From Chloroflexota bacterium (GTDB taxonomy: Bacteria; Chloroflexota; UBA11872): a stretch of DNA of 64,000 bases. The DNA is taken from the NCBI GenBank assembly GCA_026706485.1, contig JAPOYR010000004.1, positions 186,001 to 250,000 of the forward strand, in the 5' to 3' direction. Both the position numbers and the translations under genes were made by a program. This document shows positions 1-64,000 of the stretch, in pieces (the stretch's first letter is position 1; the number at the start of each line of letters is the position of its first letter). The notes beneath the pieces are model-generated. The model had not been told where the DNA came from. It ran no database searches and saw nothing but the letters and a program-made list of their open reading frames with translations.

Positions 1-60
1 CTCGGCCTCGCCTGGGCGATCGAGACTCGCGGCGCCGGCTGGCGCCGCGGCAGCGGCTGA
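1..60 (+). CDS. 3' end of an unidentified gene, cut by the window edge
   Basis: The first 60 bases form one open frame ending in TGA at 58-60. It translates to about 19 residues with a hydrophobic start and an arginine/glycine-rich end (LGLAWAIETRGAGWRRGSG), which would suit the end of a membrane protein. Nothing more can be said about function. The gene would be convergent with the membrane protein ending at 95. The frame is too short to be sure it is coding. Confidence 0.35.
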   Translation, partial: LGLAWAIETRGAGWRRGSG

Positions 61-94
61 ACGACGTGGAGTTTGGGCCGCGCCACGGGGTTGT

Positions 95-1522
95 TCACTC
101 CGCCGGCTGGTGCCCCTTTCGGCGTGCCGCGAACCGCCCGAAACCAAGCGGCCCTGGTCGGACGCTCTCCACGAGGACGAGTGGGATCAGCGTGATTGCC
201 GTCAGCGCGACGACCGCGTCCGCCACCAGCAGCCACCAGCGTGCGTCGGTGGTGAGGAGCCGCCAAATCGCGGCCAGCTTGCTGAGCGTGGCCTCGGGCG
301 CGCTGTAGGCGACAAACTCCAGGTTCTGATCCGGCCAGGCCAGCTCGCCGTTGATCCAGAGGCGACCGTCCTCGTAGCGGTCGCCGTTGGTCAGGCCAAC
401 GCCAAGCCCCGCGCCGGGTGCGACATCGGCCGCGACTTGCGCGGCCAGCGGCTGGCCCTCACCAGCTGTGAGTGGCGGTTGGAGCTCAATCATCTTCCAG
501 CGCGGACAGTCGCCCACCGGGACCTCGATCGACCCCTCGGCAAGGGTGCGGTCGGGCGTGTCAAGGGGCGTGACGCGCACCGTGACCGCTCCGCCGTGAC
601 CTTCCCACTCGCAGTTGAAGAGCAGGAGCCCGAGGCTCTGCACGGGCGTGGCCGGCATGCGGAATCCCTGGACCAGGGCTTCCTGGCGGCTGAGATTCAC
701 TTCGAAGGCGCCGGAACGCGTGTAGGGGGCCAGCGCCTCGATCAGTGGCGCACGGAAGAGGAACGCGAGCGCAAGGCTTCCGAGTATGGCCAGCGCCGCG
801 ATCGATCCGACGAGCGACCGACGCCAGCGGCCGCCGAAGAGGGGATACGGCGGCGGGCGGCCATGGCGCAGCACGCCGACCGCGCTGAGCCCGATCAGCA
901 GGGTCCCGCTGAACTCCGCGGTTTCTTCGAGCACGTACCCCAGCGTCACCGCGCCACCGGTGGGCATCCAGCGCCCGATCGCCTCCTGCACGAGCGCAAA
1001 CACCCAGCAGGCAATTCCAAGCGTCAGCGGAGCGCGGGCCGCCCGCGCGCTCATACCCTTGCGAACGAAGAGCCACATCGCCAGCACGAAAACGGCGACC
1101 AGCGGACTCACCAGCACGGGCCACGGCAGGCCTGTGCGTCCGGCCTGGTCGAAGAGGGAGATTGGTCCGCGGTCCTTGAACTCGGCCAGCTCCTCGAAGG
1201 TCAAGGCCGCGGACGTCACGGTCAGCGCGGCCCATCCGCCGACCGCAATCCAGCCGGCCGAGCGGCGGTAGCTGACAGCGGCCGCGGCAAGCGCCAGCGC
1301 CGTGACGCACGCCAAGCCGGCAGCCGACACCGAGTTCGCAATCGTGCCTTCGTTGTCGGCATCCAGCCGGCTCAGGGTGGGGTCCCAGGGCGGAAGCAGC
1401 TCCGGGAATGCGAGGCTGAACAGGTGAGTCGCAACGTACCCACCCCACCAGAAGACGATTGCGCCCAGCAGCAGCAGCCGCGCGGTCCAATCAACCAGTT
1501 GCCAGGTGGTGCGTCGGTTCAT
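95..1522 (-). CDS. Polytopic membrane protein of unknown function, paralogue 1 of 3
   Basis: 475 residues. The N-terminal half has about seven hydrophobic segments, beginning with a long one at residues 12-35. Residues about 270-410 are hydrophilic and look like an extracytoplasmic beta-rich domain; a last membrane helix lies near residues 430-455 with a basic tail. I do not recognise a named family. It is clearly homologous along its whole length to the next gene (1519-2943): both share the segment LLPPWDPTL followed by RLDAD and IAN, and the motif WPDQNLEFVAYSAPE near the C-terminus. It is more distantly related to the protein at 22728-24242. Its ATG overlaps the TGA of the upstream paralogue (ATGA), so the two are probably translationally coupled. 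Confidence 0.85.
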   Translation of the reverse strand: MNRRTTWQLVDWTARLLLLGAIVFWWGGYVATHLFSLAFPELLPPWDPTLSRLDADNEGTIANSVSAAGLACVTALALAAAAVSYRRSAGWIAVGGWAALTVTSAALTFEELAEFKDRGPISLFDQAGRTGLPWPVLVSPLVAVFVLAMWLFVRKGMSARAARAPLTLGIACWVFALVQEAIGRWMPTGGAVTLGYVLEETAEFSGTLLIGLSAVGVLRHGRPPPYPLFGGRWRRSLVGSIAALAILGSLALAFLFRAPLIEALAPYTRSGAFEVNLSRQEALVQGFRMPATPVQSLGLLLFNCEWEGHGGAVTVRVTPLDTPDRTLAEGSIEVPVGDCPRWKMIELQPPLTAGEGQPLAAQVAADVAPGAGLGVGLTNGDRYEDGRLWINGELAWPDQNLEFVAYSAPEATLSKLAAIWRLLTTDARWWLLVADAVVALTAITLIPLVLVESVRPGPLGFGRFAARRKGHQPAE

Positions 1523-2943
1523 GGGGTAGCTGGCCGGTGCATGTCAGGCAGTCCGGGCGCGTCTTGAGCGCGCGGGCGGATGCTTGCCAGGAGAAGAGTC
1601 GGAATGAGGGTGATCACCGTAAGCGCGATGCCCAGATCGGCAGCCAGCAGCCACCAGCGGAAGTCGGTGGCGAGCAGCCGCCCAATGCCTAGCAGCTTGC
1701 TCCACGTGGGTTCGGGCGCACTGTAGGCGACAAACTCCAGATTCTGATCCGGCCAAGCCAACGCGCCGTTGACCCAGAGCCGCCCGTCCCGGTAGCGGTC
1801 GCCTTTGGTGGCGCCCACGCGGAGCTCGGCACCCGGGGCGACCACGGCCGATACCTGCAGTGCCAGCCGCTGGCCCTCGGCTGCAGTGAGTGGCGGCAGG
1901 AGCTCCACGTCGTGCCAGCGGGGGCAATCGCCCGCGGGAACCTGCACCGACCCCTGGGCGAGGATACGGTCGGGCGTGTCGGTGGGTGCGGCGCGGACCG
2001 CGATAGTTCCCGTATGACCGGATGGCTGACAGTTGGACAGCACGAGCCTGAGGCGATGCACGGGCGTGGCGGGCATGCGGATTTCCTGAACGACGGCTTC
2101 GTGGCGGGTGAGGGTCACGTCGAAGGCGCCAGCACGCGTGTAGGGCGCCGGCGCCTCAACGAGCGGCGCGCGGAAGAGAAAAACCACCGCAAGGCCGCCA
2201 AGCACCGCGAGTGCCGCAAACGACGCCGCGAGCGAACGGCGCCAGCGGCCGGCGAATAGGGGATATGGCGGCGGACGGCCCTGGCGCAGGACGATAACGG
2301 CGCTCAGCCCGATCAGGAGGGCTCCGCTGAATTCCAAGGTTTCTTCGAGCACATGGGCAAGTGCCGACGCTCGCGCGGCGAGTAGGCCCGCCTCGAGCGC
2401 ATCGTTCAGGAGGGCAAACGCCCAACAGGCGATTCCAAGCGTCAGTGGCGCGCGGCCTGCCCGCGTGACGAGACCCCGGCGAACAAAGAGCCACATCGCC
2501 AGCATAAAAGCGACGACCAGCGGACTCGCCACGACAGGCCATGGGAGCCCGAGGTCGTCCGCGTAGTCGACAACCAAGATTGGACCACCTCGCTTGGATA
2601 CCAAGAGCTCGATATAGGTCAAAGTCGCCGTCGTGAGCGCCAGCGCGGCCCATCCCCCGACAGTGATCCAGCCGGCCGAGCGGCGGAAGCCAACAGCGGC
2701 CGCGGCGAGCGCAAGGCCCGTCACAGTCGCCAACGTCACGGCGGAAACCGTGTTCGCGATCGTTCCCTCACTATCGGCATCCAGCCGGCCCAGGGTGGGA
2801 TCCCACGGCGGAAGCAGGTCCGGGAACGCCAGGCTGAATAGGTGAGTGGCGACATACCCGCCCCACCAGAAGACGATCGCGCCCAGCAGTAGCAGACGAG
2901 CCGTCCAACCCACCACTTGTCTGACAGCGATTCCCATCGTCAA
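1519..2943 (-). CDS. Polytopic membrane protein of unknown function, paralogue 2 of 3
   Basis: 474 residues with the same layout as the downstream copy: roughly seven N-terminal membrane helices, a soluble beta-rich domain at about 265-400 that includes NGDRY-like and WPDQNLEFVAYSAPE segments, and one C-terminal helix. The two proteins are so alike in length and order that they must derive from tandem duplication. The gene is first in a two-gene unit; its stop TGA overlaps the next ATG. No catalytic motif is recognisable. The soluble domain followed by a helix recalls membrane-anchored sensory or carbohydrate-binding modules, but that is only an analogy. Confidence 0.85.
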   Translation of the reverse strand: MTMGIAVRQVVGWTARLLLLGAIVFWWGGYVATHLFSLAFPDLLPPWDPTLGRLDADSEGTIANTVSAVTLATVTGLALAAAAVGFRRSAGWITVGGWAALALTTATLTYIELLVSKRGGPILVVDYADDLGLPWPVVASPLVVAFMLAMWLFVRRGLVTRAGRAPLTLGIACWAFALLNDALEAGLLAARASALAHVLEETLEFSGALLIGLSAVIVLRQGRPPPYPLFAGRWRRSLAASFAALAVLGGLAVVFLFRAPLVEAPAPYTRAGAFDVTLTRHEAVVQEIRMPATPVHRLRLVLSNCQPSGHTGTIAVRAAPTDTPDRILAQGSVQVPAGDCPRWHDVELLPPLTAAEGQRLALQVSAVVAPGAELRVGATKGDRYRDGRLWVNGALAWPDQNLEFVAYSAPEPTWSKLLGIGRLLATDFRWWLLAADLGIALTVITLIPTLLLASIRPRAQDAPGLPDMHRPATP

Positions 2944-3128
2944 GTGATGGGGCGGAGCGTGTCAGGGTGCATGGGCGCGGATTGAGTGGTCGAGCGAACG
3001 TGGTGGACCGTTGAGGCTACAGCGGCCGGCCTCACGACGCATCGAATCCGCCAACACCGGCGCTCATGGTGCTGGATCTCCCGTTCGGCGCCGTGCGAGC
3101 GTGGCGCCCGATCCAGCACGTTTCTCGC

Positions 3129-4583
3129 CTACCGGAAATGCTCCGGCGCGCGGGTGAAGTTGATCTGCGGGCCGGCGGCGCGGACAGCGGCCTCGCCGCC
3201 GCTGCGCTCCACCAGCCGGCGCTGGGCCGCCTTGGCCTCGGCCTCGACGGCCTCGGGATCGACGATCGTGCGCAACTGCGCCTCGAAGCGCTGCAGATCG
3301 CCTGCGTACGCCGGATCGCCCGCCAGGTCGTGACGCTCCTCCGGGTCGTTCGCCAGGTCGAAGAGTTGCGGCGGAAAGCCGTGGAAGTGCACGTACTTCC
3401 AGCGCTCGTCGCGCAGCATGAAGGCGCCCGACACCGAGCCGCTGGCGTGATATTCGGCGAACGTCGTGCGCGACGCCGGCCCCTCGCCCCGCGCCAGCGG
3501 CCACAGCGACATGCCGGGCAGGTCGGCGTCGGCGGCTTCGAGCGGCACGCCAACCCCCTCGCAAATGGTCGGAAAGGCGTCGACCAGCGAGACGCTCACG
3601 TCGCGCACCGCGCCCATTGGCACGTCGGGTCCGGCCAGGATCAGCGGCGCAGCTACCGCGCTGTCGTACATCACGCTCTTGCCCCAGAGTCCGTAGTCGC
3701 CCAGGGTCTCGCCGTGGTCGCTGGTGTAGATCACACGGGTGCGGTCGGCCAGGCCGCGCGCCTCCAGCGCGTCCAGCACGCGGCCGATCTGCCGGTCGAG
3801 ATAGGTGCACATGCCCAGGTAGGCGGCGATGGCGCGGCGCGTGGGCTCCTCGCCCGGGAAGTCGCCGGGCGTGAATATCCGCGCCTCGCGGAATGCCGAT
3901 ACGTGCGGATGATCTGGCCATTCGTCGGGCTGCCACTGGATCGGCAGCGGCACGTCGTGCAGTGGGTAGCGCGCGAAGTCGGACGGCGGCGCGATCAGCG
4001 GAAAATGCGGCAGCGTGAAGGAGACGAAGAGGCACCAGGGCTCCTCGTGCCGTCCAGACTCGTCCCGCAGCCAGGTGCAGGCCTCGTCGGCGATGGCGGC
4101 GTCGAAGCGCAGGTATTCCGAATCGCCCGGCCCGGCGGCGTGAACGTTCTCGAGCTGGCGGCGCGCGCGCGGCATGTTCCAGCGAATCGAGCCGAACGCG
4201 TCGCCGCGCTCGAACATCACGTGCAAGGGAAGGCGCTGGTCCGGCAAGCCGATGTCGTCGCGCGTGTTGCGGTAGTGCAGCTTGCCGATGGTGGTGACCT
4301 GGCGGCCGAGGGCGCCCAGCCGGTGGCCCCAGCTTGGCGCCGCGTCGCCGGTATAGGGCATGGCGTTATCCCAGGCGCCAATCTCGTGGCCGTAGCGCCC
4401 GGTGAGGAAGCTGGCCCGCGACGGCACGCAGATGGGGATGTTGCACGAGGCGTTGGTGAAGCGTGTGCCGCGGGCCGCCAGCGCGTCGAGATGCGGCGTC
4501 TGGACCAGCGGATGCCCGGCGCAGCCGAGCACGCGCGCGTTGTGCTCGTCCGACATGATGACGAGCAGGTTCTGGGGTTGCAT
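3129..4583 (-). CDS. Sulfatase (formylglycine-dependent, alkaline-phosphatase fold)
   Basis: 484 residues, the usual size for a soluble type I sulfatase. The N-terminus carries the metal-binding SDEHN segment (D12). C52 sits in C-V-P-S-R, the signature whose cysteine is oxidised to formylglycine. A later SDHGE motif matches the second metal-binding site. No signal peptide is visible, so the enzyme may act in the cytoplasm on imported sulfated sugars or sulfate esters; the substrate cannot be read from sequence. The ATG at 4583 is preceded by a TGGAG ribosome site. Neighbouring sugar-type oxidoreductase and sialidase-like genes suggest glycan breakdown. A formylglycine-generating enzyme is not in the window. 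Confidence 0.93.
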   Translation of the reverse strand: MQPQNLLVIMSDEHNARVLGCAGHPLVQTPHLDALAARGTRFTNASCNIPICVPSRASFLTGRYGHEIGAWDNAMPYTGDAAPSWGHRLGALGRQVTTIGKLHYRNTRDDIGLPDQRLPLHVMFERGDAFGSIRWNMPRARRQLENVHAAGPGDSEYLRFDAAIADEACTWLRDESGRHEEPWCLFVSFTLPHFPLIAPPSDFARYPLHDVPLPIQWQPDEWPDHPHVSAFREARIFTPGDFPGEEPTRRAIAAYLGMCTYLDRQIGRVLDALEARGLADRTRVIYTSDHGETLGDYGLWGKSVMYDSAVAAPLILAGPDVPMGAVRDVSVSLVDAFPTICEGVGVPLEAADADLPGMSLWPLARGEGPASRTTFAEYHASGSVSGAFMLRDERWKYVHFHGFPPQLFDLANDPEERHDLAGDPAYAGDLQRFEAQLRTIVDPEAVEAEAKAAQRRLVERSGGEAAVRAAGPQINFTRAPEHFR

Positions 4584-4830
4584 TGGGGCTCCACGGCGCG
4601 AGACTGCTTAGCGTCGCACAGGCTGGCGCGGAGAAACTCTGGCAAGGCTCCCACAGACTCGACGGGCACTATCGCGTGCCGGACGCGGGAACCAGGGCCC
4701 GGGCGGTCCGCTTCCGGCGGCGAGACAGGCCTGGTGCCATCCACTACATTGGGCCACGTTGCAGCAGGCCACGGTGTCGGCCCGCATCCGGTAGCGGCAG
4801 GCCGCGTGGCAGTCGTTCATAGCGGGGAGG

Positions 4831-5244
4831 ATGGCGGTGCCTAGACAAATCGCACTTCGGATCGTCGCGGCCTATCAGGTGTTGATGGCCCTGGCCGTGG
4901 GCGTGCACTTCATCATCACGCCGCTCTATCACCCCGGCGGCGATGAGCCGTTCACTGCGTGGCTGGTCTTGAACTGGTTCATGGCCGTGAGCGCAGTGAT
5001 CGTGCTGATCGGGAGCTACGCGCGGAAACGGCGCATGGACGCCGAAGAGGCGGACGCGCGAACCTCGCTGGAAGTGAACGTCGTCTTCTACGCCGCGCTG
5101 GGACTGTTCCTGTGGTTCTTCTGGAACTGGTTCGGTGCGCTCACCGACCAGGGCAACGGCACGCTGTGGGCGTTCATCGACCCCCTGTTCGTGCTGGTGG
5201 TCGGCCCCGCCGGCCTGCGGATGTGGCGCGCGATCGGGGGGTAG
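4831..5244 (+). CDS. Small four-helix membrane protein, hypothetical
   Basis: 137 residues with about four hydrophobic stretches: residues 8-30, 42-65, 88-108 and 115-130. The loop between the second and third is charged (RKRRMDAEEADA). The protein is intact and starts at an ATG near the end of a 250-base gap that also holds the start of the divergent sulfatase. No known family was recognised. It resembles other small integral membrane proteins of unknown role found beside metabolic genes. Confidence 0.7.
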   Translation: MAVPRQIALRIVAAYQVLMALAVGVHFIITPLYHPGGDEPFTAWLVLNWFMAVSAVIVLIGSYARKRRMDAEEADARTSLEVNVVFYAALGLFLWFFWNWFGALTDQGNGTLWAFIDPLFVLVVGPAGLRMWRAIGG

Positions 5245-5295
5245 CCGGGCTGGCCGGAGCCGCGCCGGCTGGCGTGAGGCTCGGAGTGGTCCTCC

Positions 5296-5380
5296 TGTCA
5301 TTCCGAATGAACGTGAGGAATCGAAGGGCGCTGCGCCTCTTCCGTTGCCCCTTAGATTCCTCGCTGCGCTCGGAATGACA
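5296..5380. repeat. Imperfect palindromic repeat unit (REP-like)
   Basis: The arms at 5296-5322 and 5355-5380 both contain TGTCATTCCGA near the outside and GAGGAATC near the inside and pair as an inverted repeat, with mismatches in the middle of the stem. The wording is that of short palindromic elements common between genes in many bacteria. It lies between convergent-free genes and codes for nothing visible. Confidence 0.75.
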
Positions 5381-5426
5381 GATGAGGGGCGCTCGGCGTG
5401 ACCGACGAGGGACGCTCGGCATGACG
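5381..5426. repeat. Two tandem 23-base repeats
   Basis: Two adjacent 23-base copies (5381-5403 and 5404-5426) of a sequence of the form GAYGAGGGRCGCTCGGCRTGAC follow directly on the palindromic unit. They differ at only a few positions. They lie about 40 bases upstream of the Gfo/Idh/MocA gene at 5465. No function is evident; a repeat scar is as likely as a regulatory site. Confidence 0.6.
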
Positions 5427-5464
5427 AGGTCGGGAGCGCGACGCAAGTCGAATCCGAGCGCCTG

Positions 5465-6451
5465 ATGCTGCGCTGGGGGATCGTCGGCTTCGGCGACATC
5501 GCGGCCAAGGCCGTGGCCCCGGCCATTCGCGCGCACGCCGCCGGCGAGCTGACGGCGATCTGCCGCCGCGATCCAGATGCCCTGGAACGGCACCGGCAAG
5601 CATTCGACGTGCCGCGGGCATTCACCGACTACGACGAGATGCTGCGGCAGGCGCCTATCGACGCGGTCTACGTGGCGACGCCGGTGCATCTGCACGCCGC
5701 GCAGGCGTTGGCGGCGCTTGATCGCGGGCTGCACGTCCTGGTCGAGAAGCCCATGGCCGCCACCGCCGCCGAGGCGGAGGCCATGGTGGAACGCGCCGAG
5801 CAACGCGGCGTGCGGCTGGGCGTGGCCTACTACCACCAGTTCACCCCGATCAACGCCTTCGTGCGCGAGCTGGTGGCCTCGGGCGAGCTGGGGGAGCTGA
5901 CGGCGCTGCATGGCAACGCGTCGTCGTCCTACAACCCGCCATTGGACGATGTCAAATCATGGCGCCTCATCCGCGCCGTCGGCGGCGGCGGACCGCTGAT
6001 GGACCTGGGCAGCCACCGTTTGCAGACATTTACGTCGCTGGCGGGGCCGGCGCGGCAGGTGGCGACCTTCAGCGACCGGCGACGCGTCGCCGGCGACGTG
6101 GAAGACGTGCTGTCGCTCATCGTCAACTACGACTCCGGGGTGCAGGCCACGCTGTCCTCGATCTGGGGCATCGATCCGGCGCGCGGGGACTACGAGGTGT
6201 GGTGCACCGAGGGCTATATCAACGTGCCCTATGCGCGCGGCGACGAGTGCTTCGTGACGCAGCACGGGCAGCGTCGGCGCGAGACGCGCCCGGCGCCGGA
6301 GCTGCACGACCTGCCGCTGATCGAGGATTTCGCCTCCGGAGTCACGCGCCCGGACAGCCAGGTGCTGACCGGCGAGGTGGGACTTGAAGTCCAGCGTGTG
6401 ATCGACGCGGCGTATCGCTCAGCGGCGGACGGGGTCGTGGTTCGGCTCTAG
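5465..6451 (+). CDS. Gfo/Idh/MocA-family NAD(P)-dependent oxidoreductase
   Basis: 328 residues, the normal length for this family of sugar and inositol dehydrogenases. The N-terminal Rossmann fold begins with GIVGFGDIA, and residues near 95 carry the family motif EKPMA. The C-terminal half is the alpha/beta substrate-binding domain; a likely catalytic lysine is in the EKP motif. The substrate is not known: relatives oxidise glucose, inositol, sugar acids or glycosides. The stop TAG overlaps the stop of the convergent sialidase-like gene in a shared CTAG at 6448-6451. Confidence 0.93.
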   Translation: MLRWGIVGFGDIAAKAVAPAIRAHAAGELTAICRRDPDALERHRQAFDVPRAFTDYDEMLRQAPIDAVYVATPVHLHAAQALAALDRGLHVLVEKPMAATAAEAEAMVERAEQRGVRLGVAYYHQFTPINAFVRELVASGELGELTALHGNASSSYNPPLDDVKSWRLIRAVGGGGPLMDLGSHRLQTFTSLAGPARQVATFSDRRRVAGDVEDVLSLIVNYDSGVQATLSSIWGIDPARGDYEVWCTEGYINVPYARGDECFVTQHGQRRRETRPAPELHDLPLIEDFASGVTRPDSQVLTGEVGLEVQRVIDAAYRSAADGVVVRL

Positions 6452-8127
6452 GCGTCGGCCGGCTCCAGCCCTTCGGGCGTGACGCGCAGGCGCTGGGCGC
6501 GAACGCGGGCGTCCGAGTACTTGCCGTCGTAGACGTAAAGCACCACGTCCGGCTCGACCTCGACCGTGGCGCCGTTGGCGTAGAAGGGCGTGTCGATGCG
6601 GGTGGCCTGCCAGCTCATGCCGCCGTCCAGGCTCAGCTGCGCGCCGATGCCCGGGTGCCGTCCCGCGATGACCATCGCGCCATTCGCCGTGGCGGTCATG
6701 GCGTCGGTGCAGGCATACATGGGGAAGTGCCCGCGCGTCGCCGGGCTCCAGGTGAGCCCCCCGTCATTCGACCACATCTCCCACATCCACGGGGAAGTCT
6801 CCGGGCGAATCAGCGCCACGATGCGGTTGGGCGCCACCTCGCAGGCGGAGGTTTCGGAGGCCGTTTCGCGGGCATTCATCAGCATGCCGGGGCGCGGGTT
6901 GGGACCGTCCACGCGAATCGGCGGCGACCAGCTGCGTCCCCCATCGGTGGACCGCACGCAAAAGCTGAATGATCCGGGCGCGGGAGCGCCGACATAGCGC
7001 CAGCCGTCGCGGGTCACACCGCCGTGCATGCTGGGCCCGACGGCCACGCTGTACCCGAAGCGCAGCAGGGTGCCGTCACGCAGCGGAACAACCTTCGACA
7101 AGTAGGCATGCTCGATGTCGAGATCGTCGTCGAACGTCACGCGCCCGATGCTCGAAGGCTCGCTCCAGATGCGACCGGCGTCGGTCGATTCGACCATCGA
7201 CAGGTCGAAGGGCGGGTCGTGCTGCATCAGGAATGCGACGACGTGGTCGCCGTCGACTGGGTGCAGCGTGGCGCCGTGCAGCGTGTCGGGCAGCACCTCG
7301 GGTTCTGACCAGGTGCGCCCGGCGTCGTGCGAGCGCAGCAGCAGAGTGGTGCGAGTGCCGGTGGTGTGCGCGTCCAAGGCCGCCAGCTTGAGGAGCACCT
7401 CGCCCGAGTCCAGGCGCACCAGGCCGCCCACATACTGATAGGCGCCGTGCGTGGTGTCGGGCAGCGGATGCCGCCAGCCCGGACCGGGCGCGACGGACGA
7501 GTCCCACGGCGGGGCGGCCGCGGGCTCGCCGCGAATGCGGACATTGCGGAAGCTGTTGCCCGAGCCCACCCGCGCACGGGCGTCGCCGAAATACTCCTTG
7601 ACCTCGTCCGGGTCCCGACCGTTGTAGGTCTCGAGGCCCACGTAGCCCGGCTCGCCGTAGGTGTCGTCGGTGACGACGGGGAAGGCCCGGCCGTCTACCC
7701 AGAGACGTATCTCGGGGCCTTGCACCTTCAACTTGGCGGTGTGCCACAGGCCGATCTCGCTGGGGATGCCGGGCACGACTTCGGTCCGCAGCACCCGCGC
7801 CCAGCCCGAGGCGTCCACCTTGGATATGGCGGCCCAGAAGTGGGCGCCGCGGAACTGCTGCCCGGTGCAGGGAAAGTGCACCAGGTAGTAGTGCCGCGCG
7901 TGGCGTCCGCGAAACACGAAGCCGCTGTCCGAGCCCTGGATCTCCCAGCGGAAGTCGAACTCGGCCTCGAAGTCTCGATAGGCCGCGGCGGTTGAAATCG
8001 CCAGGCTGTCGTCCGCCGGCTGCGGCGGGCTGGTCACCACGCCGGGCTCCTGTTCGATCCAGGGCGCGGTGGTGAATGCCCAGGGCTCGCCGGAGACCGG
8101 TGAAAGGGACTGCCAGTCGTCGTTCAT
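6448..8127 (-). CDS. Two-domain protein: concanavalin-like N-terminus and BNR/sialidase-like propeller
   Basis: 559 residues. Residues about 1-200 resemble the DUF1080/LamG type of concanavalin-like sandwich seen in polysaccharide-active proteins. Residues about 215-555 form a sialidase-like six-bladed propeller, marked by five Asp boxes of the form S-x-D-x-G-x-[TS]-W (SHDAGRTW, STDAGRIW, STDGGRSW, SNDGGLTW, SLDGGMSW). No signal peptide is seen. The Asp boxes show the fold but not true sialidase activity. The start lies 1 base after the stop of the MBL-fold gene, and a GGAGG ribosome site sits inside that gene's end, so the two are coupled. Confidence 0.85.
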   Translation of the reverse strand: MNDDWQSLSPVSGEPWAFTTAPWIEQEPGVVTSPPQPADDSLAISTAAAYRDFEAEFDFRWEIQGSDSGFVFRGRHARHYYLVHFPCTGQQFRGAHFWAAISKVDASGWARVLRTEVVPGIPSEIGLWHTAKLKVQGPEIRLWVDGRAFPVVTDDTYGEPGYVGLETYNGRDPDEVKEYFGDARARVGSGNSFRNVRIRGEPAAAPPWDSSVAPGPGWRHPLPDTTHGAYQYVGGLVRLDSGEVLLKLAALDAHTTGTRTTLLLRSHDAGRTWSEPEVLPDTLHGATLHPVDGDHVVAFLMQHDPPFDLSMVESTDAGRIWSEPSSIGRVTFDDDLDIEHAYLSKVVPLRDGTLLRFGYSVAVGPSMHGGVTRDGWRYVGAPAPGSFSFCVRSTDGGRSWSPPIRVDGPNPRPGMLMNARETASETSACEVAPNRIVALIRPETSPWMWEMWSNDGGLTWSPATRGHFPMYACTDAMTATANGAMVIAGRHPGIGAQLSLDGGMSWQATRIDTPFYANGATVEVEPDVVLYVYDGKYSDARVRAQRLRVTPEGLEPADA

Positions 8128-8128
8128 G

Positions 8129-9010
8129 TCAACCTCCGGATCCGTCAGGTCCGATTTGGACTTCCAACAACTCCTCGCCCCAGAGCACCGGGCCGTCGTA
8201 GATCTGACTGATTTCCTTGATCGCCTGGCTGCGGGCCTGCGGCTCGGCCAGCCAGGGCGGTTGGTGGTTCACCAGCAGGCGCTTGACCCCGGCGGCGGCG
8301 GCGACCGCGGCGCAGCCCGCGGTGTCGGACTCGGCCAAGAGCGAACCTTCCCACTGCCGGCCCGCCAGGGCCACGGCTTCCATGATGAGCAGGTCCGCGC
8401 CGCGGGCCAGCTCGATCACCTCGTCGCAGGGGCGGGTGTCGCCGCTGAAGACGATCACGCCGTCGTCGGTCTCGAATCGGAATCCCAGGCAGGTGAGATA
8501 GGGCTGCGCGTGGCGCACCTCCGCCGCCGACACCGACCAGCCGTCACCGCCGGCGACGGGCCCCGGCACGATGTCGTGGGCCTGCATCTCCGGCGGGGGG
8601 CGATCGCCGGCGCCGCCCCGGCTGTGGTAGGCGCCGATGCTCATGGGGTGATTGGTGCGCGCGACCACGTCCAGCCAGAGCACGCCCTCGTCCGGACCCA
8701 TGAGCCTGCGTGTGAATTCGGCCGTCGGCGGCGGACCGTAAACCTGCAACGGCGTCTCGCCGCCGATCGACATATCGAACCGCGTCATGAGGAAGCAGGG
8801 AAAGTCGGCCATGTGGTCCGAGTGCAGGTGGGTGAAGAACACCCGGCTGACATCGGTGGCCCGCAGCCCGGCCTGATAGAGCTTGAGGGTGGCCGCGGGG
8901 CCGCAGTCGACGAGCAACGTTTCCTGGCCGACCTGCAGGGCGAAGGCCGTTCCCCACCGGCCCGGCATGGGCGTGGGGACGCCGCAACTGAGGACGATCA
9001 GCCGCGCCAT
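8129..9010 (-). CDS. MBL-fold metallo-hydrolase, ribonuclease Z-like
   Basis: 293 residues from the ATG at 9010, chosen because GGGAG lies six bases upstream; a longer reading from 9028 would add six residues. The zinc-binding motif is H61-L-H63-S-D65-H66, as in the RNase Z / arylsulfatase-like branch of the metallo-beta-lactamase fold, and later motifs include SGDTRPC. Members of this branch act as tRNA 3' endonucleases, phosphodiesterases or arylsulfatases. The tight coupling to a sialidase-like gene argues for a small-molecule or sugar ester substrate rather than tRNA, but this is inference. Confidence 0.85.
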   Translation of the reverse strand: MARLIVLSCGVPTPMPGRWGTAFALQVGQETLLVDCGPAATLKLYQAGLRATDVSRVFFTHLHSDHMADFPCFLMTRFDMSIGGETPLQVYGPPPTAEFTRRLMGPDEGVLWLDVVARTNHPMSIGAYHSRGGAGDRPPPEMQAHDIVPGPVAGGDGWSVSAAEVRHAQPYLTCLGFRFETDDGVIVFSGDTRPCDEVIELARGADLLIMEAVALAGRQWEGSLLAESDTAGCAAVAAAAGVKRLLVNHQPPWLAEPQARSQAIKEISQIYDGPVLWGEELLEVQIGPDGSGG

Positions 9011-9050
9011 GTGAGGCTCCCGCCGCAACCCTCGCGAATCGGCGTGCGCT

Positions 9051-9707
9051 TCACGACCAGCGTCGCGGGCCGTCGCGCGAGGCGCCGTAGGCGTCGGCCC
9101 GGGCGACGCGGATGACCTGGGTGCCGGCCGGCAGATCGTGCAGGGCGCGGGTATCGCGGCGGCGGAACATGGAGTACACGTCGCCCAGTGGACCGAGGAT
9201 GAGCAGGGTGGTCAAGAACGGCACTTGCTCCGTCGCGGACTGGGGCACGACCTGCCAGGCAAAGAGGAGGACCAGCTGCACCGCCTCGCGATTGAGCACC
9301 GCGATGGGCCCCGGCGGCTGGCCGTCGCGGTCGACCAGGCGCAGACCCATGCCCAACTTACCCAGCGTGTAGCCAAGCGCGGACTGCATGGCCCAGCGAT
9401 AGACGAACGGCACAGCCAGCAGCCAGACCACCAGACCCGTGAGATCGGATTCGGGGGTGGCCTCCGCGGTCGGGGCCACGCCGGCGACGGACACGGCCAC
9501 ATACACCACGAAGTAGGCGATGGTGAAATCAATCAACCAGGCGCCGACGCGGCGCAGGATGAGGCGCATGTCGCCCCCGAACAGCACCGGGCGGGGCGGC
9601 GGCTGGCGCGGCGGCTCGTCGTCGGGCGGACCGAGATCGTCCGTATCCGACTCCGGGGGCCTGGGGCTCGCCGGATCGCTGGCGGTGCCGTCGCCGGTTC
9701 GCGTCAT
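9051..9707 (-). CDS. RDD-family membrane protein
   Basis: 218 residues from the ATG at 9707. The first 50 residues are proline- and acid-rich and likely disordered in the cytoplasm. The RDD domain follows, with hydrophobic segments near residues 58-85, 98-118 and 150-185, and the typical segments RRVGAWLIDF and LGYTLGKLGMGLRLVD. The family is widespread and of unsettled function; some members act in ion or Na+/H+ exchange. The gene faces away from the AIM24 gene across a 206-base gap that probably holds both promoters. Confidence 0.85.
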   Translation of the reverse strand: MTRTGDGTASDPASPRPPESDTDDLGPPDDEPPRQPPPRPVLFGGDMRLILRRVGAWLIDFTIAYFVVYVAVSVAGVAPTAEATPESDLTGLVVWLLAVPFVYRWAMQSALGYTLGKLGMGLRLVDRDGQPPGPIAVLNREAVQLVLLFAWQVVPQSATEQVPFLTTLLILGPLGDVYSMFRRRDTRALHDLPAGTQVIRVARADAYGASRDGPRRWS

Positions 9708-9913
9708 CGCACGTCCACAGTCACAAGCGCCCGGCGAACATCGCCCGACGCAGAGCGAAGGCTCATGCCGGGCAGTATCGCACCGCGCCCAAAGGTCGGG
9801 TGACCCGTGCGGCCCCACCGGAATCTGCGATCCCGACCGTGCCCCAGCCCACAAAGGGCGCTGCGCGCGGCCCCTACAATGCGACTACGTCCCGCCGGCT
9901 GATGGAGAGCGCC

Positions 9914-10606
9914 ATGCAATACCAAATTAAGGGCACGATCACACCGCACCTCGAAGTTCAACTCGGACCGGGCGAGACCGTCTTCACCGAGTCGGGCGTC
10001 ATGGCCTGGATGGACGAGAGCATCGAGATGAACACCGGCGGCTCCGGCGGCCTTGGCGGGATGTTCGGCCGCATGATCTCCGGCGAAGGCCTGTTCGTGA
10101 CCAAGTTCAGCAGCCAATCGGGCGGCGGCATGGTGGCCTTCACGCCCGAAGCTCCGGGGACGGTCATCCCGATCGAGCTGGGCGCCGGCGAGTCGATCAT
10201 TGCGCAGAAGGATGCCTTCCTCGTCGCGGAGGAGTCGGTGACCTTCGAAGTCACGTTCAACCGCAAGCTCGGCGCCGGACTCTTCGGCGGCGAGGGCTTC
10301 ATCATGCAGAAGTTCACCGGTCCGGGAACCATGTTCGCGGCCATCGGCGGCGAGGTGCAGGAATACGACCTGGCCTCCGGGCAGACGCTCAAGGTCGACA
10401 CCGGCCACCTGGCCATGTTCGAGCCCAGCGTCACCTATGACATCACGCGGGTGAAGGGCGTGACCAACATGCTCTTCGGGGGCGAGGGACTGTTTCTCGC
10501 CACAGTCACCGGGCCCGGCAAGGTCTGGCTGCAGCGCATGCCGCTCTCCAACCTCGCGGGCGCCATCATGCGCTTCCTGCCCAAGCCGCGCGCCGGCGGG
10601 GACTAG
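9914..10606 (+). CDS. AIM24 / TIGR00266-family protein
   Basis: 230 residues from the ATG at 9914, which has GGAG seven bases upstream. The frame is open further upstream, but that part has no family similarity. The protein shows the glycine-rich beta-strand pattern of the AIM24 family (GGLGGMFGRMISGEGLF, FGGEGLFLATVTGPG), named after a yeast mitochondrial protein. Bacterial members are trimeric beta-sandwich proteins of unclear function. The enolase-superfamily gene follows after 24 bases and may be co-transcribed. Confidence 0.88.
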   Translation: MQYQIKGTITPHLEVQLGPGETVFTESGVMAWMDESIEMNTGGSGGLGGMFGRMISGEGLFVTKFSSQSGGGMVAFTPEAPGTVIPIELGAGESIIAQKDAFLVAEESVTFEVTFNRKLGAGLFGGEGFIMQKFTGPGTMFAAIGGEVQEYDLASGQTLKVDTGHLAMFEPSVTYDITRVKGVTNMLFGGEGLFLATVTGPGKVWLQRMPLSNLAGAIMRFLPKPRAGGD

Positions 10607-10630
10607 GCCGAAAAAGGCGCGATCCCGGTG

Positions 10631-11773
10631 ATGCGCATCCGCCGCGTCGAATCCATTCGGCTCGACCAGTACTTGCTGGTCGAGATTGAGACCGACAGCG
10701 GGCTCACGGGTCTGGGCGAGGCCGGCGCCTGGGGATTCCTGGAAGCCTCGGAAGCCGCCATCGAGAAGTTCGCCCGCTACCTGGTCGGCAAGGACCCGCT
10801 GCGGATCGAGCATCACTGGCAATACCTCTATCGCTGGAGCGCCTTTCGCGGCTCGGCGGTCATGGCGGCCATCAGCGCCATCGACATCGCCCTCTGGGAC
10901 ATCGCCGGCAAGCACTTCGACGCGCCCGTCCATCAGCTGCTCGGGGGACAGGTGCGCGACCGCGCCCGGGTGTATGCGCACGTCTTCGGCGACACGCGCG
11001 AGAAGCTGCTGCGCGGCATCGCCGAGGCCCGCGACGCCGGCTTCACCGCCGTGGGGCACCTCACGCCATTCCTCGACGAGCCCTACGAGCGGCCCTTTTT
11101 CCAGACCCACGCCCGCAAGGTCGGCGACGCCATCGACGCCGTGCGGCAGTACCGCGAGCTGGTCGGCGACGAGGTGGACCTGTGCATCGAAATCCACCGC
11201 CGCATGACGCCGGCGGAGGCGGTGCAGCTGGGACGCGGCATCGAGCCGTTCCACCCGTTCTTCTTCGAAGACCCGGTGATGCCGGACAACCTGGACGAGA
11301 TGGCCTACGTGGCGGCCAACACCGCCGTGCCCATCGCCACCGGCGAGCGGCTCACGTCGCTGTGGGAGTTCGACATGCTGCTGCGCCGCAACGCGGCCCG
11401 CTATGTGCGGCCGGACGTGTGCGTGGTGGGCGGGATCACGGCCATGAAGAAGATCGCCGCGCTGGCGGAGGCGCAGCACGTGGGCGTGGTGCCGCACAAC
11501 CCGCTCAGCCCGGTGTGCACGGCGGCGTCATTGCAGGTCGCGGCCTGCATTCCCAACCTGGCGCTGGTGGAATATCCCAGCGGCGAGGACGATTTCCCCA
11601 AGCGGGACATGGTGACGGGTATCGCCGAGCACGACGGGCAGGGCTATCTGCTGATTCCGGACCGCCCGGGCATCGGCGTGGAGCTGAAGCCCGACGCGCG
11701 CACCAAGGTTCCCTACGTGCCCCGCGAGGTGCACACGCGGCTGCACGTGGACGGCTCGGTGGTGGACCAGTAG
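10631..11773 (+). CDS. Mandelate racemase/muconate lactonizing enzyme family, galactonate dehydratase-like
   Basis: 380 residues, with the ATG at 10631 preferred over the adjoining GTG at 10628. The enolase-superfamily capping domain (about 1-125) is followed by the (beta/alpha)8 barrel. Recognisable barrel motifs are E187-I-H189, FFEDP, TGERL and VPHNPLSP, as in D-galactonate or gluconate-type acid-sugar dehydratases. The first metal ligand, usually Asp, is Glu (E187). Such enzymes remove water from sugar acids using Mg2+. Substrate specificity cannot be assigned. A paralogue is at 53695-54843. Confidence 0.93.
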   Translation: MRIRRVESIRLDQYLLVEIETDSGLTGLGEAGAWGFLEASEAAIEKFARYLVGKDPLRIEHHWQYLYRWSAFRGSAVMAAISAIDIALWDIAGKHFDAPVHQLLGGQVRDRARVYAHVFGDTREKLLRGIAEARDAGFTAVGHLTPFLDEPYERPFFQTHARKVGDAIDAVRQYRELVGDEVDLCIEIHRRMTPAEAVQLGRGIEPFHPFFFEDPVMPDNLDEMAYVAANTAVPIATGERLTSLWEFDMLLRRNAARYVRPDVCVVGGITAMKKIAALAEAQHVGVVPHNPLSPVCTAASLQVAACIPNLALVEYPSGEDDFPKRDMVTGIAEHDGQGYLLIPDRPGIGVELKPDARTKVPYVPREVHTRLHVDGSVVDQ

Positions 11774-11790
11774 GCAGTGACCGTCCGGTT

Positions 11791-11826
11791 CCCTCTCCCT
11801 TCCAGGGAGAGGGTTAGGGTGAGGGT
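11791..11826. repeat. Short dispersed palindrome (CCCTCTCCCT family)
   Basis: A perfect 10-base hairpin (CCCTCTCCCT at 11791-11800 and AGGGAGAGGG at 11804-11813) is followed by GTTAGGGTGAGGGT. Related copies lie at 38244-38286 and 54869-54909. It sits between the convergent enolase-superfamily and DUF5069 genes and could act as a hairpin terminator, though no T-run follows. Confidence 0.75.
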
Positions 11827-11838
11827 CAAGAGCACCGC

Positions 11839-12279
11839 CTAGCGGCGACCTCCCAGCGGCACGTCTCGGCCCTCGTCCAGGTCCAGCCGGTCGAAGTGCC
11901 GCGTCACGTCGGTGCGATGTCCGTGGCCGATGTTATCCAGGAACTCGCGGTACCAGGCCTCCCACTCCGGCGTCGGCGGCCCGCGAGTCATCATCATTTC
12001 GTTCCAGGCGGCGATCTCGTCGTCCGACCGCTCGGTCATGTTGGCCTGGACCCACGCCAGCATCTCGGCGTCGGTGGCGTTCGCTGCCACCGCGGTGTGA
12101 AAGTCGTCGACCTCGATGCCCAGGAACTCGAACAGTTCGACGGAAAACCCGTGCCGCGACAGGTATTCGCCCAGGGCGCCGGCCGCATCGGCGCGGGCCT
12201 TGTCGATGGCGCGCGGCAAGAACACGATGCCGCCCAGCGAGGCATAGGGACTGCGCGGCACGTCACGCGTGAGGTCCAT
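11839..12279 (-). CDS. DUF5069-like protein, copy 1
   Basis: 146 residues, soluble, no signal peptide. It opens with MDLTRDVPRSPYASLGGI and has the segment FLPRAIDKARAD, typical of DUF5069 proteins of unknown function. Its C-terminus reads HRTDVTRHFDRLDLDEGRD, nearly identical to that of the copy at 43469-43924, so the two are paralogues and probably bind or modify the same kind of ligand. No catalytic residues can be named. Confidence 0.85.
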   Translation of the reverse strand: MDLTRDVPRSPYASLGGIVFLPRAIDKARADAAGALGEYLSRHGFSVELFEFLGIEVDDFHTAVAANATDAEMLAWVQANMTERSDDEIAAWNEMMMTRGPPTPEWEAWYREFLDNIGHGHRTDVTRHFDRLDLDEGRDVPLGGRR

Positions 12280-12336
12280 GGGGTGGTCTCCGAATCGGGT
12301 ATTGGGCAGGAGTGTAGGCGGTGAACGCCCCCCTCC

Positions 12337-12364
12337 GTCATTCCGGCGAAGGCCGGAATCCAGG
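12337..12364. repeat. Short dispersed palindrome (GTCATTCC family)
   Basis: ATTCCGGC and GCCGGAAT form a perfect 8-base stem with a GAAG loop, flanked by GTC and CC. A closely related unit is at 53424-53450. This is a common type of repeat between genes in many bacteria. It lies upstream of the DUF5069 gene and beyond the end of the AbrB-like gene. Confidence 0.75.
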
Positions 12365-12388
12365 ATCCGCTGTCAACCGGCGCTGGAC

Positions 12389-12622
12389 CTACCGATCCGT
12401 CGCACCGTCGACGACGGCCTGCTGCATGTCGTCCAGCGTCACCGGCGGACCATCGTGGCTGAGCACGCCGTAGAGATGTTGGATTGGACGCACGGCACGG
12501 ATGCGCACCTCGCCATCCACAACGAAATAGCGCACGCGGTCTCCTGGTCCAACGCCCAGGGCTTCCCGAACTGCCTTCGGCAAGGTGGTCCGCCCCGTGG
12601 ATGAAATGCCTGATTCCGGCAT
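12389..12622 (-). CDS. AbrB/SpoVT-type (MazE/VapB-like) DNA-binding protein
   Basis: 77 residues from the ATG at 12622; an in-frame ATG at 12643 would add seven residues and overlap the upstream gene. The swapped-hairpin AbrB domain is clear: STGRTTLPKAVREALGV then GDRVRYFV. The C-terminus LDDMQQAVVDGA resembles the toxin-binding tail of VapB/MazE antitoxins. No toxin gene adjoins it. It follows the HSDR_N-RAMA gene by 10 bases and is probably co-transcribed, so it may regulate that gene or bind its DNA site. Confidence 0.85.
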   Translation of the reverse strand: MPESGISSTGRTTLPKAVREALGVGPGDRVRYFVVDGEVRIRAVRPIQHLYGVLSHDGPPVTLDDMQQAVVDGATDR

Positions 12623-12632
12623 GCGGCGGTGC

Positions 12633-13697
12633 TCACGACCCATCGGACCCGCCCCCAGACAAGTACCGCTGGCGCAAGACATCCATCTTCTTGACTTGGC
12701 CGTCGGAATCGGTGAATCGCCAAAAGTTCCAACCGTTAGCAGCAGGGCCCTTGCCGCGATAGCCGCCAGCAAGCCACACCGCATTTCCGGCAAGTGACAG
12801 CGACTGGAACACCCTTTCCTGAAACTTGATGCTGCCGTCGGTTTCTATCCGCGCCGTGTAGGCCTGTCCGCGATACCTACTCTGCAATTCGAGCGGCGGC
12901 TGAATGATCCCCTCAGCAATGAGGTGCCGAACTCGAACGAGTCGCGAAGTTACACGATTCGGCTGCGCGTCCACTGGCTTCGGCTTGGGTTTCGGCTCAG
13001 GCTCGGGATCGGGCACGCCGCCGTGCACCAGCGGAAACTCGAAGTGCGCCCGCACCCGACGCAGACTTGAAGCCACATCCTCATCCGTCAGTTCGGCCTC
13101 GCCCTCTCTCAGCAAGCGCACGAAGGATTCATCCGGCACGCGGCCGAACAGCCTATTCAGCGCCTTGTGCACCTGCCGGTCAACGAATTGCGCGCGCCAC
13201 TGTGCCTTCAGCCGGTCCTTGGGTCGCCCGCTGCGGGATAGCAAATCGAGAACCTCACTGACGCTGTGGTTGTCATCAGTCACCCGAACGGCATGAAAGA
13301 GCTTCTCGCTCACCGGAACGGGCGCGTGGGTGTTATAGATGCGGTAGTCGTTGCCGTCGGTCAGCACGACCCATTCCACGCCCGCCATGGTGGCGTAGCT
13401 CACGATCTGGCTTGCCCACTTTTGATCGCCCAAGTTCTTGCCCAGCGCCTTGGCCTCCACGAAGAGGCTCGGCTTTCCAGCCTCCATCAGTGCATAGTCA
13501 ACTCGGCTGTCGGAGCCTTGGAAACCGTATTCCTGCCGAACTTGCTCAAGGTCCCCGACGCGCCAGCCAAGAGCGTTGAGCAATGGGTTGATCAGGCTGG
13601 CTCTGGTTTCCATTTCGGTGATGCCCATTCCCTCATAGCGCTCGATGAGCTCGCGAATGTTCGGCAACACATCCCGCACAGCGCTCACGATGAACAA
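12633..13697 (-). CDS. Stand-alone HSDR_N nuclease-like domain fused to a RAMA domain
   Basis: 354 residues. Residues about 1-160 match the N-terminal nuclease domain of type I restriction subunit HsdR: ETRASLINPLLNALGW at about 30-45, D67 in RVDYAL and E81-A-K83, together a PD-(D/E)xK site. A Pro/Lys/Glu-rich linker spans about 229-243. Residues about 253-346 match the RAMA domain (restriction enzyme adenine methylase associated), including NGWNFWRF and LRQRYL. There is no helicase, methylase or specificity gene nearby. The likely role is cutting or sensing DNA in a modification-dependent way, possibly anti-phage; this is inferred from domains only. Confidence 0.82.
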   Translation of the reverse strand: MFIVSAVRDVLPNIRELIERYEGMGITEMETRASLINPLLNALGWRVGDLEQVRQEYGFQGSDSRVDYALMEAGKPSLFVEAKALGKNLGDQKWASQIVSYATMAGVEWVVLTDGNDYRIYNTHAPVPVSEKLFHAVRVTDDNHSVSEVLDLLSRSGRPKDRLKAQWRAQFVDRQVHKALNRLFGRVPDESFVRLLREGEAELTDEDVASSLRRVRAHFEFPLVHGGVPDPEPEPKPKPKPVDAQPNRVTSRLVRVRHLIAEGIIQPPLELQSRYRGQAYTARIETDGSIKFQERVFQSLSLAGNAVWLAGGYRGKGPAANGWNFWRFTDSDGQVKKMDVLRQRYLSGGGSDGS

Positions 13698-13751
13698 GTC
13701 TCCATACCGTGTGTAGGCCCGTATCTTACTCGCCGTCCGGATTGTCTGGCC

Positions 13752-14504
13752 CTACCCAAACCGCCTCGCCAGCGTCCGGTAGAGCCCTGGCCACACCCCG
13801 TGGAGCCAGATGGGGAGTCGCAGCCAGCCGGGCACGACGACCTCGTCGCGTTCGCGCTCGATGGCGCGCACGATGGCCTCGGCCACGCGCTCCGGCGGGA
13901 TGGGTCGGGGGCGGCGGCGGCGAAACGGGCTGCCGCGCCGCGCGAAGAACTCCGTGTCCACGACGCCGGGCGACACGGTTGACACCCGCACACCGGATTG
14001 CTGGACCTCGTAGCGCAGGCCCTCGCTGAACGCGAGCAGGGCGGCCTTGGTGGCGGCGTAGAGCGCCTCGTCGCGGACGCCCACGTGCCCTGCGATCGAC
14101 GCGACGTTCACGATGTGGCCGCGCCCGCGCTCCAGCATGGACGGCAGCAGCGCGCGCGTGAGCCGCACCGCGCCCAGCAGGTTCACCGCCGCCAAGTCGT
14201 CGATCTTGTCGGGCGGCATCGCGGCGAACGGTCCTTCCCAGCCGATGCCGGCGTTGTTGACAAGGATGTCCACCGGCGCGGGTTCCCCCAACGCCGCCGC
14301 GGCCAGCTGCTCGATGTCCGCCGGGTCCGCCAGGTCCGCGGCTACGGCCGTGCCGCCGGTGGCATCGCGGATCGCGGCAAGCGCCTGGGGATCGCGCCCC
14401 GTGGCGATCACGCGCGCACCGGCCCGCGCCAGGGCAATGGCCGTCGCGCGGCCGATACCTGCCGTGGCGCCCGTCACCAAGGCCGTCGATCCGCGAATAT
14501 TCAT
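13752..14504 (-). CDS. Short-chain dehydrogenase/reductase
   Basis: 250 residues from the ATG at 14504, which directly precedes the Rossmann strand; a longer open frame upstream is arginine-rich and runs through a repeat, so it was not used. Cofactor motif TGATAGIG, NNAG in LVNNAGIG, and the catalytic Y-A-A-T-K tetrad element are all present. The C-terminal RRRRPRPIPPERVAEAIVRAI segment is that of classical SDRs annotated as ketoacyl reductase-like or DltE-type. The substrate is unknown. Confidence 0.92.
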   Translation of the reverse strand: MNIRGSTALVTGATAGIGRATAIALARAGARVIATGRDPQALAAIRDATGGTAVAADLADPADIEQLAAAALGEPAPVDILVNNAGIGWEGPFAAMPPDKIDDLAAVNLLGAVRLTRALLPSMLERGRGHIVNVASIAGHVGVRDEALYAATKAALLAFSEGLRYEVQQSGVRVSTVSPGVVDTEFFARRGSPFRRRRPRPIPPERVAEAIVRAIERERDEVVVPGWLRLPIWLHGVWPGLYRTLARRFG

Positions 14505-14592
14505 CGGTACCGGATTAGTTTCCGCCTGTGATCGCCGCCGCTCGGAGCGTATCGCGCTGCCGCCAATCCATTCGCGGTGAGCCCTCGTGCCA

Positions 14593-14643
14593 GTTCGTGG
14601 TGAGCTTGTCGAACCACGCCCTTCGACAAGCTCAGGGCGAACG
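14593..14643. repeat. Dispersed palindrome (TGAGCTTGTCGAA family)
   Basis: TGAGCTTGTCGAA at 14601-14613 and TTCGACAAGCTCA at 14622-14634 are perfect 13-base inverted copies, with GTTCG/CGAAC continuing the symmetry outside. This is a well-known type of bacterial intergenic palindrome. It lies between the divergent SDR and polyprenyl synthetase genes. Confidence 0.8.
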
Positions 14644-14739
14644 GGAGGCCGGCAAACTCGCCGCGCCGAGACGCGGTTTGCCTCGGTGCTTGGCGCGCGG
14701 CACGATCGAGCACTCGCCTCCCCTGCACGTGGGCCTTCC

Positions 14740-15774
14740 ATGACCACCAGCGCCGCCGCGCCGGCCGAGCTGTTCGAGCGCTACCGGGACGACGTGGACG
14801 CCGCGTTGCGAGCGGTCTTCAACGGCTTGGATTCGCCACTGGCCACCATGGCGCGCTATCAGCTTGGCTGGGTCGATGCAGAGGGCCACCCGGTGCAGGC
14901 CAATCGCGGCAAGGCGCTGCGCCCCACGCTGTGCCTGCTCACCTGCGAGGCCCTGGGCGGCGACGTCGAGGCGGCGCTGCCGGCGGCGGCGGGCGTGGAG
15001 CTGCTGCACAACTTCTCGCTGGTGCACGACGACGTGATGGACAACGATCTCCTGCGGCGCCACCGCCCCACCGTGTGGGCGGTGTGGGGGCAAGCCAAGG
15101 CCATTGACGCGGGCGACTTCATGCACGTGCTCGCCACGCTCAGCGTCCTGCGGGCGGGCACGCCGCACGACGCCCGCGCCGCGCGCGACGCCGTGGAAGT
15201 GCTGACCCTGGGCTGCCGACGCATGACCGAGGGGCAATACCTGGACATGGCCTATGAGGACGAGGATGCGGTGACGGTCGAGGACTATCTGCGCATGATC
15301 GACCTCAAGACCGCGGCGCTAATCGGCACGTCCATGGAGCTGGGCGCGGTCTTCGCCGGCAACGATCCGACGGTGCGCGAGGCGGTGCGCGAGGCCGGCC
15401 GGGCGCTAGGCGCCGCCTTTCAGATTCGCGACGACTTCCTGGGCATTTGGGGCGACCCCGACGCGACCGGCAAATCCGTCGAGAGCGACATTCAGAAACG
15501 CAAGAAGACCCTGCCCATCGTGCACGCGATGACCGAGGGCGCCCCGGCCGACCGCGACCGCCTGCGAACCGCGCTCGCCGATCTGGACGTTCCGCCGGAC
15601 ACCGCGGAGATCGTCGCGCTGCTCGAGCGGTCGGGCTCACGCGCCTACGCGGAATCGTTGGCCGAGGAGTATCACGCCGTGACCCGCGATCTTCTCTCGG
15701 ACGTGCCGCTCAGCGCCTGGGGCGGCGAAGCCCTGGGCGCCCTGGCGGCGTTCACCGCGCGGCGAACGGTCTAG
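14740..15774 (+). CDS. Polyprenyl (isoprenyl diphosphate) synthase
   Basis: 344 residues from the ATG at 14740; the upstream part of the open frame comes from a repeat. It has the first aspartate-rich motif D97-D98-V-M-D101 and the second D231-D232-F-L-G with I-R before it, both needed for Mg2+-dependent chain elongation. KALRP near residue 58 binds isopentenyl diphosphate. Chain length cannot be told: residues just before the first motif (L-L-H-N-F-S-L-V-H) are of the geranylgeranyl/longer type. Products would feed quinones, carotenoids or lipid carriers. Its stop overlaps that of the convergent YvcK gene. Confidence 0.93.
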   Translation: MTTSAAAPAELFERYRDDVDAALRAVFNGLDSPLATMARYQLGWVDAEGHPVQANRGKALRPTLCLLTCEALGGDVEAALPAAAGVELLHNFSLVHDDVMDNDLLRRHRPTVWAVWGQAKAIDAGDFMHVLATLSVLRAGTPHDARAARDAVEVLTLGCRRMTEGQYLDMAYEDEDAVTVEDYLRMIDLKTAALIGTSMELGAVFAGNDPTVREAVREAGRALGAAFQIRDDFLGIWGDPDATGKSVESDIQKRKKTLPIVHAMTEGAPADRDRLRTALADLDVPPDTAEIVALLERSGSRAYAESLAEEYHAVTRDLLSDVPLSAWGGEALGALAAFTARRTV

Positions 15775-17090
15775 CGCGTCTCCGCCAGCGCGACCAGCGT
15801 GGCCTTGTTCTGCGAGGCCTGCTCGTAGAGGTCAATCAGCGCCGCCGCCAGCGCGTGCGGCTCGTGGTGATGCGGCGCCGCCGGGTCCACCACGTCGGCC
15901 AGCACCGCCTGCACGCCCGCGTCCAGCAGCTCCACCTGCGTGGCCGGATCGCAGGTGACCAGCCGGGTGCCGCTGCCCTCGGGCAGCTCAACCTGCGTGT
16001 TGCTGTTGCCCAGCATGTATTGGAACAGATCGGGCCCGACGTGCCGCGTGCAGCAGTAGACGTGCTCGGCGGGTCCAAAGTCGTCCGTCTCTCCAAGCTC
16101 GGTGGCCACGTTGCACACATAGACCTTGACGGCGCGCGAGGCGCGGATCGCGGTGGTCAGCCGACCCACCAGCAGGTTGGGAATCACGCTGGTGAAGACG
16201 CTTCCCGGACCCAGCACCACCATGTCCGCCGCCAGGATCTCCTGAATGGCCGCCGAATTGGCCGCCACGTGCCGCGGCTCAATGAATACGCGCGAGATGG
16301 GCTGGCCGGACGACCGCAGCTTGGACTCGCCGCGGACGATGCGCCCGTCGGCCAGCTCGCCCACCAGCCGGATGTCGGAGTGCGTGGAGGGCAGGATGCG
16401 CCCGCGCACCCGCAGCACGTCGCTGAGCGCTCGCACGCCGTCCTCGAAGTGCCCGCCCTTGAGCTCGGTGGTCGCCGCGATGAGCAGATTGCCCAGGCTG
16501 TGCCCCTGGAGTCCGCCGCCCCGGCTGAAGCGATAGTTCATCACCTCGTTCATCAACGACTCGGAATCGGCCAGGGCGGCCAGGCACTGGCGCACGTCGC
16601 CCGGCGGGGCCAGGCCAAACTCCTCCCGCAGCCGTCCCGAGCTGCCGCCGTCGTCCGCCACTGTCACCACGGCGGTGATGTTGTTGGTGTGCTCTTTGAG
16701 CCCTCGCAGCAGGATGCCGAGCCCCGTGCCGCCGCCGATGGCCACGATGCGCGGACCGCGCTGCAGCCGACGGCTTTGGTAGAGGGTCTCGGCAATGTTG
16801 TCGTCGGGGCTCACGACCACCGAAAGCACCGTGCGCCCCAGAAGGAACCCGCCGGCGACGACCCCCGCCAGCCCCAACCCGCCGACCACCAGCGATCGGA
16901 AGGGATGCTCGATGAACTGGAGGGTCATGTAGTAGACCACCGAGCCGGCCGGTCCCGGCACGTCGATGGTGCGGTAGACGTAGGCCAGGAACATGGCCAG
17001 CGCTAGCGCCAGGATGACCGTGCCGGCGAAGATGAGGAGGATGTAGCGCTTGACGCCGATGCCGAGGGTTAACCAACGTCGTGAGCGCAT
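15771..17090 (-). CDS. yvcK: YvcK/CofD-family protein with N-terminal membrane helices
   Basis: 439 residues from the ATG at 17090. Residues about 12-37 and 60-85 are hydrophobic and would anchor the protein; the YvcK domain then starts with IVAIGGGTGLG and contains VADDGGSSGRLR, GDVRQCLAAL, GHSLGNLLIAA, and VLGPGSVFTSVIPNLL. YvcK proteins bind UDP-sugars such as UDP-GlcNAc and act in cell-wall homeostasis and carbon metabolism. Membrane-anchored forms are typical of Chloroflexota and some Actinomycetota. The stop shares CTAG at 15771-15774 with the polyprenyl synthase. Confidence 0.92.
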   Translation of the reverse strand: MRSRRWLTLGIGVKRYILLIFAGTVILALALAMFLAYVYRTIDVPGPAGSVVYYMTLQFIEHPFRSLVVGGLGLAGVVAGGFLLGRTVLSVVVSPDDNIAETLYQSRRLQRGPRIVAIGGGTGLGILLRGLKEHTNNITAVVTVADDGGSSGRLREEFGLAPPGDVRQCLAALADSESLMNEVMNYRFSRGGGLQGHSLGNLLIAATTELKGGHFEDGVRALSDVLRVRGRILPSTHSDIRLVGELADGRIVRGESKLRSSGQPISRVFIEPRHVAANSAAIQEILAADMVVLGPGSVFTSVIPNLLVGRLTTAIRASRAVKVYVCNVATELGETDDFGPAEHVYCCTRHVGPDLFQYMLGNSNTQVELPEGSGTRLVTCDPATQVELLDAGVQAVLADVVDPAAPHHHEPHALAAALIDLYEQASQNKATLVALAETR

Positions 17091-17328
17091 GCGCGGACGA
17101 GCCTCCAGCAAACAAACGAGCCCGCCGTCGTCGCGACGCTGGGACTCGGCGGCGCGGAGAACCCGGGGTGGCCCGGGAGCCAATTATACGCCTCGCGCGA
17201 TGCCACGGCCGCCTGAACGGCGTGTTTTCGCGGCGAATTTCGTGCGCCGGCTGTGCTTGACTCAGCGCCATTTCTCCGACGCCGGGCCGTATGGCGCTGG
17301 CCGTGATACCGCCGGGGACGCGTGAGCC

Positions 17329-20259
17329 TCAGCCACCCTCGCAGAACGGCAAGTTGAGCCTGAAAAGATCGTTGTCCGCCACATCTCGCAACCCCTGCGG
17401 GATGCACCCCGTGACCGAGATTCCCGCGAGCCGAAGCAGTTTGAGGTTGTTCAGCCGACCCAGCTCGGGTGGGAGCTCGCCGCTCAACGGGTTGTCTCGG
17501 AGGAGCAAAGCCTCAAGGGCGGCGAGGCGACCGAACTCGGCCGGGATCGGGCCGGTGAGTCGGTTCCCGTGGAGGTCGAGCCGTTCCAGGCTTTCCAGGT
17601 TGCCCAGCTGAGCTGGAACCGTCCCGGTCAACTGGTTGCCGGGGAGTTCCAGCCGTTCGAGATTGTGGAGCTGGCCCAGCGCCGGTGGGATCTCGCCCCG
17701 CAACTGGTTGGAACTGAGCTTCAGCACCTCCAGATTGATGAGGTTCGCCAGTGCCGGCGGAATTGCCCCACTGAGCTGGTTCTCATGGAGCATCAAGGTC
17801 TTCAGGTTGGCCAGGCGGCCCAGCGCCGGTGGGATCTCACCCCGCAATTGGTTGTGACCGAGTTCCAGCTTGGTCAGATTGGCGAGGCGGCTCAGCTCGG
17901 GCGGAATCTCACCAGTCAGCTGGTTGTCGGTGAGGTGGAGGGCGGCCAGATTGGAAAGGCTCCCCAGCTCTGGCGGAATCTCACCCCGCAGGTGGTTGTA
18001 GTCGAGCCCAAGCACGGACAGATTCGCGAGCCTCGCCAGCTCGGGCGGAATGCGCCCCGTGAGCCGGTTGTGCATGACCAACAGTTGCTCCAAGCCGGCC
18101 AGCCGGCTGAGCGCGGGCGGAATCGGTCCCTCCAATTGGTTCGAATAGAGCCGAAGTCCTTTCAGGTTGGAGAGCTCGCCCAATTCGGCGGGGATCGTCC
18201 CACTGAGCTGGTTTGCACTGAGCACAAGCTGTTCCACGTTGGTCAGGCGGCCAAGCGCCGGCGGAATCGCGCCGCTCAACTGGTTCCCGTGGAGCTGCAG
18301 ATGCGCCAGGTTCGAAAGGTTGCCTAGTTCAGGCGGGATCGTCCCGCTGAGCCGACAGCGCCGCAGCGAAAGCCACCGAAGATTGGAAAGGCCGCCAAGC
18401 TCAGGCGGGATCGGCCCGTGCAGCTGGTTGTCGCCCAATCCGAGCCATTCCAGGTTGGCGAGACCACCCAAGGCTCGCGGGATCGCACCAGTGAGTTGGT
18501 TATCTTCCAGGTTGAGCTTGCTGAGATTGGCGAGACGGCCGAGCGCCGGTGGAATCTCGCCGGCCAGGTGGTTGGAAGAGAGTTCCAGCACCTTCAAGTT
18601 GGCGAGACTTGCCAACTCCGGAGGAATTGTGCCGCTGAGTTGGTTGTCGCCCAGCAGCAACCGTTCCAAATTGGCTAGGCGGCTCAGCGCCGGCGGAATT
18701 GCGCCGTTCAACTGGTTCCCTTCGAGCCCGAGCCATTTGAGATTGGCAAGCTGGCCCAACTCGGGCGGGATCGCTCCAGTCAACCGGTTGTTTCGGAGCC
18801 CCAGAAACTCGAGGGTGGCAAGCCGGCCCAGCGCAGGCGGGATCGTCCCGCTGAGCTGGTTCTCATGCAGCCCCAACCAGTCGACACTGGCGAGGAGGCC
18901 CAACTGCGGAGGTATCGCTCCCCGCAACCGGTTGTGCTCGAGCCCCAGCGTTCTCACGTTGGTGAGACCGCCCAGCGCGGGTGGGACTTCTCCGCTCAAC
19001 TGGTTGTGATGGATCCAAAGGTGCTCCAGGAGTGCAAGGCGCCCCAGCTCCGGTGGAATCGCGCCACTCAACTGGTTGGTATTGACGTCGAGCTGGGTGA
19101 GGCTGGCGAGGTAGCCAAATTCGGGTGGGATCGCGCCCCGCAGCTGGTTGTGACTGAGCGTCAACCGGCGCAGCTTGCCGAGGAAGCCCAATGCGGGCGG
19201 GATGGTCCCGCGCAACCGGTTGTCGTGCAAGTGCAACTCGATGACCTGCTCGAACTCGTCCGCCATGACGCCATGCCAATCATTGAGCGGCCGCTCGCTC
19301 AGCCAGTTGGCGTTGTTGGCCCAGTTTGGTCCGTCGGTGGCGTGGTAGAGCCGGATTAGCGCTTCCCGGTCGGACGCCGGCGGGAGCGGCAGCGACGGAG
19401 GCGGCGCCGGCGTTGACACAGGTGTGGGTTCCGGAGGTGGCGCGGTCGTGGGCAGCGCGAACACGGGAAGTCCGGCGATCTCGTGCTGTACAACGGGCGC
19501 CTTCGCCGCGTCCGGGATGATCACGTTGCTCAGCCGCTTCACCTTGTCCGGCACGTTCTGCAGGTTCGCGCGCCCAACGGTCGTTCCCGGCGCGGGCACG
19601 TTCCAGATCACGAACACCGTCCGCTGCGCTCGCAACATCTGCAGGCCCTGGGGATGGCCGTTGACTTCCCGCTCCTCGTAGCGGATTGGCAGGCCGTAGA
19701 GATTGAGCCAGTCGGGCTCGCTCAGGAACCGGTCTTTCATGGCCGCGTTTTGGTCCAGCAGCACCAGGTGGTTCTTGGTGATCGTGGCGAAGTCGGCGCC
19801 CTGATCGGCCTCCAGTACCTGGTGGGGCGGGACGTTGGGCAGCTCGACGTCGGGATAGCGATTCGCCAGCACGTCGAGCGTGTTGTAGTAGTTCATCCGA
19901 CCTTTGCCGGGATCCCATTGCAGGATCACCTTCTGGAAGGCCTGCAAGGTGAACGGGCCGCGCGCCCAGCGCTGGCTGACGGGATAGCCGATGGCCTGCA
20001 GGTCGCGCTCTCGGACGAAGTCCCAGAGCGGCACGCCGCCGGCATTGGTGACGGCGAAACCGTCGTTGGGATCAGCCGTATCGCCGCCGGTGATGGTGAA
20101 AAGGCAGCCGTCGTCGAGGGGGACGCCCTCGCACTCCAGCGCCGCCGCCGACGGCCAAACGGTCAGCGCGGCCGCGGCGACGATGGCCAGCACCGCCGGC
20201 GCCACGCGCAGGCGGCGCCAGGGTTCACGCCGGTGGAGCTGTGGCATGGCGATCGTCAC
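17329..20259 (-). CDS. Secreted protein with about 25 plant-type leucine-rich repeats
   Basis: 976 residues. A basic N-terminus and hydrophobic core at about 20-40 form a signal peptide. Residues about 40-265 include GGVPLWDFVRERDLQAIGYP and LQAFQKVILQWDPGKGRM, resembling a domain common in secreted Chloroflexota proteins. A proline-rich linker (about 270-290) leads to an N-terminal LRR cap (DREALIRLYHATDGPNW), then about 25 tandem 24-residue repeats of the form LxxLxLxxNxLxGxIPxxLGxLxN and a cysteine-containing cap at the C-terminus. The LxGxIP signature is that of the plant-specific LRR class. A binding or adhesion role at the cell surface is likely. The repeats are also visible as 72-base periodicity in the DNA. 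Confidence 0.93.
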   Translation of the reverse strand: MTIAMPQLHRREPWRRLRVAPAVLAIVAAAALTVWPSAAALECEGVPLDDGCLFTITGGDTADPNDGFAVTNAGGVPLWDFVRERDLQAIGYPVSQRWARGPFTLQAFQKVILQWDPGKGRMNYYNTLDVLANRYPDVELPNVPPHQVLEADQGADFATITKNHLVLLDQNAAMKDRFLSEPDWLNLYGLPIRYEEREVNGHPQGLQMLRAQRTVFVIWNVPAPGTTVGRANLQNVPDKVKRLSNVIIPDAAKAPVVQHEIAGLPVFALPTTAPPPEPTPVSTPAPPPSLPLPPASDREALIRLYHATDGPNWANNANWLSERPLNDWHGVMADEFEQVIELHLHDNRLRGTIPPALGFLGKLRRLTLSHNQLRGAIPPEFGYLASLTQLDVNTNQLSGAIPPELGRLALLEHLWIHHNQLSGEVPPALGGLTNVRTLGLEHNRLRGAIPPQLGLLASVDWLGLHENQLSGTIPPALGRLATLEFLGLRNNRLTGAIPPELGQLANLKWLGLEGNQLNGAIPPALSRLANLERLLLGDNQLSGTIPPELASLANLKVLELSSNHLAGEIPPALGRLANLSKLNLEDNQLTGAIPRALGGLANLEWLGLGDNQLHGPIPPELGGLSNLRWLSLRRCRLSGTIPPELGNLSNLAHLQLHGNQLSGAIPPALGRLTNVEQLVLSANQLSGTIPAELGELSNLKGLRLYSNQLEGPIPPALSRLAGLEQLLVMHNRLTGRIPPELARLANLSVLGLDYNHLRGEIPPELGSLSNLAALHLTDNQLTGEIPPELSRLANLTKLELGHNQLRGEIPPALGRLANLKTLMLHENQLSGAIPPALANLINLEVLKLSSNQLRGEIPPALGQLHNLERLELPGNQLTGTVPAQLGNLESLERLDLHGNRLTGPIPAEFGRLAALEALLLRDNPLSGELPPELGRLNNLKLLRLAGISVTGCIPQGLRDVADNDLFRLNLPFCEGG

Positions 20260-20448
20260 TCAGGGATGCGGACAGTCATTGGCGCCTCCGCCAGCGGCGG
20301 CCAGCACTCCGCAACGGCAGTATGGCCAACGCCCTGGCGACCGGCCAGCGTCGGCGCGCGGTACCCACAGGCCGCGGCAACCGTAAAGACCCTGGCCCAT
20401 CGCCGGACGCGTACTATCCCCTGCAATCAACCCTGCGGCATTCCCCTC

Positions 20449-21279
20449 GTGAGCCAATCCCCGTCTCCCGCGATCCAGCTGTTGGCCTTGGACCTGGACG
20501 GCACCATCGTCAGCGGCGAGCAGGGCGTCACGCCGCGGGTGCGGACGGCCATTCGCCGCGCCCAGGCGCGGGGCGTGGCCGTGACCATTGCCACCGGGCG
20601 CATGTTTCGCTCGGCGCGGCGGTTCGCCCGCGACCTGGACGTCACCGCGCCGATCATCTGCTACCAGGGCGCGCTGGTGCGCGACCCCGAAAACGGCGAG
20701 ACCCTGCACTCGAGCGTGCTGCCGGTCCAACCCGGGCTGGACGTCGTGGCGTATGCCAAGACGCGCCGCTGGCACATCAACGCCTACGTCGACGACGAGC
20801 TCTACATGGAGGCGGCCACGCCCGAGGGCCGCTTCTACGCCGAGACCTCCGACGTGCCGATCCGCCTGATCCCCGATCTCGCGGCCGCCGTGCACCGCGG
20901 TACCACCAAGCTGGTGATCGTGGCCGACGAGGCCGACGTGCCGGCGATCGTGAACGACCTCGATGAGCGCTTCCGATCGGTGCTGGACATCACTCGCTCC
21001 CATCCACGCTTCGCGGAAGCGATCGGGCAGGACGTGAGCAAGGGCCAGGCCCTGCACTTGCTCGCGCGGGCGCTGGGCATTGCGCCCGAGGCGACCATGG
21101 CGATCGGCGACAACCTGAACGACCTCGATCTCGTCACGGCGGCCGGCGTCGGCGTGGCCATGGGCGACGGTGATCCGCGCGTGCGGGCCGCCGCCGATTG
21201 GGTCACCGGGACCTACGCGGACGACGGCACGGCGCTGGCCATCGAACGGTTCGTGCTGGGCGAGGACGGGGCGCCGTGA
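20449..21279 (+). CDS. Cof-type HAD-superfamily phosphatase
   Basis: 276 residues from the GTG at 20449; no ATG is available near, and the upstream open frame is antisense to the LRR gene. HAD motif I is D14-L-D16-G-T, motif II is in IATGRMF, and motif IV is GDNLNDLDL, with the large C2 cap inserted between as in Cof/YbiV sugar phosphatases. It probably dephosphorylates small phosphorylated sugars or cofactors. No strong ribosome site precedes the GTG, so the exact start is uncertain. Confidence 0.9.
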   Translation: MSQSPSPAIQLLALDLDGTIVSGEQGVTPRVRTAIRRAQARGVAVTIATGRMFRSARRFARDLDVTAPIICYQGALVRDPENGETLHSSVLPVQPGLDVVAYAKTRRWHINAYVDDELYMEAATPEGRFYAETSDVPIRLIPDLAAAVHRGTTKLVIVADEADVPAIVNDLDERFRSVLDITRSHPRFAEAIGQDVSKGQALHLLARALGIAPEATMAIGDNLNDLDLVTAAGVGVAMGDGDPRVRAAADWVTGTYADDGTALAIERFVLGEDGAP

Positions 21280-21354
21280 GACGGCAACGAGGGCCACGCG
21301 GGCCTGAAATCCAACGTGTCATTCGCTCTCCGGTGGTAAACTAGGGCTAACCAC

Positions 21355-21401
21355 CCCAGTTGCTTCGGCGGCTGGGATAGAGGCCGCCTGCGGGCGGCCT
21401 C
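21355..21401. other. Two adjacent strong hairpins upstream of the NYN gene
   Basis: Hairpin one (21355-21376) has a nine-pair stem including G-U pairs and a TTCG tetraloop. Hairpin two (21380-21401) has a perfect nine-base stem GAGGCCGCC/GGCGGCCTC with a TGCG loop. They end 15 bases before the GTG of the NYN gene. There is no T-run, so a simple terminator for the HAD gene is less likely than a structured leader. No known RNA family was recognised. Confidence 0.6.
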
Positions 21402-21416
21402 TGCTACGTTCCGCGT

Positions 21417-22061
21417 GTGGACGCCAACCTCTACGTGGACGGATTCAACCTCTTCTATCGGGCGCTGCGACACACGCCTTGGCGCTGGCTTGACCTGCAA
21501 GCTCTTAGCCTCTGCCTGTTCGAGCCCGAATTCACGCTCCGCCGCATCCGCTATTTCACGGCGCTCATCAGGAGCGGATCCCATAATCCACAGAAGGAGA
21601 TTCGGCAGCAGACCTACCTGCGCGCGCTGCGCACGATCCCACAGTTGGACATTCACGAGGGGCGTTTCCAGTCAAACACTGCGAAGCGGCCGCTGGCAGC
21701 CCCGCGATCAGACGGGCAAGAGTTCGTCAGAGTCATCGAGACTCGAGAGAAGGGCTCGGACGCCAACCTGGCGGCCTATCTCACGCGCGACGCCGCCAAA
21801 CGCGACAGCCAGGCCGCGTTCGTCGTCACCGGCGACTCCGACTTCGTGGATGTCATTCGCATGGTGCGCCGGGAGTTCAACTTTCCCGTCCATGTGATCG
21901 ACCCGCAGCAACACGTGAGCCGCCGCTTACGAGACGCGGCAACCAGCTATCGACTCCTTGACCACTCCCTGCTTCCTGAGTGTCAGTTCCCCGTCAAGCT
22001 CTTGGATTCCCACGGCACGATCGCGCGGCCGTCAGCGTGGCGGGCCTCCGGCGAGCGGTGA
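21417..22061 (+). CDS. NYN-domain (PIN-like, LabA/DUF88) predicted ribonuclease
   Basis: 214 residues from a GTG. MDANLYVDGFNLFYRAL gives the first acidic residue and the Asn of NYN proteins, and VVTGDSDFVDVIRMVRREF gives the second acidic cluster (D-S-D). Residues EKGSDANLAAYL supply the third acid site. The family are metal-dependent nucleases acting on RNA, sometimes in defence or toxin roles. Two strong hairpins sit just upstream. The C-terminal 50 residues (SRRLRDAAT-Y-LLDHSLL...) recur as a relic at 27420-27569, so the gene has been copied or moved here. Confidence 0.88.
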   Translation: MDANLYVDGFNLFYRALRHTPWRWLDLQALSLCLFEPEFTLRRIRYFTALIRSGSHNPQKEIRQQTYLRALRTIPQLDIHEGRFQSNTAKRPLAAPRSDGQEFVRVIETREKGSDANLAAYLTRDAAKRDSQAAFVVTGDSDFVDVIRMVRREFNFPVHVIDPQQHVSRRLRDAATSYRLLDHSLLPECQFPVKLLDSHGTIARPSAWRASGER

Positions 22062-22086
22062 GTCGGCCGCCCCAGGACGGCGGCCA

Positions 22087-22728
22087 ATGAGTCGCTCCAC
22101 GCTACCCACCGAGGCAGCCATCGACCGCTGCGCCCAAGTCATCGCCGGCGGCGGGGTGGCGGTGGTGCCCACCGACACGCTTTACGGCCTGGCAGCCTGC
22201 ATCACCAACGCTGAGGCGGTGGCGCGCGTGGCCGCCATCAAGGGCCGCGCGCTCGGAACCGGCATGCCCGTGCTGCTGGCTTCGTCGGAGCAGGTCGCGG
22301 TCGTTGGCACTGACGCGCCCTTTCTCGACGAGCTTGGCGCCGCCTTCTGGCCGGGCGGCGTGACCCTGGTGATCCCGGCCCGGCCCGAAATCGACTCGCG
22401 CATCACCGACGCGCGCCGCACGGTGGCGGTGCGCGTGCCGGGCATGGCGGTTACGCGCGAGATCTGTCGACGGGCGGGCGCTCCGATCACCGGCACCAGC
22501 GCCAACCGCCACGGCGACCCGCCGCCCACCACCGCCGCCGAAGCCCGCGCCGCGCTTGGCAACGCCGTGGACGCGCTGCTGGACGGCGGACCTGTTGGCG
22601 GCACCGCCTCCACCATCGTGGATCTCACCGGCGACCGCCCGCGCATCCTCCGTGCCGGCGCGGTCTCCTGGGATGACCTGCGCCGCATTGCGCCCACCAT
22701 CGCGAATACGCCGAGCGGCGCGCCCTGA
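22087..22728 (+). CDS. Sua5/YciO/YrdC-family L-threonylcarbamoyladenylate synthase
   Basis: 213 residues, with the ATG at 22087. Typical motifs are VPTDTLYGLAA, IKGRALG, and FWPGGVTLVIP, and ITGTSANRHGDP near the end. This matches the short YrdC form that makes threonylcarbamoyl-AMP for the universal t6A37 tRNA modification. The stop TGA overlaps the ATG of the next gene (TGATG), so the two are translationally coupled, although that neighbour is an unrelated membrane protein. The gene starts 26 bases after the NYN gene. Confidence 0.93.
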   Translation: MSRSTLPTEAAIDRCAQVIAGGGVAVVPTDTLYGLAACITNAEAVARVAAIKGRALGTGMPVLLASSEQVAVVGTDAPFLDELGAAFWPGGVTLVIPARPEIDSRITDARRTVAVRVPGMAVTREICRRAGAPITGTSANRHGDPPPTTAAEARAALGNAVDALLDGGPVGGTASTIVDLTGDRPRILRAGAVSWDDLRRIAPTIANTPSGAP

Positions 22729-24242
22729 TGGCCACGACATTTGGCGCTGCGGCGATCGCCCGTCGCTTCATGCGAGCAGTGCCGGCGGCCAGTCCGCGCG
22801 TCCGGGCCTGGCTGCTGGCTGGTTTTTTGGCCGCAAATATCGCGTTGGCGCTCCTTCCAGCGGGTGACGCGCAGCGCCTCGGATGGCTCGGAGAGGCCGC
22901 CTGGCTCAGGGAACTGGACGCCGAAACGGAGGTCTCGCTGGCAAACACGTACTCCGTGGTCGTTTGGGCCGTCATCGCCGCGCTGGGACTCGCGCAACTC
23001 GCCCGTCCCACGCCCGCGGACGCGCGCAGGTGGTTGCGAGTGCTCGGCTGGCTGAGCGTGGCGGTCTTGGCCGCGCTCGTGGCGCTCGAGGAAGGTCTCA
23101 GTCGGAAAGACTGGGTCGTCGCGGACATGGCCTGGATTGACGCGGCGACCCTGGGGCGTGGCACGGTGCCACTGGAGCCCCGCTGGCTCGTGGTGGCCGT
23201 GCCGCTGTTCGCTCCGCTGCTCGCCGCGGCCGGCTGGGTCTTCCACACGGATCAGCGCGGCCATCCCGCTTTGCGGCTGTGCACCCTGCTCGCGGCGGTC
23301 CTCCTGGTGGAAGCCGTGGCCCAAGACGCGTTCAACGTGCTCAATATCCCGATTCCCGCTTGGCAACAGTTGATGGAAGAATCCGCGCAAATCGTGGGCG
23401 CCGCCGCGCTGGCGGTCATCCTCGTGGAGATGTTGGCCAGACCGAAATCGGCCCACGCGGCACGCGAAATGTCCGCGGGGGAGCGCTGGGTGGTGGTCGC
23501 GGTGGGCGCGGCGCTGCTGGCGGCTGGCGCGTTCTCCCTGATGTCGCACCGATACCTCAAAGGCGACGGTTGGGAACTCACCGCTCCACGGTTCTACACC
23601 GGCCCAATCACGTTGGTTGAGCAGCCGTTCAGGGTGCACCAGGACTACCTCTCACGCATCGACGTCTGGGCGTATGCCGACGGCGGTCCACCTGGCGCAA
23701 CGGCTCAAATCTTCGCCCGTCTGACACCCGAGGGCTCGGATCGCCCGATCCGCGAGAGCCGCGCCGAGGTCCATGGCGCCCGTTTCAGCAACGCGACGGC
23801 CACCTTCGGTTTCGATCCCATCCCCGACAGCCGCGCGAAGGTCTACACGCTGGCCGTGGGCACCCTGCCGGGTCCAGTCCCCTGGGTGTTTCTTGGCATG
23901 AACAGCGGTGACACGATCGCCGAGGGCGCAGCCTTGGTCAGCGGTGCGCCAACGCCCCATGCCGATGACCTGGCGCTGCGCACCGCGTGGACCGGTCGCT
24001 CAATTGTCGAGATGTGTCCACGGGACGCACGCCACTGGGGGCTCATTGGCGAAGTGATGCTCCATATCTTCGTGTGGGTGTTTCTGGTCGTGGCCACCTG
24101 GTCGGGGCTCTCCGGCCACCGGCCTCGATTCTGGCGACGCTTCGTATGGCCCGCGGTCGGAATCACCACCCTGGTCACCGCCTGCCTTGTCGGCGGCACC
24201 CTGGCGCTTCTGGCGGTGGTGTCGCCCACGCTATTCGCGTGA
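22728..24242 (+). CDS. Polytopic membrane protein of unknown function, paralogue 3 of 3
   Basis: 504 residues. It has about eight hydrophobic segments in the N-terminal half, a soluble beta-rich domain at about 280-425, and two membrane helices near the C-terminus (about 440-500). The early segment ELDAETEVSLANTYSVVVWAVIAALGLAQ aligns with RLDADNEGTIANSVSAAGL of the tandem pair at 95-2943, and the rest keeps the same order, so I treat it as a diverged member of the same family. No active site is recognisable. Coupling to the YrdC gene by TGATG suggests co-expression. Confidence 0.82.
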   Translation: MATTFGAAAIARRFMRAVPAASPRVRAWLLAGFLAANIALALLPAGDAQRLGWLGEAAWLRELDAETEVSLANTYSVVVWAVIAALGLAQLARPTPADARRWLRVLGWLSVAVLAALVALEEGLSRKDWVVADMAWIDAATLGRGTVPLEPRWLVVAVPLFAPLLAAAGWVFHTDQRGHPALRLCTLLAAVLLVEAVAQDAFNVLNIPIPAWQQLMEESAQIVGAAALAVILVEMLARPKSAHAAREMSAGERWVVVAVGAALLAAGAFSLMSHRYLKGDGWELTAPRFYTGPITLVEQPFRVHQDYLSRIDVWAYADGGPPGATAQIFARLTPEGSDRPIRESRAEVHGARFSNATATFGFDPIPDSRAKVYTLAVGTLPGPVPWVFLGMNSGDTIAEGAALVSGAPTPHADDLALRTAWTGRSIVEMCPRDARHWGLIGEVMLHIFVWVFLVVATWSGLSGHRPRFWRRFVWPAVGITTLVTACLVGGTLALLAVVSPTLFA

Positions 24243-24412
24243 GCGCGGGGCGATGCACGCTGTGCGCCGCTAGCCGATCCCGACAATCCCGTCGCGGAAT
24301 CCGTAGCGAGTTCGCGCGGTCCTGACCAGGGGGACCAGCGCGGCGGCGGCCACCCTCGCCGTGGTTCGAGTCGCCGGCCACGAATGCGGCCGAGGTTGCG
24401 TAGGTCTGGCGC

Positions 24413-25885
24413 CTAGCTGGAGATGGCTGAAGCGTTGGGGGCGGAAAAGGCCGGGCGGTGCCGTGGCGTTCCGCGGCGGAACCCCCGCTGCCGCCCCTGC
24501 GGCGTCTGATCTGGGCCTTGCGTCATCGCCCGCTGCGCGTTCCACGGTTTACGGATAAAGCGGCGGCCGAGTCCGCGCACAATCTCCCGCCACTTCTTTT
24601 CTTCTTCTGGCGTGACGAAGGTCACGGCCTCGCCGGAGCGGCCCATGCGGCCGGTTCGTCCGACCCTGTGGGTGAAGAGTCTCTCGGAGTCGGGCAGGTC
24701 AAAGTTGATGACCTGCTCGATACCCTGGATGTCCAACCCTCGCGCAGCGACGTTTGTTGCCACGAGCACCGGCGTAGTCCCAGACCGGAAGTCCGCCATC
24801 ATGCGCTCGCGTGCGCGCTGGCTGAGATTGCCTTGCAGCGCGCCGGCGGGATAGCCCAGCGCCGCGAGCTGTTTGGCCAGCTTCTTCACACCGTGCTTGG
24901 TCCGTCCAAACACGATGACCGGCGCGTCTTTTCGATCATCGAGCAGGGTCCGGAGCGCGCCCAGCTTGTCGTGCCTCTTGATCGAGTAAATCAGGTGCTC
25001 GACGGTGGGCGGCGCATTCACGTTCGCGTCCACCTGAACCGTCACCGGGTTGCGCAGGTGCTTGGCCGCCGTCTGCGCCACCCAGCTTGGCATCGTCGCT
25101 GAAAAGAGCACCGTCTGGCGGCTGGGGGGCGTCCGGTCGAGAATGGCCTCAACGTCACGGGCGAACCCCATATCCAACATTTCATCCGCTTCATCCAAGA
25201 CCATGACCCGCACGCCGCGCAGATCGAGCGTGCCCTGCCGGAGGTGGTCAAGCGTGCGGCCCGGCGTGCCGATGACGATCTGGGCGCCGCGTTTCAATGC
25301 CGTGTGTTCCGGCCGCAACGACCGGCCGCCGTAGAGCAATGTGACGCGCATCCCCTGTGGCGAGGCCAAAGCCTCAACGATGCCGGCCACCTGTATGGCC
25401 AGCTCGCGCGTGGGCACGAGCACGAGGGCCTGGACCCGGCGGACCGACGGGTCGCAGCGTTCGGCAAGGGGCACCGCGAAGGCCAGGGTCTTCCCGGACC
25501 CGGTGCGCGCCTGCCCGATCAAGTCATGCCCCGCCAGGAACTGGGGGATGGTTTCTTCCTGTATGGGCGTGGGCGCCGAGATGCCCATGCGCGTAAGGGC
25601 GGCTCGGCTGGCCGCACGCAGGGCAATCCCTGGAAACGCTGATGAGAAGTCGGGAGCGTCGGCAGCGGTAGGAGTGCTCGTAGAGCGCGGCTCCGAGTCA
25701 CGCGCCCTTGGCGCGGCGGAAGATCCGTTGCGCCGAGCGCTGAAGCACGGTGGACAGTACACCGGCCGGTCCTGCCGTGGTCGGAATGGGACGGTGGTCG
25801 ATGTGTCGCAGTCGGCGCAGACGGCCGGATGGCCGCCGGAACGGCGGGGACGACGTGACCGGGTCGGTCGAGATTCAAAAGACAT
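24413..25885 (-). CDS. DEAD-box RNA helicase with N-terminal zinc ribbon
   Basis: 490 residues from the ATG at 25885. Residues 23-47 have C23-x2-C26 and C44-x2-C47, a zinc-ribbon-like element. The helicase core follows: the Q motif (GISAPTPIQEETIP), motif I ARTGSGKT, motif II DEAD, motif III SAT, and motif VI HRVGRTGRMG. The C-terminal tail is rich in Arg and Gln and probably binds RNA. Such helicases unwind RNA during ribosome assembly, mRNA decay or cold adaptation. A hairpin leader lies 100 bases upstream (25986-26028). Confidence 0.94.
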   Translation of the reverse strand: MSFESRPTRSRRPRRSGGHPAVCADCDTSTTVPFRPRQDRPVYCPPCFSARRNGSSAAPRARDSEPRSTSTPTAADAPDFSSAFPGIALRAASRAALTRMGISAPTPIQEETIPQFLAGHDLIGQARTGSGKTLAFAVPLAERCDPSVRRVQALVLVPTRELAIQVAGIVEALASPQGMRVTLLYGGRSLRPEHTALKRGAQIVIGTPGRTLDHLRQGTLDLRGVRVMVLDEADEMLDMGFARDVEAILDRTPPSRQTVLFSATMPSWVAQTAAKHLRNPVTVQVDANVNAPPTVEHLIYSIKRHDKLGALRTLLDDRKDAPVIVFGRTKHGVKKLAKQLAALGYPAGALQGNLSQRARERMMADFRSGTTPVLVATNVAARGLDIQGIEQVINFDLPDSERLFTHRVGRTGRMGRSGEAVTFVTPEEEKKWREIVRGLGRRFIRKPWNAQRAMTQGPDQTPQGRQRGFRRGTPRHRPAFSAPNASAISS

Positions 25886-25985
25886 ACAGACATGAACTCC
25901 ATGGGCGATGCAGGGTGAACACGGCGATTCAGCGCGGGGCGAGGAGACAAACGGACAGGAGTTGTACGAGGGGTAATCCGCCGCC

Positions 25986-26028
25986 GGGTGAATCCCAGGT
26001 GCGCCGATTGTGGCGCCTGTATTCACCC
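25986..26028. promoter_or_regulatory. Strong hairpin in the leader of the DEAD-box helicase gene
   Basis: GGGTGAAT (25986-25993) and ATTCACCC (26021-26028) pair perfectly, and the inner part (AGGTGCGCC against GGCGCCT) pairs again with one bulge, making a long stem. It lies about 100 bases before the helicase ATG on the minus strand, inside the 390-base gap shared with the divergent Gfo/Idh/MocA gene. No T-run follows on either strand, so it is not a standard terminator. A translational or cold-response switch is one possibility. The rest of this gap shows no gene. Confidence 0.55.
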
Positions 26029-26275
26029 TAACAGACCGCCGAGGTGTCATGGGGAGGGTCCCGATTCACCAAATGTCGCCAATTTCGCCAGCCGCTGCAC
26101 TAGCCGATCCAGAGAACCCCCAATCGCGACCCGTGTCGACTGCGCAAGGCCTTGTCCAACGCGGCCGGCGCGCCGGCGAGCCGGGTCTTGCCATGCCGCC
26201 GATTCGCTGCGTACCGTCCACCCAATCAACCTGGGCGCCTCGACCGGTTCCCACTTTTGAAACGGACTCGCTGAT

Positions 26276-27271
26276 ATGCGCGTGGGCGTGACCGGGGTCG
26301 GCCGCATTGGTCGACCGCACGCCGAACGGCTGGCAGCCAACCCCGACGTTTCTGCCGTTGTGCTGCACGACATCAACGCGACGCTTGCTTCCACAGTAGC
26401 CGCCGATCTGGATATGCAGGCGGTCGCGGATATTGACGCGCTCCTGTCGTCCGTCGATGCGCTGGTGATCGCCGCCATCACCACCGCCCATGCCGACCTG
26501 CTCAGCGCGGCCGTCGAGGCCCGTGTGCCGGTCATGTGCGAAAAGCCCATCTCGCACGACCTCGAGCGCGCCCGCGACATCGTGTCCCGCGTGCATGCCC
26601 TCAACGTTCCCGTCCTCATGGGCTTCCAGCGCCGCTTCGACGCCGGCTATCGGGCCGCGCGCGATCTGGTCGCATCCGGTGGGCTTGGAACGCTCTACAC
26701 CTTCCGCACCGCTGGCCACGATCCCGAACCCGCCAGCGAGTCCTACATCGCCGGCTCCGGCGGAATGTTTCGCGACTTTGCCGTCCATGATTTTGACGCC
26801 CTTCGCTTTGTCACCAACCAGGAAATCGCGCGCGTCTACGCCGACGCCACCGTGCGCGCCTTCTCGGTTTACGAGCGCTACGACGACGCTGACACGGCCG
26901 TAGCCACGCTCACCCTCTCGGACGGTGCGCTCGGGTTGGCCGGCTACACCCGGCACGACCCCTTGGGCTATGACGTGCGCATGGAGCTATTTGGCTCCCG
27001 CGACAGCGTGGTGGTCGGCTGGGACGACCAGGCGCCCCTTCGCTCCCTCGAACCCAACGGCCCGCCGCTTCACCCCACGCCCCACGCAATGTTCCACGAC
27101 CGCTTTGCTGACGCTTACGCCGCCGAAATCGCGACATTCCTCGATGTCGCCCGCGGCCGCATGTCGTCGCCCAGCACCGTTGACGACGCACTCGAGGCTC
27201 TGCGCGTCGCCGTCGCCTGCAACGTCTCCCTACGCGAACGCCGCCCCGTCGACCTCTCCGAAATCCCCTAG
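26276..27271 (+). CDS. Gfo/Idh/MocA-family oxidoreductase (inositol 2-dehydrogenase-like)
   Basis: 331 residues. The Rossmann start is MRVGVTGVGRIGRPHAE; the family EKPIS motif and the catalytic region GMFRDFAVHDFDALRFV (containing the D-x3-H-D arrangement of inositol dehydrogenases) are clear. It probably oxidises an inositol isomer or other sugar using NAD+. The gene diverges from the DEAD-box helicase. Its downstream side is bounded by the NYN relic and the phage-derived cassette. Confidence 0.93.
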   Translation: MRVGVTGVGRIGRPHAERLAANPDVSAVVLHDINATLASTVAADLDMQAVADIDALLSSVDALVIAAITTAHADLLSAAVEARVPVMCEKPISHDLERARDIVSRVHALNVPVLMGFQRRFDAGYRAARDLVASGGLGTLYTFRTAGHDPEPASESYIAGSGGMFRDFAVHDFDALRFVTNQEIARVYADATVRAFSVYERYDDADTAVATLTLSDGALGLAGYTRHDPLGYDVRMELFGSRDSVVVGWDDQAPLRSLEPNGPPLHPTPHAMFHDRFADAYAAEIATFLDVARGRMSSPSTVDDALEALRVAVACNVSLRERRPVDLSEIP

Positions 27272-27419
27272 CACCAGCCGCTTACGCCAAGTGGGCCAGC
27301 CCCGGGTCCGCGTGGTCCGGCGCTTCCCCACGTTCGTCACTCACTCTCCCGCTCCGGCCCCACGTTCCGCGCCAGGCCCGGAGCCCCGCCGCGCCGAGGA
27401 CGCCCCACCAGGGTCCCGG

Positions 27420-27569
27420 GATAGGCAGCTGAGCCGCCGTTTGCGAGACGCGGCGACCAGGTATCAACTCCTCGACCACTTCCTGCATTCAGAGTGGCGG
27501 ATTCCGTTTCCGATGTCGGATCGCCACGGAACCATCACCCAGCCAGGGGTCGTGGGAGTGAACGCGTAG
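27420..27569 (+). pseudogene. Relic of the C-terminus of a NYN-domain gene
   Basis: Read from 27420, the frame gives DRQLSRRLRDAATRYQLLDH and ends at the TAG at 27567-27569. This matches the end of the intact NYN protein at 21417-22061 (SRRLRDAATSYRLLDHSLL), including a later DRHGTI-type segment and position of the end. The catalytic N-terminal part is missing, and the DNA upstream is not NYN sequence. It lies in the 319-base gap between the oxidoreductase and the phage-derived cassette. The relic may mark an insertion edge or an old duplication. Confidence 0.72.
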
Positions 27570-27590
27570 TCGCCGCGTCTCGCTTGACCG

Positions 27591-27851
27591 CTAGCTCAGT
27601 CGCAGCATCCCCAACCACGATCCGTGTCGGCCGCGCACTGCCTTGTCCAGCGCCGCGAGCGTCCCGGCGACCACGGCCACTCCCGCCGCGCCCAGCAGCT
27701 GCGTCCCAAGCTGGTAGATCTCGGGGCTCTGCACGGCGGCCACCGCGCCGGGTACGCCACCGGCCACGAATGCCGCGCTCACGATGCGCGCGAAGCGCCG
27801 CAGCACCCCCAGCTTCAGGCTGTAAGTCGTCGTCATCGGCTGTCCCTTCAT
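27591..27851 (-). CDS. Putative holin with two possible starts
   Basis: 86 residues. Two hydrophobic segments (about residues 24-42 and 48-68) are separated by a short loop; the C-terminus is basic. It is the last gene of the phage-derived cassette, next to a predicted lysin. Two starts are possible: ATG at 27851 (MKGQPM...) with GGAGG upstream, and ATG at 27836 (MTTTYS...) with AAGGGA upstream. The longer form has an extra lysine, as in dual-start holin/antiholin pairs. The function is inferred from size, topology and neighbours. Confidence 0.65.
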   Translation of the reverse strand: MKGQPMTTTYSLKLGVLRRFARIVSAAFVAGGVPGAVAAVQSPEIYQLGTQLLGAAGVAVVAGTLAALDKAVRGRHGSWLGMLRLS

Positions 27852-27950
27852 CCAACTGCCTCCATCGCTTGCCCCGTATCAGGTACGGGGTCACATCTCG
27901 CCAAGCCCGACCGCCGAAACTCCGCAGCGGGCGGGCGTCTTTGATTTCCG

Positions 27951-28958
27951 TTACTCCGCGCCGGTCGCCTGATCGGGACGCGCCACGGGGTCGTGATAGA
28001 ACCGCTCGGCGGTCATGACCCGTCGCCAGTCCTCCGGGCGGAACGCGGTTTCACCCGCCCTGCGCGCCGCCTGGATCACCTCGCCGAGGTGCGCCAGCGC
28101 CGCGAGCTTGCGGCTGTGGTTGGCGTCGCGGTCTCGCCGCAGCGCCTCGAGCTCCGCCGTACGTGCCATGTCCAAGCCCTTCAATATCGTGTCGGCGTAG
28201 TGGTAGCCCTGCGCACGGAACGCGCCGTCCGAACCGCGGCCGGTGTAGTAGTCCGCCAGCGCCTCGCGGTAGTCGCCGCCGCGGTGATCCAGGTGCGCCG
28301 CCATCAGCCGCGCCGCATAGTCCAGCGCCGCGAACGGGTCGAAGGTGCGCCCGCGCATCGCCGGGTGCCGCCGTGGATTGATCTGCGCCAGTCCCTCGGC
28401 TCCCGCCAAGCTCACAGCCAGCGGGTTCCAATCGCTCTCCAGGGTGATCTGCCGCCGAAGCACCTCGGGGTCGTAACCGGCGTCACGCGCGTAGGCGTCC
28501 GCGTATAGGCGCAGCGGGTCGACCCGCGAGCCCCGTACGCGGAAGGTCGCTGGGTCTATGACGCCTTGCGGTGAGGCGTCCAGATGCACGTGGTGCCCCG
28601 TGCTGTTCCCCGTCGAGTCGCAATGCCCGAGCGTCTGGCCGGCGGCCACGCGCTCGCCCACGCCGACCGTCGGTGGCTCGTCGAAGTGGAGCAGGCGCCA
28701 CAGCACGCCCGCGTCATCGCGCAGCGCCACGGCGTTGCCGTAGGGAAATCCGTCTCGCACCGACGGTTCCCGCGTGCTCGGCCGGTCCGTCGTCCAGACT
28801 GCCTCAATCGTTCCCGCCGCCGGCGCCTTCACCGGACGGCGGTACACCGACTCCCGCTGCAGCGCCAGGTCGATTCCGCCGTGGCGATACCTTCCGCGGT
28901 CCAGGCCGAACACCGAGGTCACGCGAATGACGCCGTCGAGCGGCGGCAGATAGGCCAT
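27951..28958 (-). CDS. Phage-type lysin: M23 peptidase plus lytic transglycosylase
   Basis: 335 residues in two catalytic parts. Residues about 10-130 are an M23 (LytM-like) metallopeptidase with H26-x3-D30 and H123-V-H125 as zinc ligands. Residues about 150-260 are an SLT-type lytic transglycosylase with catalytic E174 in LESDWNP and the AEGLAQINP motif. The C-terminal 75 residues are charged and helical. It would cut both peptide cross-links and glycan strands of peptidoglycan. There is no signal peptide, so release would need a holin, and one candidate lies on each side. Confidence 0.9.
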   Translation of the reverse strand: MAYLPPLDGVIRVTSVFGLDRGRYRHGGIDLALQRESVYRRPVKAPAAGTIEAVWTTDRPSTREPSVRDGFPYGNAVALRDDAGVLWRLLHFDEPPTVGVGERVAAGQTLGHCDSTGNSTGHHVHLDASPQGVIDPATFRVRGSRVDPLRLYADAYARDAGYDPEVLRRQITLESDWNPLAVSLAGAEGLAQINPRRHPAMRGRTFDPFAALDYAARLMAAHLDHRGGDYREALADYYTGRGSDGAFRAQGYHYADTILKGLDMARTAELEALRRDRDANHSRKLAALAHLGEVIQAARRAGETAFRPEDWRRVMTAERFYHDPVARPDQATGAE

Positions 28959-28974
28959 CAGCTCGCCCCGCCCC

Positions 28975-29223
28975 TCATCGCAGCACCAGGGCCAGAACGC
29001 CGCCGCCCACGCTCGTCAAGGTCAGGCCGACCAGCCCGTAAATCACGCTGCGAATGGGTCGAAACTCCGCCCGCGTCACGTAGGTCGCGCGCGACTCGGT
29101 CTTGTGTGCCGCCAGGTCCGCCCGCAACAGCGCCACCTCGCGCAGGATCGACGCCGTGCGCTCGTCGATGCGCGCCAGGAGGCGGCCGTTGCCGTCGGGC
29201 GTCGGGCGTGCGCCGCTCGTCAC
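28975..29223 (-). CDS. XhlA-like small phage membrane protein
   Basis: 82 residues. An N-terminal amphipathic coiled-coil-like segment (LLARIDERTASILREVALLRADL) is followed by one membrane helix at the C-terminus (about 62-81). This is the layout of XhlA-type holin partner proteins. Its ATG overlaps the TGA of the glycoside-hydrolase-like gene (ATGA), and the lysin follows after 16 bases, so it belongs to the lysis module. Confidence 0.65.
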   Translation of the reverse strand: MTSGARPTPDGNGRLLARIDERTASILREVALLRADLAAHKTESRATYVTRAEFRPIRSVIYGLVGLTLTSVGGGVLALVLR

Positions 29224-30233
29224 GCCCAGATCCGTCGAAAGTCGGCGTCGGCCTCCGCCATCCGCCCCACGCCATCGGTCAAGGCCTCATCGCGCCATTG
29301 GCCGTCGCCGTTGGCATCCACGAACCAGGCCAGACCCTCGAGGCGTCGCCCGAACACGGCGCAGGCGTAGGCGAAGGCGTTCGGCAGCAGGCCCGGCGGA
29401 TAGGCCGCGGCGGAGGGCGCATCGGTGCGCGCGTTGTACTCCGCGATGATGACCGGCTTGCGCGCCAGCCCGACGGTGCGCAGGGTCTCGTCCCACGTCT
29501 GCAAGACGTTGGAGCCCCACCGCCGCCCCCGTCGATCCCGCGGGTCGCGCCACGGCTCGTGCCGTCCCCCGTGGGCGTCGCCGTTGGGTCCGGTGCGCGC
29601 GTACGCATGCAGCGCCACGCCCTGGAAGCGCCGCGACCAGGCCGTTCGCGCCGCGTCCCGGCACCGCTCCCAAAACTCCGCCGTATAGCACGCCCACGGC
29701 GATTGCTCCACCGCGGCCTTGGGCCGCCCGTCGCGCGGGGCAAATGGTCCCGTGGGCGTGACGAAGAAGCGGCAGCGGGATGCGGCGTGCGTCCGCCACA
29801 CCTGGAGGGCGTTCCACGGATCGCTCGGCTCGTTGCCGGCGCCGTTGAACACCCGCGCCATCCAGGCGGGGCTCACGCCGGAGTCGTCGGCCTCGGAGCG
29901 CCGCCAGTTGGGCTCATTGCCGAAGGTCACGTCGATGCCGCCGAAATTCGGCGCCAGCTCCTCCAGCCCGTGGAGATAGGCGTCCAGCTCCGCCCCGGTC
30001 CGCGGCTGATCGACGCCGGCTCGGTACTTGACCTTGAGCAAAACCCGATGCCCGGCGTCGCGCAGCACGCGGCAGCGGCTCGCCATTTCCAGCCAGTGCA
30101 GCTGGCGGCCGCCGCTGGGATGCGTATACACATGCTCGACAAAGAGGGTCGGCACGGGATAGCCCGGCGTCCGCGCCGGATTCCAGAAATGCACACCGAG
30201 GAGGGGCGCGGGGTCGGGGACCGGGCGGGGCAC
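29220..30233 (-). CDS. Clan A glycoside-hydrolase-like TIM-barrel protein in the phage cassette
   Basis: 337 residues from the GTG at 30233, which overlaps the upstream TAG by one base (TAGTG) and has GGGGTG upstream; a longer reading from an ATG at 30275 would overlap the preceding gene. E107 in F-G-N-E-P-N-W fits the acid/base and E265 in IIAEYNA the nucleophile of a clan A (GH5/39-like) barrel. No signal peptide is seen. A tail-borne enzyme that cuts a capsule or exopolysaccharide is plausible because it sits directly after a tail-fibre-like gene. The protein is intact. Confidence 0.75.
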   Translation of the reverse strand: MPRPVPDPAPLLGVHFWNPARTPGYPVPTLFVEHVYTHPSGGRQLHWLEMASRCRVLRDAGHRVLLKVKYRAGVDQPRTGAELDAYLHGLEELAPNFGGIDVTFGNEPNWRRSEADDSGVSPAWMARVFNGAGNEPSDPWNALQVWRTHAASRCRFFVTPTGPFAPRDGRPKAAVEQSPWACYTAEFWERCRDAARTAWSRRFQGVALHAYARTGPNGDAHGGRHEPWRDPRDRRGRRWGSNVLQTWDETLRTVGLARKPVIIAEYNARTDAPSAAAYPPGLLPNAFAYACAVFGRRLEGLAWFVDANGDGQWRDEALTDGVGRMAEADADFRRIWA

Positions 30234-30913
30234 TAGGCGTTCACCCCAAGCGCCATCCAGGCAAAGCCCGCCCACTGTCCATGCGACGCGCTCCCGCGGA
30301 CGGCTTCAGCGGTGAACCCGCTGGCCGTGATGTCCTTGGCGAACACTCTCGAAAAGCGCTGGTGGTGCGCGTGGTAATCGCCGAAGTCGTCAATGGACTC
30401 AGGGGGGCTGGCGCCGCCATGCGCCCCAAGGAGCGACACGAACACGATCGGCGCCGAGCCGAAGGCCGATTCGAAGGTGATGGCCTTCTCGTCGCTCTGC
30501 AGCGTGGCGAGCGAGATGAAACTCCAACCGGCTTCCGCGCGGAGGGTGGAAACGCGCGTGTCGTTGCGCCCGGCGCCGTCCTGGACGCTGGTAAGCGCGA
30601 TGCCGCCGACACTGGGCGCCAGCTTCGCCGCCGTCACGGCGGCGTCGGCCAGCTTGTCCGCGGTCACCGCTGCGTCCGCCAAGGCGTCGGTGACCACCGC
30701 GCCGGGCGCCAACTTCGGGTCCGTGACCGCCCCGTCGGCGAGCGCGTCGCTGTCCAGGGGTGGTCCTTGCCCGGCCGTGCCGTCATGCCGATGCCCGGCG
30801 GCGGCATCGAAGGCCGCGTCGACGGCGTCTGCGTTGGCGTTGACGCCCCCCACGTCATACCGCTCCGTGGGCAGCGGCTTGGTGAGGTTGAGATTCAGCG
30901 TCGTCGTTGGCAT
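30233..30913 (-). CDS. Phage tail-fibre-like protein
   Basis: 226 residues from the ATG at 30913, which has a near-perfect AAAGGAGG site; an upstream reading frame is arginine/serine rich and was rejected. The N-terminus (TLNLNLTKP) and RYDVGGVNANADAVDAAFD resemble phage tail proteins. Residues about 60-110 hold four short repeats of the form [DA][AK]LADGAVT or DKLADAAVT, a pattern frequent in tail fibres. The C-terminal 100 residues look like a beta-rich receptor domain. It follows the large 776-residue protein by 10 bases. Confidence 0.75.
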   Translation of the reverse strand: MPTTTLNLNLTKPLPTERYDVGGVNANADAVDAAFDAAAGHRHDGTAGQGPPLDSDALADGAVTDPKLAPGAVVTDALADAAVTADKLADAAVTAAKLAPSVGGIALTSVQDGAGRNDTRVSTLRAEAGWSFISLATLQSDEKAITFESAFGSAPIVFVSLLGAHGGASPPESIDDFGDYHAHHQRFSRVFAKDITASGFTAEAVRGSASHGQWAGFAWMALGVNA

Positions 30914-30923
30914 CGGTCCTCCT

Positions 30924-33254
30924 TTAGAGCTGGCTGATCTGGCGGTGGGTATAGGCCGCCAGGTGGTCATGGCGATAGGTCGCGAGGCGGCGATGCCGGC
31001 CATGGGCGGCGGTCGGCCGGTACTCCGTGGCGGAGATGTGCATGGCCCATGCGAGCGGCCGGCCCGTCGCGCGGACCTCGGCCTCGCGCACCAACACTTC
31101 CAGCGCCTCGCCGTCCGGGGTGGTGAGCACCACAGGCAGCTCCGAAGCCGCCGCGGCCATGAGCGCCCGCTTGAGGTCACGCGCCGTCCGACGGTCGCGG
31201 CCCCCGTCTCGCAACGAAAGCTGGTCGGCAAGCCGCACGCGGAAGTCAAAGACCCGCCGGAAGCCGGTGCGCGCCGCGTAGGCCAGTGTGACGGCCCGGA
31301 TCACCGGCGTGGCGCGGTCGCTGTGTGTCGTGAGCCGCAGGCGCAGATCAATCGAAGTTCCGGCCACCGCCGAACCGAAGTCGACCCGCTGGCCCGAGGC
31401 GGTGGCGAACCGACCGAGCGGCGCATAGGCTCCGTGCCCATCCAGCCGGTAGGCGGCGTCGACAAAGGCGTCTGGCCCCAGCCGCGCACCGTCGATGTTC
31501 AGCCCGAGGAACGCGGTGCGCCGGGCGGCGGGGCTGCCGTGGAAGCGCGACAGCCGCAGCTCGCCCGACGCGGCAAAGCGGCACTGGGGGTCGTGCAAGG
31601 GATTGGCGGTGTGCCGCGGCAGGATGATCGCGCCAATGTCGTCGTCCAGCCCGAGATACAGCCGCGGGTTTGGCCCCGGAACGTCCGAGACCCACATATG
31701 GCGGCATTCGCGTTGGCCAAGGTCGGCCAGCGGATGCCAGGCGTCGCGCTCCGCGTCGTGGCACAGAAGATAGGTGATGCCCTTGTCGCTGCGGAGGGCG
31801 GCGTACAAGAAAAAGGCGTCGCCCGCGCAGGCGGTGATGCGGCCGCGAACCGGCGAGTCGTTGTCTGGCAGCGTCTCGGGCCCCACCAGCTCGAACGCGC
31901 CCGGCGCGAAGCGATAGAGCCCCTCCTTCGATGGCAGCCACCACGCCCCGCGCCACACCGCGCCTCCCCGGCCGTCGCTCCAATCGCGCAGTGCCGCCGG
32001 ACGTGGCCACGACGCCTCGAACGCCGCCTCACCGGATGATCGAAGGCGAAACAGCCCGTCGCTCTTGACCGCATAGGGCCGGTCGCCCAGCGACGCAAGC
32101 GCTGTCACGGTTTGACCCGGGCCGCCAACCGACTCGCCGGACGTCCACGTCGCGGCGCCGCCTCCGTCCACCGAGCGCGAAATCCGGGGAAAGCCCACTT
32201 CCGACGACGAGCGCAACAGCGCATCTCCGACCACGAGGAACCGGTCGGCCTTGCGGGGCTGGTGCACGGCAATGGCGTGCAGCCGCGTTCTGGCGTCCAG
32301 CGTCGCGGTCGCCGACAGGCGCAGCCAGAAGGCGTGGATGCCCTCGATGCGTGAGGGACGCCACGTGACCGGCTCCGTGAACTCTCCCGCGCCGGCGCGC
32401 CCCAGCGTGGCGGACTCGACGATCGTCCGGTCGACCCAGTCACCGACAGGCTCCCATGCAGCGCCCGTCCAGAACTCGGCCCTGAGCGTTGTGGCGCGCC
32501 GGTTGATCCGCTCGCGCGGGTCCAGCCGCACGCTGTCGAACGGTGCGTCGGATCCCAGGAGCAGCCAGGCGGCGCCCGCGGCCAAGCCGCTCAGGTGAAC
32601 CTCGGCCGACTCCGTCTGATCGGTGTAGGTCACGCCGCCGTCGGTGGTCACAAGCACGGCGGTCGGCTTCGCCTGCACTCCCGGATGGGGCGTCCAGGCG
32701 CTGCCGTCGAACGTCCAATAGGGACCGTCACCGGGCCCGCCGCCGACCGCGACGAACGCGTGGGGCGCCGCCGCCGCGCCCTGGAAGACAGCCGCCGAAA
32801 CCGGCGTGACGCCGTCGCCAAACTGGTGCGCCAGCGTCCAGCGGGCGCCGTCGGTTGATTGGTAGACGGCAGAGCCGATCAGCGCGTAGAGCACGCCGCC
32901 CAGCTCGAAATGGCCGCGCACCGGGCCGTCCGCGCTGGTGGGGCTCTCGGTGAGGGCCGGCGGCAGCATGATCTGATTGGGAAAGCGCGCGTCCACGAAG
33001 CCGTGGGCGTATTGCCGCCCGGCTTCCGCCGGCGACGTGCTGGCGCCGTAGCCGCCCGTCAGGTCGCCGGTGGTCCAGGCGGCCTCATGCTCGGGAGGAA
33101 ACGGCGCATAGGCCCGGGCCGGCCCCGAAATGGGCGGCGGCAAGGCTTCCAAGCGTCGCTCGCGCCAGGCCAGGCCGCCGTCGTCGTCCAGCATCAGGCC
33201 CGTCCCATGCAGCACGCAGTCATGGGGGAAGGGGGATCGCTGCGACCTGGTCAT
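30924..33254 (-). CDS. Large phage structural protein, unidentified
   Basis: 776 residues without a signal peptide. The first 110 residues are proline-rich. Several blades have beta-propeller-like wording, such as ALIGSAVYQSTDGARWTLA and AFVAVGGG. The C-terminal 150 residues are beta-rich with a basic, tyrosine-rich end. The start abuts the stop of the 268-residue gene, and its placement between connector-like and fibre-like genes suggests a tail or baseplate part. I found no named family. Confidence 0.75.
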   Translation of the reverse strand: MTRSQRSPFPHDCVLHGTGLMLDDDGGLAWRERRLEALPPPISGPARAYAPFPPEHEAAWTTGDLTGGYGASTSPAEAGRQYAHGFVDARFPNQIMLPPALTESPTSADGPVRGHFELGGVLYALIGSAVYQSTDGARWTLAHQFGDGVTPVSAAVFQGAAAAPHAFVAVGGGPGDGPYWTFDGSAWTPHPGVQAKPTAVLVTTDGGVTYTDQTESAEVHLSGLAAGAAWLLLGSDAPFDSVRLDPRERINRRATTLRAEFWTGAAWEPVGDWVDRTIVESATLGRAGAGEFTEPVTWRPSRIEGIHAFWLRLSATATLDARTRLHAIAVHQPRKADRFLVVGDALLRSSSEVGFPRISRSVDGGGAATWTSGESVGGPGQTVTALASLGDRPYAVKSDGLFRLRSSGEAAFEASWPRPAALRDWSDGRGGAVWRGAWWLPSKEGLYRFAPGAFELVGPETLPDNDSPVRGRITACAGDAFFLYAALRSDKGITYLLCHDAERDAWHPLADLGQRECRHMWVSDVPGPNPRLYLGLDDDIGAIILPRHTANPLHDPQCRFAASGELRLSRFHGSPAARRTAFLGLNIDGARLGPDAFVDAAYRLDGHGAYAPLGRFATASGQRVDFGSAVAGTSIDLRLRLTTHSDRATPVIRAVTLAYAARTGFRRVFDFRVRLADQLSLRDGGRDRRTARDLKRALMAAAASELPVVLTTPDGEALEVLVREAEVRATGRPLAWAMHISATEYRPTAAHGRHRRLATYRHDHLAAYTHRQISQL

Positions 33255-34061
33255 CTACAGCCGCTCCCCGAGCTGGACCCGCCGCACGGCCCTGGGCTGG
33301 TAGAGCCGGGAAAGCCGCTGAAACTCTTGCGCGGCCTCCTGCTGCAGCACGGCGAAGCGGTCCACATCCGCCGCCGCCGCGTCCCGGCGCAGGCGGCGAT
33401 AGGCGTGCGCCAGCGCCCCCGCCACCACCCAGTCAGCCGGGGCGTCGGTGATGCTCTGGTTGTTGGCCAGAGCCTCGTAGGGACGCAGCGCCTCGACCAC
33501 CAACGCGCCGCCCGGCGCGTGCCCAACCTCCAACCAGAACGGCGAAGGGCTTGCAACGGGACGTCGCCTGAGCCGCCACCAATCCACCGCGCGCAGGTGC
33601 TCGCCGCGACGCTCCCAAACCTCGACGACCTGCTGGCGCCGAGTGACCCAGGCCGGCAGCGGGAACTGCCGCTGAGCGTCGGCGACCGACGTCAGGTCGG
33701 CCAGCGTTCGGCGCCAGCAGCGCGCCAGCGTGTCGTCGATGGCCTGATGCAGCTCCGCCGGCGAGAGTAGGCGCAGCAGCTCGTAGGCCGACGTCCCGTC
33801 GATGGGCTGTGCGAAGGGCCGATTGACCGTGACCGACCCCGACGCCGGGTCGTAGACCGTCACGCGCCGGACCTCGCCCGCATTGGCCCCCGCGGTGATG
33901 TGCAGCCAGGCGCCGGTCCACACCTCGTCCGACGCGCCGGCGTCTTGGAGCCGGTCCGGGTCGGCCAGCGCCACGGTGGACCCGCCGCCGGCGACGCCGA
34001 CCACTGTGCGCATCATCCGCGCGGCCACGGCCTGCCGCAGCGCCGCTCGCGTGACGCTCAC
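33255..34061 (-). CDS. Phage connector/neck-like protein
   Basis: 268 residues from a GTG at 34061. It has an N-terminal helix and a beta-rich segment (residues about 25-90, ITAGANAGEVRRVTVYDPASGSVTVNRPF), then helices with LHQAIDDTLARCWRRTL and a C-terminal helical part ending in YQPRAVRRVQLGERL. Genes of this size and type just after a capsid gene commonly code for head-tail adaptor or neck proteins. The match is by position and composition, not by a definite motif. Confidence 0.65.
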   Translation of the reverse strand: MSVTRAALRQAVAARMMRTVVGVAGGGSTVALADPDRLQDAGASDEVWTGAWLHITAGANAGEVRRVTVYDPASGSVTVNRPFAQPIDGTSAYELLRLLSPAELHQAIDDTLARCWRRTLADLTSVADAQRQFPLPAWVTRRQQVVEVWERRGEHLRAVDWWRLRRRPVASPSPFWLEVGHAPGGALVVEALRPYEALANNQSITDAPADWVVAGALAHAYRRLRRDAAAADVDRFAVLQQEAAQEFQRLSRLYQPRAVRRVQLGERL

Positions 34062-34074
34062 GACCGCCCACCCA

Positions 34075-34302
34075 TCAAGCGTCGCGCCATTGCGGCCGCT
34101 GGGCGTCGAGCCGCTCGCTGAAGGCGCTGCCGCGGTCGGCCAAACGCCGGTGCTGCCGCTCGAGCGCCGCCGCCGCCGCGTCGGCGGCCTCGCTCGCGTC
34201 GGGGGTCACCACCACCACCGGCGAATGCGGCGTCGCGCCGCGAAACCGGTGCACCAGCCGCGCCCGCCGCTCCCGCGGAATCCAGATGATCGGACCAGAC
34301 AT
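34075..34302 (-). CDS. Small protein of the phage cassette
   Basis: 75 residues, MSGPIIWIPRERRARL at the start and an alanine- and arginine-rich helical C-terminus. AAGGGA lies nine bases before the ATG. It stands between the capsid and connector-like genes, 13 bases before the latter. No function can be given; head-decoration, head completion and scaffold remnant are all possible. Confidence 0.55.
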   Translation of the reverse strand: MSGPIIWIPRERRARLVHRFRGATPHSPVVVVTPDASEAADAAAAALERQHRRLADRGSAFSERLDAQRPQWRDA

Positions 34303-34349
34303 TCACACGTCCCTTCTTCACCGGCGCCATGCAGCGCCCGTCGTCATTC

Positions 34350-34416
34350 CCGTAGGGCGGCCCTACCAAGAGGCCCGCAGGGCCAGGAGGCAGGGGCGGT
34401 TCGTGAACCGCCCCTG
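34350..34416. repeat. Dispersed palindrome inside the phage-derived cassette
   Basis: CAGGGGCGGTTC (34391-34402) and GAACCGCCCCTG (34405-34416) form a perfect 12-base stem, preceded by TCGTCATTCCCGTAGGGCGGCCCTACC-like sequence (given here only in outline) that recalls other repeats of the window, notably 38327-38396. It fills much of the 162-base gap between the capsid gene and the 75-residue gene. Its presence implies that the cassette has been in this genome long enough to take up host repeats. Confidence 0.75.
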
Positions 34417-34464
34417 CGCCGCGCCGAAGTCGCGGCATGCGATCTCGGCCGGGGCACCCGTGGC

Positions 34465-35325
34465 CTAGCTGCTGGGCGCCGCCGCGTCGAAGTACATCTC
34501 CACGCCCCAGGCGTCCTGGTACTCCGCATAGCCGTAGTCGGCCACGACGTTGAGCTCCCAGGCGCGCAGCGAGGCGTCGCGCTCGCGCTCGCGCTCCACG
34601 GCCCAGTCCTTGAAGATCACCAGGACCAACGCCTCGCGCGAGAACACCCCGCCCTTGGCGTCGTCGGCGTTGTCCACCGGCAAGTTGCCGGCCTGGAAGA
34701 GGTCGACCCCGAAGGCGCGACCGACCCAGTGGTTCTCGAGCACCGTCTGCGAGATGCCGCTAGGCACCGGGTAGGTGCCCACGGGCGCAAGGTCCGCCGC
34801 CAGGTCATGCGCCTGGTAGGGATGCAGCACGCCGAAGTACGGCATGGGCGCCGGCTCGGCGGCCGCGTGCAGCCGCGACACCGCCGCGCGCAAGTGACCC
34901 ATGGAGATGGACTCGCCGGTGGCGCCCAGCGACGTGCCGAAGCCGTCCAGCAGCCCCAGCAGGTCGGCGTCCAGCTTCTTGGCCACCGCGTCGCCGAGCA
35001 CGCGGCCGGCGGCGCGCGCCATGTCCTCACGCGCGGTGCGCAGCGCCCGGTCCGTGATCACGATCTGTGCGCCAACCTCGGCCGGCGTGATCGTGACCTT
35101 GGTGGTCGCCAGCGTCTGCGGGTTGGTCATGTCCACGCCCTCGGTGAGGGCGCCGGCCGTGACCGTGCCGAACTTGGGAATCTCCAGCGTGTCGCCAGCA
35201 CCGCGACTCACGCGGTAGGTGCGCACCAGCGGCTCCATGACCGTGCGGTGCATCTGGGTCCGGCGCGCCTCGGCGATCACCGTGTCGACGACGTCTCCGA
35301 TCGAGGCGCCTGTCGTAATCGCCAT
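34465..35325 (-). CDS. Phage major capsid protein
   Basis: 286 residues from the ATG at 35325, with AAAGGAGA upstream. Key segments are IPKFGTVTAGALTEGVDM, ITPAEVGAQIVITDRAL and YFGVLHPYQAHDLAADL, which match the wording of HK97-fold major capsid proteins of marine podovirus/siphovirus type. The family usually has 280-340 residues. The gene is intact, with a long leader. It is the first gene of a nine-gene minus-strand cassette. No protease, portal or terminase lies beside it. Confidence 0.82.
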   Translation of the reverse strand: MAITTGASIGDVVDTVIAEARRTQMHRTVMEPLVRTYRVSRGAGDTLEIPKFGTVTAGALTEGVDMTNPQTLATTKVTITPAEVGAQIVITDRALRTAREDMARAAGRVLGDAVAKKLDADLLGLLDGFGTSLGATGESISMGHLRAAVSRLHAAAEPAPMPYFGVLHPYQAHDLAADLAPVGTYPVPSGISQTVLENHWVGRAFGVDLFQAGNLPVDNADDAKGGVFSREALVLVIFKDWAVERERERDASLRAWELNVVADYGYAEYQDAWGVEMYFDAAAPSS

Positions 35326-36022
35326 GGACTCTCCTTTCACGCCCCAAACGGGCGTCGGGGGAGCAATGAAGGCTCGCCGCGCGGATCCGAGAGACGAACC
35401 CCTGGGCACAGGGCGTCCCAAAGGCGGCGGCCGGGGCACCGGGCCGGACTCCTGCCGGTGATGCTGCCGGACCGCCGCCTTCCAGCCGCGCGGAAGCGTG
35501 CGGCGCCCGTCGATCGGGACGCCGGAGCGCCGGCGCCGGTCCGCACGGGCGTCCATCCGCCTTGCGAGGCGCGTCCGCCGCCTGCGGGCCGGCCCGGCCA
35601 CACCGGGCGCCGACCGAGGCGCACACCCACGGGACCCACTCGCGCGGCTCCGGGTCCGGAGCGCCGGGCGCATCCGCGTGCGTGCTTACACAGGGAACTC
35701 TACGTTACTTTAGTAACGTATGCAAATGGAGTACGGACAGGAGTGGCGAAGGATGCGGGCCTGGCGCCAGCCCAGCTTGGCTTTGGCACGGGGAGATCAC
35801 GGGCTGCCCGGCCTCGCGGGCCAAGCGTCTCGCGACCTGTTCCGGCGACCGGCCCTGCCGGAGGCGGGAGAGGGCCCCGGCTGCGCAGTGTGGGATCGCG
35901 GTCGAGGCGCGGCCCGCGCCGGCGGCGGGCGCGGCCATGCTTACGCCTCACCGGATTTTGCAAGCGTCTCCGCACGCAGCAATCCGTCCCCACCGACCCG
36001 GAGAACGAACCGATCGCGCGAC
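35326..36022. other. Gap of about 700 bases with no recognisable gene
   Basis: Between the capsid gene and the thioredoxin-like lipoprotein. All long frames here are arginine- and proline-rich shadows in very GC-rich DNA and none has a good ribosome site or family match. The only structured feature is the promoter-like palindrome at 35697-35725. The 35330-35690 stretch could be decayed phage sequence where packaging genes would be expected, but nothing in it can be identified. Confidence 0.5.
35697..35725 (-). promoter_or_regulatory. Putative promoter with an operator palindrome, upstream of the capsid gene
   Basis: On the minus strand, TTGCAT (35720-35725) and TAGAGT (35697-35702) are 17 bases apart and match four of six bases each of the -35 and -10 boxes. 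The spacer and edges form the perfect palindrome TACGTTACT-TT-AGTAACGTA (35701-35720), a typical repressor site. The region is visibly AT-richer than its surroundings. Transcription would run about 365 bases to the capsid ATG. Confidence 0.5.
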
Positions 36023-36625
36023 CTACCGCAGCCCTCTGAACAATGCCGTCAGCTGCTCCGCCCCAATCGCGCCGCCAATGCGGAGGGCCACCGTGCCGTC
36101 GGCGTTGATGAATACCCAGGTCGGAAAGCCCGTGAGGCCAAAGGCGCGCAGCACGGTGTCGTTCGTGTCCACCAGCACCGGCGACGTCCACCGTTCACGC
36201 TCGAGCCACGCGTCCGGCGGGTAGTTCGATCCCTCCTCCTCGATCGCGGTGGCGACGCCGTAGAGGTCGACGGTATCCGGCTTGCCGCCGCCGTCGATCC
36301 AGGCTTGTACCTCGGGAACCTCGTCCTGGCAGTGCGAACACCAGTGGGCCAGGAAGAGAACCACCTTCATCCGCCCGTCGTTGACGATGGCGACGCTGCG
36401 GCCGTCGAAATCCGTGCCGCGGACCTCGGGAGCGGGGAGCCCGAGCGCGCTGTCGGGCGCTGTGGGCGTGAAGTCCGGCAATGGTTCGCCCGAGATTTCC
36501 GGGTCCCGCACCGCCGTGGCATCGGTGCCGTCGCCGGCTTCCCCGCAGGCGGCCGTCAGCGCCAGCAGGCCGGCCGCGAGCGCCAGACCGGCCGATCCGG
36601 CGGTTCGAGCCACCCAACGGTTCAT
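36023..36625 (-). CDS. TlpA/ResA-like thioredoxin lipoprotein
   Basis: 200 residues from the ATG at 36625, with GGGAGG eight bases upstream; a GTG nine bases earlier is possible. Residues about 8-27 form a lipoprotein signal ending in T-A-A-C27. The thioredoxin domain has W-C96-S-H-C99 and the cis-proline GFPT. Such proteins act outside the membrane as disulfide reductases, for example in cytochrome c maturation. The CSHC dipeptide is less common than CxxC with P. It is transcribed away from the tRNA gene. Confidence 0.9.
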   Translation of the reverse strand: MNRWVARTAGSAGLALAAGLLALTAACGEAGDGTDATAVRDPEISGEPLPDFTPTAPDSALGLPAPEVRGTDFDGRSVAIVNDGRMKVVLFLAHWCSHCQDEVPEVQAWIDGGGKPDTVDLYGVATAIEEEGSNYPPDAWLERERWTSPVLVDTNDTVLRAFGLTGFPTWVFINADGTVALRIGGAIGAEQLTALFRGLR

Positions 36626-36695
36626 GGGGGCCACCTCCCAGCGCCAAGCCCAGCAGTCCCATGGTAGGCCAAGGGCGCCGACCGCTGATACGGGC

Positions 36696-36771
36696 TGGCA
36701 GCCCCGCCCGGACTCGAACCGGGGCGCGTGGTTTAGGAAACCACCGCTCTATCCAACTGAGCTACGGGGCC
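36696..36771 (-). tRNA. tRNA-Arg, anticodon CCT (reads AGG)
   Basis: The minus strand folds into a full cloverleaf: acceptor GGCCCCG/CGGGGCT with a G-U first pair, D arm GCTC/GAGC, anticodon stem GTGGT/ACCAC with loop TTCCTAA, and T arm CCCGG-TTCGAGT-CCGGG. The discriminator is G and the CCA end is encoded in the DNA. tRNA genes are frequent attachment sites for integrating elements, and this one is about 1 kb from the phage-derived cassette; I saw no second copy of its 3' end in the window. Confidence 0.95.
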
Positions 36772-36969
36772 AAAGCTTCGCCAACAAGACTAGATGGCTC
36801 GCCGGGCCGGACGGAAGGGATTCGTGACTCCCCGGAGCATCCCGGCATAGACCCGCGACTCGGCGAACCCGGCAGGCATGCGGCCGTTCGGGTCAACGCC
36901 TCGGCCGCGTTCGGCCGTATCATCGCCGGCGTTGTCGTATTGTTTTCAACTAAACGACTCAGAGGCCTA

Positions 36970-37029
36970 TTCAAGATTATCTGTAGTTGTATATAATACG
37001 ACTGACCGTTGGTGTGAATAGAACTATTC
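36970..37029 (+). promoter_or_regulatory. AT-rich promoter and palindromes upstream of the Fic gene
   Basis: A perfect -10 box TATAAT lies at 36992-36997 with TTCAAG 16 bases before it (36970-36975). The -10 box sits inside an imperfect palindrome GTTGTAT-ATA-ATACGAC (36987-37003), and a second palindrome GAATAG-AA-CTATTC (37016-37029) ends three bases before the ATG. No ribosome site is evident. Together these suggest tight control, perhaps by autoregulation. Confidence 0.55.
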
Positions 37030-37032
37030 GAC

Positions 37033-38205
37033 ATGCTCTTCCACATCCCGCCGCTCGATGAGCAGGAAGCGGACGTTTGCGCCCGCGTGGATGAGCTGCG
37101 CCTCGCGCTTCGCGGTCAGGTTTCCGAGCAGCGGCGCTGGACCGGACTGCTGCGGCGAGTGGCGTCCGCGCGGGCGATCCAAGGCTCCAACAGCATCGAG
37201 GGACTGAACGTCTCGCTGGACGACGCCGTGGCGGCCGTGGGCGGCGGGGAGCCGCTGGACGCACCGGAGGACGTGTGGGCGGCGATTCAGGGCTACCGCG
37301 AGGCCATGACGTTTGTCTTGCAGCTCGCGGACGATCCGCACTTCGAGTACGACGCGTCGCTGATCCGGAGCCTGCACTACATGATGATGCAGTACGACTT
37401 CGGCCTGCGACCGGGACGTTGGCGGTCCGGACCGGTATACGTTCGCGACGAACGATCGGGCGACATCGTGTACGAGGGACCGGACGCTTTCGAGGTTCCC
37501 GGGCTCATGGAGGAACTGGTCGTCGAGCTGCGCGAGCAAGATCCAGCCGTACCGGCAGTAATCCGCGGCGCGATGGCGCATCTCAATCTGGTCATGATCC
37601 ACCCGTTCCGCGACGGCAATGGGCGAATGGCGCGGGGACTCCAGGCGCTGGTGCTCGCGCGCGAGGGGAGGCTGGAGCCGGCGTTTGTCAGCATCGAGGA
37701 GTACCTGGGCCGGAACACGGACGCCTACTACAGCGTGCTGGCCGAGGTCGGCGGCGGCGGCTGGCAGCCGCAGCGTGATGCTCGACCCTGGGTCCGGTTC
37801 GTGCTGACCGCGCACTACCGCCAAGCGTGGACGCTGCTGCGTCGGGCGGCGGAAGGGGAACGTCGTTCAGAGGTGCTGGAGCGGGAGCTGTCCCGCCGTC
37901 GGTTGCCGGAACGATGCTTCGGCGCGCTTTGGGACGCGGCGCAGGGTTTCCGCGTGCGCAACGCGACCTATCGCGACTTCGCCGAGATCAGCATAGTTGT
38001 CGCGGGCCGCGACCTGAAGGCGCTGAGCGATTCGGGCCTTTTGGTGGCGCAGGGGCAGGCGCGTGGGCGCTACTACGTGGCCTCCGAAGCGCTGAAGGCA
38101 TTGGAGGAGTCGATCCGCCGTGACCGGACGCCCATTCCCGACCCGTTCGAGGAAGACCTGCGCCAGCAAGAACTGCCGCTGGGAAATCGCAATCGGGCAG
38201 GCTGA
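37033..38205 (+). CDS. Fic-family AMP-transferase-like protein, class II with inhibitory helix
   Basis: 390 residues. The Fic core is H190-PFRDGNGRMAR-201, complete. The N-terminal helix carries S52-N-S-I-E56-G57, matching the (S/T)xxxE(G/N) inhibitory motif of class II Fic proteins, whose glutamate blocks ATP binding until relieved. Residues about 280-390 are helical with a winged-helix-like segment. Such proteins add AMP to target proteins or remove it; the target is unknown. The coding sequence is GC-rich while its leader is AT-rich, a common mark of a transferred regulatory region. Confidence 0.92.
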   Translation: MLFHIPPLDEQEADVCARVDELRLALRGQVSEQRRWTGLLRRVASARAIQGSNSIEGLNVSLDDAVAAVGGGEPLDAPEDVWAAIQGYREAMTFVLQLADDPHFEYDASLIRSLHYMMMQYDFGLRPGRWRSGPVYVRDERSGDIVYEGPDAFEVPGLMEELVVELREQDPAVPAVIRGAMAHLNLVMIHPFRDGNGRMARGLQALVLAREGRLEPAFVSIEEYLGRNTDAYYSVLAEVGGGGWQPQRDARPWVRFVLTAHYRQAWTLLRRAAEGERRSEVLERELSRRRLPERCFGALWDAAQGFRVRNATYRDFAEISIVVAGRDLKALSDSGLLVAQGQARGRYYVASEALKALEESIRRDRTPIPDPFEEDLRQQELPLGNRNRAG

Positions 38206-38243
38206 GAGGCGCGTGCCCGGAGCCCCCCGGCGAGACCCTTGCC

Positions 38244-38286
38244 CCCCTCACCCCAACCCTCTCCCACGGCGGGGAGAGGGGGCCGG
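38244..38286. repeat. Short dispersed palindrome (CCCTCTCCC family)
   Basis: A CTCACCCCAACCCTCTCCC stretch is followed by GGGGAGAGGG, giving an imperfect hairpin like that at 11791-11826 and 54869-54909 but with the order of parts reversed. It lies 40 bases beyond the Fic stop and may help end transcription. Confidence 0.7.
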
Positions 38287-38326
38287 ACGGCCCAACCGTC
38301 TCCCACCGAGGCGACTGTCGCGCCAA

Positions 38327-38396
38327 CCTGTAGGGGCGCCCCTTGTGGGCGCCCGTCCGATTCGATTCGGGCAGCCGCAAGGGCTGCCCCTACAGG
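38327..38396. repeat. Inverted-repeat element of 70 bases
   Basis: The ends CCTGTAGGGGC (38327-38337) and GCCCCTACAGG (38386-38396) are perfect inverted copies of 11 bases, and further GGGCGCCC/GGGCAGCC-type symmetry lies inside. It is close in wording to the repeat at 34350-34416. Size and structure fit a small non-autonomous palindromic element. Confidence 0.75.
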
Positions 38397-38441
38397 GACT
38401 GACGGCTAGGCAAAGCCCCCGCCGGGGTGTGGACCGGCCCC

Positions 38442-39425
38442 CTATATCTGCGACTGCATGATGCGATCGACCAGGTCCATGGTCTTGACCGCGTCGGCAA
38501 AGCACGTGTCGGGCTGGCGGCCGGCCTTGATCGAGTCGATGAAGTGCCGGTTCTCGGCGAAGAAGCCGAAGCGATAGATCACCTCCGACCCGCCGCCGAC
38601 CTCCGCAGCGTCAATGGACTCGCCATCCGCGGCGCCGTCACGATAAATCGTGGCGCGCCATTGGTCGTCCGAGAAGGCCGAGACGCCCTGGCCGTGCATC
38701 TCGAAATAGTGATCCCGCCGGCCTGATCGACGCGAGGCCGTGAGAATGGCCGTGCAGCCGGTGCTGAATGTGACGAGGGCGTTGTGGTTGTTGACGAACG
38801 GCATGTCCACGGCGCGGTTGTCGGCGGCGACCGACGCCACCTCCCCCCCGGCCATCCAACGCATGGAGTCCACCGAGTGGACGATGTCGGTCGTGAGGTG
38901 CGAACCGGCGCCGCGGCCATAGCCGTAGCCGTCGGGCCTGCCCTCGAATTTGTGGAACCCGGTCAGGCACTGATGCAACGGCCCTCGCTCGGTGATCGCC
39001 GTGCGGCAGCGTCGGAGCATTTCGATGTAGCGCCGGTTGAACCCGACCATGGTCAGCCGGTCGTGGCGGTCGGCGTACCACGCGAGCGCTTCGGTCTGGT
39101 AGGTGGTGAGGGCGGGCGGCTTTTCCACGAACACGTGGACGCCCAGCTCCAGCAGGTCCACCACGAGGTTGTGCAGATACTGCGGCGGCATGATCGCGTA
39201 GACCGCGTCCGGCTTCTCCCGCGCGACGAGCTCGCGGAAGTCGCGATAGCGCCCGGCGACATCGTACTTGTCGGCCGTCGCTTGCAGGCGTTCGGCGTTC
39301 AGCTCCGCGATGCCGACGATTTCCACGTCGGGCATCGCCGCCAACGAGGGGTAGTGGGCGATGTTGGCCAGGCCGCCCGCGCCCACCATGCCGACCCGTA
39401 CCGTGTCGATGGGCCCGTTCCTCAC
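38442..39425 (-). CDS. Gfo/Idh/MocA-family oxidoreductase
   Basis: 327 residues. It begins MRNGPIDTVRVGMVGAGGLANIAHYPSLA, has the EKPPALT motif near residue 115, and a C-terminal alpha/beta domain with GAGSHLTTDIVHSVDSMRWMAGG. It belongs to the same family as those at 5465-6451 and 26276-27271 but is not a close copy of either. The reaction is probably NAD(P)-linked oxidation of a sugar or inositol derivative. It is divergent from the beta-propeller gene at 39531 across a 105-base gap that must contain both promoters. Confidence 0.93.
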   Translation of the reverse strand: MRNGPIDTVRVGMVGAGGLANIAHYPSLAAMPDVEIVGIAELNAERLQATADKYDVAGRYRDFRELVAREKPDAVYAIMPPQYLHNLVVDLLELGVHVFVEKPPALTTYQTEALAWYADRHDRLTMVGFNRRYIEMLRRCRTAITERGPLHQCLTGFHKFEGRPDGYGYGRGAGSHLTTDIVHSVDSMRWMAGGEVASVAADNRAVDMPFVNNHNALVTFSTGCTAILTASRRSGRRDHYFEMHGQGVSAFSDDQWRATIYRDGAADGESIDAAEVGGGSEVIYRFGFFAENRHFIDSIKAGRQPDTCFADAVKTMDLVDRIMQSQI

Positions 39426-39530
39426 CGTCGGCCAGATAGCCGCAACGTATCACGGAGCGCCGCCGAGGGTTTCTGCTAGATTCGCTCGCCGAACACCCAA
39501 TGACGCTGCGGCGCCCCCGCAAGGACGACT

Positions 39531-41057
39531 ATGGCCTTCTCGTTTCCCACGAGCGTCAAGCGGCGCACCGACTGTCTCTCGATGATCCTGGTCGACGACG
39601 TCGCCGAGCAGCACATGCTGGCCTGGCGGCAGGAGTTGGGCGAGCTGGATCCCAATAACCCGTTGGTGACGCCGGCCATGCCCTGGGACAGCGGCTCGGT
39701 GTTCGCCCACGGCACGTTCGCCCACGACCCGATCGACGGCCTGTGGAAGGCCTGGCACGTCTCGACGCCGCTCACGGCCGGGTATTTCGAGAACTACCGG
39801 CGAGTGACCTATCTCACGTCGGAAGACGGCGTGGAGTGGACGCGGCCTGAGTTGGACCTGTGCCCGCAGCCCGGATACCCACGCACCAACATCCTGCTGG
39901 ACTTCGAGTCTGGCGGGCCGAGCATGTACAGCTCCGTGATGATCGACCCGGACGCCGAGCCCGACCGCCGCTACGAGATGTTCGTGATGCGCGATCCCGG
40001 CAACACCATCGGCGGGGGACCGGGCCACATTCGCGGGCTGCCGCCTCCGCCGCCGGGCGAGAAGCAGGCGCGCGGGATGTATCGCTACTTCTCGCCGGAC
40101 GGCATCAACTGGGCGGTGAGCGAAGGCCCGGTCCTGGAAGTCGCGGTGCCCGGGGTGAGGTTGGTCATCCCCTACGAGAACCCCAAGCACACGGCGGACA
40201 CCACCTACGTCTTCCGCGACGCGGACGGCACCTACTTTGCGACGCACAAGCTGGGCGAGCCGGTGCATCCGGGCGGCTTGGTGGCCTACGACGTGTTCGC
40301 CGAGGGCCGCCGGGTGATGGCCCGGCGCACGAGCCCCGACGGCTCGGATTGGAGTCCCTTCGAGACCATCATCCAGCCCGACATCTACGACCCGCACGAC
40401 GTCCAGATCATGGAGCTCTGCGTCACGCCGGTGCGGAGCGGGTACATCGGCGTGATCGCCATCTACCTCAACCGCACACAGACGATCGAGCTGCAGTTGG
40501 GCGGCAGCACCGACGGACGCATCTGGGACCGTCGCGTGCGCCTGCCCGCCGTCGCGGTAGGCGCCTTGGGCGACTACGGCGGCGGCATGCTGTGGCCCTC
40601 GCACCACATGGTCGAGCACAACGGGCGGCACTACGCGTACTTCTCGGGCACCGAGGGGCTGCACGGCGACCCGGCGGCCAAGGGCCCGACGATCTGGCCG
40701 TTCTTCTCCGCCATCTGCCGCGCCAGTTGGGCCGTCAATCGCTACTGGGCGGCCGTCTCAGGCCCCGGCGGCGACGTGGTGGGCACGCTGACCACGCACC
40801 CGTTGCCCGTCGGCGGCAAGCAGCTGATCCTCAACGCCGCGACGTCGACCGTGGCCGAGGGTGAGCTGCACGCCGAGTTGCTGGACCCGGATGGCAACGT
40901 CCTGGAGGGCTTCGGCAAGGACGACTTCATTCCCTGGCGCGGCGACAGCACCGCCGCGCCGGCGCGTTGGACCGGCGGTGACGTGTGTCCCGCGGACGAC
41001 TGCGCCGTGCGCTTTCACTTGCTCCGATCACGCCTGTACGGATACGCCTGGGAGTAG
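39531..41057 (+). CDS. Glycoside-hydrolase-like five-bladed propeller protein
   Basis: 508 residues, no signal peptide. Blade-like repeats contain WDSGSVFAHGTFAHDPIDGLWKAWHV, GPSMYSSVMIDPDA, and SPDGINWA, wording typical of GH32/GH43-like propeller proteins (glycosyl hydrolase of unknown specificity) common in Chloroflexota and Planctomycetota. The C-terminal about 80 residues form a separate beta-sandwich. Catalytic acids cannot be assigned safely. The next gene starts 4 bases after the stop, so they form an operon with the Ntn hydrolase and DUF5069 gene. Confidence 0.82.
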   Translation: MAFSFPTSVKRRTDCLSMILVDDVAEQHMLAWRQELGELDPNNPLVTPAMPWDSGSVFAHGTFAHDPIDGLWKAWHVSTPLTAGYFENYRRVTYLTSEDGVEWTRPELDLCPQPGYPRTNILLDFESGGPSMYSSVMIDPDAEPDRRYEMFVMRDPGNTIGGGPGHIRGLPPPPPGEKQARGMYRYFSPDGINWAVSEGPVLEVAVPGVRLVIPYENPKHTADTTYVFRDADGTYFATHKLGEPVHPGGLVAYDVFAEGRRVMARRTSPDGSDWSPFETIIQPDIYDPHDVQIMELCVTPVRSGYIGVIAIYLNRTQTIELQLGGSTDGRIWDRRVRLPAVAVGALGDYGGGMLWPSHHMVEHNGRHYAYFSGTEGLHGDPAAKGPTIWPFFSAICRASWAVNRYWAAVSGPGGDVVGTLTTHPLPVGGKQLILNAATSTVAEGELHAELLDPDGNVLEGFGKDDFIPWRGDSTAAPARWTGGDVCPADDCAVRFHLLRSRLYGYAWE

Positions 41058-41061
41058 AGCC

Positions 41062-43464
41062 ATGGCCATCGACTCGCGCCGGATCCTGCACCAGATAGGC
41101 CGCGGCGAGGCGATCGACGCCGTCCGCGCCGCCGCCGGGCTATCGGACGTCGAGTTCGAGACCTGGTGGAACCAGGAGCTCGAGAGCCGGCTGGCGGCGA
41201 CCGATGGACAGCGGTCAGGCCCTGTCGGCGCGGCGGTCGAGATTCACCGAGACACGAGCGGCCTGGCGCACGTCTACGCCGAGAACGAGACCGACCTCTT
41301 CGTGGGCTACGGATACGCCATGGCGCAGGACCGGCTGTTCCAGATGGACTATCTGCGGCGGCGGGCGCTGGGGCGGCTGGCGGAAGTCCTGGGTGCGGAG
41401 GCGTTCGACTACGACCTGCTCGTGCGCACGGTCGGGCTGCATCGAATCGCGGAGGAGGAAACGGACCGCCTGCCGGCCGAGACGGCCGCGCGCTACGACG
41501 CCTTCGCGGCGGGCGTGAACGCGTTCATCGACGAGTGCCGCGACCGGCTGCCCATCGAGTTCGACCTGCTCGACTACCGGCCGGAGCCGTGGCGGCCGCT
41601 GGACTCCATCGCGCTGCTGGGTGAGTTCCGCTGGTATCTGACCGGGCGGTTTCCCGTCATTGCCATTCCCGAGGTGGCGCGGCGCGTGCTGGGCGACGGT
41701 CCGCTGTACCGCGCGTTTATGACCGCCGAGGCGATCGACGAGACGATCCTTCATTCTGGGGAGTACGCTGGCGCCGGCAGCGGCGCGGACCCGCTGGAAC
41801 CCGCGCTGGGCGGGGTCGACGACTGCACCGGCAGCAATAACTGGGTCATCGGCCCGAGCCGCAGCGCGTCCGGCGGCGGAGTGGTGGCCAGCGATCCGCA
41901 CATCGCCTTCGGCTCGCCGTGCTGCTGGTACCAGGTCCACCTGGTCGGCGGCCGGTACAACGTGGCCGGCTCCGGCTATGCGGGAGCGCCGGGGATCATC
42001 TTCGGTCGCAACCTGCGGGTCGCGTGGGGCATCACCAACAACATCAGCTCGCAGCGTGATCTCTACCAGGAGCGCACCGACCCGGCGCATCCCGGCGCCT
42101 TCCTCTACGACGGCCAATGGGAACCGGCGCGCGAGCGAGTGGAGTCAATCACGGTGCGCGGCGAGGGCGTGCGCGAGGAGACGATCCGGTCGTCGCGCAA
42201 CGGTCCGATCGTGGATGACATCTTGCCGGGATTCGCGCAAGGCACCGGGCCGGTCTCGCTGCGCTGGGCCGGGGCGCTGCCCTGCGCCTGGCCGACGGCG
42301 CTGCTGGAGTGGAACCGGGCCGGCTCCTGCGCCGAGCTCGAGGACGCCCTGCGGGGCTGGGTATCGCCGACCCTGAGCATGGTGCTCGCGGACGTGGACG
42401 GCGGCTTCGGCTACCGCGCGACGGGCCAGGTGCCGCTGCGGTCGCGCGTGGAGCGCGGCTATCGCCGCGGCTGGGACCCCGCCGACGCCTGGACGGGGAT
42501 GACTCCCTTCGAAGGCATGCCCAGCGTGCGCGACCCCGAACGCGGGTGGGTGGCGACGGCCAACAACCTGCCGGCGCCAGCCGACTTTCCGTATCCGCTC
42601 TCCAATACGTCGCCGAGCGGCTATCGTGCCCGGCGCATCCGGCAGATGATCGAGTCGCGCGAGGCCCACAGCCGCGAGGACGTGGCCGCTATGCAATACG
42701 ACCCACTGTCGCTGCGGGCCGTGAATTCCGTCGAGGCGTTGACGCGCATCCTGGACGGCGGCGATGCGCGGTTGCAGGCGGCCGCCGCGGCGCTGCGCGC
42801 CTGGGACTGCCGCATGGACGCCGAGAGCGCCCCGGCGGCGATCTTCGAGGCCTTTCATCAGCAATGGGACGAGGCGGTGGCCTCGGAACGCTTTTCGGCG
42901 GCCGCCTCGGCGCTGGCCGTGGGCGATCCGGCGGCCTTCGTGGCGGGAGGCATCGGCACGCTGTCGCTGGGCCTGCTGGGCGACGACGAGGCGGGGTGGT
43001 TTGCGTCGGCGGACGCGCGTGACGCGGCGGCGCGATCGGCCATGGTCCGCGCTCTCGACCTGCTCACCGAACGGCTCGGCGACGACATGTCCGCGTGGAG
43101 CTGGGGCGGGCTGCACAAGGTGTGGCTGCCCCACCTGCTGACCGACCGCGGCGACCTGGGGCGCTTGCTCGACCGCGGTGGCGAGCCCTCGAGCGGCAAC
43201 GGCTTCGTCGTGTGCAACACGGGGTCGTCGCCCGAATTCGAATCGACCGGCGGCGCCAACTATCGGCTGATCGTGGACGTGGCGGAGTCGCCGCCCTGCC
43301 TGTGGTCGCTGGACGCGGCCGGACCGTCGGGGCAGCCGGGCAGCCCGCACTATGCGGACCAGTTCGGCGACTGGCTGGCGGGCCGCTACCGCCAGGTCCC
43401 CTTGGAACGCGACGATGTGCGCACAACGATCAGCCACACGCGGACGTTGCAGCCAGAGGAGTGA
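41062..43464 (+). CDS. Penicillin acylase-family Ntn hydrolase
   Basis: 800 residues from the ATG at 41062. The family splits itself at the nucleophile: here the site is C-T-G-S258-N-N-W, with S258 becoming the new N-terminus of the large subunit. Upstream lies the alpha part and downstream the long beta part (WNRAGS..., NTSPSGYRARRIRQMIESR). Members hydrolyse amides such as penicillins or acyl-homoserine lactones. Most are exported, yet this one has no visible signal peptide; its first 40 residues are hydrophilic. It ends four bases before the DUF5069 ATG. Confidence 0.9.
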   Translation: MAIDSRRILHQIGRGEAIDAVRAAAGLSDVEFETWWNQELESRLAATDGQRSGPVGAAVEIHRDTSGLAHVYAENETDLFVGYGYAMAQDRLFQMDYLRRRALGRLAEVLGAEAFDYDLLVRTVGLHRIAEEETDRLPAETAARYDAFAAGVNAFIDECRDRLPIEFDLLDYRPEPWRPLDSIALLGEFRWYLTGRFPVIAIPEVARRVLGDGPLYRAFMTAEAIDETILHSGEYAGAGSGADPLEPALGGVDDCTGSNNWVIGPSRSASGGGVVASDPHIAFGSPCCWYQVHLVGGRYNVAGSGYAGAPGIIFGRNLRVAWGITNNISSQRDLYQERTDPAHPGAFLYDGQWEPARERVESITVRGEGVREETIRSSRNGPIVDDILPGFAQGTGPVSLRWAGALPCAWPTALLEWNRAGSCAELEDALRGWVSPTLSMVLADVDGGFGYRATGQVPLRSRVERGYRRGWDPADAWTGMTPFEGMPSVRDPERGWVATANNLPAPADFPYPLSNTSPSGYRARRIRQMIESREAHSREDVAAMQYDPLSLRAVNSVEALTRILDGGDARLQAAAAALRAWDCRMDAESAPAAIFEAFHQQWDEAVASERFSAAASALAVGDPAAFVAGGIGTLSLGLLGDDEAGWFASADARDAAARSAMVRALDLLTERLGDDMSAWSWGGLHKVWLPHLLTDRGDLGRLLDRGGEPSSGNGFVVCNTGSSPEFESTGGANYRLIVDVAESPPCLWSLDAAGPSGQPGSPHYADQFGDWLAGRYRQVPLERDDVRTTISHTRTLQPEE

Positions 43465-43468
43465 TGCG

Positions 43469-43924
43469 ATGGACCTGACGCGCGAGGTGCCGCGCAGCCC
43501 CTACGAGAAGCTCGGCGGGATCGTGTTTCTGCCGCGCAGCATCGACAAGGGCCGTGCGGACCTGGCAGGGACGCTGGGCGAGTACGTGGCCCGGACCGGT
43601 CGGTCGGAGCGCTTGTTCCAGTTCCTGGGCGTTTCGGCCAACGAATTCATTGAGGCGTTGCGAGACCGCCCGACCGACGCGGACGTCTGGGCCTGGATCG
43701 CCGAGCACATGACGCCGCGCACGCGTGAGGAGATCGAGGACTTCAACCGAAAGTCGTGGGCCGCCACGCCCGACGACGAAAACGATCGCTGGACGTGGAC
43801 CGAATTCCGGGAGTTCCTGGCGGACTGCGGACAGGCGCACCGCACGGACATCACGCGGCACTTCGATCGCCTGGACCTCGACGAGGGACGAGAGGTACCG
43901 ACGGGCGGGCGTCCGTTCGAGTAG
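43469..43924 (+). CDS. DUF5069-like protein, copy 2
   Basis: 151 residues from the ATG at 43469. MDLTREVPRSPYEKLGGI, FLPRSIDKGRADLAG, and HRTDITRHFDRLDLDEGREV show it is a paralogue of 11839-12279. The gene follows the Ntn hydrolase by four bases and would be co-transcribed with it. Function is unknown; the high conservation of both ends suggests a ligand-binding or dimer face. Confidence 0.85.
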   Translation: MDLTREVPRSPYEKLGGIVFLPRSIDKGRADLAGTLGEYVARTGRSERLFQFLGVSANEFIEALRDRPTDADVWAWIAEHMTPRTREEIEDFNRKSWAATPDDENDRWTWTEFREFLADCGQAHRTDITRHFDRLDLDEGREVPTGGRPFE

Positions 43925-43975
43925 CGGGCGGACGCCGGGTTCCTAGAATCAGGGATACGCACTCGGAAGGCGCCC

Positions 43976-45193
43976 ATGCGCATTGCCCTACTGGCTGACA
44001 CCTATCCCCCCGCGAACCGGGGCGGGGCGGGGGTGGTGGCGCAGCGCCTGGCGCGCGCGTTCGCGGCGCGCGGTCACGACGTGCTCGTGGTGACCACCTG
44101 GCCCGACGCGGCCACCGAGACGACGGACGGCCCGGTGCAGGTGCAGCGCCTCCAATCCCGCTACCCGGAGCGATTCCGTAGCACGGTGGCCATGATGAAT
44201 CCCATGGTGCTGGGCGGCGTGCGCCGTGCGTTGACTGACTTTCGGCCGGACGTGGTGCACGCGCACAACGTGCACCAGCACCTGTCGTTCGCGTCGCTGG
44301 AGACGGCGGCCGCCACGGGCGCGCCGGTGGCCTACACCGCGCACGACTTCCTGCTGTTCTGCTGCATCAAGTTCATCTGCAGCGGCGGCCGGGTCGACTT
44401 TCGCCAGCGGTGGTTCAACTGCGCCAAGTGCCAGCGGTTCCGCTGGAACCCGGCGCGCAATACGGCCATCAACCGTCAGATGTCGTCGTACGTCGCCCAC
44501 GTTTTCGTCATCAGCAAAGCGCTGCAGACCGCGCTGCGCGCCAACGGCTACGGCGGGGCTGAGGTGATGCACAACGGCGTCGACGCCGAGTGGTGGGCGC
44601 AGGGCGACGGCACGCGGTTTCGGGCGAAGATTGGCCTCGATGACGCGCCACTGGCGCTGCTGGCCGCCCGCGTGAGCCGCGAAAAGGGAGCCGAAGCGGC
44701 GCTTCACGCCCTGGCGAAGGCGCGAAATCCCGAGGCGCGGCTGGTCATTGCCGGCGACAACCCACGCTACGCGCCTAAGCTGCGCCAAATGGCGCAGGAG
44801 CTGGGCGTCGGCGACCGGCTGATACTGCCGGGCTGGGTTGACGCAGACACGCTGCGCGACGCCTACCACGCCGCGGACGTCACGCTGGCGCCCTCGACCT
44901 ATCCGGACCCGTTCAATCTGACGCTGATCGAGTCCATGGCCGCTGGCACGCCGGTGATCGCGTCGACCCTCGGCGCGGGACCGGAAATCGTCCCCGACGG
45001 CGAGACGGGATTCGCCGTGCATCCCGACGACACCATGGGCCTGGCCGACCGGCTGTCGCTCATCGTCGAGGACCCGGCGTTCGGCCGTGAGCTCGGCGCG
45101 GCCGGCCGCCGGCGCGTGGCGCAATGGTTCACCCTGGACCGCCAGGTGGAACGCACGCTGGCGCGCTACGAGGCGCTGATCGCCGCCGCATGA
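43976..45193 (+). CDS. GT4-family glycosyltransferase
   Basis: 405 residues in the GT-B fold. The N-terminal acceptor domain starts MRIALLADTYPPANRGGAG; the C-terminal NDP-sugar domain has ARVSREKGAEAAL, PSTYPDPFNLTLIESMA, and ETGFAVHPDD. An insertion with six cysteines (residues about 125-160, FCCIKFICSGG then FNCAKCQRF) is unusual and may bind metal. Substrate is unknown. It is first in a polysaccharide locus. The TGA overlaps the next ATG (ATGA). Confidence 0.92.
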   Translation: MRIALLADTYPPANRGGAGVVAQRLARAFAARGHDVLVVTTWPDAATETTDGPVQVQRLQSRYPERFRSTVAMMNPMVLGGVRRALTDFRPDVVHAHNVHQHLSFASLETAAATGAPVAYTAHDFLLFCCIKFICSGGRVDFRQRWFNCAKCQRFRWNPARNTAINRQMSSYVAHVFVISKALQTALRANGYGGAEVMHNGVDAEWWAQGDGTRFRAKIGLDDAPLALLAARVSREKGAEAALHALAKARNPEARLVIAGDNPRYAPKLRQMAQELGVGDRLILPGWVDADTLRDAYHAADVTLAPSTYPDPFNLTLIESMAAGTPVIASTLGAGPEIVPDGETGFAVHPDDTMGLADRLSLIVEDPAFGRELGAAGRRRVAQWFTLDRQVERTLARYEALIAAA

Positions 45194-46320
45194 CGGCCCC
45201 GCGCCGGATCGTCCACGTCATCTCGTCGCTGGCCGTCGGCGGCGCCCAGGGCCATCTGCTGCAGTTGCTCGCGGAGTCCACGGCCGGCATGGAGCAGGAC
45301 GTGATCTACTTCCGCGACCACGACCTGCGCGCGGACGCCGAGCGTTTGGCCGGACGGGTGCGCCACATCCCCATGGCCGGCGCCTGGGGCTGGACGCGGC
45401 TGCCGCAGCTCACCGCCGCCATCGTCCGCGGCCGCTACGACGTGGTGCACACCCATCTGCTGCGGGCCGACATGTACGGGGCGCTGGCCGCTCGCGCGGC
45501 GCGCGTTCGCGGGCTGGTGTCGACCAAGCACAACCTTGAGGCGCGCTTGGAGCACCCGGTCTGGCGCTGGCTCCACCGGCGCACCGCGCGCTTGCCGGAC
45601 CTCACCATCGGCATCTCGGACGCCGTGCGCGAGTGGGCCGTGACCACCGGCGGCGCGCCGCCGGCCAAGTCGCGGGTGGTGCGCTATGGCATCGACGCGG
45701 CGCCGTTCGCCGAGTTGGACCGAGCCGGCGCCCGGACCGAGCTTGGCATTGAGCTGGACGCCCGCGTGGTGCTGTGCCCGGCGCGGCTCGACCCGCAGAA
45801 AAACCACGGCATGCTGTTGCGCGCCTTCGAGCGTGTGCACCGCGAGCAACCGGACGCCCTGCTGCTGCTGGCGGGCGGACGGCAGCTTGGGTCGGAGGTC
45901 TACGAGCGCGACCTCCACGCCCTCGCCGACCTCATCGAGGTCGACGGCGCGGTGCGCTGGCTGGGCGTCAGGAGCGACATGCGCTGCCTGCTGGCCGCGT
46001 GCGACGTCGTGGCGCTGGCGTCGGATTGGGAAGGCTTCGGCCTCGCGCTGTTGGAAGCGATGGCCGCCGGCCGGCCCGTGCTGGCGACGGCCGTGGGCGG
46101 CGTGCCCGAGGTGGTGAGCGACGGCGAATCCGGCATCCTGGTCCCGGCGGGCGACATGTTCGGCTTCGCGGGAGCGCTGGCGCGCCTGCTCCGCGACGAG
46201 ACCACGCGTCACCGACTGGGTGCGGCGGGTGCGCAACGGGCCGGCGGGACGTTCGCCCTCGACCGCATGCGGGCCGCCACATGGGCCGTGTACGACGAGG
46301 TGCTCGGTGCACGCGCCTGA
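45190..46320 (+). CDS. GT4-family glycosyltransferase
   Basis: 376 residues from an ATG overlapping the upstream stop. VHVISSLAVGGAQGHLLQLL and HTHLLRADMYGALAARAA belong to the acceptor domain, and PARLDPQKNHGMLLRAF, SDWEGFGLALLEAMAAGRPV and DGESGILVPAGD to the donor domain. It belongs to the same family as its neighbours and probably adds one sugar in the building of a surface polysaccharide repeat. The next gene starts 77 bases on. Confidence 0.92.
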   Translation: MTAPRRIVHVISSLAVGGAQGHLLQLLAESTAGMEQDVIYFRDHDLRADAERLAGRVRHIPMAGAWGWTRLPQLTAAIVRGRYDVVHTHLLRADMYGALAARAARVRGLVSTKHNLEARLEHPVWRWLHRRTARLPDLTIGISDAVREWAVTTGGAPPAKSRVVRYGIDAAPFAELDRAGARTELGIELDARVVLCPARLDPQKNHGMLLRAFERVHREQPDALLLLAGGRQLGSEVYERDLHALADLIEVDGAVRWLGVRSDMRCLLAACDVVALASDWEGFGLALLEAMAAGRPVLATAVGGVPEVVSDGESGILVPAGDMFGFAGALARLLRDETTRHRLGAAGAQRAGGTFALDRMRAATWAVYDEVLGARA

Positions 46321-46396
46321 AGTGCGGTGCAGTCGACGCCGATATACTTTCAGGCAGGCGCGCGTGGGGCGCGCCACCTTGACGTGAAGACCCTGA

Positions 46397-47365
46397 ATGT
46401 CCAGTAACCGCCCAACCAGCCTCGTGACCGGAGCCTGCGGCTTCATTGGCTCCCACCTCGCCGAGCGTTTGCTCGCCGAGGGGCACCACGTGATCGGTCT
46501 GGACGGGTTCACCGACTCCTACGACATCCGGCAGAAGCGGGACAACGAGCGCCGGCTGCTGGCGCACCCGGAATACGAAACCGTCGAGGGTCACCTGATG
46601 GACCTGGACCTGCAGCCCCTGACCGACCGGGCGCAGTTCATCTTCCACCTCGCGGCGCGCGCCGGCGTGCGCGAGGGATGGACCGCGTTCAACTACGGCC
46701 GCTACATGCGCGACAATTGCCTCTCGACGCAGCGGCTGGCGGAAGCGGCCCTGGCGTCCGGCGTCGAGCTCTTCAGCTTCGCGTCGACGTCGTCGATCTA
46801 CGGCTTCAATCCGAAGCTGCCCACGCCCGAGGACCACGACCTGAATCCCCGCGCGTTCTACGCCATGTCCAAGCTCATGGACGAGCACGTGCTCAATGGG
46901 TTTCGCCAGCTCTTCGGCCTGCCGGTCGTGATTCTGCGCTACTACACGCTCTTCGGCCCCCGCCAGCGGCCGGACATGCTGGCGCACATCGGCCTGAAGG
47001 CCATCGCCGAGGGCCGCCCGATCACGATCTACGGCGACGGTGAGCAAACGCGCGAGCTGACCTACGTGATGGACGCCGTCGAGGCGCAGGCCCGGGTGCT
47101 GGACGTACTGCCGATCGGCGAGATCTACAACATCGGCAGCGGCCCGACGGTTTCGGTGAACGAGTTCGTGCAGGAGATGGAATACGTCGTCGGCCGCCCG
47201 GCGGAGCTGATCTACACCGACGCCAATCCGGCGGATCAGCTTCATAGCCAGGCCGATATCGGCAAGGCGCGCCGTGAGTTGGACTTCAATCCCACCACGA
47301 CCGTGCGCCAGGGCCTCGAGGCCGAGTACGCGTGGCTGCGCGAATCGGTGTTAGGGCGACTCTGA
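46397..47365 (+). CDS. NAD-dependent sugar-nucleotide epimerase (extended SDR)
   Basis: 322 residues. NAD-binding motif T-G-A-C-G-F-I-G-S-H (residues 11-20), SSIYG with the catalytic Ser region, and Y155-AMS-K159 are complete. Wording fits UDP-glucose 4-epimerase or UDP-glucuronate epimerase enzymes (RYYTLFGPRQRPDMLAH). It supplies activated sugars for the surrounding glycosyltransferases. The next gene begins inside its last 34 bases. Confidence 0.93.
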   Translation: MSSNRPTSLVTGACGFIGSHLAERLLAEGHHVIGLDGFTDSYDIRQKRDNERRLLAHPEYETVEGHLMDLDLQPLTDRAQFIFHLAARAGVREGWTAFNYGRYMRDNCLSTQRLAEAALASGVELFSFASTSSIYGFNPKLPTPEDHDLNPRAFYAMSKLMDEHVLNGFRQLFGLPVVILRYYTLFGPRQRPDMLAHIGLKAIAEGRPITIYGDGEQTRELTYVMDAVEAQARVLDVLPIGEIYNIGSGPTVSVNEFVQEMEYVVGRPAELIYTDANPADQLHSQADIGKARRELDFNPTTTVRQGLEAEYAWLRESVLGRL

Positions 47366-48516
47366 CGCCAGCCAGCCGGCCGATCCGCGTTCTCCAGGTG
47401 ATGGAGGCCACCATCGGTGGCACGAAACGGCATCTGTTCGACCTGACCACGTCGCTGGATCCGGCCGACGTGGCCGTAGAGGTGGCGTGTCCGGCGGTGC
47501 GATCCGAAGCGCACGGCGACACCTCGTTTGCAAGCGACCTGCGCGAGGCGGGAGTGACCGTGCGGGAGATCCCGATGCTGCGGGCGTTGAATCCGTGGGC
47601 CGACGCCACGACCATCGTTCGCCTGGCGCGGCTGATCCGCAGGGGAGGCTACGACATCGTCCACACCCACAGCACCAAGGCCGGAATCACCGGGCGCCTC
47701 GCCGCGCGATGGAGCCGCGTCCGCACCGTGCACACCCCGCACGGCTTCTACTACCTGAACTTTGCCGGCGGCGCCGCCCGCGTCATGGCGCGCGGGCTCG
47801 AGAAAGTCTTGGGCTCGATGACCGATCGCGTGATCGCCCTATCCGACGGTGAGCAGCACGAGGCCGCAAGGCTTCTGGGGTCGTCGCGCGTGCGCCTGGT
47901 GCCCAATGGCTTCGAGCCCTTCGAGCCGCTGTCGAAGCCCGAGGCGCGCCGACGCCTTGGCCTTTCACCCAATGTGCCGGTGGTCGGCACGACCTCGCGC
48001 TTCACCGCCCAAAAGGCCCCGATGGACATCGTCGAGGCGTTCCGCGTGATTCACGCGGCGCGTCCGGATACCCGCCTGCTATGGATCAACGGCGGCGAGC
48101 TGCAGACGGTGGTGGAGCAGCGACTCGCGGACCTCGGCCTCTTGCACGCCACGCTGCGTCCCGGCTTCGTGCCCGACGCCCGGACCCTGCTGCCGGCCAT
48201 GGACGTCTATCTGCACCTCGCCCGCTGGGAGGGCGTGCCCTACGCCGTCATGGAGGCCATGTGGGCCGGCGTGCCCGTCGTGGGCGCGCGGGCCATCGGC
48301 ACCAGCGATCTGATCTCCGACGAGGACACGGGTTTGCTGGTGGACGCCGGCGATGGAGCGGCGGCTGGCGGCGCGGCGCTGCGCGTGTTGACAGAGCCGG
48401 CGCTGGCTCGCACCATCACGCAGGCGGCGGCGTGCGGCATGCGCCGGCGGCAGGATCGCCACGGCATGGCCCGCGCCACCGAAGCCGTATACCGCGAACT
48501 CGTGCAGACAAACTGA
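47332..48516 (+). CDS. GT4-family glycosyltransferase
   Basis: 394 residues from a GTG at 47332, overlapping the epimerase by 34 bases; no later start preserves the first strand (IRVLQVMEA). It has the GT-B fold with HTHSTKAGITGRLAA and HTPHGFYYLNF in the acceptor part, and TSRFTAQKAPMDIVEAF, LHLARWEGVPYAVMEAMWAGVPV in the donor part. Close in type to capsule glycosyltransferases that begin chains on polyprenyl lipid. The sugar is unknown. Confidence 0.9.
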   Translation: MAARIGVRATLTPASRPIRVLQVMEATIGGTKRHLFDLTTSLDPADVAVEVACPAVRSEAHGDTSFASDLREAGVTVREIPMLRALNPWADATTIVRLARLIRRGGYDIVHTHSTKAGITGRLAARWSRVRTVHTPHGFYYLNFAGGAARVMARGLEKVLGSMTDRVIALSDGEQHEAARLLGSSRVRLVPNGFEPFEPLSKPEARRRLGLSPNVPVVGTTSRFTAQKAPMDIVEAFRVIHAARPDTRLLWINGGELQTVVEQRLADLGLLHATLRPGFVPDARTLLPAMDVYLHLARWEGVPYAVMEAMWAGVPVVGARAIGTSDLISDEDTGLLVDAGDGAAAGGAALRVLTEPALARTITQAAACGMRRRQDRHGMARATEAVYRELVQTN

Positions 48517-48517
48517 C

Positions 48518-49933
48518 GTGCTAAGTCGAACTCGCGCCGTCGGCGGATTCCTCGCGATCGCCGACGTGCTGTTGACCATGCTGGCGCTGCTGGCGGCGGA
48601 TGCGCTGCGGCACGCGCTGCCGTTCGGCTTCGGCGCCGGCGAGCACCTGGACTGGCTGGGCGTGCGCGAGTACGTCATCGTCGCGGTCACCTGGCCGTTC
48701 TTCCTGCGCTTCGCCAAGGTTTACGACCACCGACGGGTGATGCGCGTGGTGCTCGAAGCGCGCGCAATCACCTTCGCGGTGCTGCTGGCCACGGGCGCCC
48801 TCTTCGCGGCCTTCTTCGTGCTCAAGGTCGAGTTCCTGTCGCGGTTGCTCTTCGTCTACTTCGTGGTGCTCAACCTGGCGATCCTGATCAACTTCCGCTG
48901 GCTGCTCAACCTGGCGCTGCGCACGCGGCACCTCTCGCCCGCCACGCGGCGGCTGGTGCTGATTGCCGGCGCCGGTCCCGTCGGCGACCGCGTGTCCCGG
49001 CTCATCATCGACCGGCCCTGGTCGGGCTACGAGGTAATTGGATTCGCCGACGACGATGCGCAGAAGCAGGACACCATGCTGAATGGGCGACCGGTGCTGG
49101 GGCTTGTGGAGGAGCTGCCGGCGCTCGTGGAACGGCATGGACCCGACGACGTGATCATCGCGCTGCCGCTCCATGCTCACAGCCGGCTGCGAGAGTCGGT
49201 GCTGGCGCTGGAGCGCGCCGACGTGCGCATCCGCGTGGTGCCCGATGTCTTCGACCTGATGCCCGGGCGCACGATGGCCGAGGACACCTGGGGCATCCCG
49301 ATGATCAGCGTGCGCGCGCCGGAGATCACCGGCTTCGATCGGGTGGTCAAGCGGGTGTTCGACCTGGTGCTCGGGCTCCTGACCCTGGTGGTGATGGCGC
49401 CGGTGATGGCGTTTTCCGCGCTGGCCGTCTGGCTGGAAACCGGGCGCCCGGTCATCTTTGCCCAGCGCCGGGTGGGCGAGAACGGCCGGCTCTTTACGAT
49501 GTACAAGTTCCGCACCATGGTCGCGAACGCCGAGGCCCAGATCGAGGCGGCCCGGCAGAGCGGCCAGCGGCTCGAAGACATCTACAAGCCGGCCAACGAC
49601 ATGCGAGTCACGCGGGTGGGCCGGGTCCTCCGCCGCGCCAGCCTGGATGAGTTGCCCCAGCTCTGGAACGTGCTGCGCGGCGAGATGAGCCTGGTCGGGC
49701 CGCGGCCCGAACTGCCCTGGGTGGTGGACCAATACGAATCCTGGCAGCGGCAACGGCTCTCGGTGCTTCCGGGAATCACCGGCTGGTGGCAGGTCAACGG
49801 CCGCGGCGATCTGCCGCTGGTCGAAAACGTGGAGTACGACCTGTTCTACATCCAGAACTACTCGCCGCTGCTCGACATCTCCATCCTCGCCCGCACCGTC
49901 TGGGTCGTGGCGCGCGGGCGGGGGGCCTACTAG
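48518..49933 (+). CDS. Polyprenyl-phosphate sugar-1-phosphate transferase (initiating enzyme)
   Basis: 471 residues from a GTG one base after the upstream stop. The N-terminal half has four or five membrane helices and a CoA-binding-like domain ([15 protein letters not shown]). The C-terminal part is the bacterial sugar transferase domain: [68 protein letters not shown]. It is the WcaJ/WbaP type that starts a polysaccharide unit on undecaprenyl phosphate. Stop shares CTAG (49930-49933) with the convergent methyltransferase. Confidence 0.94.
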
Positions 49934-50700
49934 GTCGAGCTAGCGCCCAAGCGGTACACGGGCCGCACGGCCGCGATCACGCGCACCGGCCAAGCGAAGC
50001 GGCGCGCGCCCGCGTCCACATGAGCGTCGAAGGCCGCGGCGACCCGAGGCTCCGACATCCGCCGCCATAGCTCGTCGGCCATCGCCGGCGTGCCGCCGGA
50101 GCGGGCCACCCACTGATCGAAGTCCATGGGCGAACGGCACTCGCGGTCGGCGGCCACGTCCAGCCCGGCGGCGCGGAGGTAGCGCGGGAACTCCGCGGCC
50201 GACAGATTGCGCACGTGCGAGGGGTCGCGGATCGTCTCGATCGCGTGCATTTCGGAAGCCACCCACGAATCGTCGGGGCTCTGCGTGTCGGCAATGACCA
50301 CCCGCCCGCCGGGGCGCAGGACCCGGGCCATCTCGCCGATGGCGTCGGCGGGGTCGCCGAAATGATGCAGCGCGTGGCGGCACGTGACCACGTCGTAGCT
50401 CCCGCCACGCGCGGGAATGCTGCCGGCGGCCGCACGCACCGCGCGCAATGGCGCCGGGGCGGCCGCTCGCGTATGGCGCAGCATCGGCCGCGACACGTCC
50501 AGGGCGTCCACGTATGCGCCCCGCTGCGCTAGCGCATGGGCCGCGAATCCGGTGCCGGTGCCAACGTCCAGCACAAAGTATTCGGGCGAGACGTTCGCGA
50601 ACTCGAGCACCAACGGCAGGCTCGGCCCGGAACGGTGGCACGCCGAGTCGGCATATCCGGCCACCCGGTCGTCGAAGGCCTGTGGCGTCAGGCCGGCCAC
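49930..50700 (-). CDS. Class I SAM-dependent methyltransferase
   Basis: 256 residues from a GTG at 50700 that overlaps the end of the aminotransferase by 13 bases; the frame is open further upstream, where it only overlaps coding DNA. VLDVGTGTGFAAHALA binds SAM, and DVVTCRHALHHFGDPADAIGEMARVLRPGGRVVI completes the type 11 pattern (UbiE-like). The substrate is unknown. The start is uncertain because no clear ribosome site precedes it. Sharing of an end with the aminotransferase implies co-expression. Confidence 0.85.
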   Translation of the reverse strand: MAGLTPQAFDDRVAGYADSACHRSGPSLPLVLEFANVSPEYFVLDVGTGTGFAAHALAQRGAYVDALDVSRPMLRHTRAAAPAPLRAVRAAAGSIPARGGSYDVVTCRHALHHFGDPADAIGEMARVLRPGGRVVIADTQSPDDSWVASEMHAIETIRDPSHVRNLSAAEFPRYLRAAGLDVAADRECRSPMDFDQWVARSGGTPAMADELWRRMSEPRVAAAFDAHVDAGARRFAWPVRVIAAVRPVYRLGASST

Positions 50701-52070
50701 TCGTAGGTCTCGAGCGTCTCGGCGATCGAGGCGTCGAGAATGGCCGCCATCTCGTCGATCTCGTCGTCGGTGGACGTAAGCGGCGGCGCGAATACCCACA
50801 CGTGATCGCCGGCTCGGCCAATCAGGCCCCGCCGGCGCGCTTCGGCGCCGACCGCCCGTCCAAACGGACGATCAGCGGGAAAGCTGGCCCGGGTGGAACG
50901 GTCGGCCACGAATTCCGCGCCGAGGAGCAGGCCGTGGCCGTCAACGCGTCCGATGACCTCGTAGCGGTCGGCCATGTCTTCCAGGTGCCGGCGCAGGCGC
51001 TGGCTCTGGCGGCGGCAGTTGTCCAGCACGTCGCCGCCGGTGATCTGCTGCAGGGCGGCGAGGCCCGCGGCGCAGGAGACGGGGTTGCCGGAGTAGGTGT
51101 GGCCCGCGTTGAAGTGCACCCCATCGTCCCGCTCGCCCAGGAACGTCTCGGAAATGCTGCCGCGAATGATGGCCGCCGCCAACGGCGCATAGCCGCCGCT
51201 GATGCCCTTGCCCACCGTCATGATGTCGGGATACGCCCCATAGACATCCGCGCCGAACAGCTCGCCCAGCCGGCCGAAGCCGGTGATGATCTCGTCGTAG
51301 ATCAGGACCACGTTGTGCCGGTCGCAGATCTCGCGCAGGATCTTGAAGTACTCCGGCGGCGGCACCACAAAGGCCTCGGCGGACATGATGACCGGCTCCG
51401 CGATGAACGCGGCGACGGTCTCCGGGCCTTCGCTGCGAATCACCTCGTCCACGATCTCCGCGCACAGCACGCCGCACTCGGGATAGGTGAGCTTGAAGGG
51501 GCAGTGAAAGCAGTCGGGCGGGTGGACCTTGAGGAATCCGGTCGGAAGCGGCTCGTACTTCGTCTTGCGCGCGGCTCCACCGGTCGCGGACAGGGCGCCG
51601 AGGGTCGCGCCGTGGTAGCTGGAGTAGCGTGAAATCACCTTGTACTTGCCCGGATTCCCGGTCTGCTTGTGGTACTGGCGAGCCATCTTCATCGCGGTCT
51701 CGTTGGCCTCGGAACCGCCGCTCACGAACTTGACGGTGCTGAACTCCGGCGGGAAGACATCGATAAGCCGCTCGGCCAGCTCCATCGCGGGCTGGTTGGT
51801 GGCGTAGATGGGCAGGGTCAACGCGACGCGCTCCAGCTGCGCCTGCATGGCCTCGATGATGGGCCGGTTGCCATGGCCGAACTGCATCGCGGCGATGCCC
51901 GCGATCCCGTCGATGTAGGACCGGCCCTCCACGTCCGTCAGCCGCACCCCGGAGCCTTCCACGATGACCAGCGGGTTCTCCATGAAGGCCTGCATCTGAT
52001 TGAAGTCGACCATCAGGTTGGACAGGCCGGGGTGCTGGGAGCCGTTTGACCGGGAGTTGGGCTCAGCCAT
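50688..52070 (-). CDS. Class III PLP-dependent aminotransferase
   Basis: 460 residues from the ATG at 52070. PLP is bound by K288 in T-V-G-K-G-I-S-G, with D259-E260 in LIYDEIITGFGR and SGGSEANETAMKMAR as other family features. The segment C187-F-H-C190 then C199 and C203 is a four-cysteine insertion seen in one branch of class III enzymes. Relatives transfer amino groups from omega-amino acids such as taurine, beta-alanine or GABA. The gene starts 112 bases from the divergent LanC-like gene. Confidence 0.93.
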   Translation of the reverse strand: MAEPNSRSNGSQHPGLSNLMVDFNQMQAFMENPLVIVEGSGVRLTDVEGRSYIDGIAGIAAMQFGHGNRPIIEAMQAQLERVALTLPIYATNQPAMELAERLIDVFPPEFSTVKFVSGGSEANETAMKMARQYHKQTGNPGKYKVISRYSSYHGATLGALSATGGAARKTKYEPLPTGFLKVHPPDCFHCPFKLTYPECGVLCAEIVDEVIRSEGPETVAAFIAEPVIMSAEAFVVPPPEYFKILREICDRHNVVLIYDEIITGFGRLGELFGADVYGAYPDIMTVGKGISGGYAPLAAAIIRGSISETFLGERDDGVHFNAGHTYSGNPVSCAAGLAALQQITGGDVLDNCRRQSQRLRRHLEDMADRYEVIGRVDGHGLLLGAEFVADRSTRASFPADRPFGRAVGAEARRRGLIGRAGDHVWVFAPPLTSTDDEIDEMAAILDASIAETLETYEWPA

Positions 52071-52182
52071 GGGACGGGCTTTGCTGCACGTCTGACGTGG
52101 GCAGCGTACGCGCCGCCCGCGGGGTTTGTCGCGTGCGCCGAGTAGGCTTGGCGGCAAGCGCAGCGACCTCGCAGGAGCCGAC

Positions 52183-53379
52183 ATGCCGGACACCGAGCGG
52201 TTCTTGGACCTGGCGATCGACGTTGGACGGCTCATCTTGGCTGCGGCCGAGCCGGACGTGGCCGGGTCGCGCTGGCGCACGCGCACCTACTTCGGCGAGG
52301 ACGCCTATGGCACTGACGTGTTCGCGGGCTCCGCCGGACCGGTCATCCTCCTCGCGAGTCTCTTCGCCGCGACGGGAGAGACCCGCTTCCGCGACGTGGC
52401 TGAGAGCGGGGCGCTGTGGATCGAGGCGCAAACGCGACGCGCGCTCACCGCCCCCGACCGCGATCCAGGCCTGTATTTCGGCGTGGCGGGCGACGGCATG
52501 ACCTTTCTGCACCTCTACGAATGCACGGGTCGCGAGCGCTGGCTCGACCTGGCCCGAACGCGAGTCAAGGCCCTTCGCGGCATCGCGTATCAGGACGAGG
52601 ATCCGCTGGAGGGGGCGTCGGGCACGGGCACCTTCCTGTTGCGCGCGCACCAGGTCACGGGCGACGCCGGCGCGCTGGACCTGGCCGTCGCGGCGGGCGA
52701 GCACCTGCTGCAGCGCGCGCGCACGGATGACCATGGGTGGTACTGGCGTTGGAATCGCCGGTCGGGGAGCTTCGACGGCATTGGCTTCGCGCATGGGACC
52801 GCGGGCATTGCCTGCTTCCTGGCAGAGCTTTGCCGCTATTCGAGCGACCCGCGACTGCCGGAGGCGGTGGTGGGCGCGGCGCGCTGGATCGACGCGCACG
52901 CGGAACCCGGGCCGACGTGGAGACGCTGGCCGGGCGACGAACGTCCGGCGAGTGTGCAGTGGTGCCACGGAGCGCCGGGCGTCGGGCTCTTCGCGGCCCG
53001 CGCATTTGCCGCGCTCGGGGACGACGAGCTCAAGGACCTGGCGCTGCGCGCCGCCGAGTCGACCTACGCCGCCGGAGACGTCCGAGCCAATCCCAGCCAG
53101 TGCCACGGGCTGGCCGGGAACGCCGAGCTGTTCCTCGAGCTGTGGCGGGTGCTCGGGGACGACCGGTGGCTCGAGCGAGCCGTGGAATTCGGCGCCGCCG
53201 CCGCGGCCTACCGCGAAGAAGGACCGGAGGGCGCCCGCTGGCGCGGGGACGAGCCGGGCAACTACAGCCCCGACTTCATGATGGGATCGGCCGGCCTGGG
53301 GCACTTCTTCCTGCGATTGGCCCGACCGGACGCGGTTGACATGCCCCTCATGGCCGCTCCGGTGAAGACCTCGGCGTAA
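52183..53379 (+). CDS. Stand-alone LanC-like protein
   Basis: 398 residues from an ATG with AGGAG six bases upstream. The alpha/alpha-barrel repeats contain HGTAGIACFLAELCRY, W-C261-H262-GAPGVGL, C307-H308-GLAGNAEL and GSAGLGHFFLRL. C261, C307 and H308 match the zinc ligands of LanC lanthionine cyclases. No lanthipeptide precursor, dehydratase or transporter gene adjoins it. LanC-like proteins without partners can add glutathione to dehydrated residues, and some relatives act on sugars. It diverges from the aminotransferase, so a role with amino acids is possible. Confidence 0.88.
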   Translation: MPDTERFLDLAIDVGRLILAAAEPDVAGSRWRTRTYFGEDAYGTDVFAGSAGPVILLASLFAATGETRFRDVAESGALWIEAQTRRALTAPDRDPGLYFGVAGDGMTFLHLYECTGRERWLDLARTRVKALRGIAYQDEDPLEGASGTGTFLLRAHQVTGDAGALDLAVAAGEHLLQRARTDDHGWYWRWNRRSGSFDGIGFAHGTAGIACFLAELCRYSSDPRLPEAVVGAARWIDAHAEPGPTWRRWPGDERPASVQWCHGAPGVGLFAARAFAALGDDELKDLALRAAESTYAAGDVRANPSQCHGLAGNAELFLELWRVLGDDRWLERAVEFGAAAAAYREEGPEGARWRGDEPGNYSPDFMMGSAGLGHFFLRLARPDAVDMPLMAAPVKTSA

Positions 53380-53450
53380 CCCTCCGTCATTTCCGCGAAG
53401 GGAGACCTTTGCGTAACCCCTCCGTCATTCCCGCGAAGGCGGGAATCCAC
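53374..53450. repeat. Dispersed palindrome with a partial tandem copy
   Basis: The complete unit GTCATTCCCGCGAAGGCGGG is at 53424-53443 with AATCCAC after it; its stem is ATTCCCGC/GCGGGAAT. A truncated copy (GCGTAACC...GTCATTTCCGCGAAG) occurs at 53374-53400 and overlaps the last codons of the LanC-like gene. The remaining 53451-53694 holds no recognisable gene; the whole gap is 315 bases. Confidence 0.75.
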
Positions 53451-53694
53451 CCGTCATTGAATCTGGGGGCGGATGAAGTTTCCCCGGTCATCCTCGAGTT
53501 GGCCGGGTCTTGCGAAGGTCGCTTGATGGGAAAGGGGCAGAGCCTGCCCCGCATTTGATTACGGAGATGAGGGTGATTCGAGGTCCGGATTCGGGACGTC
53601 AACCAATCATCCAAGGGTCTCCGGCGCGGGCCGACTCGGAGTAACCCGCCGACCGTGCGCTAGGCTTCGGCGCCGGTTTCCGCGAGCCAGACCC

Positions 53695-54843
53695 ATGCAA
53701 ATCACCGACATTCAGACCATGCACTGCGGCGCGCCGGCCGCTCCCGGAGCACGACTCAACCGGGTGTGGACCTTCGTCCGAATCGAAACCGACAGCGGCA
53801 TCCACGGCACCGGCGAGTGCAGCCTGTTCAAGGTGAACCAGGCCGTGGCGGAGGTGGTGGAGCGGTTCGGCACGTTTCTAATCGGGCAGGACCCCACCCG
53901 CGTCGAGCACCTGTGGCAGCAGATGTATCGCCACCCGTTTTTCCGCGGCGGGCCGATCCTCAACGCGGCGATCAGCGGCATCGACATGGCGCTGTGGGAC
54001 ATCGCCGGCAAGGTCGCCGGGCTGCCCGCATACCGCATGCTCGGCGGTCCAGTGCGCGATCGCGTCCGCGCCTACGCCCGGGCCGACCTGGGAGGCTCGG
54101 AAATCGACCAGGTGCTGGACGCCCAGCGACAGGGCTTCACGGCGTTCAAGATCGCGCCGCCGCATCTCGAAGGCGGCTTCAACGAGTTTGCCCTGGCCAA
54201 GGCCGCCGTGGAATTGGTAGCGGCCGTTCGAGCCGCGGCGGGTCCCGAGCTCGATCTGATGATCGACTTTCACGGGCGACTCTCGCCGGCGGCGGCCGTT
54301 CGCTTTCTCGACGGTGTACGCGACCAAGATCTGCTGTTCGCGGAGGAGCTGATCCCGCCGGACAACGTGCCGGCCTACGCCCAGGTGACTGCCGCGGTGC
54401 CCGAGGTGCCGTGCGCGACCGGCGAGCGACTCTACACCCGCTGGGGGTTCCGCGAGCTGATCGAATCGCGCGCCGTGCACGTGGTCCAGCCCGACATCTG
54501 CTACGCGGGCGGCATCTCCGAGCTGCGCCGCATCGCCGCGCACGCCGAGACGCACTACATCTCCATGGCGCCCCACAACCCCAACGGCCCCGTGGCGACG
54601 GCGGCGAATATTCAACTGGCGGCGGCGACGCCGAACTTCCTCATCCTCGAATATGCGCGCAAGCCGCCGTACTTCGAGAGCGTCTTGCAGGAACCGCTGG
54701 CCTTCGCCGATGGGCATTTCGCGTTGCCGGAGGCTCCGGGTCTCGGCGTCGAGCTGGATGAGGCCTTCATCGCGGCGAACCCGCCACACGAGCTGGAATT
54801 CGGCTCCGACGTATACGCCGACGGCGCGGTGGCGGACATATAG
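53695..54843 (+). CDS. Mandelate racemase/muconate lactonizing enzyme family, second copy
   Basis: 382 residues. Metal- and catalysis-bearing motifs are D191-F-H193-G-R, FAEEL, TGERL and APHNPNGP, in the same order as the copy at 10631-11773, but with the usual Asp at the first ligand. The capping domain starts MQITDIQTMHCGA and has the ETDSGIHGTGE loop common to acid-sugar dehydratases. The two copies differ enough to act on different substrates. Good repeats downstream separate it from the glycosyltransferase locus. Confidence 0.93.
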   Translation: MQITDIQTMHCGAPAAPGARLNRVWTFVRIETDSGIHGTGECSLFKVNQAVAEVVERFGTFLIGQDPTRVEHLWQQMYRHPFFRGGPILNAAISGIDMALWDIAGKVAGLPAYRMLGGPVRDRVRAYARADLGGSEIDQVLDAQRQGFTAFKIAPPHLEGGFNEFALAKAAVELVAAVRAAAGPELDLMIDFHGRLSPAAAVRFLDGVRDQDLLFAEELIPPDNVPAYAQVTAAVPEVPCATGERLYTRWGFRELIESRAVHVVQPDICYAGGISELRRIAAHAETHYISMAPHNPNGPVATAANIQLAAATPNFLILEYARKPPYFESVLQEPLAFADGHFALPEAPGLGVELDEAFIAANPPHELEFGSDVYADGAVADI

Positions 54844-54868
54844 GGGAAACTCAGGAGCGGACGGGCCG

Positions 54869-54909
54869 GACCCTCACCCTAACCCTCTCCCTGAGGGAGA
54901 GGGAACCGG
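54869..54909. repeat. Short dispersed palindrome overlapping a gene end
   Basis: CCCTCACCCTAACCCTCTCC followed by CTGAGGGAGAGGG forms a hairpin like that at 11791-11826, in the reverse order of parts. On the minus strand it encodes the last residues (PVPSPSGRGLG) and the stop of the glycosyltransferase at 54874-55983. Confidence 0.75.
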
Positions 54910-55983
54910 ACCGTAGGCGGCCAGACACCGGTCAGCCACGGCGCTCCAGGTGAAGTCGCGCAGCACCCGCTCGCGGGCGCGCGTGCCGCAGGCCGCGGCA
55001 TGCTCGGGATTTGACGTATACGGCGCCAGCGCCGCGCGAAGCGCCGCCGAATCGCCCGGAGGCACCACGACGCCGTAGGACGGCTCGACGACCTCGGGAA
55101 TCCCACCGGCCTGCGAAACCACCACGGCCGTGCCGCAGGCCATGGCCTCCAGCGCGGCCAGCCCGAGCAGCTCCGGATGCTGCTGGTGGCGGCCGCGAAA
55201 GTCCTCGAACACCGAGGGCATCACCGCCACGCAAGCGCGGCCGAGCGCCTGCACGAGCTCCCGGTCGTCGGCGTCTTCGTGGAACGTGACGGCGCGGCCC
55301 TCGGCTTCGCGCCGCAGGAACGCGGCGTAGTCGAGGTCGGCGGGTCGACCGTACACGGCAAGATGCGCGTCGTCGGGCAGCGCGCGAATGGCGTGCTCGA
55401 TCCCCTTGTGCGGCAGCAGGCGGCCCACAAACACCACTTCGCCGCGAGCCTTGGCCGCAGACGGCGCAAACACCTGTGGGTCTACCCCACCGTGGACGAT
55501 CGCCGTGCGACGGCCCATATAAGGCAGCGTGTCCACCACGAACCGGCTTTGCGCCAGGTGGGCGTGGACCCAGCGCCCCAGGCGAGCGCGCCGCAGCCAC
55601 CCGACCCCGCCGCCTCCGTGATCCGTGACGAACACGCGCTTCCCGAGCGGACGCGCCAACAGTGTCGCCAGCGCCGTCAGCCCGGTGCGCGCCTGGTGGC
55701 AGTGGACGACGTCGGCCCACAGGAGGGCGGGAATGAAGCCCGGACCGATGGCGTCATACGGGCGGTCCCGCAGGTGGCGCCAGGTGCGGGCCACTTCGAT
55801 GGGGAACCCGGCGGCGTCGGCGGTTGTGGGTGGCCCGCCGAATGCGACGAGCCGGGTCGGCACGCGTTCCCGCATGGCGCGCGCGAGCTCGAGGGGAAAG
55901 CGCTCGCCGCCGCCGATGACCGAAATCTCCCCGAACCACGTCGGAGAGAGGTGGAGCACCCGCGGACGATCACGCGCCGGCAT
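54874..55983 (-). CDS. GT4-family glycosyltransferase
   Basis: 369 residues. PRVLHLSPTWFGEISVIGGGERFPLELARAM at the start, FVTDHGGGGVG and VVFVGRLLPHKGIEHAI in the donor domain, then LGLAALEAMACGTAVV. The last eleven residues come from a dispersed repeat, so the original C-terminus may have been shorter or longer. The start is two bases after the stop of the methyltransferase. It is the last gene of the minus-strand polysaccharide locus. Confidence 0.9.
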   Translation of the reverse strand: MPARDRPRVLHLSPTWFGEISVIGGGERFPLELARAMRERVPTRLVAFGGPPTTADAAGFPIEVARTWRHLRDRPYDAIGPGFIPALLWADVVHCHQARTGLTALATLLARPLGKRVFVTDHGGGGVGWLRRARLGRWVHAHLAQSRFVVDTLPYMGRRTAIVHGGVDPQVFAPSAAKARGEVVFVGRLLPHKGIEHAIRALPDDAHLAVYGRPADLDYAAFLRREAEGRAVTFHEDADDRELVQALGRACVAVMPSVFEDFRGRHQQHPELLGLAALEAMACGTAVVVSQAGGIPEVVEPSYGVVVPPGDSAALRAALAPYTSNPEHAAACGTRARERVLRDFTWSAVADRCLAAYGPVPSPSGRGLG

Positions 55984-55984
55984 G

Positions 55985-56833
55985 CTAGGGCGCCTGGGCC
56001 ACGATCAGGTAGCCGCCGGGATCGTCCACCTTCCGACGGAAGGGTCGCCAGAGCATCGCGGTCCACGCGGCAATCCACGCGCTGCGGTGGACGAGGCGTC
56101 GGCGGTGCAGCGCCCGAAAGATATCCAGGACGCGGCGTCGGCCCAGCCGATGCGTCATCAGCGCGTCCAGGCGCTGCCAGGCGTGTTGCGTGCGAGCGGG
56201 TAGGTGCCCGCCGGTGTCGACGATGCCGAGGCCGCAGGTGTCCAGCAGCGCCGCCCATTCGTCGAGCGAGCGGTAGTGGAAGTGGCCCAGCCGGTCGTTC
56301 GTCGCTTGCAGGGCGGCCTCACCGCCGGGTCCCTGGCGAATCCGCTCGGCGAAGGCCGGGGAAGGCACCGTGAATACCAGCCGCCCGCCCGGCGCGAGCG
56401 CCCGCGCCGCCTCGCGCACGGCGGCTCGGTCGTCCGGAATGTGCTCCAGCACGCTTTGGCTGAAAACCGTGGCATAGGCGCCTTCGGCCAGCGGGGCCCG
56501 CGTCGCGTCCGAGCGAATCACGCCCCGGTAGACGCCCAGGTCGCGGGCGGCGCGTGCCTCGCTGGCGAGCAATTCGAGGCCGTCGCGCGGCCAGTGGTCG
56601 TGGAGCACCACTCCGGCGACGGCGCCCCCGCCGCAGCCCAGATCGAGAACCGGCGCACCGAACGCCACCTCGCGCAGCATGGCGAACTCGGTGGCGCGCC
56701 AGAGCGCGATCGCCGGCTGATGCAGGTGCGCCTCGATCGCCAGTCGCAAGAGCTCGCGGTCGGAGCGTCCCGCGAGAGCCGTGGACAGCAGCGACGGCAA
56801 TCCGGCGGGCACGCTAAGCGGCCGGTTCGCCAT
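55985..56833 (-). CDS. Class I SAM-dependent methyltransferase of the polysaccharide locus
   Basis: 282 residues from the ATG at 56833, which overlaps the end of the upstream gene by 20 bases. SAM motif VLDLGCGGGAVAG and the later FSQSVLEHIPDDRAAVREAARALAPGGRLVF pattern are present. The C-terminal 60 residues are basic with a hydrophobic segment and could bind membrane. It may methylate a sugar or lipid-linked intermediate; chain-end methylation is one known role of such enzymes. The longer upstream frame is antisense to another gene and was ignored. Confidence 0.9.
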   Translation of the reverse strand: MANRPLSVPAGLPSLLSTALAGRSDRELLRLAIEAHLHQPAIALWRATEFAMLREVAFGAPVLDLGCGGGAVAGVVLHDHWPRDGLELLASEARAARDLGVYRGVIRSDATRAPLAEGAYATVFSQSVLEHIPDDRAAVREAARALAPGGRLVFTVPSPAFAERIRQGPGGEAALQATNDRLGHFHYRSLDEWAALLDTCGLGIVDTGGHLPARTQHAWQRLDALMTHRLGRRRVLDIFRALHRRRLVHRSAWIAAWTAMLWRPFRRKVDDPGGYLIVAQAP

Positions 56834-57881
56834 GCGATCGCGCGACGAGCTGGGCCATGCGCACGGTGTAGGTGTGGTCGCGCAGCACGCGCCGGCGACC
56901 GGCCTCCGCGATCCGCGCCCGCGCCGCGTCGTCGCCCGCGTAGCGGTGCAGCCGGTCAACCAGGTCGTCGACGCCCTCGTAGACGGCGACTTCGTGTCCA
57001 ATCTCGAGCAGCTCGCCGAGCCGCGCCTTGGCGTCGCAGAGTTGGAAGGCGCCCGCGGCGGGAATCTCAAAGGTGCGCATGTTCACGCCCTCGCGCATCT
57101 GGGCATGGTGTGCGTTGAGCGCGATCTTGGCGCGGCGGTAGGCTCGCGCCACGGCCGCGGCGGGCAACAGCGTCAGCCCTTCGTGTCGTTGCCGCGCCGG
57201 CGAGTTGGCGTCGAGCTTCTCCCACCCGCGGCCCCAAACCGCCACGCGCAGGCCGCTGCGGGCCGCGGCCTCCACCAGGTCCACGCGCAGGCGCGTGGAC
57301 GGCAAATGCCCCATGTTGTGCCGCGCGTCGCCCACGAACACCACGTCCCACTCCGGCGGGTCTTGGAGTTCGTCGGGTGCTGGTCCCCAGGTGTCGGGAT
57401 CGGCGGCATGGGTCATGAACTCAGCCCCCACCCCGTGCCGGGCGAGGTCGGCCGCATAGGACGGCTCAGCGAGGAAGAATCGGTCGTAGAGATGGGCGGC
57501 GGCCATGATGTGGGGAAACCACGAGGGATCGTCCCCACACCACTGCACCACGGGTCCCGACGTGAGATCGCGCAGGCGCTCGACGGTTTCCGGCAGCAGC
57601 ACCTCGCCCTTCAGGACCACGGTGAGATCGGGGCGGTGGCGCACGGCGGCATCCAGCACGCGAAGATTGTCACGGCGCATGGCCTCGAGCACCCGCCCGA
57701 TATGAAACCGATGCGGCCCGGCGAGCCGGCGCCGCACGCGGCCCCAGAGACCCACCGGACGTGCCAGGTCGCGGCCATAGAACAGTGTGGCCACGTCGTG
57801 GCCTCCGGCCTCCAACCCCGCGCCGCAATAGTCGGTCCATAGACCCGTGTCCCATTCGGGCCCGATCAGGAGGACGCGCAT
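56814..57881 (-). CDS. CgeB-like glycosyltransferase
   Basis: 355 residues from the ATG at 57881, with TGGAG upstream; an ATG at 57902 is possible. It opens MRVLLIGPEWDTGLWTDYCGAGL and has the CgeB/DUF3880 pattern: VQWCGDDPSWFPH, WDVVFVGDARHNMGHLPSTRLR, NAHHAQMREGVNMRTFEIPAAGAFQL. This family includes spore-coat and capsule glycosyltransferases with only the GT-B donor half well conserved. It overlaps both neighbours by 16-20 bases, showing a tight operon. Confidence 0.88.
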   Translation of the reverse strand: MRVLLIGPEWDTGLWTDYCGAGLEAGGHDVATLFYGRDLARPVGLWGRVRRRLAGPHRFHIGRVLEAMRRDNLRVLDAAVRHRPDLTVVLKGEVLLPETVERLRDLTSGPVVQWCGDDPSWFPHIMAAAHLYDRFFLAEPSYAADLARHGVGAEFMTHAADPDTWGPAPDELQDPPEWDVVFVGDARHNMGHLPSTRLRVDLVEAAARSGLRVAVWGRGWEKLDANSPARQRHEGLTLLPAAAVARAYRRAKIALNAHHAQMREGVNMRTFEIPAAGAFQLCDAKARLGELLEIGHEVAVYEGVDDLVDRLHRYAGDDAARARIAEAGRRRVLRDHTYTVRMAQLVARSHGEPAA

Positions 57882-59023
57882 GCTTGCTCCAGAGACTTCC
57901 ACGCCCGTCGCGCCGTCCGGGTCCAGGTGAACTCCGCCGCCCGCGCCAGGCCGCGCGACCGAAGGTCCTCGCGCAGCCGCTCGTCACTCGTGACCTGCAG
58001 CAGCGCCTCGGCAATGGCGTCGGAATCGTGCGGGTCGACGGCCATCCCCGCATCGCCGGCGGCGTTGGCCAGTCCGCCTTGGTTCGTCGCGACCACCGGC
58101 ACGCCCGAGGCCATGGCCTCCAGCACCGGCATGCCGAAGCCCTCGTCGATGGCGACGCTGACAAAGGCCGAGGCCCCGGCCAGCAACGCCGGCAGGTCGT
58201 GGGCTTCGACGGCGCCCGTGATCTGGATTCCCTTGCCGCTCATGCGTTCGAGGTCGGCGGCGACATCCGCGTAACGCCAGCCGGGGACGCCCGCCAGGAC
58301 AAGCGTGTGCGCGAGGCCGCGCCGCCGCGCCTCGACATACGCCCGGGCCAGCGTGCCGAGGTTCTTGCGCGGCTGCAGCGTGCCGAGGAACAGCACATAC
58401 GGCGACTGAATGCCGAGACGGTTCACCGTCTGGGTGACGTATTCCGCGTCGACATCTGCCCGAAAGCGATCGCCGTCAACGCCATGGGGCGCCACGTCCA
58501 CCCGTTCGGCCGGAAAGCCGTATATCCGCGCGACCTCGTCCCGCACCCATTCGGAAACCGCCAGGACGCGAGCGGCCCGATGAATGCTGCTCGCCGTCCA
58601 CCGATCGAGGTAGTCGCGTGTCGGCGCGTCGAAGAAGGCCTCGGCTCCAGGCCGCATGAACGCCACGTCGTGAACCATCGCGACATGGGGCGGACCGCTG
58701 ACAAAGGGCGGGGGTTCGTGAGCGCTCTGGAGGTACACGTCGGCGGCGCGCCAGGCTCGGGCCAGCGGCACTCGGGCACGGTACCAGGGGTCGCCGCCGA
58801 ATGCTTGGGTCAGAGGGCGGTTGCCGAACCTGAAGGGCCGCAGCACGCAAACCCTGGCGTTGGCTCCCTCGAAACCGGGGTAGCGCGACGGGGCATCCAT
58901 GAGCAAGTCGAGCCGGTGAGGATCCGTGGTTTGCACGAGGGCGCGCGCGAGGCTGCGCATGCTCTCGCCGTGCCCGTCGGTGACCATCAGGTTGGCGTTG
59001 CGGAGGTTTATGGCGGCGCGCAT
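57866..59023 (-). CDS. GT4-family glycosyltransferase
   Basis: 385 residues. The acceptor domain carries HVAMVHDVAFMRPGAEAFF; the donor domain has FLGTLQPRKNLGTLARAY, ITGAVEAHDLPALLAGASAFVSVAIDEGFGMPVLEAMASGVPVV. This fits mannosyltransferase-like GT4 enzymes. Its ATG overlaps the stop of the flippase by one base (TGATG). It works in assembly of the surface glycan. Confidence 0.92.
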   Translation of the reverse strand: MRAAINLRNANLMVTDGHGESMRSLARALVQTTDPHRLDLLMDAPSRYPGFEGANARVCVLRPFRFGNRPLTQAFGGDPWYRARVPLARAWRAADVYLQSAHEPPPFVSGPPHVAMVHDVAFMRPGAEAFFDAPTRDYLDRWTASSIHRAARVLAVSEWVRDEVARIYGFPAERVDVAPHGVDGDRFRADVDAEYVTQTVNRLGIQSPYVLFLGTLQPRKNLGTLARAYVEARRRGLAHTLVLAGVPGWRYADVAADLERMSGKGIQITGAVEAHDLPALLAGASAFVSVAIDEGFGMPVLEAMASGVPVVATNQGGLANAAGDAGMAVDPHDSDAIAEALLQVTSDERLREDLRSRGLARAAEFTWTRTARRAWKSLEQACASS

Positions 59024-60510
59024 CAGGGGCTATCGCCTGGGTCGGGCTCAGGACGCCGGAAGAGCAGGCCGACCTCGTGCCGGATGGTCTCGCGATCCAT
59101 CAGGTAGATGAGACCCGCATAGAGCAGCACGACCACGATGCCGCCCTGGATCAGCAGCACCCAGTCGGTCAGCAGCGGGAGCATGACCAGGCGACCGAAC
59201 GCGCCTGCCAGCACAGCCGCGGCCAGCGGTCGCGCGAGGTGCCGCAGCAGGCGGAAGTCGAAGACGTCCCGCGCCAGCGGCAGCAGCACCAGCGCCGCCG
59301 CAAATTGGGTGGCCGCCAGGGCAATCGGGATGGCGAGCAGCTCCAGTCCGGCCGCGCTGAGGCCAATGGCCAGCGCCCAAGCCGCCACCGCCCAGACGAT
59401 GGCGATCACGAGAATGACGCGCGTCCGGCCGAGCGCGGCGAGGATTGGTGTGAGCAAACCGTTGATCGGCACCAGGACGGCGCTGGCGGCCAGCGCGTAG
59501 AGCGCCGGGATCGCCGGCAGCCACTGCTCGCTGTAGATGTAGATGGCGATCTCCGGCGCGAAGGCGATCACCGCCGCAAAGGCCGGCAGCGTCACGATGG
59601 CGTTCCACTTGAGCGTAAGCTCGGCGCCGCGCCGCACACGCTCGATGTCGTCCTGCATGCGGGCAAACGTGGGCAAGGTGACCCTGGACACCAGCTGCGT
59701 CAGCGTGAGCGGCTGCGACGCGATCTTGTCCGCCCAGCTCAGGAGACCCGTGCCGTCAGCACCGACCGTGCGCGGCGACAGGAGCGGAATCAGCGAGTCC
59801 TTGGCCATCAGGGCCAGGCGGGCGCCCTGAAACTGGGCGCCGAATCGAAGGTAGTGCCGCAGACCCGACGGTCGCCAGGTTGGAATCGGCGCCCACGGCT
59901 GCGCCACGACCACCGCCAGCGTCGAGACGATGCTCGCCCCGACGTGGGCGATGATCAGGCTCCAGGCCTCGAACGCGCCGATGGCGAACCCGATGCCGGC
60001 GCCGAAGTACCACACCGTGCCGGCGATGTCCGCGGCCGCCAGGCGACCAAAGCGCAGGTGACGCTCCAGCAGCGCCGCCGGCACGAGCCGAAACGCCGAA
60101 AGCCAGATGGAGATACCGAAAATGCGGATCATCCACGGATCCGCGTCCACGCCGATCCACTCCGTGAGCATCGGCGGGCCGGCGAATACGACGATGGCCG
60201 CGGCCAAGGTCACCAGCCCCAGGTGCAAGGTGAACACGGCGCGCAGGTCGGACCGGCCGGGATCCTCCCGGCGCTGGATCACGCTCGGATGCAGCCCGAC
60301 GTCCGTGAACTGCTTGATGATTCCGGCAAGAAAGGCAATCGGCACGACGACGCCGAAATCGGCCGTCGTGAGCAGGCGGTACAGCGCGATGTCGCCCGTG
60401 AACGACACGAGTTTCATGCCGCCCTCGCGCACGCCCAGCGCAACCACGCCGCGCACGGCTCGCTCGCCCAGCGTCGAGGGCGACTCGTGTTCGGAAGCTT
60501 CAGCCGTCAT
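59023..60510 (-). CDS. Polysaccharide flippase (Wzx/MOP superfamily)
   Basis: 495 residues with about twelve to fourteen hydrophobic segments from residue 35 to 475. GERAVRGVVALGVREGGMKLVSF at the start and the later MLTEWIGVD and EQWLPAIPALYALAASAVLVPINGLLTP resemble the lipopolysaccharide biosynthesis/Wzx (MOP) exporters. It moves lipid-linked oligosaccharide across the membrane. The ATG lies one base after the previous stop. It is flanked by glycosyltransferases in one operon. Confidence 0.9.
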   Translation of the reverse strand: MTAEASEHESPSTLGERAVRGVVALGVREGGMKLVSFTGDIALYRLLTTADFGVVVPIAFLAGIIKQFTDVGLHPSVIQRREDPGRSDLRAVFTLHLGLVTLAAAIVVFAGPPMLTEWIGVDADPWMIRIFGISIWLSAFRLVPAALLERHLRFGRLAAADIAGTVWYFGAGIGFAIGAFEAWSLIIAHVGASIVSTLAVVVAQPWAPIPTWRPSGLRHYLRFGAQFQGARLALMAKDSLIPLLSPRTVGADGTGLLSWADKIASQPLTLTQLVSRVTLPTFARMQDDIERVRRGAELTLKWNAIVTLPAFAAVIAFAPEIAIYIYSEQWLPAIPALYALAASAVLVPINGLLTPILAALGRTRVILVIAIVWAVAAWALAIGLSAAGLELLAIPIALAATQFAAALVLLPLARDVFDFRLLRHLARPLAAAVLAGAFGRLVMLPLLTDWVLLIQGGIVVVLLYAGLIYLMDRETIRHEVGLLFRRPEPDPGDSP

Positions 60511-60511
60511 C

Positions 60512-61642
60512 TCATGACCCTCGCCGAATGGGTCGGCCGAGCGTCTGCTCGTAAACGTCGATGAGCTGGGCCGTCGATCGCTCCCAGGTCATGGTCGCCG
60601 CGTGGGCCCTGCCGCCTTCCCCGAGGCGCACGCATTCGTCCGTGGAGGACAACACTCGGAGCATTGCCGTTTCCAGCGCCGTCACATCGCCGGGCGCGAC
60701 CAGCAACCCGGTCTCGCCGTGCGCCACGATCTCCTCCGCCGGGGAGTCCAACGAGCTGATCACCGGCGCGCCGCAGGCGCCGGCCTCGAGCAGCACCAGG
60801 CCGAACCCCTCGAAGTCGCGTCCAACCGAGCGGTAGGGCATGACCACCACCGACGCGCGGGCATACCAGCGCACCAGCTCGTCGTGGCTCACGGCTCCCG
60901 TGAGGATCACATCGTCTTCCAGGCCCAAGCCGTGGATGCGTTCGCGGAGCCGCGCAACGAACGACGAACTTGCCGCGTACGGCCCCACGATGACGAAGCG
61001 CGACTGCGGCACGCGCGCGCGCACCGCGGCGAAGGCCTCCAACGCTACGTCGAACCCTTTGCGCGGCTTGGGCTCACCGACCGCGACCACCAGCCCGGCC
61101 TCGCGCGCCGGCGGCGGGTCGGGAACCGCAAATTCATTCGCCCGCACGGCCAGCGGCACAACCGTGGAGTGCGTGAATCCCGTGTCCCGCCGCACCCGCT
61201 GCTCCGTATAGCGGCTGATGGCGATCAGTCGCCGCGCGCGGTGCATGGCCAGGCGCAGCAGGCGCGACTCCAGCCAAACCCGGCTGGACGGCACCGAATA
61301 GGTGCCGACGAGCGACACGAACAGCGGGCGGAGTCCAGCGGCGAGGGCCACGGCGGGGGCATAGGGCTCGACCATGCAGTGGACGGCGTCAACACCCCGC
61401 AGCGCGCGCCACAAGGGCCGGATGGTCCGGGCGAGCAAGCGTGCGAAGTGGGGCGTACCGTCGCGAAACGACGGGATCGGCGCGTGGTCGGGATGGGCGC
61501 GCAGGTCGGCGGGCATCGTGCCGCCGGGCGTGACCAAGCGCACGTCAACGCCCGCCGCAATCAGCCCGCGCGCCAGCTCGCCGGCGTAGCGCCCCCAGCC
61601 GTTGGTCGGGTCCAGCTCGTCGGCCACGATGGCCAGCTTCAC
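60512..61642 (-). CDS. GT4-family glycosyltransferase
   Basis: 376 residues from a GTG at 61642, overlapping the stop of the YfhO-like gene (GTGA). KLAIVADELDPTNGWGRYAGELARGL begins the acceptor domain; donor motifs are VVAVGEPKPRKGFDVALEAF and FEGFGLVLLEAGACGAPVISS, then HGETGLLVAPGD. The longer frame upstream is antisense and arginine-rich. It probably adds one sugar of the repeat unit. Confidence 0.9.
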   Translation of the reverse strand: MKLAIVADELDPTNGWGRYAGELARGLIAAGVDVRLVTPGGTMPADLRAHPDHAPIPSFRDGTPHFARLLARTIRPLWRALRGVDAVHCMVEPYAPAVALAAGLRPLFVSLVGTYSVPSSRVWLESRLLRLAMHRARRLIAISRYTEQRVRRDTGFTHSTVVPLAVRANEFAVPDPPPAREAGLVVAVGEPKPRKGFDVALEAFAAVRARVPQSRFVIVGPYAASSSFVARLRERIHGLGLEDDVILTGAVSHDELVRWYARASVVVMPYRSVGRDFEGFGLVLLEAGACGAPVISSLDSPAEEIVAHGETGLLVAPGDVTALETAMLRVLSSTDECVRLGEGGRAHAATMTWERSTAQLIDVYEQTLGRPIRRGS

Positions 61643-64000
61643 CGCCGCTGCCTCCAGGCGCTCAACGCCAGCATCGGCGCCAGCAGGCCCGTGGCGACCA
61701 GCGAGGCGATCACGCCCGCCGCGAACCCGGGCGGCTCGAACCGCATGCGGATCTCGTGCGCGCCCGCCGGGAGCGCGAGACCGCGCGCCACCAGGTTGAC
61801 GGTCAGAATGTCCGCCGGCCGGCCGTTCACCTCGGCGCTCCAGCCGGGATACGGCGCATCGTTGAGCACCAACAGGCCCGGCGCGGCCAGGTCGACGCTG
61901 AGATCGATGCGCTCCGGGCCGCGGGCGATGGGGCCGATGACATCGGACCGGCTGGCGCCCTGACCGGGCTCGATGCCGGGCTCGCGCGACACGAATGCGT
62001 GGTCGGGGCGCTCCGCGAGCTGTTTGAGCAGGGACTCGGCGTCGTCGACCACGGACCACCGTCGCGCGATCCATGCCTCGGGTCGCCAGTCGTGAATCTC
62101 ATAGACGTACAACGGCTGCTCCACGCCGGCCCATTCGGGAAGCGGGATCGTGCCCGCATGCACCTCATGCAGTCCCTCGATCGGCAGCGGCACCCCCGAC
62201 GTGATGTACCGGACGTTTGTCGCGGCCAGGGCGCCCAGACGTGACTCCAGGATGTCGAGGCGGGCGGTGGCGTCGAGTGAGGCGTCGCTGGCGAAGCCGG
62301 GCACGATGGCGCGTTCACTGCCGACAAACGCCAGAAACTGCGCCGTGCTGCGCGGCATCAGGTTTTCGTAGCCGTCAATCGTCCTCGGCCCGCCGTCCAA
62401 TGCCAGGTTCGGGGCGCGAGTGGCGGTGAGAAACACCCACTCGAGCAGGTCGCGCTGATTGCGTGACAGGCGATCGCCGGTCGCCGTCGACAGCTCGAAC
62501 TTCTGGGCCTGGGCGCGATAGGAAAAAAGCCGGCCGTCGCGCTGGTCGGCGGAATCGGCCGGCAGCGGCGCGGGCCGGTCGTACCACTCGGCCGGCACCG
62601 TGGGAATGACATGGCCCGGCGCCAACAGCAGATCGACCGCGAGCACGGCCCCAACGCCCATTTGCGCATGCCTGCCCTGGAGGATTCCGCGCCGATAGGC
62701 CCAAATCAGCGACGCGCCGAGAACCGCAGTGACCAGCAGCAGTCGGGGCGTGGGTCCCGCGAGGCTAAATGCTTGCTCCAGCCGCCCGTAGAGCTGGTCG
62801 AAGGTGCGGTAGTAGCGTTCGGCGGTGAGAAACCGGTCCTCGGACCCCACGATCACCCGGTCAACGTAGTCGTAGCCGTAGGGCACGATCAGGAAGGCGA
62901 AGCCGGTGAGCGTGATCGTGGCGGCCAGGGTGCCAACCGCGATGAGGCCGGCCAGCCAGGTCCAGGCGCGCACCAGCCAGCCAACCGCCCGCGCGGCGGC
63001 CAGGTCGGGGCGGGGGAGCAACTCGAAGCCGTAGGCCGCGAGGAAGGCCAGGCCGAACGTCGCCACAATCCCGAATCGCGCGGGCTGGCGGAAGAATCCG
63101 AACAGTGGCAGCTTGTGCAGCAGCGGGAATCCCAGGCTGTAGGCGCCCATCGCCAGCACCCAGGCGACGACCACGAGCACGGCGAGGAAGCGCACCACGC
63201 GGTGCCGGCGCGCGGCCACCAATGCAAGAACCGCGAGCACGGGCGTGAGAATCCCGAGATAGAGCAGCTCCTCGGCGTTGAGCGTCTCGTCGAGCACGCG
63301 CGGAATCTCGAACGACGGGTAGAGGTAGCCGAGCACCAGGCTCCAAGGCGGGATCGAACCTTGCGCCGCAATCGCATATTCGAGGCCGGCCGCACGGCCG
63401 GAGAGCTCCGTGGCTTGGATAGTCGGCAGGAAGCGCACGGCGCCCAGGGCGAGGCCCACGACGACGGCCGTCAGCAGCCAGGCCCCGAGCGCAAGGGCGG
63501 GCGCCCGCCCGGCCTCGCGCCACGTCCAGGTCAAACGGAACAGGGCGTACATCAGCCACGCCGACACGAACAGCAGGGCGATCTGCGGATGCCCGGCCAG
63601 GCCCGTGATCCCGGTGATGACCGCGAGGCCGACGGCCCAAGTCCGCCGTCCCTGGGCCATGCGTTCGATGGCGACCAGCCCCGCGGGCAGGACGAAGTAG
63701 ATGTCGGCGTAATTCAGGAAGCGGGATGTGGCGAAGACGAAGGGGCTGTAGGCGTAGAGGAAGGCGGCGAGAAACGCGCCGCGGCGCGACAAGCCCCAGA
63801 CGCGACCGAGGCCGTAGGCGGAGACCGCCGCCAGGACAAGACCCAGGGAGGTCTCGATGAAATAGGCCCGCAGGGGGTCGAAGACCCGCAGCAGGCCCCA
63901 GGTCAGCGGGTAGAACCAGCCGAACTCGGAGAAGGCCACGGGAAACCCGCCGAGCATGCCGTCGGTCCAGAGCGGAATGCGGCCCTCGGCGAGACCCGCC
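61639..64000 (-). CDS. YfhO-like membrane protein, cut at the right edge
   Basis: At least 786 residues, open to the window end, so the true start is outside. About ten to twelve hydrophobic segments fill residues about 15-480 of the part shown. The C-terminus has the YfhO signature: LVLNDAPYPGWSAEVNGRP, LPAGAHEIRMRFEPPGF and a final membrane segment. The beginning GRIPLWTDGMLGGFP also fits the GT-C-like family. Bacterial YfhO proteins are linked to glycosylation of surface polymers such as lipoteichoic acid. It heads the minus-strand polysaccharide operon. Confidence 0.9.
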   Translation of the reverse strand, partial: AGLAEGRIPLWTDGMLGGFPVAFSEFGWFYPLTWGLLRVFDPLRAYFIETSLGLVLAAVSAYGLGRVWGLSRRGAFLAAFLYAYSPFVFATSRFLNYADIYFVLPAGLVAIERMAQGRRTWAVGLAVITGITGLAGHPQIALLFVSAWLMYALFRLTWTWREAGRAPALALGAWLLTAVVVGLALGAVRFLPTIQATELSGRAAGLEYAIAAQGSIPPWSLVLGYLYPSFEIPRVLDETLNAEELLYLGILTPVLAVLALVAARRHRVVRFLAVLVVVAWVLAMGAYSLGFPLLHKLPLFGFFRQPARFGIVATFGLAFLAAYGFELLPRPDLAAARAVGWLVRAWTWLAGLIAVGTLAATITLTGFAFLIVPYGYDYVDRVIVGSEDRFLTAERYYRTFDQLYGRLEQAFSLAGPTPRLLLVTAVLGASLIWAYRRGILQGRHAQMGVGAVLAVDLLLAPGHVIPTVPAEWYDRPAPLPADSADQRDGRLFSYRAQAQKFELSTATGDRLSRNQRDLLEWVFLTATRAPNLALDGGPRTIDGYENLMPRSTAQFLAFVGSERAIVPGFASDASLDATARLDILESRLGALAATNVRYITSGVPLPIEGLHEVHAGTIPLPEWAGVEQPLYVYEIHDWRPEAWIARRWSVVDDAESLLKQLAERPDHAFVSREPGIEPGQGASRSDVIGPIARGPERIDLSVDLAAPGLLVLNDAPYPGWSAEVNGRPADILTVNLVARGLALPAGAHEIRMRFEPPGFAAGVIASLVATGLLAPMLALSAWRQRR

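Follow-up and report, generated by a model that had tools for sequence, protein, structure and literature searches.

A stand-alone HSDR_N-RAMA protein of Chloroflexota, a candidate modification-sensing restriction nuclease, beside an orphaned antitoxin gene

The protein described here joins an HsdR-type nuclease domain (HSDR_N) to a RAMA domain and is encoded in a 64,000-nucleotide stretch of a Chloroflexota genome, referred to below as the window. Judged from its sequence and that of its relatives, it is a real and well-conserved protein, one variant among stand-alone nucleases that carry a reader domain. The preferred reading, to which a probability of about 0.5 is assigned, is that it is a stand-alone, horizontally exchanged, type-IV-like restriction nuclease in which RAMA selects the DNA and the action is type-IV-like on some mark. 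The RAMA domain would bind DNA and decide which DNA is held, and the HsdR-type PD-(D/E)xK domain, carried on a flexible linker, would then cut it without ATP-driven translocation or a partner methylase; DNA cleavage, selectivity and an anti-phage role are properties that we infer for the nuclease. The estimate is held at this level, and rival explanations are kept, because RAMA is the sole DNA-selecting part in sight, the solved RAMA domains come without proven mark reading, and carrier genomes are not depleted of methylases.

The gene lies on the minus strand as an intact open reading frame that, from a TTG start, spans positions 12633-13697 and encodes 354 amino acids. Alignment of the start region (VSAVRDVLP in the window and in the relative L033, MSAVRDVLP in the relative L034) suggests that the true start is the GTG at 13688, which gives 351 residues, the TTG at 13697 adding three (Table 1). 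The Pfam matches of the protein all exceed the curated cut-offs (HSDR_N, 1.6e-9; HSDR_N_2, 4.3e-8; RAMA, 2.7e-17), with the RAMA family (PF18755) scoring 63.1 bits against a cut-off of 35.2, and no further domain was found above the Pfam cut-off. It does not classify as a type I HsdR subunit, as the SF2 helicase motor is absent by Pfam and HsdM and HsdS partners are absent from the flanks. The earlier note, made from the window alone, had described HSDR_N fused to RAMA without a helicase, methylase or specificity part, and the Pfam domains and flanking genes agree with this description. The catalytic residues that it named, D67, E81 and K83 in TTG numbering, are D64, E78 and K80 in GTG numbering; their retention in 37 of 37 full-length family members speaks for its picture of a compact predicted nuclease working without helicase or methylase, and the loss of these residues in most relatives, which the note had set as a refuting outcome, was not observed. 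Two points bear on a type IV assignment, namely that the predicted active site is intact throughout the family and that no cognate methylase or specificity gene occurs in the window flanks. Whole-protein relatives in other genomes, at identities of 71%, 57% and about 41-47%, place the arrangement of the two predicted domains far beyond chance.

Table 1. Features of the nuclease locus in window positions, with residues numbered from the GTG start.
Feature	Position	Strand	Basis and remarks
HSDR_N-RAMA nuclease gene	12633..13688	-	351 aa from conserved GTG; intact reading frame, Pfam, relatives
Predicted PD-(D/E)xK (HSDR_N) nuclease domain	13056..13688	-	Residues 1-211; Pfam, invariance, fold match
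Predicted catalytic residues	D64 13497-13499; E78-A-K80 13449-13457	-	Followed by Q94 and Y98; all invariant in 37/37
Pro/Glu/Lys-rich linker	12945..13055	-	Residues 212-248; pLDDT under 50 at 236-244
RAMA domain	12651..12944	-	Residues 249-346; G319-W320, F322-W323 and R339 invariant in 37/37; Pfam, fold match
AbrB/MazE-like (VapB-type) antitoxin gene	12389..12622	-	77 aa; MazE_antitoxin 3e-10 (Pfam); without adjacent toxin
Short-chain dehydrogenase (SDR) gene	13752..14504	-	Upstream edge of presence/absence site; Pfam, synteny
DUF5069 gene	11839..12279	-	Conserved block beyond AbrB; Pfam, synteny

The domain assignment also held in a structure model built from 35 sequences (pLDDT 89.6, pTM 0.60), in which both domains match known folds. 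The modelled RAMA half resembles MPND (Z 13.3, rmsd 1.6 over 88 residues) and CcrM (Z 12.3, rmsd 2.3 over 88 residues), and the modelled nuclease half resembles DrdV (Z 12.1, rmsd 2.9 over 132 residues), HsdR 3h1t (Z 11.9, rmsd 3.3 over 123 residues) and BpuSI (Z 11.8, rmsd 3.7 over 148 residues). Because the linker is modelled with low confidence, the relative placing of the two domains is uncertain. The HsdR N-terminal nuclease, BpuSI and DrdV share with the window protein the HSDR_N assignment by Pfam, the fold, and the pattern formed by D64, E78, K80, Q94 and Y98, which we take to be the D...E-x-K and QxxxY motifs; unlike them, the window protein has no helicase or translocase, methylase or specificity part. 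Its RAMA domain matches those of CcrM and MPND by Pfam and fold but is attached to a nuclease, while the solved RAMA domains bind DNA without proven reading of a modification. BFVD gave a single match under 0.001, to a phage protein whose name refers to HSDR_N; the alignment spans 298 columns at an rmsd of 26.7, which leaves it uncertain whether both domains are shared.

The family examined comprises 37 distinct full-length two-domain proteins, the window protein included, gathered by a phylum search and by genome and viral scans; their record titles name Chloroflexota, Planctomycetota, Acidobacteriota, Actinomycetota, Nitrospiraceae, Rhodospirillales, one unplaced bacterium and two viral contigs. 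Relatives from named bacteria include L103 (Botrimarina hoheduenensis strain Pla111) and L102 (Planctomycetes bacterium Pla86). Matches in the phylum search came from 80 of 400 genomes, most rows covering the HSDR_N half only. Relatives that were cut by a contig end, interrupted or partial (L042, L045, L124-L129) were left out, as were second copies of the same contig and HSDR_N proteins that are more distant or without a full match (L046-L052, L130-L151, L154), among which L046 and L048 carry RAMA by Pfam. The 37/37 invariance refers to full-length members of this subfamily with both domains; besides the residues in Table 1, E25 is conserved in 36 of 37. Genome contigs searched with the single protein gave no relative, and a second, alignment-based scan of them did. 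The patterns of the genome-contig scan did not include the EAK motif; one of the two viral-scan patterns contained it, which biases the two viral members towards that motif. In phages and plasmids (3 and 14 records, respectively), matches were weak, incomplete and confined to the HSDR_N half.

Conservation differs between the two parts, mean identity over 666 pairs being 49% in the nuclease domain and 40% in RAMA. In a test of domain history, pairwise mean identities correlated at 0.70 for nuclease with nuclease, 0.44 for nuclease with RAMA and 0.53 for the RAMA halves, which suggests that the two domains have partly separate histories. The linker is where some relatives carry a second RAMA domain (L040) or an extra module of 110-120 amino acids ahead of RAMA (L043, L044). 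This module also occurs at L119:8742-9101 and L121:8742-9101, had no match in Pfam, the PDB or the viral contigs, and is 41-46% identical to part of two plasmid proteins annotated as GIY-YIG (L193, L194). Since Pfam at 1e-4 shows no GIY-YIG domain in these plasmid proteins, module swapping between nucleases is a lead only. The nuclease is the sole RAMA match in the genome that contains the window (G000), and RAMA above cut-off was found in 8 of 19 family genomes, one match each and always this nuclease (one genome, G308, being counted through a contig that is probably foreign, as discussed below). The window's genome also encodes a second HSDR_N protein of about 372 amino acids without RAMA (G000:C11:614435-614971; L002, L052), the C-terminal half of which is unmatched in Pfam.

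Composition and distribution give the nuclease the appearance of a foreign, mobile presence/absence gene. It lies in a G+C dip of the window, at 60.5% against about 69%, and its GC3 is 0.73 against a mean of 0.86 for 46 window genes delimited with a home-made gene caller; at the loci of two relatives, the nuclease has a G+C content of 53-54% against 66-67%. Its flanks in the window are housekeeping genes and not a defence island. Between 8.1 and 17.1 kb, Pfam identified MR/MLE, DUF5069 and short-chain dehydrogenase genes, inspection by eye added metallo-beta-lactamase-like, RDD-like, polyprenyl synthase and YvcK-like genes, and no helicase, methylase or specificity gene was found. Beyond this region, an open reading frame for 976 amino acids on the minus strand (17329-20259) contains many leucine-rich repeats (LxxNxLxGxIPxxLGxL) of plant-type look.

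Comparison of the window with L033 and L034 gave dS values of 0.80 and 1.49 for the nuclease, against 0.29-0.38 for the SDR and DUF5069 genes in the same pairs. The values for the 77-codon AbrB gene, 0.97 and 0.48, indicate that the exchanged stretch may sometimes include AbrB. In these two same-site allele comparisons the nuclease has a dN/dS of about 0.22, and dN is higher in RAMA than in the nuclease domain, at 0.27 versus 0.12 in the closer pair and 0.35 versus 0.29 in the other. This pattern of divergence is consistent with a functional gene that is maintained by exchange and whose putative DNA-selecting part changes faster.

A second insertion site, a small integration hotspot, is found in a sister genus: it separates a methyltransferase gene from a dehydrogenase gene and was compared across 11 genomes (L155-L165, L195). 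The nuclease occupies it in three of these, as such in G205 and in the three-module version in G229 and G157. DUF3800 is a defence-island gene, and four genomes have a DUF3800-type reading frame there (G308:C19, G077, G093 and G181, recognized by eye, with Pfam applied to G077 only, at 1.5e-16). One genome, G117, has an AAA ATPase (2.5e-10) with RloB (9.6e-21), both flanks being confirmed, and the remaining three contain no such gene, with gaps of 284 (G060), 78 (G173) and 468 bases (G280).

An association with defence genes, the absence of which the earlier note had counted against its reading, was found near several relatives. The neighbours submitted to Pfam, selected by eye, document that such genes occur and not how often. 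They include McrB/McrC (L037), AbiEi/AbiEii (L113), HsdR (L115), SIR2_2 with nSTAND1 (L112), DUF499 with HEPN_Swt1 (L107), a PLD-SNF2 protein (L118), a QueC-like protein (L120), and Gp49 and nucleotidyltransferase genes of toxin-antitoxin type (L104, L093). Viruses may carry the nuclease as well: on two IMG/VR contigs it neighbours Res and Mod of a type III restriction-modification system (L152) and an Eco57I-type methylase (L153), and a contig that looks prophage-like by eye holds it together with an N6_N4 methylase (L041). Matches to SIR2 near L039 and to a methylase near L038 fell below the Pfam cut-off, and neighbours of 794 and 328 amino acids in L038 had no Pfam match. Housekeeping settings were seen in L040, L100 and L114. 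With PADLOC at 1e-10, the 115 genes lying no more than two positions from the nuclease across 34 loci matched 123 families, of which 25 are listed, and 48 window genes matched 12; this comparison does not amount to a statistic but points the same way, towards a defence context, with a weak control drawn from one genome without taxon matching, a home-made gene caller, and some listed families that can be generic (helicases, and QueC-like proteins scoring as QatC). Phage-integrase genes made up four of the 115 neighbours.

A stand-alone nuclease without a translocase or linked methylase needs a way to spare its host. Amino-methylase genes occur in the loci of 4 of 34 members (L041, L112, L152, L153), with a weak match in L038, and a simple scan for C5-methylase motifs found none in 34 loci. 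The locus scan recovered nine of ten genome seeds, three further seeds being taken from loci, and covered only some methylase classes; 30 of 34 loci had no clear methylase in the sequence examined, five of them being under 7.5 kb. In the window's genome there were eight N6_N4_Mtase and six N6_Mtase matches, some of them fragments. Methylase depletion in carriers, considered as a sign of 6mA-dependence, was not seen: carriers have as many or more, with means for seven carriers and 11 non-carriers of 7.6 versus 4.4 for N6_N4_Mtase (p 0.10) and 5.0 versus 4.2 for N6_Mtase (p 0.64), G308 being left out. Because carriers are not depleted of amino-methylases, general reading of 6mA or 4mC is unlikely unless it is bound to a sequence context. 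A rare phage-type modification or a sequence-context modification is a more likely target for RAMA than general 6mA. Of the solved RAMA domains, that of CcrM is described as a nonspecific phosphate/DNA-backbone-binding domain whose structure with hemimethylated DNA is not different (PMC6787082), and binding by that of MPND as not raised by 6mA (PMC9963953). A 6mA preference of MPND was reported and then not confirmed, and mark reading by RAMA is disputed (PMC9963953, PMC11037411). The invariant RAMA residues of the window family include counterparts of the structural Gly331-Trp332 of CcrM, not a known base pocket.

The nonspecific binding described for the CcrM domain (PMC6787082) gives some weight to an explanation in which the protein is a sequence-specific type II or IIG-like nuclease, RAMA is a nonspecific clamp, and the host is saved by a methylase elsewhere or by tight repression. 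The nuclease half is near the type IIG enzymes DrdV and BpuSI as well as HsdR, the window's genome has many candidate protecting methylases, and the four loci named above have a DNA methylase in the vicinity; however, no methylase partner recurs in the sequence examined, Pfam knows no target-recognition domain in the protein, and a mobile nuclease with no methylase linked to it should be harmful to newly entered hosts, so that this explanation is judged unlikely. The variety of neighbouring defence genes could instead mean that the protein is an effector or auxiliary part joining defence-island systems (McrBC, restriction-modification, BREX-related DUF499), with RAMA as a general DNA tether. 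No single system recurs beside it in the loci inspected, and it is the sole inserted gene at two sites, which makes such a role rather improbable. The clean intergenic presence and absence between conserved flanks, with alleles more diverged than the flanks, would also be produced by a homing-type, self-spreading nuclease that cuts the empty allele and is copied in through recombination of the flanks, but the many unrelated sites across phyla, the replacement of the nuclease by defence-type genes at the second site, and closest nuclease folds that are restriction enzymes leave this idea with little credit.

The least credible of the alternatives, which pairs the nuclease with AbrB as its dedicated regulator or antidote in a two-gene unit, concerns the gene next door. 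The earlier note had placed an AbrB-like gene 10 bases downstream of the nuclease stop codon, which the sequence confirmed, and the same order and closeness recur in L033 and L034. Its further proposal, that AbrB is the nuclease's own regulator, did not survive comparison with other genomes. By tblastn, 3 of 37 members (those of the window, G125 and G308:C24) have AbrB as the nuclease's neighbour, all in one chromosomal block (SDR, nuclease, AbrB, DUF5069, MR/MLE), and no AbrB gene was found at the loci of the other 34; the search for the pair as a unit thus returned nothing independent of a single locus. The contig G308:C24 (L033, L092) is probably foreign, derived from the window's genus and lying inside a sister-genus assembly, since the polyprenyl-synthase-like gene of the window has a 94% copy on it and a 61% copy elsewhere in the assembly, for which a contamination of 8% is listed; it was counted with the window's lineage, as the third strain. 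In three sister genomes (G051, G101, G042) the order is SDR, AbrB, DUF5069 without the nuclease, with an SDR-AbrB spacing of about 100-130 bases. A PIN-domain gene (PF01850, 3.3e-17) directly follows AbrB in G042, at the same site as in the window, and in G117 two relatives of AbrB likewise stand ahead of PIN genes. AbrB relatives (E <= 1e-8) occur in 14 of 19 family genomes, against 8 of 19 for RAMA. These site comparisons identify AbrB as a resident VapB-type antitoxin, orphaned in the window, upstream of which the nuclease arrived. VapBC modules with an AbrB-type antitoxin thus resemble the relatives of the window gene, which stand directly before a PIN gene; the window's own AbrB differs in having none after it, and tblastn and blastn found no PIN gene or VapC remnant beyond chance in the window. 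Insertion of the nuclease would have left the resident antitoxin gene downstream of it, and the two may be co-transcribed. A 10-base gap can mislead, and comparison with the empty site distinguishes a true partner from an orphan antitoxin that is resident there. Downstream of AbrB (about 12300-12365) lies a REP-like palindromic element (TTCCGGC..CGCCGGAATGACGG-like), present in the same place in L033, L034 and L080; L034 and L081 have longer repeat-rich stretches where the window has this palindrome.

Beside known systems, the type-IV-like reading of the window protein finds its nearest likeness in COG2810 and COG4748, both presumably tied to HSDR_N, and in the winged-helix (wH) fusion endonucleases. 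The two COGs are stand-alone restriction nucleases and were compared by description; the excerpts of PMC5649159 and PMC8649781, which report COG2810 as enriched in sponge symbionts and COG4748 among the cargo of Tn7-like elements, describe no RAMA fusion. The wH fusions (PD-(D/E)XK-wH FcyTI and Psp4BI; PMC11037411) are likewise stand-alone nucleases with a DNA-reading domain, usually without a linked methylase (87% lack one within three genes; PMC11037411). Their reader is a wH domain tested on 6mA, whereas the window protein combines RAMA with an HsdR-type nuclease and is known from sequence and model, and the methylases of HSDR_N-RAMA carriers are hard to reconcile with a general 6mA target. 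The same paper names RAMA-Mrr-NTPase and GIY-YIG-RAMA fusions as future 6mA candidates (PMC11037411). The PADLOC candidate PDC-S14 matches the RAMA half (4.6e-15; residues 243-347 only, profile positions 177-273 of 280) and leaves the nuclease half unmatched. No description of the HSDR_N-RAMA fusion was found in the literature searched, and a RAMA source outside that search could describe it.

More broadly, and more tentatively than the reading of the single protein, HSDR_N-RAMA proteins could form a widespread class of single-gene restriction enzymes, with RAMA serving as a quickly evolving and exchangeable reader of a mark unlike the common methyl marks of hosts, and with the tandem-RAMA and extra-module versions extending the range of marks. 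As a small single-gene nuclease in which RAMA is the sole evident DNA-selecting part, the protein makes mark reading by RAMA directly testable by cutting assays, and if this broader reading is true, it would be the first nuclease-linked RAMA reader open to a direct test. If the nuclease works, it would be a restriction enzyme of a new, modification-sensing type that might serve as a tool, and it would belong to the immune arsenal of Chloroflexota, Planctomycetota and Acidobacteriota.

What the first reader, a model, noticed from the sequence alone, without database searches (positions are those of the whole stretch)
27591..35725. Phage-derived capsid-to-lysis cassette with no visible packaging genes
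Nine intact, tightly spaced minus-strand genes run from a major capsid protein through connector-like, large structural, tail-fibre-like and glycoside-hydrolase-like proteins to an XhlA-like protein, an M23+SLT lysin and a holin-like protein. Seen in sequence: intact frames, ribosome sites and overlaps. Not seen: terminase, portal, head protease or integrase. Such a set could be a remnant prophage, a satellite, or a domesticated particle (for example a gene-transfer or effector-delivery body). Intact frames argue against random decay.
Basis: partly seen in the sequence, partly recalled or inferred. Interest (0 to 1): 0.78.

Follow-up and report, generated by a model that had tools for sequence, protein, structure and literature searches.

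The report
Domesticated phage particle in sponge Chloroflexota
A family of sponge-associated bacteria has inherited the parts list of a short-tailed virus particle, scattered over at least three chromosome sites and kept intact by selection; it looks like a previously undescribed gene transfer agent, a virus shell that bacteria use to ship their own DNA.

Summary
The nine genes are real (window 27591-35325, minus strand). The capsid gene starts at 35325, not 35725. The apparent lack of packaging genes is a window-edge effect. A portal, a small TerS-like protein and a large terminase lie on the same contig, ending 3.0 kb left of the window. A scaffolding gene with a zinc-ribbon gene and an XRE regulator lies about 165 kb further on. 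In the relatives the portal-terminase block sits a few kb upstream of the capsid genes; the window's genome carries an inversion.

The capsid gene is single-copy and intact in 6/6 genomes of the genus and 12/13 of the sister genus. It is absent from 22 other genomes of the class. Between genera the capsid protein (84% identity) is more conserved than DnaA (67%). Median dN/dS is 0.06-0.38 for every gene, gene distances track DnaA, and the capsid-block tree closely matches the DnaA tree. The free relatives are phages with the order scaffold-capsid-p3-p4; p4 folds like P22 gp10/T7 gp12 nozzles. I found no integrase or replication gene in the blocks.

Best explanation: a podovirus-derived, vertically inherited particle that packages host DNA, i.e. 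a gene transfer agent (GTA). Domestication is well supported. DNA packaging and delivery are inferred, not shown. My searches found no GTA reported in Chloroflexota.

The parts
34465..35325 (-). major capsid protein (HK97 fold), 286 aa; single copy; 84% identical between genera
   Evidence: Pfam Phage_capsid_4 2.5e-10 and PHROG_267 3.5e-12; found in 18 of 19 family genomes; start supported by conserved N-terminus and RBS; IMG/VR phage homologues up to 43%
34075..34302 (-). p2, small conserved protein of unknown role (75 aa)
   Evidence: conserved between capsid and p3 genes in all 18 genomes; dN/dS 0.06 within the genus; no family match
33255..34061 (-). p3, probable head-tail adaptor; homologous to the protein before p4 in related phages
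   Evidence: hmmsearch E 5e-67 to 3e-61 in IMG/VR contigs L063, L064, L022; alignment A6; the genus-2 and phage forms carry an insert that the window genus lacks
30924..33254 (-). p4, beta-propeller tail nozzle / hub (776 aa)
   Evidence: AlphaFold model (pLDDT 55) matches Pa223 tail, cyanophage A4 portal-tail complex, P22 gp10, Sf6 gp8, PhiM1 nozzle, T7 tail proteins; homologues next to p3 in phage contigs L063, L064, L209-L213
30233..30913 (-). p5, tail-fibre-like protein with C-terminal H-type lectin domain (226 aa)
   Evidence: Pfam H_lectin 2.3e-6, PHROG tail fibre 2e-8; most variable member, dN/dS 0.38 in the genus
29220..30233 (-). p6, unassigned 337-aa protein with a conserved GNEP motif; fused N-terminally to the lysin in the sister genus
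   Evidence: no Pfam, NCBIfam or PDB match; about 30% identity to the N-terminal half of 652-aa lysins in genus 2; motif conserved in A11
28975..29223 (-). p7, small protein with one C-terminal hydrophobic stretch (XhlA-like topology only)
   Evidence: hydropathy; no family match
27951..28958 (-). p8, lysin: M23 peptidase + SLT transglycosylase
   Evidence: Pfam M23 5.2e-12, SLT 2e-9; orthologues in both genera
27591..27851 (-). p9, small protein with two hydrophobic stretches, possible holin
   Evidence: hydropathy; next to the lysin in 5 window-genus genomes and G006; no family match
3129..4583 (-). host sulfatase that neighbours the capsid gene in relatives; marks the inversion breakpoint in this genome (context, not part of the particle)
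   Evidence: gene order comparison

Best explanation
The cassette is the structural and lysis block of a domesticated, short-tailed (podovirus-type) phage particle that works as a gene transfer agent. A dispersed, vertically inherited gene set makes the particle: portal + TerS-like + TerL (block A, 3 kb left of the window), XRE regulator | zinc-ribbon protein + scaffold (block B, about 165 kb from block A), and capsid, adaptor, nozzle, fibre and lysis genes (block C, this finding). Inferred mechanism: the XRE protein controls expression; capsid and scaffold build a shell on the portal; TerL fills it with host DNA, probably without sequence choice; p3/p4 close the shell with a short tail; p5 (lectin domain) binds surface sugars of nearby cells; p8, perhaps with p7/p9, lyses the producer. 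Shown here: gene content, homology, dispersal, co-inheritance with the host, purifying selection, conserved TerL motifs. Not shown: particle formation, what is packaged, delivery.
For: Capsid gene single-copy and intact in 18/19 family genomes, the only miss being 76% complete; core order conserved in two genera. Portal-TerS-TerL block next to it in relatives; scaffold in 18/19 genomes. TerL: PHROG_2 3.6e-23, Walker A GGERAGKS and nuclease residues conserved with active phages. Portal: PHROG_156 2.4e-4, profile match to phage portals E 3e-5. Scaffold profile hits the ORF just upstream of the capsid gene in phage contigs (2e-5). Median dN/dS 0.06-0.38 in all genes; portal, TerL and capsid like metK. 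Distances correlate with DnaA at r 0.87-0.98 and the capsid-block tree closely matches DnaA's; capsid more conserved (84%) than DnaA (67%) between genera. No member gene is an integrase or replication protein. The spread of 208 kb (G000) and 422 kb (G006) exceeds any plausible head. The published GTA definition lists multi-locus endogenised genomes, vertical inheritance and caudoviricete-derived proteins (PMC9662315).
Against: No particle, packaged DNA or transfer has been observed; all genomes are metagenome-assembled. No ejection proteins like those of phage L059 (788 and 1057 aa) and no decoration protein were seen in the blocks. Portal identity rests on weak profile scores plus position; its structure model failed (pLDDT 36). 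p6 is split in one genome (G001), p5 is shorter in another (G017), and the lysin sits at another locus in most of genus 2. Tail genes evolve faster in the window genus (dN/dS 0.28-0.38), which would also fit relaxed constraint there.
Confidence: 0.74

Rival explanations
1. A domesticated phage particle that does something other than transfer DNA, for example a lysin- or fibre-armed antibacterial particle, a protein cage, or an effector-delivery body. The capsid and tail are kept and DNA packaging is incidental or lost.
For: Fast-evolving lectin fibre p5 (dN/dS 0.38) and variable lysis genes suggest target specificity; no ejection proteins found; the capsid is the most conserved protein between genera.
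Against: Portal and TerL are under selection as strong as the capsid (dN/dS 0.09-0.14) with nuclease and ATPase motifs intact; a DNA-free particle would not need them. No toxin or effector gene was recognised in the blocks.
Confidence: 0.13
2. An ordinary but very old, still functional prophage or phage module, scattered by rearrangement and kept because it can still spread or because it blocks superinfection.
For: All structural genes are phage-like; related phages exist in IMG/VR; the XRE regulator resembles phage repressors.
Against: Single copy at orthologous sites in 18 genomes, trees congruent with DnaA, no integrase or replication genes, and spread over 208-422 kb, so one particle could not carry it.
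Confidence: 0.06
3. A decaying prophage remnant whose genes only look intact (the plain reading of a capsid-to-lysis fragment).
For: Split p6 in G001, shortened p5 in G017; lysin relocated in genus 2.
Against: dN/dS well below 1 for every gene, with portal, TerL and capsid comparable to metK; intact capsid, scaffold and nearly all tail genes in two genera; capsid more conserved than DnaA.
Confidence: 0.03
4. Capsid-encoding satellite or phage-inducible island that borrows missing functions from a helper phage.
For: Lacks replication genes and some virion genes.
Against: It has its own tail and lysis genes, no integrase and no mobility between sites; a prophage with portal and TerL of the Pfam types was seen in only one of 19 family genomes (G012).
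Confidence: 0.04

Closest known systems
RcGTA and Rhodogtaviriformidae (alphaproteobacterial type I gene transfer agents)
   Same: Dispersed, vertically inherited caudoviricete-derived genes that co-diversify with the host; separate loci for structural, lysis and regulatory genes; slow protein evolution (PMC9662315, PMC11841831).
   Different: Capsid profile shows no match to an RcGTA capsid chain in the PDB search. A nozzle-type short tail is predicted, unlike RcGTA's 49-nm tail (PMC9662315); a scaffold gene is present; different phylum. No shared ancestry of the domestication was found.
Bartonella BaGTA and Brachyspira BhGTA
   Same: Independently exapted GTAs with multi-locus genomes; some Bartonella particles were reported without tails or with short tails (PMC9662315).
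   Different: Particles and transfer are shown by experiment for those but not here. Homology to their genes was not tested directly.
Uncultivated phages L063, L064, L065, L209-L213 and L059 (IMG/VR)
   Same: Capsid, p3 and p4 in the same order where the contig is long enough, with a scaffold-position gene directly before the capsid gene in L063-L066 and L059 (homology significant in L063, L065 and L066).
   Different: These are viral contigs; L059 has terminase, portal, two large probable ejection proteins and extra head genes in one block; capsid identity is 43% or less.
Pelagibacter phages HTVC111P/112P/026P/202P, phage DSL-LC06, Microcystis phage Mae-JY09
   Same: Closest annotated relatives of the capsid protein (27-36%); scaffold-capsid order without an annotated protease in those read.
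   Different: Tail genes are of another type (tail tube and tape measure), so the cassette's tail comes from a different module.
P22 gp10 / Sf6 gp8 / T7 gp12 tail nozzle proteins
   Same: Predicted beta-propeller fold of p4.
   Different: Sequence identity about 10%; model of modest confidence.

Membership tests
Gene transfer agent (definition in PMC9662315) | caudoviricete-derived proteins able to form a caudovirion-like particle | tested here: met
   HK97-fold capsid, TerL, scaffold, nozzle and fibre by profile or fold; portal by weaker profile evidence and position. Particle itself not seen.
Gene transfer agent (definition in PMC9662315) | genome fully endogenised, often across several loci | tested here: met
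   at least three blocks; 208 kb apart in G000, 422 kb in the complete chromosome G006
Gene transfer agent (definition in PMC9662315) | vertical inheritance and co-diversification with the host | tested here: met
   orthologous locus in two genera; Mantel r 0.87-0.98 against DnaA; capsid-block tree closely matches the DnaA tree
Gene transfer agent (definition in PMC9662315) | genome cannot be fully packaged into one particle | tested here: inconclusive
   dispersal over hundreds of kb makes joint packaging implausible, but head size was not measured
Gene transfer agent (definition in PMC9662315) | particles contain mostly random host DNA | not testable with these tools
   needs particle purification and sequencing
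Gene transfer agent (definition in PMC9662315) | packaged DNA is delivered to other cells | not testable with these tools
   needs experiment
Rhodogtaviriformidae (RcGTA-like) | capsid homologous to RcGTA capsid | tested here: not met
   capsid profile gave no RcGTA chain up to E = 1 in the PDB search; only sequence-level, and TerL was not compared with RcGTA TerL
Temperate prophage | integrase, replication and lysogeny genes with an attachment site; sporadic presence | tested here: not met
   none recognised among the genes called in and around blocks A-C; single copy in 18 of 19 family genomes; adjacent tRNA-Arg in G000 is not next to the cassette in relatives
Capsid-forming phage satellite | mobile island with integrase, dependent on a helper's tail | tested here: not met
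   own tail nozzle and fibre; no integrase seen in the blocks; not mobile

The most novel reading that the evidence does not exclude
An independently domesticated, podovirus-type gene transfer agent in a family of sponge-associated Chloroflexota, older than the split of the family's two genera, with its genome dispersed over at least three loci and a dedicated XRE regulator: the first GTA lineage in this phylum and one with a nozzle-type tail and a retained scaffold gene.
Probability: 0.68. Interest if true: 0.85.

Novelty: new variant of a known kind. Interest (0 to 1): 0.74.

Why it matters
GTAs with known genetics come from two alphaproteobacterial groups and one spirochete, and their wider prevalence is unknown because they are hard to find by bioinformatics (PMC9662315, PMC11841831). 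A GTA-like system fixed across a Chloroflexota family of sponge-derived genomes would add a new phylum, a new phage ancestor and a new morphology. It would make gene exchange inside dense, uncultured sponge microbiomes testable from existing virus-like-particle DNA. It also shows a practical lesson: a 'capsid without terminase' locus should be checked for dispersed partner genes before it is called a remnant.

Tried and rejected
1. TerL and portal by Pfam (PF03354, PF04860): absent in 18 of 19 family genomes; this nearly led to the false conclusion that packaging genes are lost. The terminase and portal of the related phage L059 as queries also failed; only PHROG_2 found the divergent TerL, and the portal next to it was read from the sequence.
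2. tRNA-Arg at 36696-36771 as an attachment site: not next to the cassette in relatives; most likely brought there by the inversion.
3. p4 in INPHARED and in IMG/VR by single sequence: nothing; a profile later found homologues.
4. AlphaFold of the portal: three sequences only, pLDDT 36, unusable.
5. A degenerate TerL Walker B (GCE instead of DE) as a sign of decay: rejected, because active phages of this TerL group also lack the D.
6. p6 as a glycoside hydrolase: no sequence support.
7. A second, window-genus-type cassette in G018 (C24): taken as contamination of that assembly (8%), not mobility.
8. One phrogs call failed on a wrong coordinate and was repeated.
Full report
OBSERVATION. The nine minus-strand ORFs exist as described. 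Pfam and PHROG support the capsid (Phage_capsid_4 2.5e-10; PHROG_267 3.5e-12), a lectin-bearing fibre (H_lectin 2.3e-6) and an M23 + SLT lysin. The capsid protein begins at 35325 with a ribosome site just before ATG and the N-terminus shared with relatives.

DISTRIBUTION. The window lies at G000:C4:186001-250000. The capsid gene is single-copy and without internal stops in 6 of 6 genomes of the genus (95-98% identity to the query for the relatives) and in 12 of 13 of the sister genus (83-85%); the miss is a 76%-complete assembly. It is absent from the 22 other genomes of the class, and a scan of GTDB contigs found only this family: 16 loci, all titled Chloroflexi or Chloroflexota MAGs. Many names (RHO, COS) appear to fit a published set of demosponge MAGs from Rhopaloeides and Coscinoderma (PMC8163846; the prefix-to-sponge link is my inference).

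SAME LOCUS, TWO GENERA. Twenty-kilobase stretches of the relatives show capsid-p2-p3-p4-p5 (or its 350-aa counterpart) in the same order in the 17 genomes whose contigs run on past the capsid gene, with the same sulfatase upstream in both genera. In the window's own genome the block from the capsid gene to a HAD-like gene is inverted and displaced, so the sulfatase is at window 3129-4583 instead of beside the capsid gene.

THE PACKAGING GENES. Pfam profiles and the terminase and portal of a related phage found nothing family-wide. PHROG_2 then found a terminase in nearly every genome, mostly on the capsid contig, same strand, 5-15 kb upstream (the hit in the incomplete G016 is weak and of another kind). 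In G000 it ends 3 kb left of the window: portal-like 560 aa at C4:179725-181407, a 78-aa TerS-like gene, TerL 432 aa at 181718-183016. Portal and TerL are 64-97% identical across relatives. TerL scores 3.6e-23 to PHROG_2; it keeps Walker A and the nuclease residues shared with active phages, and its odd Walker B is normal for that group. Portal evidence is weaker: PHROG_156 at 2.4e-4 for the G006 protein, profile-profile E 3e-5 with probability 73% to phage portals, plus position. A structure model failed.

THE SCAFFOLD BLOCK. Between TerL and the capsid gene in most of genus 2 is a divergent XRE regulator, a zinc-ribbon-like gene and an acidic gene ending like phage scaffolds. A profile of the last one found it in 18 of 19 genomes. 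In the window genus it is at a third site (G000:C4:14643-15167), and in the complete chromosome G006 it is 422 kb from the capsid gene. Both sites lie beside the same methionine-salvage genes and carry the XRE gene; the zinc-ribbon gene was not called in G006. The profile also hits the ORF directly upstream of the capsid gene in phage contigs L063, L065 and L066 at 2e-5, which supports calling it the scaffold.

ORIGIN AND PARTICLE TYPE. Viral contigs L063 and L064 carry a gene in the scaffold position, capsid, p3 and p4 homologues in that order; L059 shows the whole ancestral order from TerL to p4. The p4 model (pLDDT 55) matches nozzle or hub proteins of Pa223, cyanophage A4, P22, Sf6, PhiM1 and T7. 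A short-tailed particle is therefore the best guess. Among isolates the nearest capsids are Pelagibacter phages and two others, 27-36%.

SELECTION AND INHERITANCE. Nei-Gojobori medians within the genus: portal 0.088, TerL 0.099, capsid 0.097, p2 0.059, scaffold 0.23, XRE 0.24, p3 0.28, p4 0.32, p5 0.38, p6 0.20, p8 0.21, p9 0.14; controls DnaA 0.047, metK 0.105, sulfatase 0.16, Sua5 0.23. Between genera the capsid protein is 84% identical, DnaA 67%, portal 65%, TerL 68%; distances of all genes correlate with DnaA at r 0.87-0.98, and the DnaA and capsid-block trees agree on the main groupings, while the portal and scaffold trees differ in places. Caveats: gene calls are from a simple script of mine, MAGs are incomplete, portal was recovered in 14 of 18 genomes (the other four stop at or near contig ends or were not resolved), and dS is modest.

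INTERPRETATION. The published GTA definition has six features. Three are met here, one is inconclusive, two need experiment. The system works, most likely, like a GTA; membership cannot be claimed without packaged-DNA evidence. I found no paper on GTAs in Chloroflexota, within an open-access library only.

LYSIS. The lysin p8 sits in the cassette in the window genus and in G006. Most other members of the sister genus carry a 652-aa fusion of a p6-like domain with the lysin at a fourth site. Lysis modules have thus moved while the head genes stayed.

VERDICT. Domestication of a phage particle is strongly supported (about 0.95). GTA function is likely (about 0.74). A remnant or a satellite is unlikely.

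Noticed in passing
L111-L115, L117 (G014:C4, G018:C27, G008:C4, G009:C32, G015:C12, G011:C9): Second TerS-TerL pairs without a portal hit in the fetched stretch, 63-67% identical to the window-genus TerL, intact in several sister-genus genomes; role unknown.
   Followed up: partly
L177:2668-10997 (G000:C10:336667-344996): Another phage-like island in the window's genome with tail-like and fibre genes, a fused p6-like + M23/SLT lysin (77% to p8) and a p9 homologue; probably the remnant of a different phage sharing the lysis module.
   Followed up: partly
L116 (G012:C67): A conventional prophage with Pfam-type terminase and portal, the only one seen in the 19 family genomes.
   Followed up: no
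window 17329-20259 and L028:4116-5504, L039:14536-16392: A 976-aa secreted leucine-rich-repeat protein in the window; the gene next to the capsid gene in the sister genus encodes a secreted Sortilin/BNR-type protein whose N-terminal part in G006 looks similar to the window protein.
   Followed up: no
window 21417-22061 and 27282-27569: The C-terminal part of an NYN-domain gene seems to be duplicated beside the cassette; the same copy is seen in L024.
   Followed up: no
L028:7186-8406 versus window:33255-34061: p3 of the sister genus and of related phages carries a roughly 130-aa insert (carbohydrate-binding-like) that the window genus has lost.
   Followed up: partly
L184:355-6790 (G018:C24): A window-genus-type cassette at a contig start in a sister-genus assembly with 8% contamination; most likely a binning error.
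   Followed up: partly
L026:7546-8547 (G001): p6 is split into two frames in one genome; real frameshift or assembly error.
   Followed up: no
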